NCBI GenBank assembly: GCA_029834535.1 | Contig: JAQMWT010000373.1 | Location: 177,793-241,792 of the forward strand | DNA: 64,000 nt | From: Chrysophaeum taylorii | Taxonomy: Eukaryota > Sar > Pelagophyceae > Pelagomonadales > Pelagomonadaceae | Direction of reading: 5' to 3' | Shown: one piece after another, positions 1-64,000 of the stretch | How the letters are laid out: each line of letters begins with the position of its first letter | Position numbering within the stretch: position 1 is the stretch's first letter | Notes under the pieces: generated by a model | Database searches by the model: none | The model's input: only the letters and a program-made list of their open reading frames with translations | What the model was told of the DNA's origin: nothing | Made by a program: the position numbers and the translations under genes

Positions 1-1781
1 AAGGCCCACACCGTGTTGGCGAGGTCCTGCGCGTTGAATTCGCCCAGCCGTGAAGGGGCCGCGCCGGCGATTGCCGCAAAAAGCTGTGGTGCCTCGATGC
101 TCGCCATCGCGAAGGCCCACGCCGTGTTGGCGAGCTCCTGCGGATTGAACTCGCCTAGCCGCGAAGGGGCAGCGCCAGCGATCGCCGCAAAAAGCTGCGG
201 TGCCTCGATGCCCGCCGTCGCGAAGGCCCACGCCGTGTTGGCGAGGTCCTGCGGATTGAACTCGCCCAGCCGCGAAGGGACCGCCCTGGAGATCGCCGCG
301 AATAACAGTGGTGCCTTAATGCGTGCCTTCGCGAAGGCCCACGCCGTGTTGGCGAGCTGTCGCGGGTTGAACTCGCCAAGCCGCGAAGGGACCGCGCCGG
401 CAATCGCCACGAAGAGCTGCGGTGCCTCGATGCGTGCCGTCGCGAAGGCCCACGCCGTGTTGGCGAGCTCCTGCGGCTTGAACTCGCCAAGCCGCGAAGG
501 GACCGCGCCGGCGATCGCCACGAAGAGCTGTGGTGCCTCGATGCGTGTCGTGGCGAATGCCCACGACGTGTTGGCGAGCGCCTGCGGATCGAACTCGCCA
601 AGCCGCGAAGGGACCGCGCCGGCGATCGCCGCAAAAAGCTGCGGTGCCTCGATGCCTGCCGTCGCGAAGGCCCACGCCGTGTTGGCGAGCGCCTGCGAAT
701 TGAACTCGCCCAGCCGCGAAGGGGCCGCGCCGGCTATCGCGACAAAGAGTCGTGGTGCATCGATGCCCGCCGTCGCGAAGGCCCAAGCTGTGTTGGCGAG
801 GTTCTGCGGGTTGAACTCGCGAAGCCGCGAAGGGACCGTGCCAGCGATCGCCGCGAAGAGCTGCGGTGCCTCAATGCCTGCTGTCGCGAAGGCCCACGCC
901 GTGTTGGCGAGCGCCTGCGGATTGAACTCCCCGAGCCGCGAAGGGGCTGCGCCAGCGATCGCCACGAAGAGCTTTGGTGCCTTGATGCCCGCCGTCGCGA
1001 AGGCCCACGCCATGTTGGCGAGGTTCTGCGGATTGAACTCGCGAAGCCGCGAAGGGACCGCGCCGGCGATCGCCGCGAAAAGCTGTGGAGCCTCGATGCC
1101 TGCCGTGGCGAAGGCCCACGCCGTGTTGGCGAGCTCCTGTGGATTGAACTCCTCCAGCCGCGAAGGGGCCGCGCCGGCGATCGCCGCGTAAAGGTGTGGT
1201 GCCTCGATGCCCGCCGTCGCGAAGGCCCACGCAGTGTTGGCAAGCTCTTGCGGATTGAACTCGCCAAGCCGAAAAGGGACCGCGCCGGCGATCGCCACGA
1301 AGAGCTGCGGTGCCTCGATGCCTGCCGTCGCGAAGGCCCACGCAGTGTTGGCGAGGTTCTGCGGCTTGAACTCGCCAAGCCGCGAAGGGACCGCGCCGGC
1401 GATCGCCACGAAGAGCTGCGGTGCCTCGATGCGTGCCGTCGCAAACGCCCACGCCGTGTTGGCGAGCTCCTGCGGCTTGAACTCGTCAAGCCGCGAAGGG
1501 ACCGCGCCGGCGATCGCCACGAAGAGCTGCGGTGCCTCGATGCGTGCCGTCGCGAAGGCCCACGCCGTGTTGGCGAGCTGTTGCGGATGGAACTTGTGGA
1601 TGCAGCGCTGACAAGCGTCTGCGAGGGCCGTCACGCGGCGATCGCGTCGCACGTCGCGGTTTCGGCCTCCAAACTTGGCAACACGGTGCGCCGCAGTCGA
1701 CAAGTTCCGAGCATCGAATTTGTCGCCTCGAGCCGCGAAGAGTGATAGAATCGTTTCGGGAGTTGCACCGCGGCCCGTCAT
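1..1781 (-). CDS. FNPQ/37-residue repeat protein (RAP-family), locus A, open at left edge
   Basis: On the minus strand a frame stays open from an ATG at 1779-1781 to the left edge. After about 65 residues it enters a tandem array of 37-residue repeats of the type FNPQ(D/E)LANTAWAFA...GIEAPQLF. The DNA repeat is 111 bp. The GTTGGCGAG landmark recurs at 15, 126, 237, 348 and so on to 1569, that is 15 units spaced exactly 111 bp apart with no frame loss. Helical-repeat proteins of this style usually carry a C-terminal RAP domain and act on organelle RNAs; here the C-terminus lies outside the window, but the paralogue at 4.5-6.6 kb has one. Exact preservation of the period is why the opposite strand also shows a long open frame. 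The start could lie further upstream, since the frame stays open past this ATG. Function in organelle RNA metabolism is inferred from the family. Confidence 0.75.
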   Translation of the reverse strand, partial: MTGRGATPETILSLFAARGDKFDARNLSTAAHRVAKFGGRNRDVRRDRRVTALADACQRCIHKFHPQQLANTAWAFATARIEAPQLFVAIAGAVPSRLDEFKPQELANTAWAFATARIEAPQLFVAIAGAVPSRLGEFKPQNLANTAWAFATAGIEAPQLFVAIAGAVPFRLGEFNPQELANTAWAFATAGIEAPHLYAAIAGAAPSRLEEFNPQELANTAWAFATAGIEAPQLFAAIAGAVPSRLREFNPQNLANMAWAFATAGIKAPKLFVAIAGAAPSRLGEFNPQALANTAWAFATAGIEAPQLFAAIAGTVPSRLREFNPQNLANTAWAFATAGIDAPRLFVAIAGAAPSRLGEFNSQALANTAWAFATAGIEAPQLFAAIAGAVPSRLGEFDPQALANTSWAFATTRIEAPQLFVAIAGAVPSRLGEFKPQELANTAWAFATARIEAPQLFVAIAGAVPSRLGEFNPRQLANTAWAFAKARIKAPLLFAAISRAVPSRLGEFNPQDLANTAWAFATAGIEAPQLFAAIAGAAPSRLGEFNPQELANTAWAFAMASIEAPQLFAAIAGAAPSRLGEFNAQDLANTVWA

Positions 1782-2506
1782 CTGTTTCCCCCACTCAACT
1801 TGTTGCCATCGCGGTGCCTCGGAACTGCTGGCTCGCGTGTGGCTCGAGCGAGCGTCGATGCCGCGACGGTCATTGCGGCTGGAGTCGCCGCGGCGCTGCG
1901 TGTTACCTCCTCGTCGCGCCGGCGACTGAGATCGGTGCCAGTCTTGACCGTCGCGCCTCGGGTTGCCGTTCGCGCCAGACTGTCGTCGCCTCGGCGACCG
2001 AGAGCGGTGCGCCAAGTCTGGACTGTTGCGCCAGGCGCCCCCGGGACACATGTCGTCGGCGTGGTTAGGGATTCGTCGTATCGGGGACTGCAAACGGCTT
2101 CTATGGTCTCGATCGGCGCGCCACCGGTCGTCTCGCCCCTGGCGGTCTTCGCACCTCCGACGGTTTACCCTTTGTGGTAGTGGTGGCGCTCGTCGTCGCG
2201 TCGAACCTACCGCACCTCTCGTTTTTTTACAGGGCGACCGTCGTCGCCAGCTCACTATATCAGTATAAACTAAACGGATCGCAAGAAACGGGAAGTTCAA
2301 TGTGCGTCCCCTGCGTCGGTCGGTTACGGTGTTCTTCCGCCGCATTTTCTTTTTGCGTGCTAGAAAGAGAAAATTATCTATAGGACGCAACACTGCTTCC
2401 AAACCAGGAAAGAAAGAAGATAAAGAACAAAGATTAAGCCGTAAGCAACTTTACTAATAAACTTGCTAGAAAGAGAAATTACCTATAGGACGCAAGACTG
2501 CTTAGG
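1782..2506. other. duplicated 5' flank of the RAP loci; no gene seen
   Basis: Positions about 1782-2135 match 6555-6910 closely, including GATTCGTCGTATCGGGGACT. The two RAP loci therefore duplicated together with their upstream DNA. From 2136 to 2506 no coding frame is convincing. Confidence 0.6.
2359..2503. repeat. 40-bp direct repeat, two copies
   Basis: A segment beginning GCTAGAAAGAGAAA and ending in ACTGCTT occurs at 2359-2398 and again at 2465-2503, 106 bp apart, with a few differences. Its role is unknown. Confidence 0.6.
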
Positions 2507-2612
2507 ACGTCTTCCGGTTTTTTTTTCTCGCGGTGAACCGCGTCATGGCTCGCGCCTCCGTGAGAGCGACGGCGGACCGCCGCGCGGCCCGCGATGACGA
2601 GACAAACCGACC
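2507..2612. repeat. dispersed repeat shared with 43.9 kb
   Basis: This stretch (CTTCCGGTTTTT...CTCGCG, then GCGTCATGGCTCGCG, later ATGACGAGACAAACCG) recurs at 43886-43988 in the same orientation with small indels. It covers the start of the coiled-coil frame below, so it may be a duplicated gene start. Confidence 0.6.
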
Positions 2613-3349
2613 GTCTTCGAGACGATGGCTTTCTCGAGCGCGAACGTGCGGTCAATCGCGAGAAGGTCGGGCGCTTGCGGGCCGCTCGTCGTGAAGCTGC
2701 TGCCGCGGGCGACGAGGATGCGGCGATGGTAGTAGAGCGTCAACGCGAGGCCGAGCGTGTTGCAATTGCACAGCGGCGTGATGATCGATTAGAAGAAGCG
2801 CAAGGTGGCGACGAGGAAGCGATTCGAGCGCTCGAGGACGAACGCGAGGCTGATCGTCTGCGCGCCGTCGCAACGCGCGACTCGCAGGGAAGCTACACGA
2901 GTTGGTGACGAGGCTGCGATCTTGCATGTCAGCGGGAACGAGAGGGCAATCAATCGTCGTAGTCACCAGCAGCGGCGTGATGATTGTTTAGAAGAAGCGC
3001 AAGGTGGCGTCGAGGACTCGATTCGCGCGCGCTCGAGGACGAACGCGAGGCTGATCGTCTGCGTCACGAGCGAGTGCGCGATGCTACAAAGAAACAAGCT
3101 GATGCTGGTACCGAGTCTGCAATCTTGGCGTTGGACCGCGAGCACGAAGCGCAGCGTGCGCGCGCATGCGTCGTCTTCGTCGCGAACGTATGGACGAATT
3201 CCTCTGAGTACGTGGCGGAGGACGCAACAAGACTTGGCGGCCTCGACGACGAGGAAACCGCCTATTTGTTGCAAAATGAGAAAGATTGGCGCAACGCCGA
3301 AGTAATTGCAACGCAGTGCCAAGCTCGTGCTTTACGCCACCTGTGCTAA
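2594..3349 (+). pseudogene. charged coiled-coil repeat protein, frame-broken
   Basis: Plus-strand frames 2594-2908 and 2984-3349 are both phase 2, and a phase-3 segment between them carries the continuation. Read together they give a highly charged helical protein with a repeated block (RRDD.LEEAQGG, then ALEDEREADRLR) seen twice about 200 bp apart. It ends with a less repetitive tail before TAA at 3347. Two compensating frame changes, near 2880 and 3035, break it. Either this is a decayed gene, or small indels in the assembly disrupt a live one. I do not recognise the family; the composition suggests a coiled coil. Confidence 0.4.
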
Positions 3350-4483
3350 ACTTTTAACTCGACTCGCTTCCACTACCCCCACCCTAGCCCCTCTTTCAAC
3401 CAAAAGCCCTGCCGCGCGGCCCTAATTAACGAGTGCCGATTCGAAAGTCGCCCCGAGGTCGAGGTCATGATGGAAGCCGTCAACCAGAGACTGGAGCATG
3501 TGGCTGTACGCAGCTTGGCGGCGAGTACAGCAAACGGCTGCTTGACCGGCCGGCAAAGTTTCTCGAATTCGGCATCTTTCTTCGAAAGCGCGAACATCAT
3601 GCCCAGTGCTCTCGATGCACCGCCCTCGGGATGCCTCTTTTTCTCAGCGGCGTAAACTCAGTATAAAGCGTGCGCCCGGAACGCGATGAACTTGTCGAAA
3701 TTCGACCCGCGCAATCGCGCGATGCACTCCTTTTTACAGCTCTTGCTGACGCGCGGGCCAGCTTGAACGGTAGCAGCCTCCGTTTGAGCTCCTCGACGGC
3801 CTTTAAGTCGGTCCACGCCGCCTAGTTCGCCAAGTCCACTAACGATATAATCCCTTCGTCGAGCCCGGGCGCCGCATTTGTGACGCCAGCTTGCTCAACC
3901 GACGATAGCTTCGGCACGAGCTGATCGTGTTATCGTCCTCGTCGTCGTGCCGTAAGATCGACGCCAAGCCAACAAACCCACATCGAAAAGCTTCATCGTC
4001 AGCCACAGGCCACCCTCGACGTCTCCGCCGCACGTCCATGTCCAAGCGCTGCAGGCCCGGCGCCCTAGAGGATCGTCAGATCCCTGCCACCACCAAGTCC
4101 GCAAACCAGGACTTAAAAGTGGTTTAGGTCAAGTGACTTCTGCTCATGAAACCCGCTCTCTCAACAAGGCACTCCACAAATTCCAACTTATGAGACGCCG
4201 CTCATAGCGACAGACCATCAACGCGCCCTCTGGTTAACGCCTTTCCCACGGCGAAGGGGCTAGCCTACACCCCATGCACTGGTTACTTAGCTCGTTAGTT
4301 TCCGGTCCATTAGGGACCTCCCCTCCCATGGTGGTCTTCACGTCGGCTTGCCTAGGCCTGAAAGAGAGAAGCTTTCTTTAAATAATGCCCTGTTCTTTTG
4401 TCTCGGATCTTTGGCTGCTCGTATATTCATTGCGACCTCCCTCCCAGTCTGCCTTTAAAACGCAGCAACCTCCTTTGTTGTTC
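3350..4483. other. intergenic DNA with no convincing gene
   Basis: Only short frames occur here. A minus-strand stretch around 3373-3850 (75-residue ORF at 3373-3600 plus in-phase remnants upstream) has coding-like composition but stops and no recognisable domain. Nothing else could be supported. Confidence 0.4.
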
Positions 4484-6554
4484 TTACGCACGTGTCGTCC
4501 TCGCAAATATTTGCAGCCTGGCCCGGAGATAAGAGTCTTGTTCTCGCTCGCCGTCGAGAGCGCCCCATTCAAAGAAAGGAATGTGGGCAACGTCCCAGCC
4601 AAGCCGCCGCAACAGTCGGGACTTGAAGCGCGTAGGACCGTTCTCGATCCTCGTTCTCTTGAGATAGTGGGATGGCCCGTCGACTTCGACCGCGCGCTTT
4701 GTGTCTGTTTGAGCCGTGTCGAGCGACAATCCCTCTTCAGTCACGTGCTCGAAGACGTGCGTCCACCCACCTCGGTCGAGCGCGGTCGCAACGTCGCGTT
4801 GGAACTGGGACGGTTTTGGGTCCTGGCGTAGATATGCAGCCAGGAGCATCTGCTGGTGGTTTGACAGCGGGTAGCTCCGGTCGGGCCATTCAAGATTAAA
4901 ACCCAGTGAGGCAAGGTGGAGCTGCGACAAATGGTGATAATCGAAGTTATCGAGATCTGCTGCCGCAGCGCGAAACGCAATCTCGGCGAAAATCCCGAGG
5001 TCCTTTTTCCAGTCGACGCAGGCAAATGCCCAAGCAGTGTTGGCGAGGTCCTGCTGATTGAACTCGTCCAGCCGCGAAGGTGCCGCGCCGGCAATCGCCG
5101 CGAAAAGCTGTGGTGCCTCGATCCCTATAGCCGTCGCGAAGGCCCAAGCCGTGTTGGCGAGGTCCTGCGGATGGAACTCGCCCAGCCGCAAATGGGCCGC
5201 GCCGGCAATCGCCGCGAAAAGCTGTGGTGCCTCGATGCCCGCTGCTGCGAAGGCCCACGACGTGCTGGCGAGGTCCTGTGGATTGAACTCGCCTAGCCGA
5301 GAAGGGGCCGCGCCGGCGATCGACGCGAAGAGTCGCGGTGCGTCTATACCCGCCGTCGCGAAGGAGCCGCGGCGGCGATCGACGCAAAAAGCTGTGGTGC
5401 CTCGATGCCCGCCGTCGTGAAGGCCCACGCCGTGTTGGCGAGCTCCTGCGAATTGAACTCGTCCAGCCGCGAAGGAGCCGCGGCGGCGATCGCCGCAAAA
5501 AGCTGTGGTGCCTCGATGCCCGCTGTTGAGAAGGCCCACGTCGTGTTAGAGAGTGCCTGCGGATTGAACTTGTCCAGCCGCCGCGAAGGAGCCGCGCCGG
5601 CTATCGCCGCGAAAAGCTGTGGTGCCTCGATGCCAGCCGTCGCGCGAAGGCCCACGCCGTATTGGCGAGGTTTTGCGGATTGAACTCCTCCAGCCGTGAA
5701 GCGGCCGCGCCGGCGATCGCCGCGAAAAGCTTTGGCGCCGTGATGCCTGCTGTCGCGAAGGCCCGTGCCGTGTTGGCGAGGTTCTGGGGATTGAACTCGC
5801 CCAGCCGCGATAATGCCGTGCCAGCGATCGCCGCGAAAAGCTGCGGTGCCTCGATGCCTGCCGTCGCGAAGGCCCGTGCCGTGTTGGCGAGGTTCTGGGG
5901 ATTGAACTCGCCCAGCCGCGATAATGCCGTGCCAGCGATCGCCACGAAGAGCTGCGGTGCATCGATGCGTGCCGTCGCGAAGGCCCACGCCGTGTTGGCG
6001 AGGTCCTGAGGATTGAACTCGCCAAGCCGCGAAGGGACCGCGCCGGCGATCACCACGAAGAGCTGCGGTGCCTCGACGCGTGCCGTCGCGAAGGCCCACG
6101 CCGTGTTGGCGAGCGCCTGCTGATTGAACTCGTCCAGCCGCGAAGGTGCCGCGCCGGCAATCGCCGCGAAAAGCTGTGGTGCCTCGATCCCTATAGCCGT
6201 CGCGAAGGCCCACGCCGTGTTGGCGAGGTCCTGCGACTTGAAATCCCCCAGCCGCGAAGGTACCGCGCCGGCGATCGCCACGAAGAAGAGCTGCGGTGCG
6301 TCTATACCCGCCGTCGCGAAGGCCCACGCCGTGTTGGCGAGGTCCTGCGGATTGAACTTGTGGATGCAGCGCAGACAAGCGTCTGCGAGGGCCATCACGC
6401 GGCGATCGCGTCGCACGTCGCGGGTTTGGCCCCCACAAAGTTGGCAACGCCACCGGTGCGCCGGAGTCGCCAAGTTCCGAGCATCGAATTTGTCGCCTCG
6501 TCGAGCCGCGAAGAGTGATAGAATCGTTTCGGGAGTTGCACCGCGGCCTGTCAT
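4484..6554 (-). pseudogene. FNPQ-repeat RAP-domain protein, locus B, two frameshifts in the repeat array
   Basis: This paralogue of locus A starts at an equivalent ATG (6552-6554), has the same N-terminal stretch (MTGRGATPETILSLFAA) and then a 37-residue repeat array. The C-terminal 200 residues contain a RAP domain (AVEVDGPSHY, later RRLGWDVAHIPFFEW), the module found in organelle RNA-binding proteins. The frame is broken twice. Near 5640-5646 the expected GTCGCGAAGG reads GTCGCGCGAAGG, a 2-bp gain. Near 5352-5362 the sequence jumps from one CGCGAAGG to the next, removing about 52 bp of a repeat. All three frames remain repeat-coding on either side. The gene therefore looks recently damaged by slippage and repeat recombination. 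Sequencing indels are an alternative for the first break but fit the second poorly. Confidence 0.7.
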
Positions 6555-7242
6555 CTGTTTCCCCCACTCAACTTGTTGGCATCGCGGTGCCTCGGAACTG
6601 CTGGCTCGCGCGCGGGGGCTCGAGCGAGCGTCGACGCCGCATTGCGGCAAGCGTCGCCGCGGCGCTGCGTGTTGTTACCTCCTTGTCGTGCCGGCGATCG
6701 GCGCCAGTCTCGACCGTCGCGCTGCAGGTAGTCGTTCGCGCCAGACAGTCGTCGCCTCGGCGACCGAGAGCGGCGCACCGAGCCTGCTGGACCGTCGTCG
6801 CGCCACCCGTCCCCGGGGCACACGTCGTCGTCGGCGAGGTTAGGGATTCGTCGTATCGGGGACTGCAAACGGCTTCTTTTTGGTCTCGATCGGCGCGCCA
6901 CCGGACCGGTCGTCTCGTCCCTGGCGTTTTTTTTGCCTGTTGTGGCGCTCGTCGTCGTCGTCGTCGTTCACGCCGCCTCCGGGTTGTTGTAGTTAGTTGC
7001 CTCCCAGTTCCCTCCTTGTGGACGGGTATCATCGGTGCGCCACCGGCGCCGCCAGTCCACCATCTGTCGACGGCGTGGCGATGGCTCGTCGACGCGCCAA
7101 AAATTCCGATCGTGGCGCATTTTTTTTTTTCCGGTCGGTGGATCCATCATCCTCTCTTTTTGCCAACAAAAAACAATCTTCTTTACCCTCATACCCTCGT
7201 CTCGCCTTTTTTTTTTTTCCCACCAACCCCGCACCAACAACA
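6555..7242. other. intergenic: duplicated RAP flank, then PurK upstream region
   Basis: Positions 6555-6910 duplicate 1782-2135. From 6911 to 7242 there is no gene. Just before PurK lie T-rich runs (7120-7130, 7208-7219) and a C/A-rich leader ending CCAACAACA-ATG. Confidence 0.5.
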
Positions 7243-8328
7243 ATGGCAGCTCATCCAAAGAGTCTGGGAATCGTGGGCGGGGGCCAGCTCGGGAGGATGA
7301 TCGCGCTCGCGGCGATGGAGCTAGACGTCAAGGTGGTGGTCGTGGGGCGCGGGGATCCGTGCGGGTTTCTCGAGAGCGGCGGCAGCGACCTTTTGAACGC
7401 CGATGATGTGGCTAGTCTCGCAGCCTGCGACGGCGCGACGATCGAGGTCGAGGAGGTGTCGGTCGAGGGTCTCGAGCGGATTCCGCGGATCGTGCCGCGG
7501 GCCGCGCACGTGCGGCTGATCCAGGACAAGGGTTTGCAGAAGGAATTTTTTAGCGACCGAGGAATTCCGACGGCCGATTTTTCGGTGTCGACGAACGCGT
7601 CGATCCGCGGGTTTCCTGTCGTCCAGAAACTCCGGCGCGGCGGCTACGACGGGCGCGGGGTGAAGGTGCTGCGATCCCCGGAGGACGCGGCATTTTCGGG
7701 CGAGTGTCTGTTGGAGGATTTGATCGACGTGAAAGCCGAGTTGTCTGTTATCGTGGCTCGCGACGAGACCACCGCCAAGACCTATCCGTGCGTGGAGCAG
7801 GTGTTTACCCCCGACCACCTCGCTGCATACATCGTATCTCCCGCGCCGCGGCCCGAACGATTAGAAGCCGAGCGCCTCGCCTCGAGGGTCGCCGAGGAGA
7901 TGGACTTCGTCGGTTTGTTGGCGGTCGAGTTTTTTTTGGAGGACGGAACCGGCCGCCTCCTCGTGAACGAGGTCGCCCCGCGACCCCACAACAGCGGCCA
8001 CCACACGATCGAAGCGAACGCGACCTCGCAGTTTCACCAAATTACCAGGATAGCGCTGGGCTTGGCTTTGGGCGACACGACGCAGACTCGGCCGTTCGCC
8101 GCGACGGTCAATTTGCTTGGCGGCCAAGACTCGGGGGTTCCCGAATACCAGAACCTCGAGAAGCTTCTGGCGACCCCCGACGTCTACCCCCACATCTACG
8201 GCAAGACCACCGTCTCGCCTAACCGCAAGATGGGCCACGTCACCGTCCTCGCCGACGACCTACCCACCCTCCGAGCCAAGGTCGACTTCGTCCGTGCCAA
8301 CAGCAAAGTGATAGCGCGACCACCATAA
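7243..8328 (+). CDS. purK: 5-(carboxyamino)imidazole ribonucleotide synthase (PurK / ADE2 ATP-grasp part)
   Basis: This 361-residue ATP-grasp enzyme of purine synthesis carboxylates aminoimidazole ribonucleotide using ATP and bicarbonate. The N-terminus has the PurK nucleotide-fold signature GIVGGGQLGRM (residues 9-19). The ATP-grasp glycine loop RRGGYDGRG is at 131-139. The metal/ATP and substrate signature VNEVAPRPHNSGHHT is at 241-255. The frame is open upstream, but ATG 7243 starts exactly at the conserved fold, so I chose it; an N-terminal targeting extension would have to lie in a separate exon. The protein ends after the PurK module, so unlike plant and fungal ADE2 there is no fused PurE mutase domain and a separate PurE is expected. 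Its stop lies 10 bp from the stop of the convergent aminotransferase gene. Confidence 0.93.
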   Translation: MAAHPKSLGIVGGGQLGRMIALAAMELDVKVVVVGRGDPCGFLESGGSDLLNADDVASLAACDGATIEVEEVSVEGLERIPRIVPRAAHVRLIQDKGLQKEFFSDRGIPTADFSVSTNASIRGFPVVQKLRRGGYDGRGVKVLRSPEDAAFSGECLLEDLIDVKAELSVIVARDETTAKTYPCVEQVFTPDHLAAYIVSPAPRPERLEAERLASRVAEEMDFVGLLAVEFFLEDGTGRLLVNEVAPRPHNSGHHTIEANATSQFHQITRIALGLALGDTTQTRPFAATVNLLGGQDSGVPEYQNLEKLLATPDVYPHIYGKTTVSPNRKMGHVTVLADDLPTLRAKVDFVRANSKVIARPP

Positions 8329-8338
8329 ATTCATCATT

Positions 8339-9406
8339 TCAAACAAGGTCGGCGACGTCCTCCATCCAGGAGAAGGGGTCGGGGGCCTCTCCGCGCTGAA
8401 TGTCCGTGAGTTCCGTGAAGAGGGCCGTCGAGACGGGATGGGTCGGGAACTCGGCAATGACGCGGTCGTCGAGGGATATGGAGGCGATCGGCGTGACGAC
8501 GACCGCCGTGCCGCAGGCGGCGACTTCGTCGAAATCTGCGAGCTCGTCTAAACGCACGGGCCGTCGACGCGAGGTTAGCCCTTTCTTTTCGGCGAGTTTC
8601 ATGAGGGAGTCGTTCGTTATGGAGGGGAGGACCGCATTCGAGTCCGGGGTGATGTACTCGGCGTCCTTGATGGCCAGGAAGTTGCTGGTCGAGAACTCCT
8701 CGACGTACGTCCGCGACTTGGCGTCGAGATAGAGCGATATCGGATACCCCAATTTTTTCGAGGCGAGGTTTGGTTGGAGGTCGGGGGCGTAGTTGCCGGC
8801 GAGCTTGACGTTGCCGACGCCGCGCGGCGCAGCGCGGTCCGCGTCGACGATGCGCGCTCGGACGGGCTCGACGCCGCCGCCGCCGCCGTAGTACTCGCCG
8901 ACGGGGGTCGCGATCACCGCGAAGTCGTAAGCGTCCGCCGGCTGTAGGCCAATGCGCGGACCAGAGCCGAAAAGGAGGGGCCGCACGTAGAGGGCGCCGC
9001 CCGAGCCGTAGGGCGGAACGTAATCGAGATTCGCTCGCACCGTCCGCGCGCACGCCGAAACAAACAGCTCGGGGGGGGGACACGCCATCAACGTTCGCTC
9101 GGCGCCGCGCTGCATGCGGTGGGCGTTTGCGTAGGGTCGGAACAGCTTGACTTTATTATCGGGCGTCGCGAAGGCCTTGAGTCCCTCGAAGAGCGACTGG
9201 CCATAATGCAAGGCCGTAGCGCCAACATGAACAGGCAAGTACGGCTCCTTCACCTCGCGGCCGTCGTTCCACGCGCCGTCCCGGTACTCGTAGTGAACGA
9301 AACACCGCGTCGTTCGGTATTCGAACCCAATCTTGGCCCACTCCAGCCCCTGGGACCCCACCTCGAGCGCTGCCGCTCCGACGACCAGCAACAACAACAA
9401 CAACAT
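8339..9406 (-). CDS. branched-chain amino acid aminotransferase (fold type IV PLP enzyme)
   Basis: This 355-residue class IV aminotransferase interconverts leucine, isoleucine and valine with their 2-oxo acids. The N-terminal substrate loop ALHYGQSLFEGLKAF is at 66-80. The PLP lysine is K201 in GVGNVKLAGNYAPDL, and the EEFSTSNF segment with its cofactor-binding glutamate is near 236-243. TAVVVTPIASI near the C-terminus is the usual phosphate-binding area. Length fits the eukaryotic/bacterial BCAT family. The first 13 residues are a leucine-rich hydrophobic stretch encoded by a CAA/TTG repeat; it could be a signal for secretory or plastid entry, or the protein may start later. The start codon lies 1 bp after the stop of the upstream gene on the same strand, which is odd for a eukaryote. 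The 3' end is 10 bp from the PurK stop. Confidence 0.92.
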   Translation of the reverse strand: MLLLLLLVVGAAALEVGSQGLEWAKIGFEYRTTRCFVHYEYRDGAWNDGREVKEPYLPVHVGATALHYGQSLFEGLKAFATPDNKVKLFRPYANAHRMQRGAERTLMACPPPELFVSACARTVRANLDYVPPYGSGGALYVRPLLFGSGPRIGLQPADAYDFAVIATPVGEYYGGGGGVEPVRARIVDADRAAPRGVGNVKLAGNYAPDLQPNLASKKLGYPISLYLDAKSRTYVEEFSTSNFLAIKDAEYITPDSNAVLPSITNDSLMKLAEKKGLTSRRRPVRLDELADFDEVAACGTAVVVTPIASISLDDRVIAEFPTHPVSTALFTELTDIQRGEAPDPFSWMEDVADLV

Positions 9407-9407
9407 A

Positions 9408-10211
9408 TTAGCCTATGATAGAAGCAGATCCGTTGGATTTGCTGCCGGTGTCGAGGCAAATCGCCCGACGAAGCTGCTCGACATCCGCGCGGCGCACCCT
9501 TGCCTTTTGGTTGCTGGGGGACCTGTTCGGCTGGACGGGACCGGGAACCCACGGGTCTTGGAAGGAGGCTCGGATGCCGTCGTCGTCTTCGCTATCGAGA
9601 TCCGATGTCCTGATCATGACGAGATACTTGAGCGGGTTCGAGCTAAGGCTTGGGAGCGGCGGCGGATAGGCCGCTCGGCAGTCCAACGCGGGGTAGAGGG
9701 ACGTGCACTCGTGCTTTGCGGGCGAGACCTTGGCGAGGACGGGCCCGGGCGGCGGCGGCGCGGGCGGCAACGGCGTCCGCTTCGTCTCGAGGAACGGCGG
9801 CGCCGCATCTACCTCGCGCGATCCCCTCCTCCTCCTCCTCCGGAACTGCTGCTTGAACCGCTGCCACATCGACGACTTCCGCTGGGGCCCCTCGACCTCC
9901 GCGCGTTCCGCAGCCTTTGCCGCCTCCCGGTTGCGCTGGGCGTGCATGGCCCGCCGTCCGATGACCATGGCGCACTTGGTCGCGTCCAGCGACAGGTCAG
10001 ACAGCGTCTCCCGCAACTGGTCGAAGAGTTCTTCGTTGTTGTCGTCGTACAGTTCGCAGAGCAGTCTCCGCACGCACTCGGCTTGTTCGCCCACGTCAAC
10101 CCGTAGCCCTTCGAGACGCCCAATCAACGCTTCGATACACGGCCTGCTGTCCGCCGCAACGCTCTTCGTCGTGCCGCTGCTCGTCGCCGACGACTCCATG
10201 GAATCAGACAT
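9408..10211 (-). CDS. unknown 267-residue protein with basic centre
   Basis: I do not recognise this protein. The N-terminal 100 residues look helical (ECVRRLLCELYDDNNEELFD, then LSDLSLDATKCAMVIGRRAM). They are followed by a run of arginines (FRRRRRRGSR near residue 130), a proline-rich linker (PLPPAPPPPGP) and an acidic patch (SDLDSEDDDG). The N-terminal helices could mediate protein interaction, and the arginine block could be a nuclear signal or membrane-contact patch; both are guesses. It ends 1 bp before the aminotransferase ATG. No intron signals were needed to keep the frame open. ATG 10209-10211 is the first in frame. Confidence 0.6.
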   Translation of the reverse strand: MSDSMESSATSSGTTKSVAADSRPCIEALIGRLEGLRVDVGEQAECVRRLLCELYDDNNEELFDQLRETLSDLSLDATKCAMVIGRRAMHAQRNREAAKAAERAEVEGPQRKSSMWQRFKQQFRRRRRRGSREVDAAPPFLETKRTPLPPAPPPPGPVLAKVSPAKHECTSLYPALDCRAAYPPPLPSLSSNPLKYLVMIRTSDLDSEDDDGIRASFQDPWVPGPVQPNRSPSNQKARVRRADVEQLRRAICLDTGSKSNGSASIIG

Positions 10212-11478
10212 ATCTACTTATTCTTACGCCGCGAAACTTTCTGTTTACGTTACTTTTATTGAGTTTTACATATCATGACGTGCATATACTTCCTAATATG
10301 AGCGGTAAGCCTCGACGCGAACCTGTGTTATCGGCTATCGGTTTCGTGCGTCACAAAAACGTTGCTGCGGCGAAAAATATCTTTGTTCGCCGAAATAAAA
10401 TTTAGTAACGCCACCATCATCAGTTTTTTTATCCTTTGCACAACAAGAGATTTCGTTGTTCTTAATAATAACTGGGAGGGAGCATCATCACAGCATATTT
10501 GAGCGTAAACTCAAAAGTTATTATTATTATTATTATTATTATTATTGTTAGAGGGCGGCGCTCATCAAATGGCGGGGGTGAGAGCCGTCGAGCTGACAGG
10601 AGAGTGGGAGAAGGACGTTGACGCGAGCCGATTATAGGGGACGGCCTGGCGCTAGCCTAACCGTCCAAGGGCGCCGCCAGGGACCCGGTGGCCGAGAGAC
10701 GTAGGGGCCGTGTTGCCGTACGCCTGTAAGCGTCTTCGCGCTCCCTGAAGTGCGTATAGGATTATTATTAGGGTGTCATCGTTGTGACTTCCTGGATGGG
10801 CGACACGATGGCGGCCTGGAGGTCGCCGCGTCGATCCCTGGGTCGATAGGTCGCTATTATGCGGGCTATGAGCAACACCCGGGCACTTTTGGAATGGATG
10901 GGCGCTGCGAAACAGGGGAACGAATCTTAAAGAAGAAATACAGCGCAAAGAGAGTTTTTTTTATCTACCAATGGGGAGGCAGGCGTTCTAAGTACTAGAA
11001 GGGGCGACTCTTTTTCGAAGGAAAATGCGAATGGAAGCAAAAAAAGAAAATGGAAGGCGTTGCTACGGTGAAAGGCACAAGAAGAAGACGGTGTCGTATC
11101 GTTGCGGAAAATGATCTCTCGCGATGGAGATGGCAGCATCGTATCTGTACGCCGATAGTATCATTCCTATATTGCATAGAAATGAATGTTCCCAGACAGA
11201 CACCAAGGCAAATTTGGTCGCAAATTTTGTTCGCGGGATCAAACAACACGATTTCACGCGACCAATTTGGGAAAGACCACAATGGCTTGGATATGCGGGA
11301 CATCCATCCACCCATCCAACCAACCTTGGAGGTCGAACTGGTCGTTTCCTTGGATTTTAACATAAGGAGCGAACGAAGTCCGTGAGACGCGGCGGTCTTA
11401 ATGTCCGTCAAGCAGCGGCCGTGAGCGGTCTTCTGCTCAAAACGGAAGCGTCCAGACTAGAAATGGAGCTGACAAGCT
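10212..11478. other. intergenic region with a dispersed repeat; no convincing gene
   Basis: This contains a (TTA)n tract at about 10519-10549 and the dispersed repeat listed separately. Short frames at 10995-11411 have no recognisable content. It ends at the left LTR of the Copia element. Confidence 0.5.
10503..10745 (+). repeat. dispersed repeat family member (with 39.0, 40.1, 41.1 and 48.1 kb)
   Basis: It begins GTAAACTCAAAAG, is interrupted by the TTA tract, and continues with GGCGGGGGTGAGAGC, GAGAGTGGG, CGCTAGCCTAACCG, GCCGCCAGGGACCCGG and GGCCGAGAGACGTAG. The reverse complement of about 47985-48190 follows the same order. Its first third matches the segments near 39012-39120, 40060-40170 and 41110-41215. 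It is non-coding and its mobility class is unknown. Confidence 0.65.
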
Positions 11479-11570
11479 GGCTGTCCTCGATTAAGAGACA
11501 GATTCGATGACAGACTACCACTGTTCTCACGCTCTGCTGAAGGGTAACACAGTTGTGATTACTGTTCTCT
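11479..11570 (+). repeat. left LTR of the Copia-methyltransferase element (approximate)
   Basis: It starts GGCTGTCCTC and ends GATTACTGTTCTCT. The last 62 bp are identical to the right copy at 20594-20655. The outer edge is uncertain. Confidence 0.7.
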
Positions 11571-11590
11571 GGGTATTGGGCACCAGTTCC

Positions 11591-11606
11591 GGTATCAGCA
11601 GAGCCT
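11591..11606 (+). promoter_or_regulatory. possible primer-binding site
   Basis: GGTATCAGCAGAGCC resembles the Copia initiator-Met primer site TGGTATCAGAGCC with a 3-bp insertion. It lies just inside the left LTR, where a PBS belongs. Confidence 0.4.
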
Positions 11607-11659
11607 CATGATTTCCAGACAAGCCCCGCTCACTGACGTTCCTGAACCCAAGCAACAAA

Positions 11660-13840
11660 ATGCCAACCACTCAAGAACTCCAGAAGGAGATAAGAGAACA
11701 AGAAGCTCGCTTAGAAGCCAAGTACCAAAGAGACATGCAACAAAAAAAGCTCGAGCGTACGAAGCTCGGCATAAACAAGAGATGCAAGACCAAGAAACTC
11801 GCTCGATGGCTCAATTAAGCGCGTTGGCCACCCAAGTGCAAGCAACGCAAGCACCACCACCTGCCGTCGCTGCTGCGGCTCCGCCTCCCACTCCGGCTCA
11901 ACAAGATCCCAAGACTAAAGTTAACACCTTTAGTGACCCACCAAGTGCCGTTCTCAAGTCCATGGACTCGGCGCAAGTCACACCCCAAATGCTTTCGTTT
12001 CGCGTCATGCAATTGTTCGTCGAACGTCTGATGCCTGAAACAGGTATAACAACTCAGTACTTCCTACAGGGCTTGCTTCTACACGTGGGAATCCGTCTTG
12101 CGCGGATCTATTGATCTCGCTGACACTCTCCTAAGCCACTGTATCGACGAATACGACAAGGACCCCGACAACCACTCTACCGCCGGGAAGACGCAAGATT
12201 TCCAAGGCCGTTACGTCTACTACAAGGCTGTCTACCGCAAGTTCGGCTAGCACTTCCTGGACAACGTCTACAAGCCAAAACTCCAAAAGAACTTAAAGAT
12301 AAAGACAAAAACCAAACCGATATGACAAAAGGCAAGTTACGTCTACTACAAGGCTGTCTACCGCAAGTTCGGCTAGCACTTCCTGGACAACGTCTACAAG
12401 CCAAAACTCCAAAAGAACTTAAAGATAAAGACAAAAACCAAACCGATATGACAAAAGGCAAGTTGTATCCAATTACTCAACCCCATCTCCAAGGAAAAGA
12501 AGCCGACTTCATCGTATATCTCCGCGAGACTGTACACCCCCTATTTCGCCGTTTCCTACATGCCGGTAGCGACTCCGTCAAGCACCCAGCATACGACGAA
12601 ATCGATGCACTCGGATCTTCCTGTCTCCGATAGGACTCGAATTTGTGCTTCAAGTTCGCCTCGCACTCGACAAGCACACGGGCCAGAACCACATCCACCA
12701 CGCGCATTATGTTTACAATGCCTTTCTGGACACGCCGTTCAACCCCGAAATCCATGAGCCAGCTCACTACATCGACTACATGCGTCATGTCCAGCAAAAA
12801 CTGCGCCAGATCACCACGGACGCTTCTCTCCAACTTCCCGACGACAAGATCCTCGAAGAAATTCACCAAATTCTCCGCTTCGAGTAACCCCCAAGCTTGC
12901 TTGACTCCCGCGCCCCAACACACATCAAGGGCTTTGCACGTCTTGCTAACTGTCTGCGCAATCCCAACGATTCGCTGTTACTCGACGAAGACAAGGAAGC
13001 CATCCACCACCTTCCTAAGCTCATCGCTCGCATCACCGTCATTTTAACGTTTGAGCGCAACTTTTGGGCTCACCACAAGCCTCGCCCAACTCTCAACTTC
13101 AAGCCTTTGCGCTTCGTTACGGACTTTGGTCGTCTGCAAACAAAGGACAAAGACAACCCTCGCTTTCGCTCCCGCCGTCATGGTCTCCACCTCACCGAAG
13201 ACGATGTCATGACACCTCTCCCTCTGAAGACGAACACCCCACCGGACCCCGTTGAAGACACCGACCCCGTCGCTGTTTTTCTCATGGAGGCCAATCTTGA
13301 TCACGAGGAAGACAATGACCTTATTCGCCAACTACACGCCTACCGCAAGAAGCAAATTTCGCGGCACGTCAAAAAGCGCCCTCCAGGCAAAAAGCCTCCT
13401 AATCCTCGCTCCCCGTCTTACTACGACGTCAATGACAGTCCTAAGCCCAAGGCCACCCCTGTCACCCCACCGAAGAACAAGCACCGTCCCCGCGCTCCTC
13501 CTGTCACCCCTGCCAAACGCGAGCACCCACATCTTCGCAAGGCCACCTTCCCCACACAACCTCATCCACCCAAACCATGCACTCCCGACCAGCGCTTCAA
13601 GGTCCCCCTTCGTGAAGTCCGTCGCAAGCTCCAAACCATACGGAACCTTAGCCAAGCCGGTCGCCAACATACGTCCAGCTCCGAGCGCATGAACAAGCTA
13701 ATCAACTCATCACCACGATTTACTATGAGATACTTCTTTCCGAAGCCGAAAACGACGCCGCCGAATTCCTCCAGATGTTAACGTCCAATCCCCAAGACGA
13801 TCAACCTGATGAGGGCGAAGCCGAAACTGATGAATAAGAC
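11660..13840 (+). pseudogene. gag-like region of the Copia-methyltransferase element
   Basis: The region begins at ATG 11660 with a charged helical segment (MPTTQELQKEIREQEARLEA). It continues across frame changes through a Pro/Ala linker (11870-11910) and a basic Pro/Lys-rich part (13370-13650), ending in an acidic tail near 13750-13835. No CCHC zinc knuckle was found. Assignment as gag rests on position between the LTR and the protease and on composition. It has at least five frame changes plus the tandem duplication at 12210-12461, so it cannot make one protein. Confidence 0.55.
12210..12461 (+). repeat. 126-bp tandem duplication inside gag
   Basis: Units 12210-12335 and 12336-12461 are essentially identical, starting GTTACGTCTACTACAAGGC. 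The length is a multiple of 3, but each unit carries an in-frame TAG after CGCAAGTTCGGC, so it duplicated after or while the gene was decaying. Confidence 0.9.
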
Positions 13841-14159
13841 GACGACGGACACCTCGGCTTCTACGACGACAACGGTCAGATAAACCTCTACGACGACACC
13901 ATTCCCGAAACCAACGATGAAGATGACTCCGCCGAAGACTACGCCAAACGTCACAGTGACTACATGCGTGCTCTCCACCAGAGTCGGCTTTTTCGCTGAT
14001 GGTTGCCGACGACGCCTGTGCCGCCAACCACACCTTACTTCATCAGGCACCAAACCTCCAGATGACGAATTTTCCGACCTCATCAACTATTTCCACAAGA
14101 GTCGCAGATTTTCTTTGTGCAGTTTACACCCCAGAAAAGACCTCAAAGAAGACTAGCTC

Positions 14160-14400
14160 ACTGCACGGGTGCAATGGCCCCGGCACTGAAACCTCATTGA
14201 TTGTCGGTGGCGCATCTTTTTGCTTTACGCGCACAATTCAAAATTTTGTTCCCGAGACCATACGCCGAATTCCCGAACACACCATTCATATGGGACGAGG
14301 CACCCTCACCAGCCACTTCATCGGTGTTAAACCGTTGTATCTGCAGGCTGCAGGTCTCTCTTCAAAGGATACAAAAGACAAAACCGGTTACGCTTTTTTT
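14160..14400 (+). pseudogene. retropepsin relic with catalytic Asp lost
   Basis: In phase 1, residues LIVGGASFCFTRTIQNF (14197 onward), followed about 15 residues later by HTIHMGRGTL, match the retropepsin pattern D-S/T-G-A-S...F...G.G.L. The Asp position is Val (GTC at 14203-14205). It sits between the gag-like part and the methyltransferase. The fold assignment is by short motif only. Confidence 0.45.
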
Positions 14401-14889
14401 TTCTCGTATTTATGGTCGTCCCGCAATTCAGGTAAGGTCTTCGAGTTATCGCGACATCTCAGCTCAATGCTCTGCATGTACAAGCAACAGACCCGCCACT
14501 GCCCCACGACCCTTACCTTTATGAGCTCCTAAAGTCATCAACCTCAGACCCCCACAATTACGCAACACTTCTAGGAAAGACCGCCGTCGTACTTGCCACT
14601 CGCAAGCCTAACGGCCTGTTGTCCCTGCCATCCCATCCAAACAAACATTCGCCACTGTGGTCAGCTTTCACACAAGAAAACGAATGTCACTCAAGGATGA
14701 GATTGCACACATCACACAGCATGTCGCAAAGACACGCTCACAATCGCACACGCTTGACTTCGCAAAGTTACAAAATCATTCACTGTATCTCAACAAACTG
14801 CTCAACCTCCAATATCCTGTCGTCCACTACGCCTTCAATGGCTCAGCAGACCTCTCTAAGCAGTCACAAAAACCCCTCTGCTCAAAACA

Positions 14890-16500
14890 GCCATTATTGC
14901 AGGTGGACTCCACCAGGAAGGTTTCGACACTTTTCGCAAACGATTCGACAAACGCCTTACTGTCGTGGTCACCTGCGAAATCAACGATATCCTTCGCACC
15001 CGTGCGCAACAACTCTTCCCGCATGCCCAGCACTATGCGGACCTCAGAAAACTCAATGCCGCACTCCAAACCGGCAAAATACGACTCCCTACATTCGACC
15101 TGGCAGTTTTCACATTGCCCTGCCAACATCTGAGTGTAATGCAAGAATACGACGGCTATGCCACTCCGGTCACCGCCGACCTTTTCGTCAAAGAACAAAT
15201 CCGCTTCGCTCGTTGCACGCTCCCGACCTATGCCATTGTCGAGAACGTACCTCCCAACCCCCGAACTCACCACGAGTATGCTCAACTCGCCACAGGCTCG
15301 CCACAGACTATAAGCGCTTTGGCTACTTCCGCCACTCCGGCGTCTACAATGCCTCTGCCTTTGGTGACGTCATCAGCAAGACACGCTATCTCGCTGTGTA
15401 TGCCCGGCTCACCGGCTACAACCTCGAGAAAACCGCCTCTCCTTGGTTAACCTCGCCTCCGAGCATGGTTCATCTTCTGGACCCCAGTCACACCATCCCT
15501 GACGATCTATGGATCGCCAAACCCGCCCTTCTTGGTACCGTGCCCCGCTCCACATTGGACTACTACCAACACAAGGCTACCTACTCCTACAAGCCCGCCA
15601 ACACCTCGAAACTCTCGATTTCCGAGAATGCCCGCCCGCATCTGCGAAATGCTCGCACGTCTCACCAAGCCCTTCACGGATCTCGGTCTAGATGCCGACG
15701 GCACCCCCTACGCCACAATGGCGTCCATTTCCCACCTCCTGGTTTTCACGCTCCTGCACAACCATTTGTCGCAACACCCCACTCTCGCCGCTTGGAACAC
15801 CATCCGCTGTTTTCATGCCTCAGAGTCTCAATGTGCTTACCATTTTGATGGAGCCATCACCGGCACCGCCGCTACTGCCGTCGCATGTGGATACTTCTCG
15901 CGCGCCTCCCTCACACAACATTCCAGGCCCCCTCAGAATTTGGACTGTTCCCAACAACCCGCAGTCTTCTCCCCAACAAGCACTCCTTTTCCCTGGATGT
16001 TCCCAAAGGGCACCGCCTTTCTGGTCGTCGCTTACACCACCTCCTTGGCCGCCGCTCACAGCTGTTCGCGCCCGTCCACTGGGTCCACTATATGAATCGT
16101 TCGCATCCTGGCTTTGCCGCCGCGATTGACTCACAAAGGCGAATTGCTCTCGATGACCCCAAGGGACTCCTAATGTCCAAAGCACATCCCACTTACGCGG
16201 ACTATGTCGGCCACATCGGAGACACGCTTCAGAAGAGCACCAAATGCTATGCTACTCGGTCACTGGCCCATACCCCACCAACACGAGCTACTCCAATGCC
16301 TTGCTGCTGATCTCTCCAGACCACATTCGCTACGCGACCCTCAACGAAATCGCAAAATTTGGACACCACTCGGTAAACCCGGAACTGCTCCGACTGTTCA
16401 AACAGCACCCGCCGTACTTCGCGTTTAAGGCACTGGCCAACGCCGTCCCGCACCACGTGTTGCAGGCAAAGTACAGCGCTGTCCTCGCATTCCACGAATC
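14890..16500 (+). pseudogene. DNA (cytosine-5) methyltransferase domain within the Copia element
   Basis: Motifs of the C5-methyltransferase family appear in canonical order. A VVVTCEIND segment (about 14959-14985) fits motif II, the cofactor-contact strand with its acidic residue. FTLPCQHLSV with catalytic Pro-Cys-Gln at 15118-15126 is motif IV. VENVPP with Glu-Asn-Val at 15241-15249 is motif VI; it is in the same frame and 41 codons after PCQ, the usual spacing. After a frame change, YNASAFGDVISKTRYLAVYA (about 15340-15400) fits motifs VII-VIII. A long variable stretch fits a target-recognition region. RYATLNEIAKFG (about 16330) fits motif IX, and KALANAVPHHVL (16427-16462) is a good motif X. 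Three or more frame changes make this copy inactive. Enzyme identity is well supported; target preference cannot be read. Confidence 0.8.
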
Positions 16501-16649
16501 GCACCACCACGTGAACCTTCACGTCGAATGGGCCACAATACGCCATGGCATCCCCAGCCCCGGAGACATCAACCAGGTTGCAGAATTCTTCTCGGCCATC
16601 TCCAACCGTCTCTTAGCAGAGGAAGACCTGAACCTCACCTCCCTCTTCA

Positions 16650-18500
16650 ATGCCGTTGCAGATGCTCACCATGATGCGATCCGCAAACCAAGCAAATCGA
16701 CAAGCCTCGAGACGCTTCTTGCCGAGGCAACCGTTGCTAAAATCCGAGTCGACAAGCGACCCAGCCCCCCCCAGCGCTTCGACTGCCGCTCTGCCTCCCT
16801 TGCACCAGCCCGGCACCACTCAGCACGCCAAAAGAGTGCTTTTGGTCACTCGCTGGCACCGCATACACCACCAGCAACCAGAGATTCTTCGCCGCACGAT
16901 TGCCGCTAATGTGACGAATCTCCGCCCAGGTGATGATCGGTATCTGCAAGACTGCAGTGAATGCAAGCGCTGCCAATCGCATATAAGCTTCAGTCACAAA
17001 AACAATTCCTGGTCACAGGATGAACTGGCCTATGCTCCTGGCCAACACCTCCACATGGACGTGTCATACCCGAGCATCCGCAAGTGCTACGGTGGATTTC
17101 GCTATATCATGCACTTCGTGTGTATTATCTCAGCACACAAATGGGTCTATTTCCCGCGGAAATTAGACGCACAGGATGTTCTGGCCGGCATCCTCTATGT
17201 GGTCAATGTGATTAAAGTCGAATTCGATGTCCATGTGAAGATCATATCCTCTGACGCATTCTTAACTTTTCGCTCTGAAGCCTTCCACCCTCTCAAGGTG
17301 CAGCTTGGTCTCCAATTCCAATTCCTTGGTCGCCACCTCCACCAGCGGAACTTTGCTGAAAACATTATCAAGGAAAACACCCGAGGCACCGTAGTTCGTC
17401 TCCTCAACCTTCGCAGTGTACGCATCGAAGGAAAGTCTATTGCCGCTGAGTATTATCACCCATTTGCTCTCCTGCATAAGATCCAAGCCGACAACCAGCG
17501 CTCTCATGGACTGCCATCGCGCACACACATGCCATGCACCGTTCCCCGGCGTATCATGTCACCCATGGCAAAGCTCTTGAAGCTTCTCCCCTTTGGCGAG
17601 CCTGTCTTTTTTGTCTACCCTCAAACTCAGAAGCTGGAACCCTCCAGCGTCTCCGCCTCTTACTTTCATAGTAACAACTATCTCCCGAACCTCCCCCGAA
17701 GAACGGACAGATTTATCCGAGATGTTCACAGCTCTATCTTGCTTGTACATCAAGGGCGATATGGAAAAATCGTCACCTCAAACGACTTTCATGTCGACGC
17801 AGACATGCCAGTCAACTGTAACAAGGAGATCGAACGGATCAAAGCACTCGCACAGATCCCATCAAAGGCACGACAAGAGGACCCGCTACCAGCTATAAGC
17901 GAACAGCAAATGCCGAAAGTTAGACAGGAATCAAAAAATGAGGGCGAGACTCACGAAGACGAGCACGATGATAAACCTAGCGCTGACGATGAACACGAAG
18001 AACTGGATCCAACTCCCGCTGCTGATTCAAGTCCCGTCAGCGACGCGACACCTGAACAGGATTTTTCGTTCATCAACCGGCCACCTCCGCCGGATGGTAG
18101 CATTCCGATGCCCAAACGAAAAGATCGCCTAGAGATTGTTCTCGACGATTCAGGTTTTACTCCAGTTCTCGTGCATCGCAACCAAAGCGGCAAACTCAAA
18201 GCAGATCTCAATGACGAGCGCGGATTTCGCATCCCTAAGGATCAACTCTATATCGTGAAACGTGTTGACGATGCAAAACTCTTCACCAGACGCATCATCG
18301 CCTCAGAGTATGGTCGCAACTGGAAATACCAGCAGGAGCAATCCACGGCTCACGCCACAGCCAACATGTCCAGCACATTGATGTTCCCCTCATCAGTGTC
18401 AGCGCTCTGCACCAGGACCACGCCGCCAGCATCGCCACTGCTCTCAACATTCGAAGAGATGCTAAGCCGCCTAATGATGTCCCGAAAGGATGTCTCCTAG
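16650..18500 (+). CDS. Copia integrase (longest open frame of the element)
   Basis: A 616-codon open frame covers the integrase. An HHCC-type zinc motif is suggested by HRIHHQQ (about 16858-16878) and CSECKRCQ (about 16957-16980). The catalytic core shows LHMDVSYP (Asp codon 17058-17060), ISSDAF (Asp 17253-17255) and FAENI (Glu 17358-17360), giving D...D-34-E spacing. The C-terminal part is acidic (GETHEDEHDDKPSADDEHEE) and then ends near PKDQLYIVKR. The first 200 residues overlap the end of the methyltransferase in another frame, so the real domain starts near 16840. The second catalytic region is intact, but the neighbouring domains are broken, so the product is unlikely to function. Confidence 0.75.
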   Translation: MPLQMLTMMRSANQANRQASRRFLPRQPLLKSESTSDPAPPSASTAALPPLHQPGTTQHAKRVLLVTRWHRIHHQQPEILRRTIAANVTNLRPGDDRYLQDCSECKRCQSHISFSHKNNSWSQDELAYAPGQHLHMDVSYPSIRKCYGGFRYIMHFVCIISAHKWVYFPRKLDAQDVLAGILYVVNVIKVEFDVHVKIISSDAFLTFRSEAFHPLKVQLGLQFQFLGRHLHQRNFAENIIKENTRGTVVRLLNLRSVRIEGKSIAAEYYHPFALLHKIQADNQRSHGLPSRTHMPCTVPRRIMSPMAKLLKLLPFGEPVFFVYPQTQKLEPSSVSASYFHSNNYLPNLPRRTDRFIRDVHSSILLVHQGRYGKIVTSNDFHVDADMPVNCNKEIERIKALAQIPSKARQEDPLPAISEQQMPKVRQESKNEGETHEDEHDDKPSADDEHEELDPTPAADSSPVSDATPEQDFSFINRPPPPDGSIPMPKRKDRLEIVLDDSGFTPVLVHRNQSGKLKADLNDERGFRIPKDQLYIVKRVDDAKLFTRRIIASEYGRNWKYQQEQSTAHATANMSSTLMFPSSVSALCTRTTPPASPLLSTFEEMLSRLMMSRKDVS

Positions 18501-19877
18501 CAAGTACCACACAAGACTATGGTATCATGGGCGGCACCGCACTGGATTTGCAGAGAGAAACCGACGCGGTTGTACGTTGACTTTTAGGAAGCCATACCAC
18601 TCATATGTGTTGGTTGACCACCTTGACAACGACAACTCTGTTCTCGAGAACTACGTGTGCCATGACGAAATGTCACCGGCAGAGTACTATGCGCGTCAAT
18701 GGAATCAAGAATTCTGTTGTATGGGCTCCTCTCTTTTGTGGGACATCTCCGCGCATCAACACTACCATCTATCTTCTCGTCACAGGCATGCCTTCATGCA
18801 TGATTCTGGCGAACTCGGACACCTCTTCCTAAGTCAAGGTGATCCGAATCAAGATATTCTACACGAAGTCATGGACTATGATTTGCAGCACATCGATCAC
18901 GTCGTGTTACAGCTTGTGACCACTGATGATATTGTCTATGAGCCTGAAAAGATTGTCGAACTCAAAGGACTCAGCGAAGAAGATAAGTTAAAGCATATCG
19001 CTTCGATTCGCAAGGAAATTGAGGGATTGTGCTCCAATGGTGTCTTCAAGCTTGAGCCTTTACCGCCAGACCGTTCGTCTATCTCGACGAAGCTCGTGCT
19101 GAAGATCAAGTATTTTGCTGACGGCACTCCAGACCGCTATAAAGCTCGTCTAGTCGCCCGAGGTTTCTTGGCACGTGTAGGCATTGACTTTTATGCCACA
19201 TCCTCCCCAACCGCAATGCTCGCTACCAACCGGCTATACTGCTCGCCATCGCTGTGAAGCACAAGCTCCCGGTCGCGCACGCGGACATTCCTCAGGCATT
19301 CGTCCAATCGGCACTCGATCGCCCAGTATGGATCGACTTTCCTCGAGGAATACGTGTCTCGCAAAACCCTGTCCAGCAGATACAGAAGCACCATCCGGAG
19401 TCGAAGCTCGCTCTCCGACTCGTCAAGGCTCTCTATGGCCTCAAACAGTCAGCTTTGTTGTGGAACATTAAGCTCGACTCACTTCTTCGACAACATGAGT
19501 TCGAACACTCACAGGTCGATACCTGCCTCTATATCAATTGGGATCGACCTATCAACAAATGGGTATTACTATCCGTTTCAGTCGATGACCTATTGATCAC
19601 TGGTACCAACACTGCCAAAATTGCGTCTCTTCGCACCGCTCTGGAGACCGAATATGGCAAGGGTACATGGCATGGCAACATCAGATCCTTTATTGGCATC
19701 GATGTCCACTACAATGTCTCCGCTGGTCATCTCACTATGAATGTTTCATCGAAGATCAACAAGATGCTTGCTGAGCATAAGCTCAACCTACATAGCCTAG
19801 GCGTCCCCTATTCGGACATCCTCGTCCAAAAATCCTCTACTAAGCTTCTCTCTCCGACTTGGCTACTACTACCTTAG
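18490..19877 (+). pseudogene. Copia reverse transcriptase, one frameshift
   Basis: Frames 18490-19257 and 19254-19877 together encode a Copia RT. LKGLSEEDKLKHIASIRKE is followed by DRYKARLVARGF, then ADIPQAFVQSALDRPVWIDFP (first catalytic Asp region), RLVKALYGLKQSALLWN, and the SVDDLLITGT active site at 19578-19607 (YVDD in typical members, here Ser-Val-Asp-Asp). The frame change at about 19240 lies between VARGF and ADIPQAF. It synthesises element cDNA in live relatives. Confidence 0.85.
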
Positions 19878-19884
19878 ACGTATT

Positions 19885-20494
19885 ATGCCAAAACTTCCAC
19901 TTTCTATTGTCGCACCAGCATTTATTTATTTGTCTGTAACATGTCGGCCGGACATCACCACCTTGTGCAACAAATGCTGCAAAGGGATGCACAACCCCGA
20001 CCAAACACACCTTCTGCACTTATATGTTTTACTTCGCTACTTAAAGGGCACTCCGAATGACTCCCTTGACTATTCATCCGACAGCCCGTCTATTACCCCC
20101 TTTATTCAGCATCTGATCGCTCGCTATCCTGAACTGCATCACCTTCGTTCACCTATTATCTGTTTTACTGATGCAAGCTTTGCTGATCGTTCTGACCCTC
20201 GCTTACGATCCAATTCTGGTGCGTGTATATTCATTCGTCTTTGGCAATCTCGTATTTTGGTCTAGCAAACGACAGACTCTCACTGCCAAGAGCACCATGG
20301 AAGCTGAACTCATCGCCGCCAGCGCAGCCGCTGATGAATGTCACTGGTTCTATAAGCTTTTCTCAGCTCACCCCTATCTGTTTTCGTGTGATCAAGCTCA
20401 CGCTATCCCATTGCTTATTGACAACGCTAGCGCACTACATGTCGCGCTAATCATCCTAAAGTCACCTCCTATTCTAGGGTTAGAACTCACTTAA
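19885..20494 (+). pseudogene. RNase H of the Copia-methyltransferase element
   Basis: SVTCRPDIT is followed by CFTDASFADRSDPRLRSNSG (catalytic Asp region, about 20160-20220). After a frame change near 20230 comes FWSSKRQTLTAKSTMEAEL (about 20256-20310), the classical Copia RNase H core. RPDIT marks the RT-RNase H connection. Confidence 0.8.
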
Positions 20495-20559
20495 CTACTT
20501 TGCCACGTTTAGTAGTAGTAAGGATTTATAAGAAAACGCTGTGTTATTTAGTCACACCG

Positions 20560-20655
20560 GCTGTCCTCCCCTAGTTTAGGAGACAGGATCGAGGACAGAC
20601 TACCACTGTTCTCACGCTCTGCTGAAGGGTAACACAGTTGTGATTACTGTTCTCT
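20560..20655 (+). repeat. right LTR of the Copia-methyltransferase element (approximate)
   Basis: This is the matching copy of 11479-11570, with 62 identical bases at 20594-20655. From 20656 to 20874 no gene is seen. Confidence 0.7.
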
Positions 20656-20874
20656 ACAAGCCTTCGCCGATCTGGACCACCACCACTAGAGTACGAAGGA
20701 GTGACTTCGGCGGGAGACCTTCAAAACACGCAGACCGACGGTTCGGGAGTATACGCCCTACGTAGTAGCGCGGGACATCGTCGTCCTTGCGGTAATTATT
20801 TGTCAAAGAGACGCCTATTTTTAAAATGCCGCCAAGGTCCTGATGATCAGATCAATTCGGTACGGCTCTCGAAT

Positions 20875-22542
20875 TCAGAGCTCGTCGTCACCGTCGGGTG
20901 GGGTCGTCCGGAGGAGGAGGCGATCCAGGGCGGGGGCGTATCTTGGGCCGAGATGAGCGAGCTTGTCGTGGTGGCGCGGCGGGAGCCAGGCGAAGAGAGA
21001 ATCTAGGCGAGGTCCGATATCGGGGGCAAGAGCCTCGATGGTCTGGGGGGTTGCCCGGGCGAAGAGGCGGTCCCCGAGCATTGCGAGGTTGGAATCTCCG
21101 ACGGCTGCTCTGATTGTCGCGGCCAGCGCCGCTCCCAGCTGGTCCTGCGGGAGGTCGTCGACGGCCGGGGCGGCGGCGGCCGCGGCCATCGAGAGTGCCT
21201 TGCGGTCGTCTTCGTCCGCGGGCGGTGCCGAGGCGACGTAGTCTAGCAAGGCGGCAACGGCGTCGCGACGCGTCTGGCCTTCGAGCTTCGGGAGCGCTAC
21301 GCCGAGGGCAGAACACGCGTTGCGGCGAACTTTTCGCGAAGCGAACGAATCCGAAAGGATTTCGCGAGCGTAATCCACAAGCTGCCTGGCGAAGGCGGGA
21401 TCGTCGGCGAGGTAGCCCGCGGCGCGGAGGGCGCCGGCGGCCACCTTGGGCGGCCCTTTGAGCGCGTCCGCGACGGCGCTTCGCAGCCTCTCGCACGGCC
21501 TGACTTTCGCGACGTTGCCTATCGCGAACACCGCTTGCGCTTGCGCCTTTGGGTGTTGCTTTGGGGCCGCGAGCGCATTTATGACCTCGGCCGGCATTCC
21601 GCCGCGTTGTTCTACGAGACGCGGCGCGGCGACGCCGAGGGCGCGACAGGCGGCGGCGGCCGCGTCCGGGTCTCGGTCGAGGGCGACGGCCGCGACGGCC
21701 CTCACCAGATCTTCTTCGTCATCACAATCCAGCTCGAAGAGCGCCGCGGCCACTCGACACCCGGCGGCTCGGAGCTTGCGGTCCGAGTGTCGGCAATACC
21801 TCGCGGCCGTCGCCGGCTGCCGAAGCTCGGGGTGAGTCGAGCACCCCCTTTCCAGCACTTTAGCCGACGCGAGCGAAGGCGGGCCTATTCTCGTGATGGG
21901 CGGCAACGCGTGAAACAGCAGCGCCGCCGCCAGGACCTCGGCGACCGCGGGGTCATCGGCGGCGCGCCCGACGAGGGCGGGGGCGTGTTTACGGAGCGCG
22001 GGGGTCGCTGCTTTTCGACACGAATCCTGCTCCAAAACGACGCGGAGAACGCGCCACTCGCATGCATCAAAGGCCGCGCCAATGTGCCTGGCGAGGTGCG
22101 GAGTGTCCGAGGGGCACCGCTCGCACAGCGCCGCGAGGGCCTCGGGCGCGAGACGACCTTCGATCAATCGATCGACGACGCGTCTGTGAGCTGGAGGAGC
22201 GACGGCCGTCAAGGACTTTGGCGGAGCCCGGACCGCCGCCGCCAGCACGCTCCAGGCCTCTTCCCGCTGGAGCGTCGGGAGCAGCGTGGGCCACGACGCG
22301 AACACGAGCTGCGGCTTGGCGCCGCAGAACGCGACCACGAACTCCTCGAACCCCTCGGGAAGACCACCCTCCACGACTACGAGTCGCCCAAAGTCGGGGG
22401 CGACCTCCTCGACCATCAACGCCATCGCCCCGTATTCGCGCCGGTGCGCGACGCACCACGCGGCCGCCTCGCGACGGGCCCCCGGGGGTGCCCAAGGCAG
22501 CAACCGCAGCGTCTTTGAGATGCGAGTCGGAGGAGGAGACAT
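20875..22542 (-). CDS. HEAT/armadillo-type helical repeat protein
   Basis: The 555-residue frame starts at ATG 22540-22542 (an open extension upstream begins with GTG and was rejected). It is almost entirely alpha-helical, with Ala/Arg/Leu-rich pairs of helices about 35-40 residues apart, such as AQAVFAIGNVAKVRPCERLR, AGALRAAGYLADDPAFARQL and RRNACSALGVALPKLEG. That is the pattern of HEAT or armadillo repeats, scaffolds for protein-protein contact. I see no catalytic motif, signal peptide or membrane segment. Third-position G/C is extreme, as in the other host genes. The precise family is not recognised. Confidence 0.7.
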   Translation of the reverse strand: MSPPPTRISKTLRLLPWAPPGARREAAAWCVAHRREYGAMALMVEEVAPDFGRLVVVEGGLPEGFEEFVVAFCGAKPQLVFASWPTLLPTLQREEAWSVLAAAVRAPPKSLTAVAPPAHRRVVDRLIEGRLAPEALAALCERCPSDTPHLARHIGAAFDACEWRVLRVVLEQDSCRKAATPALRKHAPALVGRAADDPAVAEVLAAALLFHALPPITRIGPPSLASAKVLERGCSTHPELRQPATAARYCRHSDRKLRAAGCRVAAALFELDCDDEEDLVRAVAAVALDRDPDAAAAACRALGVAAPRLVEQRGGMPAEVINALAAPKQHPKAQAQAVFAIGNVAKVRPCERLRSAVADALKGPPKVAAGALRAAGYLADDPAFARQLVDYAREILSDSFASRKVRRNACSALGVALPKLEGQTRRDAVAALLDYVASAPPADEDDRKALSMAAAAAAPAVDDLPQDQLGAALAATIRAAVGDSNLAMLGDRLFARATPQTIEALAPDIGPRLDSLFAWLPPRHHDKLAHLGPRYAPALDRLLLRTTPPDGDDEL

Positions 22543-22833
22543 CCTAACCGCCGCCGCCGCGTCGTATAACGGACTAAACCAACGGATGATCCTGAAACTG
22601 TGGCCGAGATCACACACCTGCTGCGCGAGATCAACAACAACGTATATTCATTCTGTGCCACAGGGAAAAGCTTGGTTGTTTTCGCCGCCGCTCACTTGTG
22701 AAGAAGAACCTGGTGGCGGTGTGGAAGCATCGAGTGGGAGTAAGCGTGAAACTGCCCTGAGCTAGTAGTAGCTGCCTGGTTCCGCTTGGCCAAAGTCGTC
22801 GGTCGTCAACCCTTAGTCCGTCCGTCCTGAGAG

Positions 22834-25214
22834 ATGGCGTCCATCATCATCATCACCGAGCGACCGACGACGCGCCGCGTAGCCGTGATCACACAACATA
22901 ACCGGAGGAAGAGCCGAGAGCGACGCATCCACAATCGTCGACGATCGGCGGGTTTCCAGTCCGAGATGATAATGTTTGACGACGACTCTGCTCTGAAGAA
23001 AATTCGTTCAAAATGCACGCCCGGAGAAGAAACAACCTGCTGAACGTATTGTCGTTGATGATGATGGAGTCTTTTCTTCGGCTCCCACGCCTCGCACACA
23101 TAGTACGAAACCGCGAGGCCGAGCGCCTCCTTTTGAGTTTCCGAACGCGCGATTGGTCGAAGAGTACCACCTGGACCGGAACTATAAAGCTCAGAATCGC
23201 GCTCGACGGGGACGTCCAGCGCTGGCGGACGCAGGATTTTAGCGGATTGGTCGATAAACTACTCGTGTCGAGCATCGCGTGTGATCGATCACGAAACTCA
23301 AAACTCGCGTGGAATTCGTGTATCGGCGTGGCTCTTCCTTTACGACGTCTAACATCGCGACCTCAACAACAATTCAAGCTGCTTCTTCTCTCTACGGTCA
23401 CGACGACCCGCATCGCCAAAATTAGGTCTCGCCAACGACGAGGAGACTGGCCTCGAATTCGCCTCTGCGATCGAGACCTCGTCGGCCGGGACCGTCGAAG
23501 AGGGCGTGTTGATCGCGCTCGAGAACCGCGGCTGGGTGTGGTCGAGTTGCGCCGAGACCGGCCCTCGAGGAGGTGGTTTTCGCAGTAACTTCAAGAAGAA
23601 AGACCGGCGAGTCTCCGTCGCGCAGCGCTGCCGCAAACATAACATCCGCAAGACTACATCGCCGTTTCGAAGGAGCCCAACTCGTTCGTTCCGCGGCTCG
23701 GACCAAGCGCGCGTCGAGGAGTCGGTGCAGCGTCGTCGCCACAACTCTGGCCGCCGCCGCCGCTTTGCTCGAGTCCTCCGAGGATGGCTTTGTCAGCCTA
23801 TACTCGTCATAAAGGCTTCCCCCCGCGTTTGTCGCCGCCAACGTACGTCTCACCGTCCTCGCGAGACCACGCGAGCTCGACTTGACGATCCCCCGGCGGC
23901 TCTTACGAGGGCGTGATAATACTGCGGGCAAACCGTCCTGCGCAACAACGGCAGCGTCTACGTCGAGTTCGACTTCGAAGGCCAGTCCAAGAAGCGCCTG
24001 CCTCATAACACAGAACGGTTTCGGTCGACCTTACAACATGTGGTCTGCGACGACCCACGTCGTCGCTCTCTCGAGCTACGAAGTAATCGTGGACCTCGAC
24101 GATTCGAGAAGAAGGGCCACTTGATAAGCCGGGCAGGTATTTCACGGCAAAAATCTCGACGCCGTCTCTTTCCTCCAACCGGTATGATCGAGCAGATCCT
24201 GTTGACGGTCCGAGACGTGGTGGCAGCACGCGAGAACGAACGAGTACCTCCGAGTCGCCGCCGGCCCTAAAAAAAGGCGCGCTTTAGGGCAGGGCGTCGA
24301 CGACAAGGAATGCCGCCGCGACGTATGCTTGCGAGCGGAGCTTCAGAGCGAGGCCTCCACGGCTCACCAGGACGCGCGACGTCTCCGACGCGTGCCTCGA
24401 GCTTCTCGCGTCCATCGTTGATTCTTGGGGGCGATGACGCGATGCTACGACGACGCACAGCGGTCCTAACACCAGCTTCAAATTCCCTCGTCATCACTCG
24501 CCTGGTCGTAGATGCAAGAGTTTGCTCTGGTTCGCGTCGGGCGGCAGGAGTTCTGGCCCGACGACGAACCGACGTCGGATTCGAGGCGACGCATGCCGGC
24601 GACCGGGCCGAGCTCGCGAGGTGAAAGGACAACGCGCATCGTCATCCGGCCCTTCTCGGCGTCGAGGAATATACTCGAGGCGGCGGCACGTCGTCAACGA
24701 CGATCAACCTCGCTTCGTTCGTCGACGCCCAGCCAACAAAACCCGTGGACAGCAGCCTCGAAGAAGACGCGATGGTGCGACTCGAACGCGACCTCGTCGC
24801 CGACATGGAAATTTTGCGAGGGTCGTCGAGTACGTCCTGTCCGACCACCGGCCGCTGTCTTCCACGTCGCTCGGGTGGCCCAGTCCGTTAAATCTCTTGT
24901 TCGCTCGGGTCCACGCCGTACGTCTACGCCGAGTCACCGACGCGACTCGCCTCGGCCAGCTTCTCGCCACTTCTCGAACGCGTCGCCACAATCCACGACG
25001 GCGCAACAACAACAAATAAAGCATGCGAAGAAGACTTCTATACGCCAACGAGTCACCCAGTGTCGGACTGCGATCCGGCATCGCGAGACGACCTCCGACT
25101 AAACCGAAAGACGGCGACGTGCCACCAGATTCATCGTTCCTTCCTTTGCTTGTACCACGGCCGGCACGACGAGCAACGGACACCAAGCGGCTGATGAACG
25201 CTGCGAATGAATAG
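22834..25214 (+). pseudogene. frame-broken coding region of unknown family
   Basis: Blocks of coding-like plus-strand sequence lie in alternating frames. They start with MASIIIITERPTTRR at 22834, then RIVVDDDGVFSSAPTPRTHS (about 23045), NDEETGLEFASAIETSSAGT (about 23430), LRNNGSVYVEFDFEGQSKKR (about 23937), DAQPTKPVDSSLEEDAMVRL (about 24725) and YVYAESPTRLASASFSPLLE (about 24920). Frame switches occur every few hundred bases without clear intron boundaries. It may be a multi-exon gene, a decayed gene or a region of sequencing indels. Minus-strand frame 23422-24006 is also long but competes with the better plus-strand blocks. No domain is recognised. Confidence 0.35.
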
Positions 25215-25224
25215 TTAACGCTCT

Positions 25225-25249
25225 GAATAATAATAATAATAATAATAAC
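25225..25249. repeat. (AAT)n microsatellite
   Basis: About seven AAT units lie upstream of the IQ/WW/ankyrin gene. The rest of 25250-25556 holds no gene. Confidence 0.8.
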
Positions 25250-25556
25250 CATCTCGGTTCGTTGAGTTGGTTGCGGTGGTTGAGCAGAGTGGCTTGTGCC
25301 GCCTTCACCAGCGCCTCCGACGGCGTTTTCAAACAACAACAACAACAACGCGGGGTGAGAAGTTGTGATGCACAAGCCGTATATAGTTTAGGCGGGGGGT
25401 GGGCGTCGCGTTCGCAGCAGTGACAACATCATCCATCTCTCCGGAAAGGAAGGTCCTCTCTCAAGCAAACAAACCCTAATTGAGTGTCGACGACCTCTTA
25501 AAACCATAATTGATTCAAGAAAGGATACCTTTCTTTTCGCTCCGTTATTGATTGGT

Positions 25557-28500
25557 ATGTCTGCGGAGGTCGACGCCCTCCAGGCCGAGACGGATGCGTT
25601 GGTCGCGAGATGCAAGAGACGACGACGACGAAAAAAGCGACCGCCACCGGCGGCGCTCGAGACAAGCACGGAGCCGTTGTCGTTCGGGGCGCAAGTTGAG
25701 GAAGGCAGCAGCTTCGTCCCGACGACGACGACGACGACCAGGGAGACGCTCGAGCGCGAACGCGAGAGGCTGGCGCGGCTGGAGAAGTCGAGGGCGGCGC
25801 AGGCTGCGCTCGACGCGATCGGAGGGCTGGAGCGGTGCGCGCGGAAGTTCGTGCTGGCGCGGGATTTGGCCGCTGTCCAAGTCCAGAGACGCGTCAGGGG
25901 CATGATTGGACGGTTCCTCGCGAGACACAGGCGCGAGGAGCGCGCTGTCGAGGCTAAGTGGGTCGAGGTGTGCGACCGGCAGTCGGGGGAACACTGGTAC
26001 CACAACACGCTGACGGGGGAGTCGAGCTGGGACCCGCCGGAAGGCTTGCGAGGCGTCGTTCCGGTTCGCGCGGAGCAAGTCAACCTCCCCCCCCTCGTGC
26101 CGTCGCCTCAAAAAAAAACCGCGCCGCTCGTTGCGCGGACGCCACGGGTGTATGAAGACGAGTGCGGGTGGAGTTTGAGCGAAGAACCGGAAATAAACGA
26201 GGACGAAAAGGTTTTGTCGTCGTCGTCGTCGAACATCGTCCGACCCGACGGTTCTGTGAGCAAGGTGAGGCTGCGGGAGGCCGTAATGGAGACGCTGCGG
26301 CACCGCACCTTTGACTCGGTCTCGACGGTGGCGCGCAAGACAACCACATTTCTCCACTACTCGAAGAACGGCGCCCGCCCGAGGGTATTTCCGGTCTACG
26401 ATCAGCAGCAGCATCAATACATGGCCGCCGTGCCCGTCTTGGGGGCCGGCAGCCCGACGACGACAAGACGGCAGGGGCGCGTGGCAGCACAGCGCTCGCT
26501 CGCGATCCGCGACGTCCCGCACGCCGGCTTTGAAATTAGTCCACCCACCTCTGACGCGGTCGGCGGCTTTGCGAGGCGCGCGTGCTTCAACTGCTGGAGC
26601 TCGGGCCAACGGTCCTGCGCGCTGCACCGCGAGGAAAAGGTGGTGGTCGAATCGTCGTCGTCGGTCCTCATGTGCCAGAACTGGGACCTCTTCGTCCTCG
26701 AGCAAAAGTATCGGGCGGAGGGCACGGCGACCGTCCGAGGCTTGAGATACGACCGGGAGCGCAAGGGGTTCGTGCCGACAATCGAGCACGAGCACCCCAT
26801 CTATCGCGAGGTGGCGAGGCTAGTGCGCGACTCGAACTTTACGAAAAGACGACGATGGCACCAGTACTGCTGCATCATGTCGATCGTCGAGCAGTTGAGA
26901 GTAGGGAACGTCGAGGGGCGCCGCGCCGACGCGTCTTCGAAATTACTCGTACTCAAGCGCACGATGCGCAACCGCACCGTGGTGACCGGCTTTACCAAAA
27001 CGGTCCTCCGACACTTCCCGGTCGGTCCCTGCTCGGAGCCGCCCTCGGACCGCGTCGCGCTCGTGAAGTCGCCGCCCCTTCCCTTTCCCGCGGCACTTTA
27101 CTCGCCCCGGGCCTACGCGCTCCCGGCGCCCAGGACGGTCCCGATGCCGAAGCCACCCTCCCCTGGCGATGGTGACTCTTCGACGACGACAACAGGTCTC
27201 GAAGCCCTCCGCGCGGCCAAGTACCCCTCGCCGCACACCGTTTGCTTTGCCACGTTCTCGCGCAAGCCGCGAGACTTAGCAATCGGCGGCCTGCCCGCGG
27301 AACTCGCGGCGTACCAGCTCGTCCAGGCGATCGTCCCGCCGCAGTTCGGAAACTTGACCGTGATGGAGCGGCTGGCCATCCTGTGCCCGCTCTCCGACGA
27401 ACGGGTGAACGCGACCTGGTACGACACCTTCAAGTGTCCGCCGGCGAACCAAATCTTCGTCTACCGAATGCTCGAACACCTTTTGAACTCGAGGATGGCA
27501 CCGACGATCGCGATCGCGACGCGCGTCAGGCCCTCGCAGCGCCACGCCTTTGGCACGAACCGCCCCGAGCAGACGGGCGAAGACCAAGACCTCGGGTTCC
27601 GCACTTCCACGCACGCCGCGGGCTACGACCTCGTCGTCGTCGCGTCGACGATCCTCGTCCCGTTCGTCCCCGGCGCGGACGTCGCTTCGCCAAACCTGCC
27701 GTCGGCCGGTGCGACAACAACAACGCGCGTCGACACCTCGTACCCGTTCTGCGAACCCTCGACGAGACCAAACACGACGTTGGACCACTACCACCTCTGC
27801 CTCGTCGACCAGAGCTCGCCCAATCGAGAGCAGGTCTTCACGGTGCTGGGCGCGCAGGACGTCGGCCGATTTATGCTCCACTGCGACGCCGCGCTCCCCC
27901 TCGGTCCGTTCCACGCGAGCATCTACCGCAGCTGGAGTTTCCAGCAGCGCGACCGCTTCGAGGAGTTTTTCACCGACGACGGCGTCGCCTATTTCTACGA
28001 CCGTCGAGCGGGAGAAACGTTTTGGGAGCGTCCGCTCGCCGACTGCGAAAAGAAGAGCGTCATCGAAGGCGGCGTCAGGGTCGATCCCGAGGACAACTTT
28101 CGCGACTCTACGAGCCATTACCCGACCCACGAAGTCCGGAAGCTCACTCGTCGACATTGCGAGACTGAAGACGAAATTGTTTCGCGACGTCGCACCGCGG
28201 CGCTCGCCATCACGATCGCGAGGGACGATGGCACCCTGCCGCTGCCCAAGCACGATCGACAACGAGAAACAACCTCTATTCCTCCTCCTCCTGGACAAGA
28301 GCAGCCAGGCGTTGTTACCAAGGAGCAAACAACGGCGGCTTTGGCTTTGGCGGCGGCGGCGGCGCCGCAAAAGCCGAAGCCAAAGCCAAAGCCGCCGCCG
28401 CCAGAACCAAAAGTAGAGAGTCCCCGGGAAGAGGCCAAGGTTCCAGAGACGGCGGCGACACTCGCGGCGTCGATCACGGCCGCGCTGCTGCCTGCGCTCT

Positions 28501-29663
28501 CGAGCGCAGCCCCGGTAGACCTCCTCAAGCTCGGCTTGGGGCTCGGGATGGGTCTCGGCGCGAACTCGACCCTCAAACTCGACATCATCAAGACGACGGG
28601 AGAGCTCGCGCCAGAGGACCGCCTCTCGGAGACGCAGGTGCGCGTCGCCAAGGAGGCCCAAGACCGCGCGCTGGAAATCGGGCTTCCAATTGGCGTCGCC
28701 GCGACCACCGTCGAGAACCCCGAGCGGGACGCCCTCGACCGCGCGGAAGAAGATGAGACGCAACAACAGAATCTCAACAAAACAACGTTGACAAAGACGC
28801 CCGACGAGAGGACGCCGAGCGAAGCCCCCCGGCTCGGGGTCGACACCGAGGCCATCGCCCGCCGAATCCCGGTGGTCGCACACCCCGATTACTACACTCA
28901 CCCCGTCGCCGCTTCCAGCCACCGTCTTGGCGACGAGCCGGGATCGCTGTTGCGGCGCGTCGCCGAGGCACTGCCCGACGGCTTCTTCGCGGCGATCCAC
29001 GCCACGCACGTCGGCCCCGCAAAGTGCGACTACCTCCCGTGGATCCCCAACCTGCCCGCGTCGAAACCGATTGGTAGAATCAAACCGAGGAGTGCGGCCG
29101 AGGACTGGTACGCTGTCGGCTTTGACCCTTGGAGCGCTGGGAAGGAGCCTCTCTCGACCGAATTCGTGCGGTCTCTCCACTCCAAGGCCGACGCAGTCCT
29201 GGAGGCGCCACCCAACGCGACCGACGACAGCTTTATCGACGTGATGGACCGCCACGGCCTCGCCTTGCAAGAAAACGAGGCAGCCCAAGCATCCAAGCTC
29301 GCGGAGGACTTCGAGACGCTCGCGTCCTGGGCGCGACACGGCAAGTATCGGGAGATCGAGGACGCCATGAACCAGCCCGACTGGCTCCTCCCGATCGACT
29401 ACCAGGATGCTCTCGGAAACTCCTTGTTGTCCATCGCGGTACAAAACGGCAACAAACGTATCGCCAAACTCTGCCTTCGAAGAGGCGCCAACATCAACTT
29501 GGCGAACAACACGGGCCAGACGGTCTTGCACTACGCTTACGCCTACGGCTTCGAGGACCTCGCCGAGTACTGCAAGACCAAGGGCGCCGACGACACCATC
29601 CTCAACGCCGACGGACTCACCTGCTACGAGGGCCTCTCCCTCACCGAGCTCGATTCTGTGTGA
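25557..29663 (+). CDS. IQ-WW-WW-ankyrin multidomain protein
   Basis: This is an uninterrupted 1,368-residue frame from ATG 25557 (the open frame begins 9 bp earlier at a TTG). Domains in order: basic coiled N-terminus; an IQ calmodulin-binding helix (VQVQRRVRGMIGRFLARHRR, about 106-126); a first WW domain (KWVEVCDRQSGEHWYHN through SSWDPPEGL, about 133-164); a long central region without known motif; a second WW-like domain (YFYDRRAGETFWERP, about 798-830); a Lys/Pro linker (about 938-953); and two or three ankyrin repeats at the C-terminus (DALGNSLLSIAVQNGN and NNTGQTVLHYAYAYG, about 1278-1365). WW domains bind proline motifs and ankyrin repeats bind proteins, so it is likely a cytoskeletal or signalling scaffold responsive to calmodulin. 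That role is inference. The absence of introns over 4.1 kb is notable. Confidence 0.85.
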   Translation: MSAEVDALQAETDALVARCKRRRRRKKRPPPAALETSTEPLSFGAQVEEGSSFVPTTTTTTRETLERERERLARLEKSRAAQAALDAIGGLERCARKFVLARDLAAVQVQRRVRGMIGRFLARHRREERAVEAKWVEVCDRQSGEHWYHNTLTGESSWDPPEGLRGVVPVRAEQVNLPPLVPSPQKKTAPLVARTPRVYEDECGWSLSEEPEINEDEKVLSSSSSNIVRPDGSVSKVRLREAVMETLRHRTFDSVSTVARKTTTFLHYSKNGARPRVFPVYDQQQHQYMAAVPVLGAGSPTTTRRQGRVAAQRSLAIRDVPHAGFEISPPTSDAVGGFARRACFNCWSSGQRSCALHREEKVVVESSSSVLMCQNWDLFVLEQKYRAEGTATVRGLRYDRERKGFVPTIEHEHPIYREVARLVRDSNFTKRRRWHQYCCIMSIVEQLRVGNVEGRRADASSKLLVLKRTMRNRTVVTGFTKTVLRHFPVGPCSEPPSDRVALVKSPPLPFPAALYSPRAYALPAPRTVPMPKPPSPGDGDSSTTTTGLEALRAAKYPSPHTVCFATFSRKPRDLAIGGLPAELAAYQLVQAIVPPQFGNLTVMERLAILCPLSDERVNATWYDTFKCPPANQIFVYRMLEHLLNSRMAPTIAIATRVRPSQRHAFGTNRPEQTGEDQDLGFRTSTHAAGYDLVVVASTILVPFVPGADVASPNLPSAGATTTTRVDTSYPFCEPSTRPNTTLDHYHLCLVDQSSPNREQVFTVLGAQDVGRFMLHCDAALPLGPFHASIYRSWSFQQRDRFEEFFTDDGVAYFYDRRAGETFWERPLADCEKKSVIEGGVRVDPEDNFRDSTSHYPTHEVRKLTRRHCETEDEIVSRRRTAALAITIARDDGTLPLPKHDRQRETTSIPPPPGQEQPGVVTKEQTTAALALAAAAAPQKPKPKPKPPPPEPKVESPREEAKVPETAATLAASITAALLPALSSAAPVDLLKLGLGLGMGLGANSTLKLDIIKTTGELAPEDRLSETQVRVAKEAQDRALEIGLPIGVAATTVENPERDALDRAEEDETQQQNLNKTTLTKTPDERTPSEAPRLGVDTEAIARRIPVVAHPDYYTHPVAASSHRLGDEPGSLLRRVAEALPDGFFAAIHATHVGPAKCDYLPWIPNLPASKPIGRIKPRSAAEDWYAVGFDPWSAGKEPLSTEFVRSLHSKADAVLEAPPNATDDSFIDVMDRHGLALQENEAAQASKLAEDFETLASWARHGKYREIEDAMNQPDWLLPIDYQDALGNSLLSIAVQNGNKRIAKLCLRRGANINLANNTGQTVLHYAYAYGFEDLAEYCKTKGADDTILNADGLTCYEGLSLTELDSV

Positions 29664-30067
29664 GCGGATGTTTCTCTATAATAGAAGGCTTCTTTCTTTT
29701 TCGAGGTTGCGCGTACGAATGACTCACATCCTAGTAGTCGAGCGCCAATGTTGCTTCGCATCGGTGGTAGTTAGTTCTCTATGCAGACAGACAGACAGAC
29801 AGACCGACGGTTTTTTTCCCATCCGAGGATACCAGAAGAGGATAATATATTGCTATGATGATCATCGGATGATGAATGGGGGCTCAAAGTTTTGAAAATT
29901 AAAATTGAGTCAGTACGGAGGTGTGTTGGAGCCGTCGCGTCTCGATTGCTCAAACAAAACGAGCGCCAGCAGAATGTGACTATTTTGCAGATGAGCTCGT
30001 CGCAACGCAGCAGCAGAAATACGACGCTTATTATATCGAACTTTCAAGGTTCCGGGCGATGACTATG
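29664..30067. other. 3' flank of the scaffold gene; no gene
   Basis: It contains a (CAGA)n tract at about 29782-29803 and is otherwise unremarkable. Confidence 0.5.
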
Positions 30068-30093
30068 GATATAACCAGCGTTGGGAATTCACT
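30068..30093. repeat. left target duplication and TIR of the hAT element
   Basis: GATATAAC (30068-30075) is followed by the inverted repeat at 30076-30093. Confidence 0.9.
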
Positions 30094-33058
30094 TCAGCAA
30101 GTGAACGTGAACCACTTCGCCAGCCACGCAATATTGGTGACGTGATTTGAAGTGAACACGTCACCGTACTACGTGGCCATCGCGAACCTTTGTGAAGTGA
30201 ACGTCACTTTTTTCTTTTAACGCCAGCGCCGATCCCTGCCGCGCCCCGTCAGTTCCGTCCCCCCCGCGCGCTATTGCCTAGGTCTGGTGCTCTTAGATTC
30301 ATTCACGTTTCGGGACGAAGGAGGAGTTACCGTGGATGGGGTTCAGTGTTTCTTACTTTAGGCGATGTGAACGACCGACCTCGGTATCTTCGTCTGGTTC
30401 TTCCTCCTCAACCTCCATCTCCAAAGAGTCTTCGGGGAATCATATGGTGCTCTCGGCGTTTTTGAAAAACTCGGTCTCGTGTCCGAGGTCCCTGTACTTA
30501 ATCCGGGCCGCCGCCGCCGCAATGAAGAAATTCTTGTTCGTGCGCAGTATGCTGGCAACAACTTCGTCCGTCTCGTTCGCGCCGAGCAACGTGTTTCTTT
30601 CCCTCGGTCAGGACAAGATTTCCAATGCTCAGGCAGCGCTCACAGTAGCTCTGCGCGCCATATGTACCAATTGAAAAAACCCTTAGAGGCGGCTCTCGCC
30701 ACGTCCGGAAGGAAGGAACCCATACTGCTCCTTGGTGAGCGGTCGATACAGCTTGCCAACGTCGAGCACAGCCAGATCTGTGAAGCCGACTTCATCCTTC
30801 TTCTCAATTTCAGGATAATGCTCTTTCCAGTTGAGCGACCTCGAGAGCCTGATCCTCCATTGAGTGAAGCCCTGTTCAAACTCCACATTGAAATCGGGCA
30901 TCTGGTTCTAAGGCATAGCAAAAGAAGGCACGTCGCCACTAATGTCGTCGTCCCAGGCGTTGGGTGCGTCGAGTGCCGCCAAGAGGCTGCGGACGGGCGC
31001 AGGTTCGGAGGGCGGCGCAGACTCGGAGGAAGTCTTTGCGTTTTCGTGGTGGAATGCAGTCCGTGCGTAAATCATATTTAATTCCTTGAGCAACTTCCTG
31101 GCCCGAGCTTTCTGATGATTGGACGACAGGTGCCTGCAGCAGTTGATAGTCCGAAAGTCAAGAAGGAAGGCAATCAACTCGCGATCGTTGAATTCGTAGT
31201 TGAAGTGACGCACGTAGTTTTCATTATTCCCGCAAAACCGAGACGCTCACATTCGAGTATAGCCCGCTCAAGACAGGTTTTTGCCGGTCTCGCTGAGATC
31301 GTCAACATCGAGACAGTCTTACGTGGCATGGATTTCGCAGTTATGTTCGGGAGATCAATGACTTCTAGCGTCCCAGCTCGCAGAGACTCGATCATGTTGT
31401 GCCTGATCAATGCGGCACGCGCCCCCAGGTATAAGTGTTCATGTTGCACGAAAACAACGGGGTCATCCGTTATAGCAAAAATCGCCTCGAATTCAGCCAG
31501 CGCCACCCATTGCTCATCACTGATTGTCCAGGGGAGTCCAACGTTGGTCGCCGTGTACAGTTTGAGCACGTGGTGCATACGCAGCAAGGACCAAATAAGT
31601 TGGTATCGCGCCCGGAACCTCGTCTCATTGAGGTCGAGCTTGAGCTCCGGCGATTTATTTCCCCGGCTATAATGGCAAAAGCGCATGCAGATCCTTCAAA
31701 CGTGTGTGCCGTAAGAAAAGTACTTGGCTCTATCGTGGGCACTGTTCAACAGCTCCTGGCGAGCTGGGAATAGATTGATCACCTGCTTGCCTCTGGATCG
31801 TGTCAAGTCGCCACATGCCGCTGCCGAGATTTTTGAGATATCATGCATGTCACACACGCTTCGACCTCAACAAAAATTTCTTCAGCGACGCCAATTGCAG
31901 CCCGGTCTTGAACAATGGTTGCGGCCGCCAAATCGATATCGATTCTCGCACGCTCCGCGACCACAGAACGGAGCAGAGAAGCCGTGCCGGAATCGGTTTC
32001 GTCGTCAGCTGGAACAAGGCCCACGCGAGAACACCGTCTCAACGCCACTCCAATCGGGCCATATGAAGGATAGGCCAATGGCCTGTCGCTTGAACTTATC
32101 CTTGAGTGTCCCGCCGTCATGCAGCACCTGGGCGAATGGACTGCCGAAAGCCGCCGCTTCATAACACTCCGTAACGACGTGCATCAAGATTCGAACAACA
32201 AAGCAACGATATTCAGCGTCCACCCATTCAAACGGCGCCTTTCGAGTCATGAACGGGCACTTGCCTTTCCCGCCACCGCCGCGGTAATACGCCTCAATTA
32301 GGTTGCGATGATCTTCGTCGTCATCAAAGGTGCGCTTGGAAAAAATCCGCTGCGACGTGTACACGTAGTGCCGAGCCGAGAACGTCGCCATCAGGGAAGA
32401 GTGCTTTGCCTGGCTGGGCATGGCCATGAAGTATCTCGCAATATCCGATTAACCCTTCGAGGCTGCCACAACGCCCACGGCCGTCAGAATGCCCTCCTTT
32501 TCTTGGTCTGTCTTCTGTTTCTTGGTGAGCTGTTGACGTCCCAGCTCGTCGAATCCTACTCCGGATGCGCAGCCTTGAAGTGGGCCCCAAGAGGGCTTGG
32601 TCGTCTGCCACGTGCCTTTCTTGAAGTCTCTCGTCACCTTCAGGCTCTCCCAGCACCGGATACACACATGCGTCGTCGCCTTCCCACTGGTCAACGCGGT
32701 CAGGATGATTTTCCTTCAGTCGACGCACGCAGTCACACACCTTGGAAAACCCTGGTTGATCGTCCAATTTTGCCGGGTGTGTTCCACGTCACAACATCGA
32801 CGTCGCAATCGGCTCGTTCTTGAGAACTTCCTCCTTCTGTTCCGCGTTTAAATTCCTCCTCATCATCAACATTATCCTCCACCTCCAGGTAGCGCGGCTC
32901 GACTTGGCTCATCAGACTTGGCCGTCAGCCAAAGTGAGTGAACGTGAAGTGAACATTGGACTTCGGACGAAAATTTTCGGTAAAATGAAGTGAAGTGAAG
33001 TGAAGTGAACAAAATTCACTGAACCTAGTGAAGTGAGCCCAGTGAATTCCCAACGCTA
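30076..33058 (-). mobile_element. hAT DNA transposon with 8-bp target duplication
   Basis: The element is 2,983 bp. Left end CAGCGTTGGGAATTCACT and right end (reverse complement) TAGCGTTGGGAATTCACT are terminal inverted repeats of 17/18 matches. Exact copies of GATATAAC flank it at 30068-30075 and 33059-33066. An 8-bp duplication with CAGNG/TAGNG ends is diagnostic of hAT elements. Subterminal GTGAAGTGAAC motifs are clustered at both ends and are probable transposase-binding repeats. The interior encodes a decayed transposase on the minus strand. Confidence 0.92.
30340..32770 (-). pseudogene. hAT transposase, frame-broken
   Basis: Minus-strand blocks in changing frames form one decayed transposase. 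Near the N-terminus, THVCIRCWESLKV followed by GTWQTTKPSWGP (about 32680-32590) resembles a BED-type zinc finger. The middle has YRCFVVRILMHVVTECYEAA (about 32210) and an RNase-H-fold region near 31680-31300. The C-terminus, NTLLGANETDEVVASILRTN (about 30585-30525), fits the hAT dimerisation helix. At least five frame changes exist. The family assignment is mainly from the ends and target duplication; the protein motifs agree but are weak. Confidence 0.65.
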
Positions 33059-33066
33059 GATATAAC
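33041..33066. repeat. right TIR and target duplication of the hAT element
   Basis: The inverted repeat ends at 33058 and is followed by GATATAAC (33059-33066). Confidence 0.9.
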
Positions 33067-33531
33067 ATACCAGCAGATCATCCTCGACGACGATAGAGTT
33101 CGCAGCGGCGAGCGTCTCGATACGTCAAAGATGTATGAGAACTATAGGCGATCCGAACGACCATGCTATTTATTTATTTATTTATTTATCTGAGAGCAAG
33201 GGCTGCGCTCAGGTCGCAAGAAACTGGACTTCTTCTTCTTCTTCTTCTTCAAGAGTTCACGAAGCTGTGGCAATAACTTCCAGAGGAAGTAACTCGACGC
33301 GCGACATGCTTTGGGCGCAAAGAGACACCAAACATCCCTGGTGAGCACGACAACTAATCCCGAGTACGACGACATCGAGGTCCATTATAAAAGAGCCGAG
33401 GAGACATGATCGCCCGTAGTCCTCGCCTCGACGTCCATTTCTTCTTCTTCTTCTTCTTCTTCGAGACGTGCTCTGGGAGATCAACACACCCCTCCACGAC
33501 GGTGTCTCGCATCCTCGGTGATATACGTGAG
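33067..33531. other. intergenic with simple repeats
   Basis: (TATT)n lies near 33168-33187 and (CTT)n near 33227-33250 and 33440-33462. There is no gene. Confidence 0.6.
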
Positions 33532-35502
33532 CTACGGGGAGGAGGAAGTTGAGGCGGCGAGTTGGAAGATATTGGCCCCGCCGATTTGCTGGAATTCGGC
33601 GGAGGAGGAGAGGTCGGGGTGGTCGATCTTGGCTTTGAGGAGGGCGTCGAGGTCGGCAAACTTGGAACGCTGCTCCATCGCGGGTCCTTGATTTTTGTCG
33701 ACGTGGGCACGCTGCTTGCGGAGTTGGTCCGAAAAGGCTTGCTGTTGCGCGAGTTTGTTCGCGTACAAGGCCTCGTAGGACTTGAAATTAGGGAGGAGAC
33801 CTCGCCCTTTCCCTTGTTTCCAGGCTTCCTCGTCGTTGACCCTTTTGAGTGTCGACTCGGCCAACTGGATGAGGCAGTTGAGGTAGTGAAACCTCGATTC
33901 CTCCCGGAGGGCTTCGTCCTGGTAGGCGTCGCACTCGCGCTCGAGGTCGTGGCGCTCGACGTCGAGGGAGACGGCGACTTTGTCGTAAGTGGATTTTTTA
34001 GCCAGAAAGTCAGCTTCTACGGCCTGGTAGGTCGTCCGGACGTCTCTGAGTTTTTTGATTTGCGGGGCCAGGTCCTTCTTTTTATCCCTTAACTCGGCCG
34101 TGATCTGGCGGACCGTCTCCGAGATCTCGTCGAGCGCGTGCTCTTTGATTTGGTCGGCCTCGCTCGTCTTCGAGGCCGTTTGCTCGATCTTCGACTGAGT
34201 TTCTCGAAATCCGGACACGCCGCGTCGCGCCTCGAGCTCGGACAAAAAGACTTCGAGATTCGCGACGCGACCTCGGAGGATCTGCTCGGTCCGGTGCAGC
34301 GTCACCGACTCGTGACGAGCCGCCGCGAGCTCGGCCTTGAGCTTCTTGTAGACGTGCGTTTTCTCCCTCAACTGAGCCCCAAACGCGCGGAACTCGTCCC
34401 GCGTCATCACGTTTGTCGGCGCCATCGAGGCCTCGCGCTTCTCGAGGTCGGCGCGGCACTGGCGCAGCGCCTGCCGCAGCTCGTCGATTTCCGTTTCTTT
34501 GTTTTCGACCTTTTTCGTCATCATCGAGACGTGCGATTTGTAGTTCACGAGCTTGCTGGTGTTCTTCGAGGATTCCTCGTCCACGCGCTTCCGGAGCCCC
34601 TGGACCTTGGCCTCGCGCTCCTCGACCTGGGATTCGAGCGCGGCCACGTCCTCTTTCGTCCGCGACGCCCCCGCCCGCCGCGCCTCTATCTCGTCGAGTT
34701 GACGCGGAAGCTCTCGGAGGACCTTGTTCTCCAAGCCCCCCACTTCCTCCTCGAGCTGGGCGAGAATTTGGGATGCCGATGTCGATTGCCGCAGCGTCTC
34801 GAGCCGCTTCGCGGTGTCGCGCTTTCGGACTTCGCTGTTCTGCAGCGAGGCCGTCTGCTTGCGCATCTTCTCGGACAGCCGCGCGTCCTCGTCCTGCTGC
34901 AGCCGGAGCGCCCTGGTCGCCTTCAACAGCGTCTCGAAATCGTGGGTGTCGGCGTTTTGCTTCTCCAGCTTTTCGATCTTGATTTCCAGCTGCTTCTTCT
35001 CGTCGCTCAGCGACGTCATCTCCGTCTTTATCTCAAAAGGACGCACCGGCTCCCGCCGCACCGCCTCCGCCTCCTTGTGCGCCCGCTTGAACTCCTCCTG
35101 CAGCTGCTTGTACTGCGAGTACTTCTCGCTCACGGCCTCGTCCGTGCTGAGGTAGTCGATCGGGACTTCGATGGGGTACAAAAACTTCGCGACGTACGCG
35201 CGCTTCTTGTGCAGAGGCAGCCGTTCCAGCAACCAGTGGAGGATCGGATACATCACCTCCTTCTCCATCGACACCTCCCCCTTATACTTCAACATGTGCA
35301 GCAGCTGAGTCATCTGCGGCGCGACCTCCTCGTCCCTCACGTCGCCACGAACGGATTCCGAAATCTCTGCGAGCACATCGTTCAGGATCTGAAACACTTC
35401 TAGGGCCGACTTCTCGTCAAAGTCCACCAAACTCAAGTTCTGCTTGAACACCTCGTTCAGCTGCTTCACGATGAAAATCACGGGATCCAGCTCGCCGCTC
35501 AT
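33532..35502 (-). CDS. IFT81: intraflagellar transport protein 81
   Basis: This 656-residue protein of the IFT-B core pairs with IFT74 and carries tubulin into cilia. The N-terminal 125 residues match the IFT81 calponin-homology-like tubulin-binding domain (FIVKQLNEVFKQNLSLVDF, then QILNDVLAEI and QLLHMLKYKG). From about residue 130 to 640 it is continuous coiled coil rich in E, K, L and R, for IFT74 binding. Length is close to that of animal and green-algal IFT81 (about 670-680). The start at ATG 35500-35502 directly precedes the conserved domain. The 5' side has a CTG/CAG repeat. No frame break or intron is seen. Presence of this gene shows that the organism makes, or its ancestor made, flagella. 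Confidence 0.93.
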   Translation of the reverse strand: MSGELDPVIFIVKQLNEVFKQNLSLVDFDEKSALEVFQILNDVLAEISESVRGDVRDEEVAPQMTQLLHMLKYKGEVSMEKEVMYPILHWLLERLPLHKKRAYVAKFLYPIEVPIDYLSTDEAVSEKYSQYKQLQEEFKRAHKEAEAVRREPVRPFEIKTEMTSLSDEKKQLEIKIEKLEKQNADTHDFETLLKATRALRLQQDEDARLSEKMRKQTASLQNSEVRKRDTAKRLETLRQSTSASQILAQLEEEVGGLENKVLRELPRQLDEIEARRAGASRTKEDVAALESQVEEREAKVQGLRKRVDEESSKNTSKLVNYKSHVSMMTKKVENKETEIDELRQALRQCRADLEKREASMAPTNVMTRDEFRAFGAQLREKTHVYKKLKAELAAARHESVTLHRTEQILRGRVANLEVFLSELEARRGVSGFRETQSKIEQTASKTSEADQIKEHALDEISETVRQITAELRDKKKDLAPQIKKLRDVRTTYQAVEADFLAKKSTYDKVAVSLDVERHDLERECDAYQDEALREESRFHYLNCLIQLAESTLKRVNDEEAWKQGKGRGLLPNFKSYEALYANKLAQQQAFSDQLRKQRAHVDKNQGPAMEQRSKFADLDALLKAKIDHPDLSSSAEFQQIGGANIFQLAASTSSSP

Positions 35503-35576
35503 GCTGCTGCTGCTGCTGCTCCTGCTAACGCCGGCGCAAGCTTTTTCTCGTCAGCAGGGTAAGTCTAGTTGTGTGT

Positions 35577-36720
35577 CGTTCTGTCTTTAAATGTCGACTG
35601 CTAAGAGGGGGGGGTGTGTGTGGGGAGCATGAAGGATGTGGGTGGGTTTGTCTTCTTTAATACAAGGTCGACAAAGAGAGGGGGGGTGCTCGAAGGGTTT
35701 TTTGGTGGATGTGCCTGACGGGCGGAGATAGGTATGCGGGACCTAGTCGGGGTCATCGCCGAGTCGTGGGGCAGGCGAAGAGGGGACCAAGGGCCCCGCC
35801 TTGGTAGGTCGTACGCATGCTGCCGCCGGACGTGTATGTGCGACGAAGGGTAACGTCCTGCTGGGATCGGGCGGCCTGGGTCGGGCTGCCCGAGGCGGCG
35901 ACATGGGTGAGGGCGGGGAGGGCACAGCGCGCCCGGGTTTCAATGCGTTGGCGATCCCGGTAAATGCGGCGAGTTTTTTGTGGGCCGCCTTTGCCTCTCT
36001 GTGTTCAAAGTTGGCGCAGTCGCCTTCCACCCGGGTTCGCGCAGCGATGCGCTCGGCGTGGCATGCCGCACACTGGGGGCCTCACCGAAGGCACCAAAGA
36101 CGAGGCCGGCGACGGTGCCGTAGCTACGTAGCCGCTGCTCGACAGGGCCCAAGAAGCCAGGCGGTGGTGCCGTACCCGGCTGGGTGATGATGGCGTCGAT
36201 GCCGCGAGCGAGGTACTCGGAGTGGACTTGCGCTGCGCGCCGATCGACAGGCGACGGGTTGTGGAGGAATGGAGGGCGTGGGCGGTATGGAGCGAACGAA
36301 CGAACCCCGTGCGACTTTTGGGGTTTTGAGGTCGTAGAGTTGCTCGTTGTTGTTGTTGTTGTTGTTGTCGAGCAGGGTGAGGATGTCCGGGACGACGCGG
36401 CGTCGGGCGAGATTGATTGCCTCGGTACCGGCCGTAGAGGCGCGCGCGAACGGCAGGGGCGACGCGACGTCAGGGAAGATGCCGAAAGCCTCGGTTTTTA
36501 CAGGGCGAGGATGCCGGCGTCTTTGACGATGGAGAGGATACGTTAAAGCCGTCGTACCAGGTGGTGGTCCGCGCTCCTCCGCGGTTGAGAAGGTTGAGGT
36601 GCGTGAGAAGCGCCTTGCCGTGGGCGTCGAGGGCGACATCAGTGCCCGGAATGCGAGTGCCCACGAGGCCCGAAGAAGCTGGAGAGGGGTAGCCAAAGTA
36701 AGTAAGTATATTGGGCACAC
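35577..36720 (-). pseudogene. fragment of a dispersed coding retroelement-like family
   Basis: Minus-strand blocks in several frames read VPNILTYFGYPSPASSG (36718 onward), KALLTHLNLLNRGGARTTTW, EAINLARRRVVPDIL, QVHSEYLARGIDAIITQPG, VEQRLRSYGTVAGLVFGAFG (about 36150-36090), then AAHKKLAAFTGIANALKPG, and a Pro-rich tail ending at TAG 35743. The SYGTVAGLVFGAFGEA block resembles C-terminal regions of retroelement polyproteins I have seen in algal genomes; that is recollection, not a search. The 3' part plus downstream DNA to about 35577 recurs at 56948-57136 as a truncated insertion, which supports mobility. A (GTT)n tract at about 36346-36368 encodes an Asn run. The fragment is frame-broken. Confidence 0.45.
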
Positions 36721-36860
36721 ATCCTTTCTGCCAACGCCAGCAGCGGCGGCTCCCTCATCATAAGTACATAGCACATGACGATATTTTAAAAAGACCGACA
36801 AATAAAAACAGGTCCCAGGACGCACCGCCGTCCGAGTGGTCGGTGTTGCGCGGGGGAACT

Positions 36861-38024
36861 TTACGGCGTCCATTGACCACGACGACAACCACCAAGGCGC
36901 AGACAAAAAGGTCGCATGATTTTTCGGCGGCGGCGGCGGCGGCTCAGAGGAGCGCGCTTCTTGCAGGTCGTCGCGTCGACGATGGTCCCTCGGAAGGGAA
37001 TGCCGTCGAGGAGCTTGCTCGCGGCCAGAACCACGGAGACGGCGAGGAAGAGCACCGAGCTGCACGTCCACAAGACGGGCGCGGCGAGGAGGAAGATGAA
37101 GAGGCGGATCATGCAGGAGGTCGAGTCCTGGGGGGACAGGTGATGGTCGAGTTGCGCTCGGAAGCCCCCGGCCAGAACAGCGAGGTTAGCGTTCGGGCGC
37201 TGGAACGTCGCGAGGGCGCTCCGACAGAGCGCGTCGTGGAGGCTTTGGTTGGGGTGAAAGAGGTCGTAGCGCCAGTTGTTCCGGGCCCACGAGGCATAGG
37301 AGCCGCCGTGCGCGAGGCGCGCCTCTTCGAGGGCTTGGTCCTCGTCGAAAAAAGCAACGTCGTCGGCGTCGGCGGCGGCCAACGCCGAGGCGACGCGAAA
37401 GCGGAGCGTCAACGACAATGCACGCGCATAGCTCGCGGCGAGGACGGGCGTGAAGGCCGCAGCGATGACACCGTTCAGGGGCATCGCCATCGTGAAGGGC
37501 GGCGAGGCCGTCACGAGGACTCGGCCTCGGCCGATGCGCTCGCGCGCGAGCTCGAGCGTCGAGCACACCCTTTCGGCAATCACGTCGCTGACGCGAGTCG
37601 CGTCCCGGAGCGGCTCGCACGACCCAAAGAGCCGATTCCACACGAAGCCAAACACATCGCGGCACAGAACGTGGGGATTGCGGGAGAACGTCGAGAGAGC
37701 GTCGTTGCCGCCGCAGTGCACGATTATCACCGTCTTGTCCGTGCACGCGAGGCCGCGTGCTCCCAGCTCGCGGCAGACGCGATTGATCTGGGAGGGCACG
37801 TGCGTCAGCTCGGCGCCGCACACGCCCGCATTCACGTAGCTCCAGCCGCGAGCTTCGCAAAACCTCATAGGCCACGTCTTGACCCCGCACCACGTTCCGT
37901 CGACCCACGAATCTCCCAGAAGCACGGCGTCGACAGTCGTGCGGCCCTTGGGCCGCCGGAATTGGAGGTAGTTGGTGCGCGACCACGCCTCGTACTGCAA
38001 GTCCCATATCGTCTCGTACTCCAT
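36861..38024 (-). CDS. SGNH/GDSL-type hydrolase with C-terminal membrane anchor
   Basis: The protein has 387 residues from ATG 38022-38024. Block I is LLGDSWVDGTW with nucleophile Ser39 in GDS (37-39). Block III is HCGGNDAL with GGND at 105-108. Block V is YDLFHPNQ with the catalytic Asp254 and His257. The order and spacing fit the SGNH hydrolases (esterases, lipases, carbohydrate acetyl-esterases). A hydrophobic segment at about 304-338 (LFIFLLAAPVLW, then VLFLAVSVVLAA) is followed by a very basic tail (SRRRRRRKI), so it is probably tail-anchored with the enzyme domain on the other side. There is no N-terminal signal. The substrate cannot be told; acyl or acetyl esters are likely. Confidence 0.85.
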   Translation of the reverse strand: MEYETIWDLQYEAWSRTNYLQFRRPKGRTTVDAVLLGDSWVDGTWCGVKTWPMRFCEARGWSYVNAGVCGAELTHVPSQINRVCRELGARGLACTDKTVIIVHCGGNDALSTFSRNPHVLCRDVFGFVWNRLFGSCEPLRDATRVSDVIAERVCSTLELARERIGRGRVLVTASPPFTMAMPLNGVIAAAFTPVLAASYARALSLTLRFRVASALAAADADDVAFFDEDQALEEARLAHGGSYASWARNNWRYDLFHPNQSLHDALCRSALATFQRPNANLAVLAGGFRAQLDHHLSPQDSTSCMIRLFIFLLAAPVLWTCSSVLFLAVSVVLAASKLLDGIPFRGTIVDATTCKKRAPLSRRRRRRKIMRPFCLRLGGCRRGQWTP

Positions 38025-38222
38025 CCTCCCTAAAGTGTGCGCTGTGATGCCTAACCGGAAACTTTGTCGGAATTCTGAAAGCCCTTAAAGTTGAGCCGGC
38101 CGATAAAATTCGCGGAAGACCGATGTTTTTTCTGTCGACCGCAAACCAACTTTAAGTTGGGCCCAACATGCGTCAACCGCAAACAAAGACGTCAGGTTGA
38201 AGGACCGGGGTTAGTTATTATC

Positions 38223-39260
38223 CTAACTACTAATCGACAGATGTTTGTCTGTCTGTTTGTTTGTCCCTCGATGTAGGGTAAGGATCAGGTAGGCGCGAGA
38301 GTAAGGATCAGGTAGGCGCAAGAGCCAGACAGTGATCCACCAAGCCGTCTACGGCGACCTCGCAGACTATTTCCACGACCCGCGGCGGCTCTTTTAGCCA
38401 GCGCGCCATTCTCACGCCCCGTCGAAACGATGTTGTCGATGCTGACAACGCGCGCATGACCGCGGCCTTTTTTTCCCGGAGACGAGGCGTCGGAGTTCTC
38501 TTAGGCAGACTAGGTTGGGTCGGAAGACGACGCCTCGCTCTTTACAGTCGAGTTTTCAACTCCCTGACAACCAACGGCATGCTGACTTCGATCGCGAGCT
38601 TAAAGTCTTCGCAACCTCGACCCGTTGCACGGCCACTGCAACGGTACCAGATACATTGTCGTTGTCACCGAGGCTCCTCCAACCTGTATCGCTTAAGGCC
38701 CGCCTACGCCAAACGATCAACAAGAGCCAGACGCCCCGCGAGGTCGGCGTCCTCTTTCCCAAGCCCGTCTTCTGCCACGTCCAGCTCTACGTGGCTCTCT
38801 GTCGATCGGCATCCCCGAGGATATACTCATCTGGGTCGACGACTCCACCCTACCCCACACGTGCTGCGCTATACCGATAAGCCCCCTCCCGGCGTCTACA
38901 CGCGCACTATAGGAACTTACTGGGCCACGTGAACTTACTGGGGTTTGAGATTGGGACTAGGTGAACTGGTGACCAGGTGAACTAACTGGGACCAGGTGAA
39001 CATGGGGTTTTTAGAGTGAACGCAAAGGCTAGCGGCGTGTACGGATCAAAGCAGCTTGGATTGGCGGAGGTGAGAGCGACGAGCTCGAAGGAGAGTGGGG
39101 TGAGTGGATGTGAGCACGAGTGGGCTTACGTCGAACTTACTGGGGTTAGAGATTGGGACTAGGTGAACTTACTGGGACCAGGTGAACTTACTGGGGTTAG
39201 AGATTGGGACCAGGTGAACTTACTGGCGAACTTACTGGCCTGCACTTGTTAGTTATTATC
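38223..39260 (+). repeat. tandem unit 1 of a Helitron-derived 1-kb repeat
   Basis: This 1,038-bp unit starts CTAACTACTAATCGACAGATG. It contains the helicase relic and then a minisatellite of GTGAACTTACTGGGACCAG-type words. Confidence 0.85.
38341..38885 (+). pseudogene. Helitron PIF1-type helicase C-terminus, copy 1
   Basis: Frame fragments match the end of a Helitron/PIF1 helicase: a segment near 38398-38460 like RAILTPRRNDVVD, then RNLDPSHGHCNGTRY (about 38610-38655, the LRNLDP...CNGTR motif), then QTINKSQTPREVG (the TINKSQG motif) and FCHVQLYVALCRSA (about 38768-38810, the H-QLYVA-SR motif). Frame changes separate the motifs. Confidence 0.7.
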
Positions 39261-40283
39261 CTAACTACTAATCGACAGATGTTTGTCTGTCTGTCTGTTT
39301 GTCCCTCGATTTAGGGTAAGGATCAGATAGGCGCGAGAGTAAGGATCAGGTAGGCGCGAGAGCCAGACAGTGATCCTCCAAGCCGTCTACGGCGACCTCG
39401 CAGACTATTTCCACGACCCGCGGCGGCTCTTTCAGCGCGCCATTCTCACGCCCCGTCGAAACGATGTTGTCGATGCTGACAACGCGCGCATGACCGCGGC
39501 CTTTTTTTCCCGGAGACGAGGCGTCGGAGTTCTTTTCGGCTGACTAGGCTGGGTCGGAAGACGACGCCTCGCTCTTTACAGTAGAGTTTTCAACTCCCTG
39601 ACAACCAACGGCATGCTGACTTTGATCGCGAGCTTAAAGTCTTCGCAACCTCGACCCGTCGCACGGCCACTGCAACGGTACCAGATACATGATCGATCGT
39701 GTCGTTGTCACCGAGGCTCCTCCAACCTGTATCCCGTAAGGCCCGCCGACACCAAACGATCACCAAGAGCCAGGGCCAGACGCCCCGCGAGGTCGGCATC
39801 CTCTTGCCCAAGCCTGTCTTCTGCCACGTCCAGCTCTACGTGGCTCTCTGTCGATCGGCAACCCCGAGGATATCCTCTTCTGAGTCGACGACTCCACCCT
39901 ACCCCACACGTGCTGCGCAATACCGATAAGCCCCCTCCCGGCGTCTACACGCGCACTGTAGGTGAACTTACTGGGACCAGGTGAACTTACTGTTTGAGAT
40001 TGGGACTAGGTGAACTTAGTGACCAGGTGAACTTACTGGGACCAAGTGAACTTACTGGGGTTTTAGAGTGAACGCAAAGGCTAGCGGCGTGTGCGGATCA
40101 AAGCAGCTTAGATTGGCGGAGGTGAGAGCGACGAGCTCGAAGGAGAGTGGGGTGAGTGGGTGTGAGCACGAGTGGGCTTACGCCGAATTTACTGGGGTTA
40201 GAGATTGGGACTAGGTGAACTTAATGGGGTGAAAATGCTGGGGTTAGAGATTGGGGCTAGGTGAACTTACTGGCCTGCACTTT
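39261..40283 (+). repeat. tandem unit 2 of the 1-kb repeat
   Basis: The unit is 1,023 bp and closely matches units 1 and 3; unit 3 is the nearer match. Confidence 0.85.
39379..39930 (+). pseudogene. Helitron PIF1-type helicase C-terminus, copy 2
   Basis: It carries the same motifs as copy 1, with TITKSQGQTPREVG and FCHVQLYVALCRSA. A TAA after CIP separates CNGTR from TITKSQG. Confidence 0.7.
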
Positions 40284-41299
40284 CCTAACTACTAATCGAC
40301 AGATGTTTGTCTGTCTGTCTGTTTGTCCCTCGATTTAGGGTAAGGATCAGATAGGCGCGAGAGTAAGGATCAGGTAGGCGCGAGAGCCAGACAGTGATCC
40401 TCCAAGCCGTCTACGGCGACCTCGCAGACTATTTCCACGACCCGCGGCGGCTCTTTCAGCGCGCCATTCTCACGCCCCGTCGAAACGATGTTGTCGATGC
40501 TGACAACGCGCGCATGACCGCGGCCTTTTTTTCCCGGAGACGAGGCGTCGGAGTTCTTTTCGGCTGACTAGGCTGGGTCGGAAGACGACGCCTCGCTCTT
40601 TACTGTAGAGTTTTCAACTCCCTGACAACCAACGGCATGCTGACTTTGATTGCGAGCTTAAAGTCTTCGCAACCTCGACCCGTCGCACGGCCACTGCAAC
40701 GGTACCAGATACATGATCGATCGTGTCGTTGTCACCGAGGCTCCTCCAACCTGTATCCCGTAAGGCCCGCCGACGCCAAACGATCACCAAGAGCCAGGGC
40801 CAGACGCCCCGCGAGGTCGGCGTCCTCTCGCCCAAGCCCGTCTTCTGTCACGTCCAGCTCTACGTGGCTCTCTGTCGATCGGCAACCCCGGGGATATGCT
40901 CTTCTGAGTCGACGACTCCACCCTACCCCACACGTGCTGCGCAATACCGATAAGCCCCCTCCCGGCGTCTACACGCGCACTGTAAGTGAACTTACTGGGA
41001 CCAGGTGAACTTACTGGAACCAGGTGAACTTACGGAGGTTAGAGATTGGGACTAGGTGAAATTAGTGACCAGGCGAACTTACTGAGACCAAGTGAACTTA
41101 CTGGGGTTTTTAGAGTAAACTCAAAGGTTAGCGGCGTGTGCGGATCAAAGCAGCTTAGATTGGCGGGGGTGACGGCGACGAGTTCAAAGGAAAGTGGATG
41201 TGAGCACGAGTGGGTTTACGCCGAATTTACTGGGGTTAGAGATTGGGACTAGGTGAACTTACTGGCGAACTTACTGGCCTGCACTTGTTATTATTATTA
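40284..41299 (+). repeat. tandem unit 3 of the 1-kb repeat
   Basis: It has the same layout and ends at the TTA target site of the PIF/Harbinger-like element, which interrupts the array's right edge. Confidence 0.85.
40403..40955 (+). pseudogene. Helitron PIF1-type helicase C-terminus, copy 3
   Basis: It is nearly identical to copy 2 and shares its stop and frame changes, so the array amplified after the helicase had decayed. Confidence 0.7.
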
Positions 41300-43781
41300 G
41301 GGATCCGTCAAGTTTGGTCAAAAAGTTTGGTGAATTTCTTTCATGTTTGCTCGATTTTGATGTATGATTAAGGAAAAACTCACATGTGTGGTCACTTTCC
41401 ATAGAAGTTAGGTCAGTTAAGTTTGGTCACTCCGAAGTTGCATTAAGTTTGATCAATCAACCCTAAAAGTTTGATTAATTTCCTTGTAAGTTTGGTCAAC
41501 AAGTTTGATCACTACTCCTCAAACTTCCACAGTATTGACCAAACTTCGGCTTTTTAAATCAAACTTAAGGAGGCTTTTTAAGGGGGCGCGTGAGCGCTTT
41601 TGGTGCGAAAATGCTTTAAAAACGAGAGCTAGGTGCTGCAGCTACGCAGAATCTACCGTGGCGTTACACGCGCGGCATGGACACCCCCCCATGACCGCCT
41701 TAGAAGGAGGTCCGTCCTAAGACAGCACGGCGATACGCAAGGAGAGCGGGCAGCGACACGCGGCCCCGAGAGCAGATTCCCACGGCTTGGCGTACTTAAG
41801 CTGGGCCCATTCTCGTACCTTCCATCGTTCGTAGAAGCCACCCAAACCGCGACTCACCACGGTGGTGTTGCCGTGGTCGTGCGTCATTCTTCAACAACAA
41901 GCGGACATAGGACACCAGACTTACACGGTCTGCGTGAGACGGATCACCCCATTCTGCATCCCAAAACTCGAGAGGGAGCGCGTCTTTGATAATCGACTCG
42001 GGGTTGAGAACGCGAAACTCGACGACCTCGAGAAACTGCGCGAGCAACGCCCTCGAGCACCCAAAGATTGTAGTCCCACACTTGTGCGGGACCGTACAGG
42101 ACCACGTTCAGGAGTTCCTCACCGTCGCGTACCCGATCCGGAGTTAGCTGTCCAGCTTGATCATGGGACGGCAACGCGAGCACGTGCCGTTACGCCAGCA
42201 TAAACAACTCGCACGACCGTAAGAGAACACCTCCTTATCCTCCTCCTCCTCGCGCATCTCGACAACCCCGCCCTGCCGCAAGATCTCCCCGGGAGCTGCT
42301 GCTGCACCGTCGAGCACTGTACGAGAAAGTCGGCAAATACAAGCTGCGGCGCGAAGGGATGTCAAGACGTCGACAGCCTCGTTCCGGAAGATCGCCGACA
42401 CCACCCCTGTAATTCTAACCCAGTCATCAGTACGAGTCTAAAATATGACAAGTTTGATGTGATTGTTCGAAATTTGATCACACCAAATTGAATGCCTCCA
42501 AGTTTGACCATACACACGCATCAACATGCGAACACTCGCAGAACAACACATACAAACAAGGCCTGCGCAAGACAACGCTGATACCACGCTGTTTCGTCGC
42601 CCAAGATTATTCGGATGCGCCTTATTAGTTCGATGTTTATGACAGACTACAGCGAACGATCCCGGTTCGTCATCTCGTGCCTTTAGCGGATGACACTGTT
42701 GCAGATGTCTATCAAACGCATATTCCGAGAAGAGCCGCCTGACAGACTGAATAACTAACTAACTAACTTCAGACCTCTCCCGAGCATGGGAGCCAGGCCG
42801 GACCGGCAGGAGCCGGTGCGGAATCACAGAGGCAAATCACGCAGTTGTGGGGCAGAGGCGAGGGACGAGGACGGACTCGTTGATGGTGGACCGCCACTGC
42901 GCGGTCTTGTGCGAGGTCGTGCAAAAGCGTCGCAGGCCGCGGACGTGTTGGTCCACGAACAATCGACCTGTCCGTCGCGCTCTGCCCAACCGAGCGAACC
43001 CCATCCCAACACGGACTTTCCGGGTGCTAACCGGCCAGCGAGCCGCCTGACGACTTGCCCTCCATAAAGCCCTTGATGAGGACCGACACGGCCTCGCAGA
43101 AGTGTGCTTCGCGCGATAGCTGGATCTTTGTCGGCAAGAAGGTTCGGAGCAGGTGTGCCTTTTAGCACATGTGACGGTATTGTCTACTTGCACATCACAA
43201 CGACCAGCACGCACATAAACGCTGCATCTTACATATAGCACTTGAACGACAGCGCTGTCGCGCTGTAGACCATGTTGTACACGCCGTCAACTTGCCGCCC
43301 GTGTCGAACATCATCTGCTGCAAGTCGGCCTCGAGAACACACCTGCTGAACTTGGCATCTTGGTCAGATCGAGTAAAGTGGAGCCTCGTATTTGCGCGCT
43401 CTGAGCTGCGACAGCGTACTCGGCGATCTCTCGTAGTCGTTTACCTTCGTCTGGGCACGTGACTTCTTGTTTTCTTTCTCGGCGTCGTGGTCAACCGACG
43501 TCGGCGTGTTACCACCACGCTCCCGCTCGACCTGAGCGAAGCCCGCATCGATACCGTGTTCGTTTCGAAGTCGAAGGACGATCCGGAGTCACAGCGCGAC
43601 GTGCAGAACCGCTGAAAGCTTGATCACGGCGGGCCTTGTTTTGTCATCGAACCGTATGTTTGCTCTCTGAGAGTACAAGTTTAGTCAACCAAGAGACGGA
43701 TTGACCAAACTTAAGTGACCAAACTTGTTGAAGGTTTACGGTGACCAAACTTATATGGTGGTTGGAAACTTGACTTTTCCC
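41300..43781. mobile_element. PIF/Harbinger-like DNA transposon, decayed
   Basis: The element is 2,482 bp. Left end GGGATCCGTCAAGTTT and right end (reverse complement) GGGAAAAGTCAAGTTT match at 13 of 16 positions. Both ends abut TTA (41297-41299 and 43782-43784), the 3-bp duplication typical of PIF/Harbinger, though it lies in a (TTA)n tract and so is weak evidence. Many AAGTTTGGTCA words occur near both ends in inverted orientation. The interior has broken minus-strand coding blocks (ELLNVVLYGPAQVWDYNLW about 42120-42060; EFLEVVEFRVLNPESIIK about 42040-41990), and no recognisable transposase motif. Confidence 0.5.
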
Positions 43782-44266
43782 TTATTATTATTATTGACGA
43801 GGGTGGGATACATGTTCTTCCCTATTTTCTAGCAATTCCTACGAAAATAGAAATTATTACCTGTATAGATATATATATATACAAGATTTCTTCCGGTTTT
43901 TCTCGCGATAAATGGCGTCATGGCTCGCGGCGCCTTCGTGAGGAGCGACGGCGGACTAAGCGGATCGGCATGACGAGACAAACCGCGCGACGGGCAGCGA
44001 GGCGGGGGACCACCCGCCGTGCCCATCGCCGACGTCGTCCGAACTTGCTGTTGATACCATCGCCTTCCTCATTTGCAGTCGAATCTTGACCTACTACCCT
44101 GCCCGGTGGCAACTAATAAATGCATTTCTGCTTTGTATTATTTATAAAAACATTTCACCGAAGCATACGCAGTACATAGGATCGTTAGCGGCCCCGGGCG
44201 TGTCCGATTACTACGGCATTCGGTGATGCGCGGCAACTGGCACGTACGAGTCCCGGCCGCCGGGTT
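43782..44266. other. intergenic with dispersed repeat
   Basis: The stretch 43886-43988 repeats 2507-2612. An (AT)n tract lies near 43871-43881. No gene is seen. Confidence 0.5.
43886..43988. repeat. second copy of the 2.5-kb dispersed repeat
   Basis: Shared words include CTTCCGGTTTTTCTCGCG, GGCGTCATGGCTCGCG, GAGCGACGGCGGAC and ATGACGAGACAAACCG. Confidence 0.6.
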
Positions 44267-44362
44267 GACCTGGTAGCGCAATGGACATTCCTTGGTTGAA
44301 GGAACCAACGAACGCGCAAGACTACGGATCTTGAGATTCCGGGTTCGAATCCCGGCCAGGTT
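44267..44362 (+). tRNA. tRNA-Arg(ACG) with a 24-25-nt insertion in the D-loop
   Basis: The acceptor stem is GACCTGG (44267-44273) with CCAGGTT (44356-44362). The D-stem is GCGC (44276-44279) with ACGC (44312-44315). The anticodon stem is CAAGA (44317-44321) with TCTTG (44329-44333), loop CTACGGA, anticodon ACG at 44324-44326. The variable region is AGATT. The T-arm is CCGGG-TTCGAAT-CCCGG (44339-44355). A-box (TAGCGCAATGG) and B-box (GGTTCGAATCC) are intact. In the D-loop the expected AATGGA-T-A has 25 nt (44286-44310) in place of the single T. This segment can fold as TTGGTT/AACCAA or TTCCTT/AAGGAA. No anticodon-loop intron is present. It could be a non-canonical intron, or a disrupted gene. 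Confidence 0.85.
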
Positions 44363-44378
44363 TCCTAGTAACGTAATG

Positions 44379-44382
44379 TTTT
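44379..44382 (+). terminator. RNA polymerase III T-run after the tRNA
   Basis: TTTT lies 17 nt past the tRNA 3' end, the minimal Pol III terminator in many eukaryotes. Confidence 0.55.
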
Positions 44383-45399
44383 GTACGTTGGCACGTAAAT
44401 TTTTTCCATGTGATGTCGTGTGCTATCTACCAAGATCTGGTATCTGTCGCAACGCGCGCCCCTTTATTTCTTGCTCTCTCCCCACACCGTTTTCTTTTCT
44501 TGATGCTGCGCACCTTTAATAATAATCCGTGCCTTGACAGCTTACCGCCGAACGGCTGCGCTGGATGGAGGACGGCGCCTTTGAACTAGCTTGTTACTTG
44601 GGACGCCGTCCGCCCTGTCATCGGCGCAAGTTGGTACCTGTTAGCCTCCCGGGCAGGTCGGTTGGAAACCGGAATGTTCACAGTGGGACGGGATATGGCC
44701 GCAGAAGGGGGAATTAATGGCGAGGTGGTTGTCGGTCAACCGTCCCCGTGTGGCGAGGCGTCAACTTCCGCTCCTTTTAGCGCCTCTCATCTCTCTGCCC
44801 CTTGACTCTGGTCCCACGTGCCGCGGCGCTGGGATTAGCCTATCGCCCATGCACTTGGCTGGCCTATGGGTAGATAGTCTACTGCCGACCTTCCCCAGCT
44901 GCCTCCAGTGCACAGGGTGGAAGGACGTGCCTCTGAAAACTCTCAGTTGCGCAATGGATACCCTTTTGTTGTTCGGGTATCCCCGAGATATCTCTGTGCA
45001 CGAAGTCCGCCAGCGAGCAAGACTATGGAGCTTCGTGGGTCGAACGGCCGACCGACGGCGTGGGGTCGCGCGCCTACGTGATCATCACCAGTTTGATCCT
45101 CTTTGGACCCTTTTTCCATCCCGTATAGCGCCTGATATCATCACCAAGCCGCATCGAAAGCGCGGCGACAGGTCGAGGTTCTTTTGAAAACAAAAATCTC
45201 TGGGTCGGATAAGGAAGTATATCCTGCCGAGCCAAGGCTAACCCTAAAACGCGCAGTTTTTTCGTCTGTCGCCAAAATGGACCTAAAATAGCGAGTTCGT
45301 AGCTGTTGATTTGGAGAATCTACTTGGGGGTATTTTTGGCCCCTTAGGGGAGAGCAGGAGCCGAGGTGGCACCACTCTACACGACGCCATCGGCTCAAA
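44383..45399. other. no convincing gene
   Basis: A frame at 44717-45187 has no recognisable content. A segment of about 45 bp around 44823-44868 (GCGCTGGGATTAGCCTA, then GCCCATGCA and GGCC) recurs inside the Copia relic at 49346-49388 and partly near 4258-4284. Confidence 0.4.
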
Positions 45400-47000
45400 A
45401 TACAAAAACCGGATATGTACCTAGTTTTTGATGGTCGTATGGACGTTGACACTGCGCCTTTTACGCGCTGGGTCCAGTTCTTGTGCCCCGGTCTTCGAGC
45501 GTCCTCGGGGAAGACCGGCGTCGTCGGAGCCAGCGAACGAAGTCGACGTCGCCCTCTACGTCCATCGCCCCCCCCCCCTCCTCGACGTCGTCGTATTCGT
45601 CTTCCTCGGACGCGAAGCGCCAGGAAGCCGGCCGTCGAAGAAGGCGGGGCGGTTACCGCGGAGCCAACCATCGTCAAAGGAAACGAAGATCCAGCCCGAG
45701 TTTCTTGCGACCGCACTCGGAATCTTCGTCGGATACCGCCTCGATGGCATCCAGCAGCAACCCGGGTATAACCTCCACAGAGAAGCGCGACCCTACCAAA
45801 GCGCCTCGTCGATCCTCGGAAGTTTCTTCGAGCTCCCACTCGTTGTCCGCGTCCGCTTGCGAGAGGCGCGGCACTCATCATCCTTTGCCTTTTGCTCGTC
45901 AACGCTAAAGAGCTCGCCTCGCGTCGAGCTCGACGCGGCTCCGAGGAGTGTGCTGGCAGCTGCTGCCAGCGCGAGTCACCACCGCCCCGGCGACCAACTC
46001 GCTGTGAGGAATTCGATGTTGGCCTTGGAACCGGCCTGGCCGATCTTCGGGTCTTTGCCCGAGGTTCAGGATTTGAGGTCGTCCATGCCCGCGTTCTCGA
46101 TGTCCGCCTTTAGGACCGCGCGCCGCGTCGCTCGGGAGCGGCTTGAGTACCGCGTCGAGTCGTCGTCTCTTAACCGTCGAGGGCTGGGTCCTCCCAACGC
46201 GGGCCTGCTCGTCGACGACAGGATCGACTTCCAAGGCCTTGGCGGAGTCGGCCGCCTGGCTCTCGAGGCTCTTCTCGACGGCCTCGGTGCTGCTCCGTCG
46301 CCGCCTCCTTGTGCGCGGCAGCCTGCGCCTTGTGGGTCTGTTGTTGAGCAGGACGGCAATTTCCAACAACGCTCCTCAAACCCCGCGATCTCCATCAACT
46401 CGATCGCGAGTTCGAGCCTTCGTCGTCGTTCGACCAACGACCTCGTGGCGGTCGAAGATGTGGCCCCGTTGGCACGAGACGTTTCCGGCGCTGCTTTCGT
46501 CGCTCATGGGTGACGTGTAGTCGGTGCCGAACTCGACCTCGTTCGTGTTCCGCGAAGGCCGTTTGGAGCTCCGACGTCCGGTCGACCGCCGCGAGATCAA
46601 CGTCGCCAACGTACCGCGTAGACGTCACCCCCTCGAACGTGCGGCGCATGCCGCGGCCCCAGGTCCGTAGCACGTCGAGCATGGTCTCTGGATCATTGGC
46701 GTCAGTCGGAGCGTAGAGCTGCGCCCGAACTGTCGTGGATCGTGGACTTGCCGTCGACGGACAGCTTCGCCGACCCGGCTCGCTTGTCGAGGAACTGGGC
46801 GTAGGTGGCGATCTCGGTGTCGAAGGCCTCGTACTCGACGGTCGCGACGAGTTGTGGATTATCCTGGCAGACTATAAAAAAGGTTTTTTGCGCTCTTTCG
46901 AGAACGCCCGCCGCGTCGAGAAAACCGACCTACCCGCGAGGGGGTTCGATGCGGCGAAAAAGCGCACCGTGAGCTTGCGTTGTCGATGATCGCCTCGGAC
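45400..47000 (-). pseudogene. frame-broken gene of unknown family
   Basis: Minus-strand coding blocks switch frame without room for introns. VGFLDAAGVLERAQKTFFIV (about 46935-46875) is followed by VATVEYEAFDTEIATYAQFL and SAKLSVDGKSTIHD (to about 46735). Within 13 bp the frame changes to LYAPTDANDPETMLDVLRTW and FEGVTSTRYVGDVDLAAVDR, then EVEFGTDYTSPMSDESSAGN, and further down EKSLESQAADSAKALEVDPV (about 46280) and ALVGSRFSVEVIPGLLLDAI (about 45790). The blocks have host-like G/C and high complexity. I do not recognise the family. It is either a recent pseudogene or a live gene hit by sequence indels. Confidence 0.45.
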
Positions 47001-48600
47001 GCGAATGGCTCAAAGGCGACCTCCTGCTGCGAGGATATAAAATGCACCCACCTCCGGCACCTATTTTCCGCATTCTCTCTAGCTCGTAGTATATGTTGTG
47101 ATACGATCAGCAACGCATCTTGACGTTCTGACAGGACTTGTATTATGTCCAAAACACGTTGTCGATACCGAGGACAATCCAGATCTGACTCTGACATATC
47201 TTCTGAGGATGACGTAAATAGCTAGCTAGATTCTCGCTACACCTGCTCTGTTCCAGACCTTGACACGGAAGTTCGCGCTCGTAAGCACTAACGCTGGAGG
47301 TAAAATCGTCGACTCGCTATGGCCTCCCCGGCAACTTTTATACAATATGCGGATTGTACCCTCCATCCCCTGCACCGGCAAAGTGGAATCCTCAGGACTG
47401 TTATCTCCGCAGACGGGGATGTAGCGCGCGCGCTTCATTTTATCTCCACGTCTACCTTCTCACCGACGTATCCGCTCGATCTCCTTCGAATGATTGTGTT
47501 TTTACACCGGCGAAATGCGCTCCTATCCCAGCAACCGCATATCTCACTGCTTCTGACGACGACACGACGCCGGACTACACACGTCCTTTCTGTCGTATTT
47601 TTTTGCTCGCAATGCAGGAGCTTTCAATGTCGCTCCCGCCTGCGCACAGTAGGCCTATGCGCTCTTGTGTCCATCTCGCGTCATGGATCATAACCATGAT
47701 GCGGCCAAATTCATGCACTACCTTCACGTTGTTCAAGTGCAAGAAGAAGACCCGCATCTTCCTTCGACGACATCCACTTCCGCGAACTAGGAAATTTCAT
47801 ACTACGACCTCGGGACCAACTCCATGGAATTCTCAAGTGCAGTGGAACTAAAGAACGATCCAGCCTTACTGTGCGAGTCTGGCACAAGTTTGGTTCAGAG
47901 AACAACGTTAGTTCTCTTAGCCTCCGCACAAGACAAATGACACGAAGCTATAAACAGTTACGTGTAGACCTACGTACCTACGGGGCGCGCTAATCCATGG
48001 GCGCGCGCTTACAGAAACGCCAACGGCCTCTACGTCTCTCGGCCGCCGGGTCCCTGGCGGTGCCCGGGCGGTTAGGCTAGCGCCTTGCCGCCCCCCTTAC
48101 CCCACTCTCGTTTCAGCTCGACGCTCTCACCCCCGCCAATCTAAGCTGCTTTGATCAGCGCACGTTCGCTAACCTTTGAGTTTACTCCTCCAATCCATAT
48201 GGACTGGGCTTTGCAAAACACAATGCAAGGACAAATAGAGAAGGAACTAGGGTAAGGAGGAGATCTCGTTCTCAACGGATGGTACAAGGCTAAGGTTGGA
48301 GATTGCCTGTCATCTCGCACGACCCCCTGCCAGGATCTCGCGCTCGGACGCGTCCAGAGCCCATCTTCCAACGCGCCCCTATAACCAGTACCAAAATCTA
48401 ACTACAAAAACATTCCACCTACACTCTCACGCCCTGGGTGCTTTCGTTCGCAACCCACCCCCTATTATTAGCTGTCGGCCTTTAAATACATACACTAAAA
48501 AGCTCTACACATAAAAAAAAACATGCATATCATAAAAATCAGATGAATGGGTACAGAACAGAAAAAAAAAAAAAAAGTCTGCGCCTCTCAACTCGCTTGG
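47001..48600. other. mostly non-coding, with a reverse copy of a dispersed repeat
   Basis: A phase with EFSSAVELKNDPALLCESG (about 47825) is coding-like but short. Positions about 47985-48190 carry the dispersed repeat in reverse. Poly-A tracts lie at 48560-48575. Confidence 0.4.
47985..48190 (-). repeat. dispersed repeat family member, reversed
   Basis: The reverse complement runs GAGTAAACTCAAAGGTTAGC, GATCAAAGCAGCTTAGATTG, GCGGGGGTGAGAGCG, then CGCTAGCCTAACCGCC and GGCCGAGAGACGTAGAGGCC. It matches 10503-10745 overall and the 39-41 kb copies in its first third. Confidence 0.7.
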
Positions 48601-48639
48601 AAAAATATCCTGAACCACTATCTTAGAATCAACTACACC

Positions 48640-50530
48640 GTAGGAATAGAGAATACAAAGTCGATACCAAGGACATCCACATCGACGAGTACGAGCCTTC
48701 CTGCCTCAAAGGCCTCAGTGACGCTGACCGTAAAGCGCACGTCGCCGCTCTCTCAAAAGAGCGCTTTCGACTTCGTCCTCTTCGGTTGTCTCAAGCTTCT
48801 TGCACGACCTGATGCGAACACCAGCCCTATAGACTCCCCGATCGTTCTCCGCATCAAGACGAACTCTGCCTGCAAGTACGCTAGACACCAAGTCCGCTTA
48901 GTGCTACCAGGCTTCCTCGCATCTGTATGCGCTGACTTCTTGGCGTCTTCTCTCCTACGGCACATTTGACTTAAATACGCGGCCTACTGGCCATTGCCGC
49001 ACATCATCGCCGACCTGTCTATCACGTCAACGTCCTCAACGCCTTTCTCTAATAGGACATTGACTCTCATGTCTTTGTCCTGCTACCTCAAGGCATTTGA
49101 CTACTCGATCGCGAAGACGATAAAGACCGCGGCAGAGGCCTTCTCAAATTGCTGAAGAGCCTCTACGGTCTACGGCAATCTCCGTCGCTCTGGAACAAGA
49201 ACGGTAGTTGCTTCTTTGAGAAGCTAGGTTATCATCGACTTTTTATGTCCGACGCGCGCCATAACTATAACGTCATCTCTAACGCCAAGTTCCTCATCTG
49301 TTCGCTATAAATTGACGATATTGCCATCATTGATACCACGCGCCATGGCGCTGGGATTAGCCTACGCCCCATGCATTGAGCTGGCCTCCAGTAAGTTCGT
49401 TATTACCATCATCACTAATAATGATGACTCTCTACGTGATGAACCACAACCTGCTCTCAAGGCTACATATTCTGCAGATCATTGTTCGATGAAGTCAACA
49501 CTCTCTTGGGTATGCGTGTTCCTCGAGCTTTACTGGTTCGATCTCTATCGACGCGCAAGCTTGGGTCTATGAAATCTTAGAGGAACACCCTGTTTTGCGA
49601 ATGTTTACTCTGTAAAAAAATCCTATGCCACAGAGCGCTACTTACAATACCGGTGAGCTATCTGCTGAAGTGGAGATTTACATTCACGACCGCTTCTCCC
49701 CACGTTTCGGCGAACTTGTGTTTATCAGACATCTTGTATACCTGATCTGGCAAAATCCCTTGGCAGAGGTTCGCGTGATAAAGAATTCACCAACATACCT
49801 TCATGTGCAACTCCTCACCAACGCGTTACGGTATCTAGTAGAGCCTAAAAACCGGAAAATCCAGCTCTGGTTTCAACCTAAGGCCAACGTTATAAACGAG
49901 CACCTACGCACTCTATTCGCAAACCGCAACGATATATCTACTATGGTAGACTACGCACCAGAACAAGTGCCTACCAGCTACTTTGAGCCGCTTCTTTCTC
50001 TTGTTGATGCTGAGAATGCCCCCTCATTAATGCAGGATCACAGGAAATCGCCAGCTCGCTATGTTTTCTACTCATATGGTTGTTTTTTAACCTGGAAATC
50101 CGAGCCGATTCAGCCAATTCTAAGCATGAGAATAAACTTATTGCTCTTAATGTGCGTGCTAACGAAGCGATATGGTTCGGGAAACTCCCTGCTGAGCTAT
50201 CATTTGTTATCAATCCAACATTCTATGCAAGCCTACTAGCAGACGCAAACCCTCTCGCTGACTACGACAAAGTGCGCTACCAGAAAATTGGTAGGTTATT
50301 CGCAGCATTCCTATTTAAATTTACAGCGCTTCAGCTATTCATGCATCTAACAATTTTGACAGTTCCACCAAGGCTAAGTCCACCCGCACTCGTCGGTTTA
50401 AGATTCGCGAGTACATTCGGATGCAACGAACCTGACTCGATCATATTATTGGAAACACAGATATTTCTGGCGGTATGACCAAGCATCTCGGAGGTACAGC
50501 GTTTGCTATGTCCCGTACTTTCCTCGTCTT
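48640..50530 (+). pseudogene. dead Copia reverse transcriptase-RNase H
   Basis: Blocks in shifting frames follow the Copia RT order: CLKGLSDADRKAHVAALSKE (about 48700, like element 1 at 18965), a degraded KARLV region, LLKSLYGLRQSPSLWN (about 49145-49195), SLGMRVP...LEEHPVLRM (about 49500-49600), RHLVYLIWQNPLAEV (about 49727), FLTWKSEP and KLIALNVRANEAIWFGKLPA (about 50085-50190, RNase H core), and KIREYIRMQRT...GGMTKHLGG (about 50400-50490, Copia C-terminus). Many stops are present. It is related to the lineage of element 1 by the shared N-terminal block. Confidence 0.65.
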
Positions 50531-52800
50531 GCATCAACCCACACCATGATCTTGAATTCTTGCTCTCGCAAGCTGCGTGTCCGCAATGACTCTAAAATAG
50601 CCCTCGTAGCTACCCAAGGCGCTGTGATCACCAAACCGCGATCATGTCCACGTCCTCATCGCGTTCTTTTGTAATCGAATAAAACGGAAAAACCAACGGC
50701 CGCCTTTCCCTAAAAATTGCCATGGCCGTGGTATTCTCAGCACCATCTTGGTCACTGTAATAATTCTCCTTCGTTGTTATCCAGGCAAGGACTGCCTATA
50801 CGTCGCTTCGACCAAGCTCGACCCGCAAAGTCGCAAAACCACAATACAAGCTCGCTACGGACGGCTCCAGATAATAACTCCAAAGTACATAGCCCGAAGA
50901 AAAGTTCGCTTATGCTTCTCAATAATATGAACCCGATACCGCATCGTCTTCGGGCGTGTTTAACCCCACGCTCCTCACTGATATCGTGAAGTTATACTTA
51001 AGCCTTTGATAATGACGAGTTGTCGAGCGCAGACAACTATCCCCAGTACCCATACATCTGCCTTTTACGAAGAAAAAAGTATTCTTCATTATATAGTGTG
51101 TAGAGGGCCTGGCTCGAGGAACTTGGTGTGAGCAGGGACAAAAAATTTGCATATATAAACACATGGGGCGCGTGAGAGGGTAAAACAGATGAGGCGCGCA
51201 AGAGGCAGGAAGAAGATACGTGGTGGTTAGAGGATGTCATCGGTGCGGTCAGCGACGTCCGCGTCTAAAGCTCCCGATAGGGGCATTATAAGGGGAAATG
51301 ATGGTGGGGGAATGGCGCTACCGCCACAGGTCCGAGGCGCTGTTCGGGTGATGTAAAAAGGCAGCGCTGACGTCGATGGCTTCCCCGAGTGGGAAGATAG
51401 GAAAGTACACGAGTGGAAGATATAGCGGGTCACTCGTTCGGCACGTAGCAACACGTATCGCGGGCAAATGAGGGCTTTGCGGCCATTGACGAGCGCAGCA
51501 GTGGATCGCGTCGAAAACGAGAGGACTAACATCGTGGTTCCTTCATTTGTGAGCGCGAGAGCCGCATGGGTCTCGCGATCGCGCCGCAGGGCATAGGCTG
51601 CATCATAGCCGGGGGGGGTCACGAAAACAAACCCATTGTTGCGGAGAGAATGCAAGAGCATGGCGCCAAAGTCCACGAGACCATGGTAGAAGCTTGATAC
51701 GCTCAATGGTAGAAGCTTGATATGCGATCAAGCATAGTGTCATATAGCGCGATATCGTTGATATCGGCGGGGGGTATTGCGGCTCGCACCGTGTACTTTT
51801 AATTTGCTCGAGCGTGTCATGAGGATCTTGGAAGAAAGTCGCCGAAAAGTCGCACAGTTCGCCGATGCGCTTTACTTTACGCCAGCAGCTGCCCGTTAAA
51901 CGAATGTGTTGTGTTTCCAGAGAGCTACACTATTATGTGTGCGACACTGGAACATTTCACACCTATCTCTACAAGAGGGTTTTCTTTCCGTAATACGGCT
52001 TTCCCTCTCTCCTCCCTTACCCTTCCACAATTACTTATTCATGACTATGAAGAACCCAGTCTGAAGCTCTTTTCCAAAATGGAGTAGGCCTCCAGGTGCG
52101 TACCGTCAGGTACGGGGTTTTCTGTTTAATTAACAGAGGCTTCGTTCCTCGTTGTCAGTGTAAACGCTTCTTCTATGGGACGACCTAATGTCCTTAAGGA
52201 GTTAGGGCTTAAATCCCTACCTTGTGTAGTCGCATGTGACAAGCGGAATGGTCTGTACACGCCTAAGACTGCACGCAGTCTCTACCTTGTACCCGGAGAG
52301 GGTCAAATCTCTCCAGGTTATGGGCCCAGATGCGTAGGTGTGTCAGCCCAACTGTGTTGTACGTATAAACGGAGTGATCAATTTACGCCTGATCACGAGT
52401 ACAATGCGACAATGTGTTTGGCGGTGGTCTACTGTACATATTTGTTGTGTGACGGTATGTGCCCACCAGTTAATTTGGGTTGTGACCGAGTTGGGTCGGT
52501 CACTGGTCATATGCACTCGCATAACCAATAAATTAAAATTTTTTCCTACACAAGCCGCGGGAACTTGTACGGGTTTTTCCTCCTATTCCCCAACAAAAGA
52601 CTGTCTGCTCGAGAATTAATCCATTCTTCAGTCTCAAGTCATCCTGTTTTTAAATAACATGGTGATTTGTTTGGTCTTGTAAATAAGCCCACGCTTAAAA
52701 TAGCGTACTGTACATATAACCCGCACTCCAGAAACCCTTCATTCTTATGTGTTGAATATGTCTATCAATCCTATAACCTATTCTTTAATAGGTCACAACC
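50531..52800. other. relic DNA and probable leader/LTR of the next element
   Basis: A minus-strand frame at 51227-51706 (159 residues) is open but has no recognised domain. From about 51950 to 52800 the DNA is AT-rich and non-coding and leads directly into the gag frame at 52801. It may hold the LTR and untranslated leader, but no matching 3' copy was found inside the window. Confidence 0.35.
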
Positions 52801-54645
52801 ATGTCAAAACAAAAACCAATATCCACTACGGATATCTACAAACAAGAACAAATCCTCGTTGATAAAATTAACGCAGGATTGCGTTTCCAAGACAACTCAA
52901 CCAAAGTGAGCTTACAAATTGAGGTGCTTCGCAGACATATGACAAGTCCATACGCGGACGCGTTATTCTGCTTCGATTCACATGAAGCTTACACCCGGAA
53001 TGCTCCGGAGTATAACCAACTTCTTGAACAAGAAGCTGATATCATCTTCGCTCAATGGAAAGGTGAACAAGTAAAAGATTTAAACTTACCTGATGAAGAT
53101 GCCCTGCCTGATCATCTTAAAACTTGGCACGTCAACTCATCACATCAACTATTAGTTGATGTCCGTAATAATCTCGAACGACTTTATTACCAAGAGTCAT
53201 AAAATCTCGTTCGTCCCGAATTAAATGAGGATGTTAAACGTGCCCTCACTTTATTAGATACCCGATTCCCCAAATCATTTGTGTATGTTTCATCTCTAAC
53301 TAACATATCCTTTACAGGTCTCTCTAATACCGACTGGATCAAACACTGCGAAACTTATGCTGGTTTCTTGTACACATCTTTTAATCTGGAATCACAAGAC
53401 AAACCCGCACTCGCTATGTGGCCTCAATTAACGAAGATATATGCACTTACTGCACATCCTAATAAACTACGTGCAGTAATGCTTTTAGCTTACCATTACT
53501 ATGAGACAGTGTCTTGTACAGATGTTACTGAGCTTAAATCTCAGTTTAATCGAATGTCTTTAAATGTTAATTGGTATGCCCATGTATTTGTCGAACAACT
53601 CCTTGCTTTCCAATCTCAGGCAAAGCAATTAAATAATGATGAAGCATCAATCCAATTTAATGATTCCATAATCACTCTTAAAGGTCACGAGGAGATCTAC
53701 CGTCTATATGCTAATCCCTCGGATCACGAGCGTTATTCTCAATCTTTATTGGAGTGGTGTAAACTCTACGAGACACGCTCTGGGAACAACTCGATTCACG
53801 ATCCTGAATTCTTAAAGCTAGTTGATCCTAACGACGTTCGTCCGTTATTGGAGTTCTTGTTAAAGATATACAATGAAACAAAGTTTTTCTCTAACCGACG
53901 CTAGGATAAACCCGCTTCCTGGATCCCTTACATCCCTGGTACTACCGCTATCAAGCCACCAAAGGTATTATTGATGGATACTATTCATCAATCCCACGAC
54001 TCTCTAAATAATGCTTACTCGTTGTTAGCTACTGTAGCTGGACAGTGTGGCTTCAACGCTCGTAAGCTTCGTAATGCAAAAGATAAAGCATCGACAATTT
54101 TACCTCGTGACACGTCGTACTATCGTCCACATTCAAATTATAACGTTAAAGGTACCAGCTTCGATCGTCCCGTCTACTCACCCTCCTCTAACCGTAATGC
54201 ACGCTCTAATATGTCTCTTATGGACCGGGCTACTTATCAAGTTGATCGTCTTCGTCACCTGTTTGGTAAATTACAGGAAGCGAATCCCAACCCCTCTACC
54301 GACTCTAAAATGGTACAGGAGGAAATGAAAAGCTTACTGAGTACCCTCTGGACAACCGCTTCTCAAGCTTCGACGCAGTCCTTAGATCCTGATGAAGCCA
54401 CCCAAGTTCATCTCTACTTATCTCGAGTTGAATTATGTCCAATACCATATCGAACCTCTTGGAAGCCGATAAGGAATCTCTTGTTTCAGAAGAAAAGTAT
54501 CAAACTGAAACATCTGCTCCTGAAGCGCCCCCCAGTGATGCGGAGCAGAGGGGGGCTTCTGATACAGAGAAAATGTTCCACACTTTTCTGTCCATTAAAG
54601 ATGATGAAATCGACAACATCCCTCAGCCGCTATTGCAGCACATAA
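52801..54645 (+). pseudogene. gag-like protein of element 3, two in-frame stops
   Basis: ATG 52801 opens a 1.8-kb phase-1 frame interrupted only by TAA 53200-53202 and TAG 53902-53904. The product is helical and charged, with no zinc knuckle; ordered segments include QIEVLRRHMTSPYADALFCF, AMWPQLTKIYALTAHPNKLR and VDRLRHLFGKLQEANPNPS. Position before the protease suggests a capsid-like gag. The phase-3 protease frame overlaps its last 210 bp, an arrangement that would need a -1 shift in a live copy. Confidence 0.5.
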
Positions 54646-55607
54646 ATGCTAAAGCTCAGAACGCTATCGTTCGTCGTCAAGCTCGGGAAACTTCCTCGCA
54701 CTCTGAGCTCCCCAGTAATCTACCCGATGAAGATAATGAAGATGGTACAGATCCCCCTGTGTTGCTACCAAAATTAAATACTGGTTTTACACTCGTCGTT
54801 GTGCCTTCCGAACAAACGCAAAGTTCCATGACACAGTACGTGTTTGGTCAAAGCTCAACACATGCCTGTTATGCAACAATGCTTAAACTGTACAACGAGT
54901 ACAATTTGCCGCTAATGACTACGCCAGGATATGCTGACACATGTGCTTCTCAACATGTAATTAACTTTAAACGTTATGCTGATCCTATCCACATCGTAAA
55001 GCTACCCGAGTCCTTATCACCTGCTATCCAGACTGCTACGGATACGCAGAGAATCACACATGCTATGATTATAAGGACCGTCATTCCCGCTCTCCCAAAG
55101 CATCCAAATGTGGGATATGTAAAGCTAGACGTTGCGCTTTTTCTACCCAAGCAAAACGACCATAACGATCCCGATCTGCACATCATCAGTATGATTCAAT
55201 GGGGAGAAGATAAACTTGGTATACATCTTTATGGAGTTGAATTTAAAGGACAATCATCTATCCAGAGTAAAATTGATGATAATGTCAAGATTACTTTGTT
55301 TAGACTTAATAACCTGTTGCCTACTCTACCAATTTATTCGCTACAACAAGCAAAAGCGCGTAAAATGGAACTTCGCTCACTACAGTTCAGACTATGTGCT
55401 TTTAATGAACAACGCGAAATGCTTAAACTATATTCCACCCTCATGGAACGCGTAATTTACGTCCCATGGCTTAAAACCATCTTGGAGTCAATGCATTCGC
55501 AGCTGCCTTACATACGCAGCATTTCCCACCTCCCGTATGACGCAAGGTTACCACACGTTTGCTTCACACGGCAACTACGTCTCCTAGCTCACGAACACCT
55601 ACTGTAA
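54435..55607 (+). pseudogene. retropepsin-like protein of element 3
   Basis: The phase-3 frame (390 codons) includes an acidic linker and then PGYADTCASQHVINFKRYAD, where Asp (54936-54938) Thr-Cys-Ala-Ser corresponds to the retropepsin D-T/S-G-A-S loop with Gly replaced by Cys. About 45 residues on, VALFLPKQ is followed by IISMIQWGEDKLGIHLYGV, which fits the second half of a Copia protease. The Gly-to-Cys change probably impairs it. Confidence 0.5.
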
Positions 55608-56894
55608 CTCTAATTTGCTCTGGGATGTCCACTCCTGCATTCTTGGCTTGCGCTTCTAATGACTTGCAAATCAACATCAACGTTAAAGTTCTTGTTGAGA
55701 GCGACGACAATATCACGCACATGCTACGAAGACGTTTTGGTAATTCCATCGAAGTTTTCCCATCCCTACCTAAATTTCTGACATATCTCCATCGAGCATC
55801 GGACGCTGAACGTGCACGATATTACACCGATATAGTGGAATTGACATCACCATGCACAAATCGCAACATAATCAATGGGAGATCCATTTCCAACTTATAG
55901 CGTGATATGGATGGTTCCTTGTTTCCAAGTGCTCTAAGTGTACTTGAGCTTCGAAAGCCGCTTGTTCTTTTCATGGAAATGACACCACCACACTCCGCAT
56001 CGTATGAAGACCATATACGAGTCGCGAATCTCATCTTCTCAACGATGCACTATACGGTGGATATATGTGACCGATTTCCATGCTATCTGTGTGGAGATTA
56101 TCAAGCCAGAGAAAGATGGATCCTCGTTGCACGCAAATATAACACCGGCCATCTTGATCTGCTTTCCTGGCCTAACAAACGAGTCACTTCCTTTCTGGAC
56201 ATTGCAGACCACGCTAATTCCATCAGTCGCAAGTTAATAGTCGACGAACCTTGGACGCAAGTCTTTCCCGACATACCATTCGTGTCCACACCTAAAACCT
56301 ACAACATCTTTAGTCGTACAGGATCCGTGCGCTTAACTGTGACTGAGCTTGAAACCTTAACTATGCTGTTCCTTCGTCTGCACTCTAACAAAACAGTCGA
56401 ACACCCCAGTCAAGATGAAATGGAGGGCATTTCTAACTTTCGCCTGGGATTCTCGACTAACTCACGAAAACCACTTGCTTGCATGAGAACCCCTGTTGAA
56501 CTCAAAGCTTTTGTGCTCATCTATATTATTATGGGACGTTTGTTCCCTAAATCTATCACAATACCTGTGTCCTTTCGTATTACAACTATCGAATCCTGTG
56601 TCCTTTCGTATTACAACTATCGAATCTAACCAACCATCTCACAGGTTATTCTTAAATAAATCCTCTACTTCCTCCATCATTTACATCACCGGTGGAAGAC
56701 ATACAGGCGGAGACATAACAGTTTCTAACTCCTCTTCTAAATACCAGGCACATATAAATGCTTTTGGCGAAACCTATACCTTCCTAACACATGATGCCGG
56801 AATTGATAAGACTGCTTCTCTCGAACCTGTTAATGGTTTCTTTGGCTTTGCCGAGCATACCATAATAATGAAAATCAAGACACGCGTCGTCTAG
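55559..56894 (+). pseudogene. DNA (cytosine-5) methyltransferase of element 3
   Basis: Phase-2 frames 55559-55900 and 55907-56629 are separated by a single TAG. Early in the frame, ININVKVLVESDDNITHMLR fits motifs I-II. DIVELTSPCTNRNIINGRSI, with Pro-Cys at 55850-55855, fits motif IV with the catalytic Cys kept and Gln replaced by Thr. LVLFMEMTPPHSA, with Glu at 55976-55978, is 42 codons later and fits motif VI. GDYQARERWILVARKYN (about 56090-56140) fits motif VIII well. RLTVTELETLTMLFL parallels the equivalent part of element 1. The frame then changes at the 31-bp duplication and continues in phase 3 to 56894. It is a sister of the element 1 methyltransferase by motif order and spacing. Confidence 0.65.
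56564..56625 (+). repeat. 31-bp tandem duplication in the methyltransferase frame
   Basis: CCTGTGTCCTTTCGTATTAC... is repeated exactly (56564-56594 and 56595-56625). Since 31 is not a multiple of 3, it accounts for the frame change at this point. Confidence 0.9.
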
Positions 56895-56947
56895 TACAAG
56901 CACGGGTCCCTATACTTCTCTCCTGTACTTCACGATTCTTTTGTCTT

Positions 56948-57136
56948 TAAATGTCGACTGCTAAGAGGGGGTGTGTGTGGAGCATGAAGGATGTGGGTGG
57001 GTTTGTGGGGTATGAGGGATGGGCCTGACGGGCGGAGATAAGCACGCGGGACCTAGTCAGGGTCATCGCCGAGGCGTGGGACAGGCGAAGAGAGGACAGG
57101 CCCCGCCCGTAGGTCGTACGCATGCTGCCGCCGGAC
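56948..57136 (-). mobile_element. truncated retroelement-like insertion in element 3
   Basis: About 190 bp matches 35583-35835 (words AAATGTCGACTGCTAAGAGG, GCCTGACGGGCGGAGATA, GGTCATCGCCGA, GTACGCATGCTGCCGCCGGAC) and has one internal deletion relative to it. It is flanked by GATTCTTTTGTCTT (56934-56947) and GATCCTTTTGTCTT (57137-57150), a 13/14 match that looks like a target duplication. Only the 3' part of the source family is present, as in 5'-truncated non-LTR insertions. Confidence 0.65.
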
Positions 57137-57470
57137 GATCCTTTTGTCTTCTACCCTCAGGAAAATCGTCTCGAATTTATCGATAAAATGTTTGCTTTAA
57201 GTGACATGCATCATCCCAAAGCAGATATCTGGGCTTTTTTACATCAAGCGATAGGAAGATGGGTGCCAAAGTTCATTCTATATACACTCCTACTCCTACC
57301 ATTCGTGGATTTGCTAATATGCTCGTGTACGATCCACGACTCGATCGCATTCGACACTACTCAAGGACCGGGTCCTCTTGGGATAATGGTTTACGTACCC
57401 AGGGATATTAAATTTTGGGTACCCTATGGCACTATAAGAAGTCCAATGTTGGGATCAAGTGTTTAACGGT

Positions 57471-57968
57471 GCTACGTGGCTGCAACCCTGCCCTGACTCG
57501 CTTGAAACCGCTCTAGAAAGAGGGACGCGCACAGTGGTGGCGGTGCGGGTGCTTGAAGGTTTTGGTGTGGTGTGTGGGCACGCGCACAGAGGTGGTGTGG
57601 TGTGGTGTGGGGTGGGGTGGGGTGGGGTGGGGTGGGGTGGCAGCCGAGCCTGGAATGGCAGCGCGCTTAGTTGCGGCCGCGGCCGCGGCCGCGGCCGCTG
57701 TCGAGCAGGCTTCGCGCTCAACGCCTCTCCGCCGTGCGCTTTGGCACCGCGACCACAGCCGCGCTTGCGGAAGGGCAGGATAATCGTGTTTTCCGGACTT
57801 GAGCGTGCTTGAGGCGGATTGCGAGAGCGAAAACGTGCTTGCACTTGTAGTAGTGCCCAGAATTTGGGGCAGCTGCACGTGTAGAACGTGGGCGATTGAT
57901 GTCCGGGTCCAGCCTTTTGAGGACGTGGGCCGCCCCGACGATGCTCAGAGCGCGTCAGGGACTTCCCG
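57471..57968. other. low-complexity junction; no gene
   Basis: GGTGT/GGGGT repeats lie at about 57590-57641 and a (GGCCGC)n tract at about 57672-57700. There is no supported coding frame. Confidence 0.6.
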
Positions 57969-58762
57969 TCAGGGTGCGAGACAAGCCGCCGCTTTCTGCG
58001 ACGACGACAAAGTCACGGAGAAATCCAAGGGTCTGCTCGCTCTTGGTCGCCTTGACAGAAATGCCCTTGACTGCTCCGTGTCCGGACGACAAGAGTAAGA
58101 CAGAAGGAGTCGGACTTGACTTTCTTGAGGAAGTCGCCATCGAGCTTGCCAGCGTGAATGTACTCCTGCGCCTCCTTCCAATCCCTGCCGTTGATCTGCG
58201 GGTGCTGAGCAAATAGCCATCGTTTGGCTCTTAGTCTCGAGGTACCGGACGATGCTTCTCCAGGCTGGAACTACGAGAACGACCTCGCGGGCAGTGCCAT
58301 CCACCTTGATGAGGTTGTTGCAGGATTGTTGCCGTTGTTGTCGCGCGGCGTACCGGAGCACCCGTTCGAGCCCGGATCCAGCCGGCCTTTTCTCATACTT
58401 CGCCAGACCGTACTCCGGGCACCAGACTTCGATGAATGCGGGGCACTTCCGGTCCACTCGTCGGTGAAGCGACGCAGGAGTATTTGTCGAGACCGCCGGC
58501 GATCGTGACGACACTAATTTGCTCCATCTCGAGCACACAGGACGTTCCGTCGCACTCGTTCCCAGTGAGCATCTTCAAAGCAGCGACAAATATCTCGTTG
58601 AGTGGTCGCAGCGGTCGCTCCGCCATGCTGAACGCAGATTTTTTCATCGCACGCCTCGCGCGCCATCTCGAGCACACAGGACGTTCCGTCGCACTCGTTC
58701 CCAGTGAGCATCTTCAAAGCAGCGACAAATATCTCGTTGCGGCGGTCGCTCGTGTGTGCAAG
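57969..58762 (-). pseudogene. broken gene fragment of unknown family, cut by the Copia LTR
   Basis: Minus-strand blocks are NEIFVAALKMLTGNECDGTS followed by ISVVTIAGGLDKYSCVAS (about 58600-58480), AFIEVWCPEYGLAKYEKRP (about 58440-58385), NNLIKVDGTAREVVLVVPA (about 58318-58265) and DWKEAQEYIHAGKLDGDFLK (about 58185-58125). They lie in differing frames. The first block is duplicated at 58524-58739. The right end abuts the Copia LTR. The family is not recognised. Confidence 0.35.
58524..58739. repeat. 77-bp direct repeat, period 139 bp
   Basis: Copies at 58524-58600 and 58663-58739 start CCATCTCGAGCACACAGG and end AATATCTCGTTG and are essentially identical. Confidence 0.9.
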
Positions 58763-58941
58763 TGTCATAGCTTCCTCACACAGGTGCTGGAAAAGAAGGG
58801 GTAAGTGAGATCCTCACAGAGGAGAAGGAAAAGAAGGAAAAGGAAAAAGGGGTAAGTGAGACGCTCACAGAGGAAGCTTTGAGGAAGACGTCACAGAGGC
58901 ATTGTGGCAAGAAAAAGAGACAACAGAGATCAGGGCGAAGA

Positions 58942-59534
58942 TCACGAAGTGAGGTAACGAGCACGAAGCCGGAGGAAGGAAGGAGCTTCCGTACTGCGGG
59001 TGAAAATGTCGCTAAGATTGTGAAGGCGGGGTATGTGCTTGAGATCAATGATGTGGTTGCGATGATATTCGGCGGTACTGTAAAAGCGAATGTCAATATG
59101 GCGGGTGCGCCGTGTGAGACATTGGAGACGAACTTGGGTGACGGTGGTGCTATTATCAACATACATTGGGACCGTGTGACGAGGGAGATCAAAGTCATCA
59201 AAAGTTTGAGAAGCCAAGAGAGCTCAGCAGTAGCAGCGTAAAGAGCAAGCAATTCAGCTTCGAAAGAAGAACGAGCAAGTAAGTATTGCGAGCGGGAGCA
59301 GCAGGCTATCATAGAGCCGCCGAGAAGAAAACAAAACCCAGTTGTAGAGTGGCGGTCATCAGGGTCGTCGGCCCAGCTGGAGTCGGAATAACCACAGAGA
59401 TGAAGGGTAGAATCGCGACCAAGAATAAGGGCAAGATCCTGAGTACCGTTGAGATAACGCAGAGTGTGGGATAAAGCGTGCCAGTGGGGTTTACCAGGAT
59501 TGTGGGAAAACGCGCACACTGATTGACGGACCAA
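58942..59534 (-). pseudogene. Copia RNase H and C-terminus
   Basis: LHLCGYSDSSWADDPDDRHS (catalytic Asp), TTGFCFLLGGSMIACCSRSQ and SSFEAELLALYAATAELSWL form the RNase H core. After a frame change, MYVDNSTTV...RTRHIDIRFYSTAEY...LSDIFTR is the standard Copia end. Confidence 0.85.
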
Positions 59535-60582
59535 GTGATATCAGGGCGAGTCATGATGGAGATGAAGAGGACACAGCCAACAATACGGCGAAAAGGGATG
59601 CGTGCCATGAAAATGTGATCTGGAGAACCAGGAGCCGGACAATCAGCCGCAGAAAGATGAAGACCTTTGGGAGCGGGAGTGAGTTCGGGTTTACTGTTGA
59701 TGAAGCGATGTTCGGTAAGGATTTCACGGATAGCATGGGATTGGTCAAGAGTGAGGGTGAGATCGAGTTCATTGACGTCAGTGAAAGCGCGGAAACGGAG
59801 GAAAAAGGCTTGGTAATGGCCAATGCAATGAGGAGGGTGCGCCACAAGAAGATCATCAACGACCAAAACGAGACGGAGGACCACGGTAGAATTGAGCACG
59901 AGCTTGTAATGGCAAGTGTCACCAGATCCGCGGACGAAGCCACAATCATTGAGAAGGAAGCGTTCCAAATAAAGCCACCAATTGCGACAAGCTTGTTTGC
60001 AACCATACCAAGAGCGACGGAGCTTGTAAACGATTTTGGAACCATCGGTGGGTTGGCGAGGAGCATAGCCTTCGGGTGGCCAGACATAGATGTCTTCGTC
60101 AATGGGAGCTTGAATAAAAGCGGAGCTAACATCCAACTTGTGCAAATCAGTCATGAACAGCGACAAAGGTCAGAAAGAAACGGATCGTGACGATGTTGGC
60201 AACCGGTGAGTAGGTGTCATGATAATCAATGCCGTGAACCTGGGTGTAACCGCGGACGACAAGGCGAGCCTTGTACGATTTGAAGCGGCCAGAGTCATAC
60301 TTCTTGCGGAGGATCCACTTGAGGGTACAAATGTTGCCAGAAAAGTCTGAGGAGGCGAATCACATCCCAACAACCAAGTTGACCAAGAGGCTGTATTCTT
60401 GCGATGGCTTGCAACCAGCCAGGACGCTCAGGATTGGTCGGAGCTAAAGCTTCACGTAAATGGGTGGAAGTGATAGTAGTTTCGTCAAGGTCTGAATACT
60501 GGGACATTTCTTCGGAAGCAGAGTAATAAACGTGTGCATGAGGATCAACAAGGGTGTTAGCTAGCAAAGGGAAGGAAGACAT
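59309..60582 (-). pseudogene. Copia reverse transcriptase
   Basis: It starts LREALAPTNPERPGWLQAI (about 60470), then shifts into the frame with HKLDVSSAFIQAPIDEDIYV (catalytic Asp region, about 60140). SWYGCKQACRNWWLYLE is followed by LVLVVDDLLVAHP (active site V-V-D-D, about 59860) and SIMTRPDITWSVNQCARF. It continues into RNase H in another phase. Confidence 0.85.
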
Positions 60583-60659
60583 AATGAACTAACAAACGAA
60601 AGCTAACAGAAGAAACAAAAAAAGAGTGCCAGGGGAAACAGAAGCGACAGAGGAAACAG

Positions 60660-60743
60660 AATGGCCCGTATCGACATCAGAATGGCCCGTATCAACATCA
60701 GAATGGCCCGTATCAACATCAGAATGGCCCGTATCAACATTGT
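60660..60743. repeat. four 21-bp tandem repeats between integrase and RT
   Basis: AATGGCCCGTATCAACATCAG repeats four times, the first unit with G for A. On the minus strand it would encode MLIRAIL repeats. Confidence 0.85.
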
Positions 60744-60887
60744 GACAGGATGAAACATGGCCCGTAAAGCTTGTTGGTTGTTGTAACGCGCGTTGGTCGA
60801 CTTTGCGCGGTCGGCCCCGTTTGGCACGACGTAATGGTGCACGTTTCGTATTGGCCGGTAACAGTGTAGGCAGTGACTCTGGGGTGA

Positions 60888-61947
60888 TCAGTCCCGATAA
60901 GGCCGGCTCCGGAGCATCAAAAACAAAGATATGGGGCTACGGCCGAAGATAGAACGAGGGTCGTAATAAAACAAGTCAGGAAAACGAGAATCCACGAGAG
61001 ACGGAGGAAGGGGTTGGGTGGACAGTGACTTACGCAGAGCGAAATTTTCGTCAAAAACAACATCAATCGAGGTGTGGATGACAGGACCTGTGGGGCGTTG
61101 AAGCAATATGCGATATCCAGGGCCTGCAGAGGGATACCCAATGAAGATACCGGTTATAGCTTTGGTAGGCCATTTGTCGCCAGTAAGAATTGCAGCAGGA
61201 CAGCCCCAAACACGAAGAAAATCGACACGCGGGAGTGTTTCATGTAGCATTTCATATGGCGTCATATATCCAGGATTAGAGGCATTTGGCATACGAGATG
61301 AAGTCAGCCGTTTCCATGGCCCAACGCCAAAAATCAGGTGGACGGTGCGCATGTACCAAAAGAGTGCGAGTAATATCCGCGGTTGCGCGATGAGCGTTCC
61401 ACAACATCGGAAAAAGCGTGAGCCTGTGAAGTTTTGGACTGTGCTGCCGGAGCGCGCCGAAGCGCAATATTGTTGCCCAGACAGAAGGTTTCGAATTGGC
61501 CCATAAGAGAGCGGTCACGATCGGTGTAGATGAGGGCAACGCGATATCCGAATGGGCGAACCACGGTAGACAGAAAAGTTCGAGTTGACGAGCGTTCGTA
61601 AGGGCATCGTGTCGTGGAGCAAAGTAACGCGTGCGGCGGCGCGTATGATCATCGACAAACGTGAGGATCGCGCGATCTTGATATATGTAGGATGGGACGC
61701 CAGCAAACATGAGATCGGCGTGGATAATAAGGTAGGGCGCAACGGCACGTGGACGAGACAAAGGCTCGGAGGAAGGAGACGAAGTGGAAGCATGAGCTTT
61801 ACGTTGGCCAACATGCGCAGCATGCATTTTACCGAGAGCACAAGCAGGACAAAGAAAGCGACGCGGAGCTCGGGAAAAACGGTGCGCCAACAGCAAGAGA
61901 AGACAAACGCCGAAGATAGGGAGGACTATAATGACCAAGACGAGCAT
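60888..61947 (-). pseudogene. Copia integrase
   Basis: The zinc-binding end has CPACALGKMHAAHVGQRKAH (about 61850). The core has LIIHADLMFAGVP (first Asp), TFVDDHTRR, then IYTDRDRSLMGQFE in another frame (second Asp, about 61525). The third catalytic block lies near 61420, and DFWRWAMETADFISYAKC follows. The C-terminal part (TPYEMLHETLPRVDFLRVWG, then ITGIFIGYPSAGPGYRILL) is typical of Copia integrase. There are at least two frame changes. Confidence 0.8.
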
Positions 61948-61962
61948 GCCAAAGATCGAAAG

Positions 61963-62709
61963 TTAGTTGAGTGCGTTGAGACACAGCGGAAACGCACAAG
62001 GATCATGGACACGAGGAAGAAGAAAATGCCACAAAGGTGAAACGTAGTCCGCGTAGGGCGCAGCGGTCGTATTGCCGATCCAACAGACGATCAAAAGAAG
62101 ACCACAGCGACGAAGCAGGGGAATAACGTGATGCGTTTGGCGGTGACGTAAAATACGTTGCGGATAAGCAGGATCAACGGCCTGAATGGTGTGGCAATCG
62201 TAACCAACTTGTTCAAGGGAATGATCCGAAAGAATCCGTTTGTCACCAAGGCCAGGAGAGATGAGGGTATGCGGAAACGCGACATGTATACCATGAGGGG
62301 CGGAAAGAGTGGGTGCAGGAGAAGGAAGACCACGATTGTCAAGAGGACCAATTGAAGGGAACGTTAAGTGAGCAGTGCCAGAACCGGAAACAGAGCCAGT
62401 GCCGATAGCAGAAGTGATGGAATGCTGTTGAGTGTTGTCAAGGTCAGTGAAGCCAGCAGGAGAATTAAAAAGGCTGACGTTGGCGCCGGTATCATAGACA
62501 ACGAGACGAAGGTTGGTGCTGTGAAGGTAGTCGCTCACGAGCGGTGAGCAGAGCGGTAAGGGCGTTGGTGGAGGAAAGGACTTGGTGAATGGAGGGGAGA
62601 TGGAAAGAAGGTGGAAATTGTAGGACGGGTAGGTGGGTGCAGAAAGGGATGGGTCAGGAAGGGTGACAGCGGTGGAAGGCGGGACAGAGGGTGTGGTGGA
62701 GGGTGGCAA
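61963..62709 (-). CDS. Copia retropepsin region
   Basis: LRLVVYDTGANVSLFNS holds the catalytic Asp-Thr-Gly (Asp codon 62491-62493). GTGSVSGSGTAHLTF follows at the expected spacing. The frame overlaps the end of gag in another phase and continues toward the integrase. The active-site triad is intact. Confidence 0.8.
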   Translation of the reverse strand: MPPSTTPSVPPSTAVTLPDPSLSAPTYPSYNFHLLSISPPFTKSFPPPTPLPLCSPLVSDYLHSTNLRLVVYDTGANVSLFNSPAGFTDLDNTQQHSITSAIGTGSVSGSGTAHLTFPSIGPLDNRGLPSPAPTLSAPHGIHVAFPHTLISPGLGDKRILSDHSLEQVGYDCHTIQAVDPAYPQRILRHRQTHHVIPLLRRCGLLLIVCWIGNTTAAPYADYVSPLWHFLLPRVHDPCAFPLCLNALN

Positions 62710-63892
62710 CGCAAGAAGCGGCGGAGGATTGAGATGGTGGCAAGGGTGGATTGGGGTGAAAAGATGGTGTTGGTAGAAGGGTGGATGGGGCCTAGGTGGG
62801 TATTGGGGAGTGGACCGAGGTGGGTATTGGGAGTGGACCGAGGTGGGTATTGGGAATGCAACCGACGTGGTATTGGTGTTGATGCCGTGGGCGGGCGGTA
62901 GCTTGTGAGCAAATAGCGCTGGCGCTTATGACAATCTTTCTGGTGATGGCCAGGAATACCACAAAAGTGACAAAGATCAGTATGGCGTTGGCGCTTGCGA
63001 TGAAAACCACGTGAAGATGAAGGTGGGTGACGGAATGATGATCGAAAAGAGGGGCGTGGGCTAGAACGTTGTTGAGCGCAAAGCATTGAAGCGATGAAAG
63101 TACTTTTCAGAAGGATGGCGACCATAAAAGTTGGAACGTTCACGATGACGGGGACTTTCACGGAACGTAGCATGGACGTGCACAGACTTGGTCTGAAGAT
63201 AATCAAAAACTTTACTGTGGAGGCGATCAACGAAACCATCATATGTGCGCAATTTAGGATCAAGTGCAATGAGATCCTTAGACAAGAGCGAGTCGGGGAT
63301 TTTCGTTTGAAGCAATTGCAATGCACTTGAGTCAGGGAATCTTGATGATGCCGAGCAACTTGAACACCAGTGATGAACTTGTTAAGAAAGACTCAAGTTC
63401 ATCGATGTTGTTGCACACCAAGGAATGCAGTGAAGCAATTGCAGACTGAGCGACACGATCTCCATGACCCATGTAAACATCAGTAATGCGTTTGTAAAGC
63501 CGCGTGAAGTTCATATCGCGGTTTTCACGGATATCCGCACGATCAGTATCATGCATTGGTAGTGCCATGAAGAGTGCACTGTACCAGCGTTGCTGCTTGA
63601 GACCAAATTCTTCTTCAGAGCAGCCAGAAGCGGAAATGCTAGTCCAAGTGTCAGTGGTCAAGATAATGCGATCACCGGTGGAAATGATCATGTTTTCCAG
63701 GCGCCGGGTCCATTGGTGAAAAAGATGTCGCTCACCACTGAAAGCATCGAGTTTTTGCGAAAGCTTGCTATCCTTAATTTCGATCGAGGACATGATAAAC
63801 GATAACGAACCGAACACGTAGCAATGAACTGAAGCCGAGGAGGAGTCGCTGTTGTCCGTGAAGTCAAGCGGTCGTGCGACCGTGACGGACAC
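62535..63892 (-). pseudogene. Copia gag with zinc knuckle
   Basis: Frames 63892-63332 and 63326-62535 form one gag. The N-terminal part has KLDAFSGERHLFHQWTRRLE, the middle is helical, and LCHFCGIPGHHQKDCHKRQR (about 62975-62920) is a C-x2-C-x4-H-x4-C nucleic-acid-binding knuckle. A Pro-rich tail with a repeated PNTHLGP word (minisatellite at about 62793-62860) follows. One frame change lies near 63330. Gag packages element RNA. Confidence 0.8.
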
Positions 63893-63979
63893 CAGCTGCT
63901 ACCATGTTACGAATGGTATGAGGCGTTAGACTAGCGATAAGAGAAAGACGTAAGGATACTGGATACGTGGTGCAGGGGT

Positions 63980-64000
63980 AAGTGTCATAGCTTCCTCACA
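63980..64000. repeat. start of the right LTR of the minus-strand Copia
   Basis: 21 bp are identical to 58760-58780. The TGTCATAG within it (63983, 58763) supplies the TG of an LTR end. Confidence 0.7.

Follow-up and report, generated by a model that had tools for sequence, protein, structure and literature searches.

Can a retrotransposon carry, as a regular part of its own polyprotein, an enzyme of the very kind that is turned against it? C5-methylation of cytosine is a classic host weapon against transposons, and elements that carry the enzyme therefore invert the expected logic. The question is raised by a decayed Copia retrotransposon at 11477-20655 of the window (the whole stretch of DNA that was analysed, 64,000 nucleotides), in which a C5-cytosine methyltransferase (MTase) domain stands in the order protease, MTase, integrase. 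We favour, with a probability of about 0.6, the reading that a Ty1/Copia lineage of a photosynthetic alga captured a C5-MTase, has kept it as a domain of pol, and uses it to methylate either its own cDNA or the target DNA. The copies in this genome display the domain order, the multicopy linkage of MTase and element, long open frames, conserved catalytic motifs and sequence constraint. A Copia element with its own DNA-methylating enzyme suggests a parasite that marks DNA chemically during its life cycle.

The window element

The element is bounded by two direct repeats, a 5′ LTR of 94 bp (11477..11570, plus strand) and a 3′ LTR of 99 bp (20557..20655, plus strand), whose edges were placed by sequence reading. 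They share an 86-nt core, 93% identical between the two ends and repeated 9,085 bp apart; a gapped alignment of 97 columns gives 89.7% identity. The initial annotation had described matching LTRs of 92-96 bp: the matching pair stands, but the lengths now read 94 and 99 bp. TG...CA ends are absent from both. Outside the LTRs, sequence reading finds ACAAG on either side (11472..11476 and 20656..20660). As the final base of the LTR is ambiguous, the target-site duplication measures 4-5 bp. The window copy thus has the LTRs and the target duplication of about 5 bp that are seen in Ty1/Copia elements (Pseudoviridae). Adjoining the element, on the minus strand at 20875-22647, is a 590-aa open frame that resembles a host gene.

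The leader and a frameshifted gag-like region occupy 11571..13999 (plus strand, as are all the coding parts below). Its gag identity is positional, upstream of pol, and the 577-aa frame at the same position in a sister copy, L010, has no Pfam match. Tandem repeats occur in this part of the element: there is a perfect 126-bp duplication in the window gag region (12210-12461) and, in L010, a 218-bp tandem pair at 2457-2891. At 13997..14001 the sequence TGATG, found as a strict pattern, joins the stop of the upstream frame (TGA) to an overlapping ATG in the pol frame, which would be the pol start. Preceded by a GGCTTTTTCGC stretch, the overlap recurs under the same strict pattern in 12 of the 18 sister loci of ten kb. 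This overlap of the upstream frame and pol suggests that pol may be expressed by stop-start re-initiation or by a frameshift.

The first part of pol is a broken retropepsin-like region (13999..14857), located by tblastn with a piece of L010 and having no Pfam match. It reads LIVGGAS where L010 and another sister copy, L011, read LIDGGAS, which we take to be the retropepsin motif; because of this difference, the earlier description of a protease "relic" to the left of the MTase was right.

The MTase domain follows at 14878..16699, located by its profile match, by tblastn to the L010 MTase and by sequence motifs. PCQ (ccc tgc caa, 15118-15126) and ENV (gag aac gta, 15241-15249) lie in one frame, 41 codons apart, exactly as first reported. 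Segments resembling motifs VIII and X had also been noted downstream; both are present, but neither is in the PCQ/ENV frame. The motif VIII-like stretch YNASAFGDVISKTRYLAV, at about 15342-15407, is in a second frame, and ALANAVP (16430-16450) is in a third. Because the motifs are spread over three frames, the window copy must be frameshifted; their order is real. The PF00145 match that the initial annotation asked for is there: in the window it lies in the frame 14860-15447 and, at 21.4 bits (E 2e-4), just misses the curated Pfam cut-off of 22; sister copies score above that cut-off.

The integrase reported to the right of the MTase is indeed there, at 16761..17888, and is 96.5% identical to the integrase region of L010. 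We recognise in it what we take to be the HHCC and DDE-type core motifs; by profile, the match to rve in the L010 frame is weak and falls below the cut-off (E 0.0054). A Copia-type reverse transcriptase (RVT_2) follows in two frames at 18491..19877, with PF07727 scores of 32.5 and 91.1 bits; the RVT_2 score of L011 is 97.9 bits. In the window as well as in sister copies, the integrase lies upstream of the reverse transcriptase, which is the Ty1/Copia order of pol. The last coding part (19878..20494), found by eye and matching no family, contains KRQTLTAKSTMEAELIAAS, presumably an RNase H-like motif.

A methyltransferase kept in many copies

The genome that holds the window comprises 70.8 Mb in 697 contigs. 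It includes a 103.6-kb contig with an algal rubisco, whose nearest PDB chains are diatom enzymes of form ID, the red-lineage type. The initial annotation had called for a search for intact copies, and two were found: a single open frame runs for 1952 aa in L010 (contig C96) and for 1868 aa in L011 (contig C314). Their translations contain, in order, the protease-like LIDGGAS, the MTase, the integrase and the reverse transcriptase, an order shared by every fetched copy whose locus spans those parts. In L010 the pol frame matches PF00145 with 32.3 bits (E 9.5e-8), above the cut-off, and the MTase part alone with 34.4 bits; its RVT_2 match is 47.9 bits, the locus ending within the reverse transcriptase. 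The L011 pol frame matches PF00145 with 29.9 bits. Upstream of the 5′ LTR of L010 (2060-2080) there is a sequence resembling the one that precedes the 3′ LTR in the window, which suggests that L010 may consist of two tandem elements with one common LTR.

These sister loci had been selected by their MTase match. As an unbiased test of linkage, the genome was searched with the L010 integrase, which lies directly downstream of the MTase. At least 109 matches were obtained (105 of 863 candidates scored), and 84 of them start within the first 25 residues. In 82 of these 84 places the integrase is preceded by an MTase: 55 have a listed MTase match within 2.8 kb upstream, and to these are added the window copy, eight of eight places that were read, and 18 of a further 20 that were read. 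As for the other two, one retains a displaced remnant of the MTase, some 1.5 kb upstream, and the other a stub made up of the last 14 MTase residues. Among the 84 integrase places with an N-end there is thus no clean copy of the element without an MTase; such a copy would have spoken against the first description. The structure given in that description, in which a Copia lineage holds a C5-MTase as a constant part between its protease and integrase, is borne out by the PF00145 matches together with the 82 of 84 integrase places. A search with the N-end of the MTase gave at least 151 matches (150 of 449 candidates scored), and the 150 listed merge into 144 loci. Two contig pairs, C10/C297 and C25/C521, show near-identical matches at near-identical positions; this is assembly redundancy, which slightly inflates the copy counts.

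Eighteen MTase stretches were available for alignment, of which 12 were long enough and had no internal stop (four had stops and two were short). PF00145 matches 12/12 of the aligned copies, and the other families give one match at E 0.28. Two PHROGs families of DNA methyltransferases also match the L010 domain, with E-values of 9.7e-9 and 1.1e-7. We reject a chance pair of motifs or a misread frame in view of the PF00145 matches in the window, L010, L011 and all 12 aligned copies, and a separately bounded MTase insertion in view of the 82 of 84 integrase places. Only the sub-threshold score of the window frame taken alone would fit the notion that the MTase is a passenger, carried on its own bounded insertion or recognised through chance similarity. 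This notion is highly improbable, as the LTRs and target-site duplication bound the element outside the MTase, the linkage and the profile matches recur from copy to copy, and the domain evolves with a dN/dS of 0.20.

The constraint was measured by codon comparison of copies. At dS>0.25 the median dN/dS is 0.201 for the MTase (322 pairs), 0.197 for the protease (260 pairs), 0.115 for the integrase (96 pairs) and 0.125 for the reverse transcriptase (49 pairs), values that are inflated by neutral decay after insertion and come from non-independent pairs. Over all MTase pairs with dS>0.02, the median is 0.239, the maximum is 0.83 and 433 of 465 pairs are below 0.5. The constraint on the MTase is therefore about that on the protease and somewhat weaker than that on integrase and reverse transcriptase. 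Within the domain (pairs with dS>0.1), the N-part with motifs I-VIII gives 0.141, the middle 0.27 and the C-part 0.238.

In the MTase alignments, motifs IV (PCQ), VI (ENV), VIII and X are invariant or nearly so; no variation is seen in PCQ, in ENV or in the residues FGD, K and RYLAV of motif VIII. Motif I, the SAM-binding motif of C5-MTases, is canonically F-x-G-x-G(-G). At its position the family reads IIAGGLHQEGF, degenerate with respect to the canonical form and nearly invariant across the aligned copies. This noncanonical stretch is evidently constrained, and the use of SAM may be altered or lost. The interval between motifs VIII and IX spans about 300 residues, which is longer than the usual target-recognition domain of C5-MTases. 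It is conceivable that catalysis has been lost and that the domain persists as a module by which the integrase binds DNA or is targeted. The degenerate motif I and the long, constrained motif VIII-IX region (dN/dS 0.27) would fit such a module; we consider it unlikely, however, because the aligned copies conserve PCQ and ENV and, among the parts measured, the N-part that holds these two motifs shows the strongest constraint (0.141).

Similarity to sequences from other genomes is weak. A profile of the N-part matches 13 distinct sequences in the PDB, all weakly (E 0.0045 to 1): nine are HhaI, one is HaeIII and three are named cytosine-specific methyltransferase. Among them is 4dkj, which we take to be the bacterial MpeI. 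No chain named DNMT is among the N-part profile matches at E<=10. A profile of the whole domain matches one of the 13 sequences (E 0.013) and an unrelated chain, and a single-sequence search of the PDB returns no MTase and one unrelated chance match. These weak profile matches, to HhaI, HaeIII and cytosine-specific enzymes and to no DNMT, argue weakly against a DNMT3 origin. The L010 and L011 frames match no MTase family in NCBIfam; no relative was seen among the roughly 8,000 candidates scored in each search of 5.8 billion proteins, nor in a scan of viral contigs. The predicted structure of the window MTase piece has a mean pLDDT of 33 and offers no usable fold.

Possible roles of the enzyme

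A role in methylating the element's own cDNA or its target site is likely. All copies form one family, and a single capture would account for the MTase in them. The enzyme would be produced as part of the pol polyprotein and carried into the particle. There it could methylate cytosines of the new double-stranded cDNA; alternatively, joined or adjacent to the integrase, it could methylate the DNA of the integration site. Methylation would then label the new copy as 'self', or shield it from host nucleases or editing. The initial annotation had suggested, with reserve, that the enzyme may have methylated the element's cDNA or countered silencing by the host. Analogy supports this mechanism, as the MTases of SymbioDIRS-Dnmt3 elements methylate CG de novo in yeast, according to the account given in the relevant passages of PMC5890265.

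If the MTase left lasting CpG marks on its own family, a trace might be expected in the copies. MTase-Copia shows no more CpG decay than the other Copia elements that this genome contains, and so gives no support for a self-methylation peculiar to the family. Comparing C/T differences at CpG with those at all other cytosines gives a ratio of 1.23 in MTase-Copia (335 aligned segments) and 1.46 in Copia elements without the domain, hereafter plain Copia (15 segments), with differences counted pairwise among copies and so not as independent events. The observed/expected ratio of CpG is 1.03 in MTase-Copia (median of 19 copies) as against 0.84-0.97 in eight plain Copia loci. By sequence context, the largest excesses over plain Copia are 1.49 (GCT) and 1.45 (TCC), plain Copia offering only about 1,000 sites for each context, and there is no clear signal of context-specific decay. 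The lack of extra CpG decay therefore argues against strong CpG self-methylation with lasting effect; this result covers lasting CpG marks and leaves transient methylation, methylation in other contexts and RNA methylation untouched. Relative to the DNA around them both kinds of Copia are poor in CpG, seven 3-kb pieces of the window outside the element having ratios of 1.16-1.44; this could reflect host methylation of the elements, or composition. In the corresponding passages of PMC5890265, SymbioLINE elements are CpG-depleted relative to LINEs without a DNMT, whereas MTase-Copia is not depleted relative to other Copia.

The lack of a family-specific CpG trace would also fit an enzyme that methylates RNA, its substrate being either the element's genomic RNA or the primer tRNA; some C5-MTase relatives (DNMT2) do methylate tRNA. 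Copia particles contain both RNA and DNA, and the position of the MTase therefore does not favour RNA. None of the PDB sequences matched by profile, all of them weak matches, is named DNMT2; the names they bear are HhaI, HaeIII and cytosine-specific methyltransferase. Methylation of RNA seems doubtful to us for the present family, though it has been raised as a possibility for SymbioLINE in the part of PMC5890265 that discusses these elements.

Yet another possibility is that the main effect of the elements falls on the host genome. A genome search with PF00145 gave at least 57 matches (123 of 474 candidates scored), 55 of which are MTase-Copia and two of which are host genes. One host gene, on contig C621 (L009 2968-9225), combines an MTase with SNF2 in a single open frame of 2086 aa, the architecture of DNMT5; the other, on contig C634 (L019 4822-5901), is DNMT2, its best PDB match being 1g55 (E 3.9e-39). 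Among the matches listed, from these 123 of 474 candidates, there is no non-Copia match besides DNMT2 and DNMT5. We reject the idea that the element's MTase is a duplicated host gene near a transposon, profile comparison of the Copia MTase with DNMT5 or DNMT2 not being significant.

DNMT5 is reportedly a maintenance-type enzyme, from work in Cryptococcus. One may imagine that the MTase-Copia, with at least 144 MTase loci, supplies the only de novo cytosine methyltransferase of the genome and that the host DNMT5 maintains the parasite-written marks, copying them at replication. The preponderance of MTase-Copia among the PF00145 matches is in favour of this idea, which nevertheless appears quite unlikely: an exon-by-exon search can miss intron-split host DNMTs, and the CpG ratios of the seven flanking pieces give no sign of heavy CG methylation. 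We thus return to methylation of the element's own cDNA or target DNA as the preferred reading. In a small genome (70.8 Mb), with DNMT2 and DNMT5 the only host enzymes among the matches listed, the role of a retroelement MTase is testable.

Comparison with other elements

C5-MTases have been described in LINE and DIRS elements of Symbiodinium and in a Gypsy element of Klebsormidium (De Mendoza et al. 2018, PMC5890265), in passages that also describe the Copia elements of Symbiodinium as abundant and devoid of any DNMT domain. As in those retrotransposons, the MTase of the present family lies within the coding region of the element and is under purifying selection; with RVT_2 and the Copia order of domains, the family stands outside the reported LINE, DIRS and Gypsy families. 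The closest parallel is KnitGypsy-Dnmt3 of Klebsormidium nitens, which, as presented in the pertinent sections of PMC5890265, is likewise a multicopy LTR retrotransposon with a C5-MTase in its pol polyprotein under purifying selection. It is, however, a Ty3/Gypsy element with a DNMT3, whereas the window family is Copia and its PDB profile matches include no DNMT-named chain. SymbioDIRS-Dnmt3 and SymbioLINE-Dnmt are also high-copy retroelements with C5-MTases, carried in pol by the DIRS types, but they are DIRS (with a tyrosine recombinase) and LINE elements and not Copia (PMC5890265, same sections). Certain DIRS elements bear a Dam-like adenine methyltransferase (PMC5890265 and PMC6338049, in the passages on DIRS); this too is a DNA methyltransferase borne by a retroelement, but it is an adenine enzyme, structurally unrelated according to PMC5890265.

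Other sources, taken for the portions that deal with transposons, mention related cases. Gypsy and DIRS are named as C5-MTase carriers in PMC6338049, and an Ectocarpus Sola1 DNA transposon with a methyltransferase of the N4-cytosine or N6-adenine type appears in PMC12477816. PMC12344493 speaks, citing De Mendoza et al. 2018, of some DNMT3 members embedded in 'LTR Copia and DIRS' elements; in that passage 'LTR Copia' may be a slip for Gypsy or a reference to further cases. The corresponding portions of PMC9998398 and PMC11453091 contain no Copia case. In the openly licensed literature we found no described Copia case with a C5-MTase. The present family appears to represent a further case of capture, seemingly independent of the others and within the Copia superfamily; the MTase captured looks unlike DNMT3. 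A Copia case beyond LINE, DIRS and Gypsy points to a recurring benefit of MTase capture.

Other Copia elements are abundant in the same genome, and the best 150 of 1670 RVT_2 candidates were scored. They share the Copia reverse transcriptase (RVT_2) with the MTase-carrying family, but in the eight plain loci fetched it is 41-44% identical to that of L010 over about 125 residues. By coordinates, 148 of these best 150 RVT_2 places have no MTase of the MTase-Copia type 2.5-9 kb upstream among the matches listed. The two exceptions are C58, a member of MTase-Copia by its spacing and integrase, and C613, in which the spacing is longer. Dozens of the best 150 places have exactly the same score, 148.1 bits, an apparent sign that a family lacking the MTase has multiplied recently.
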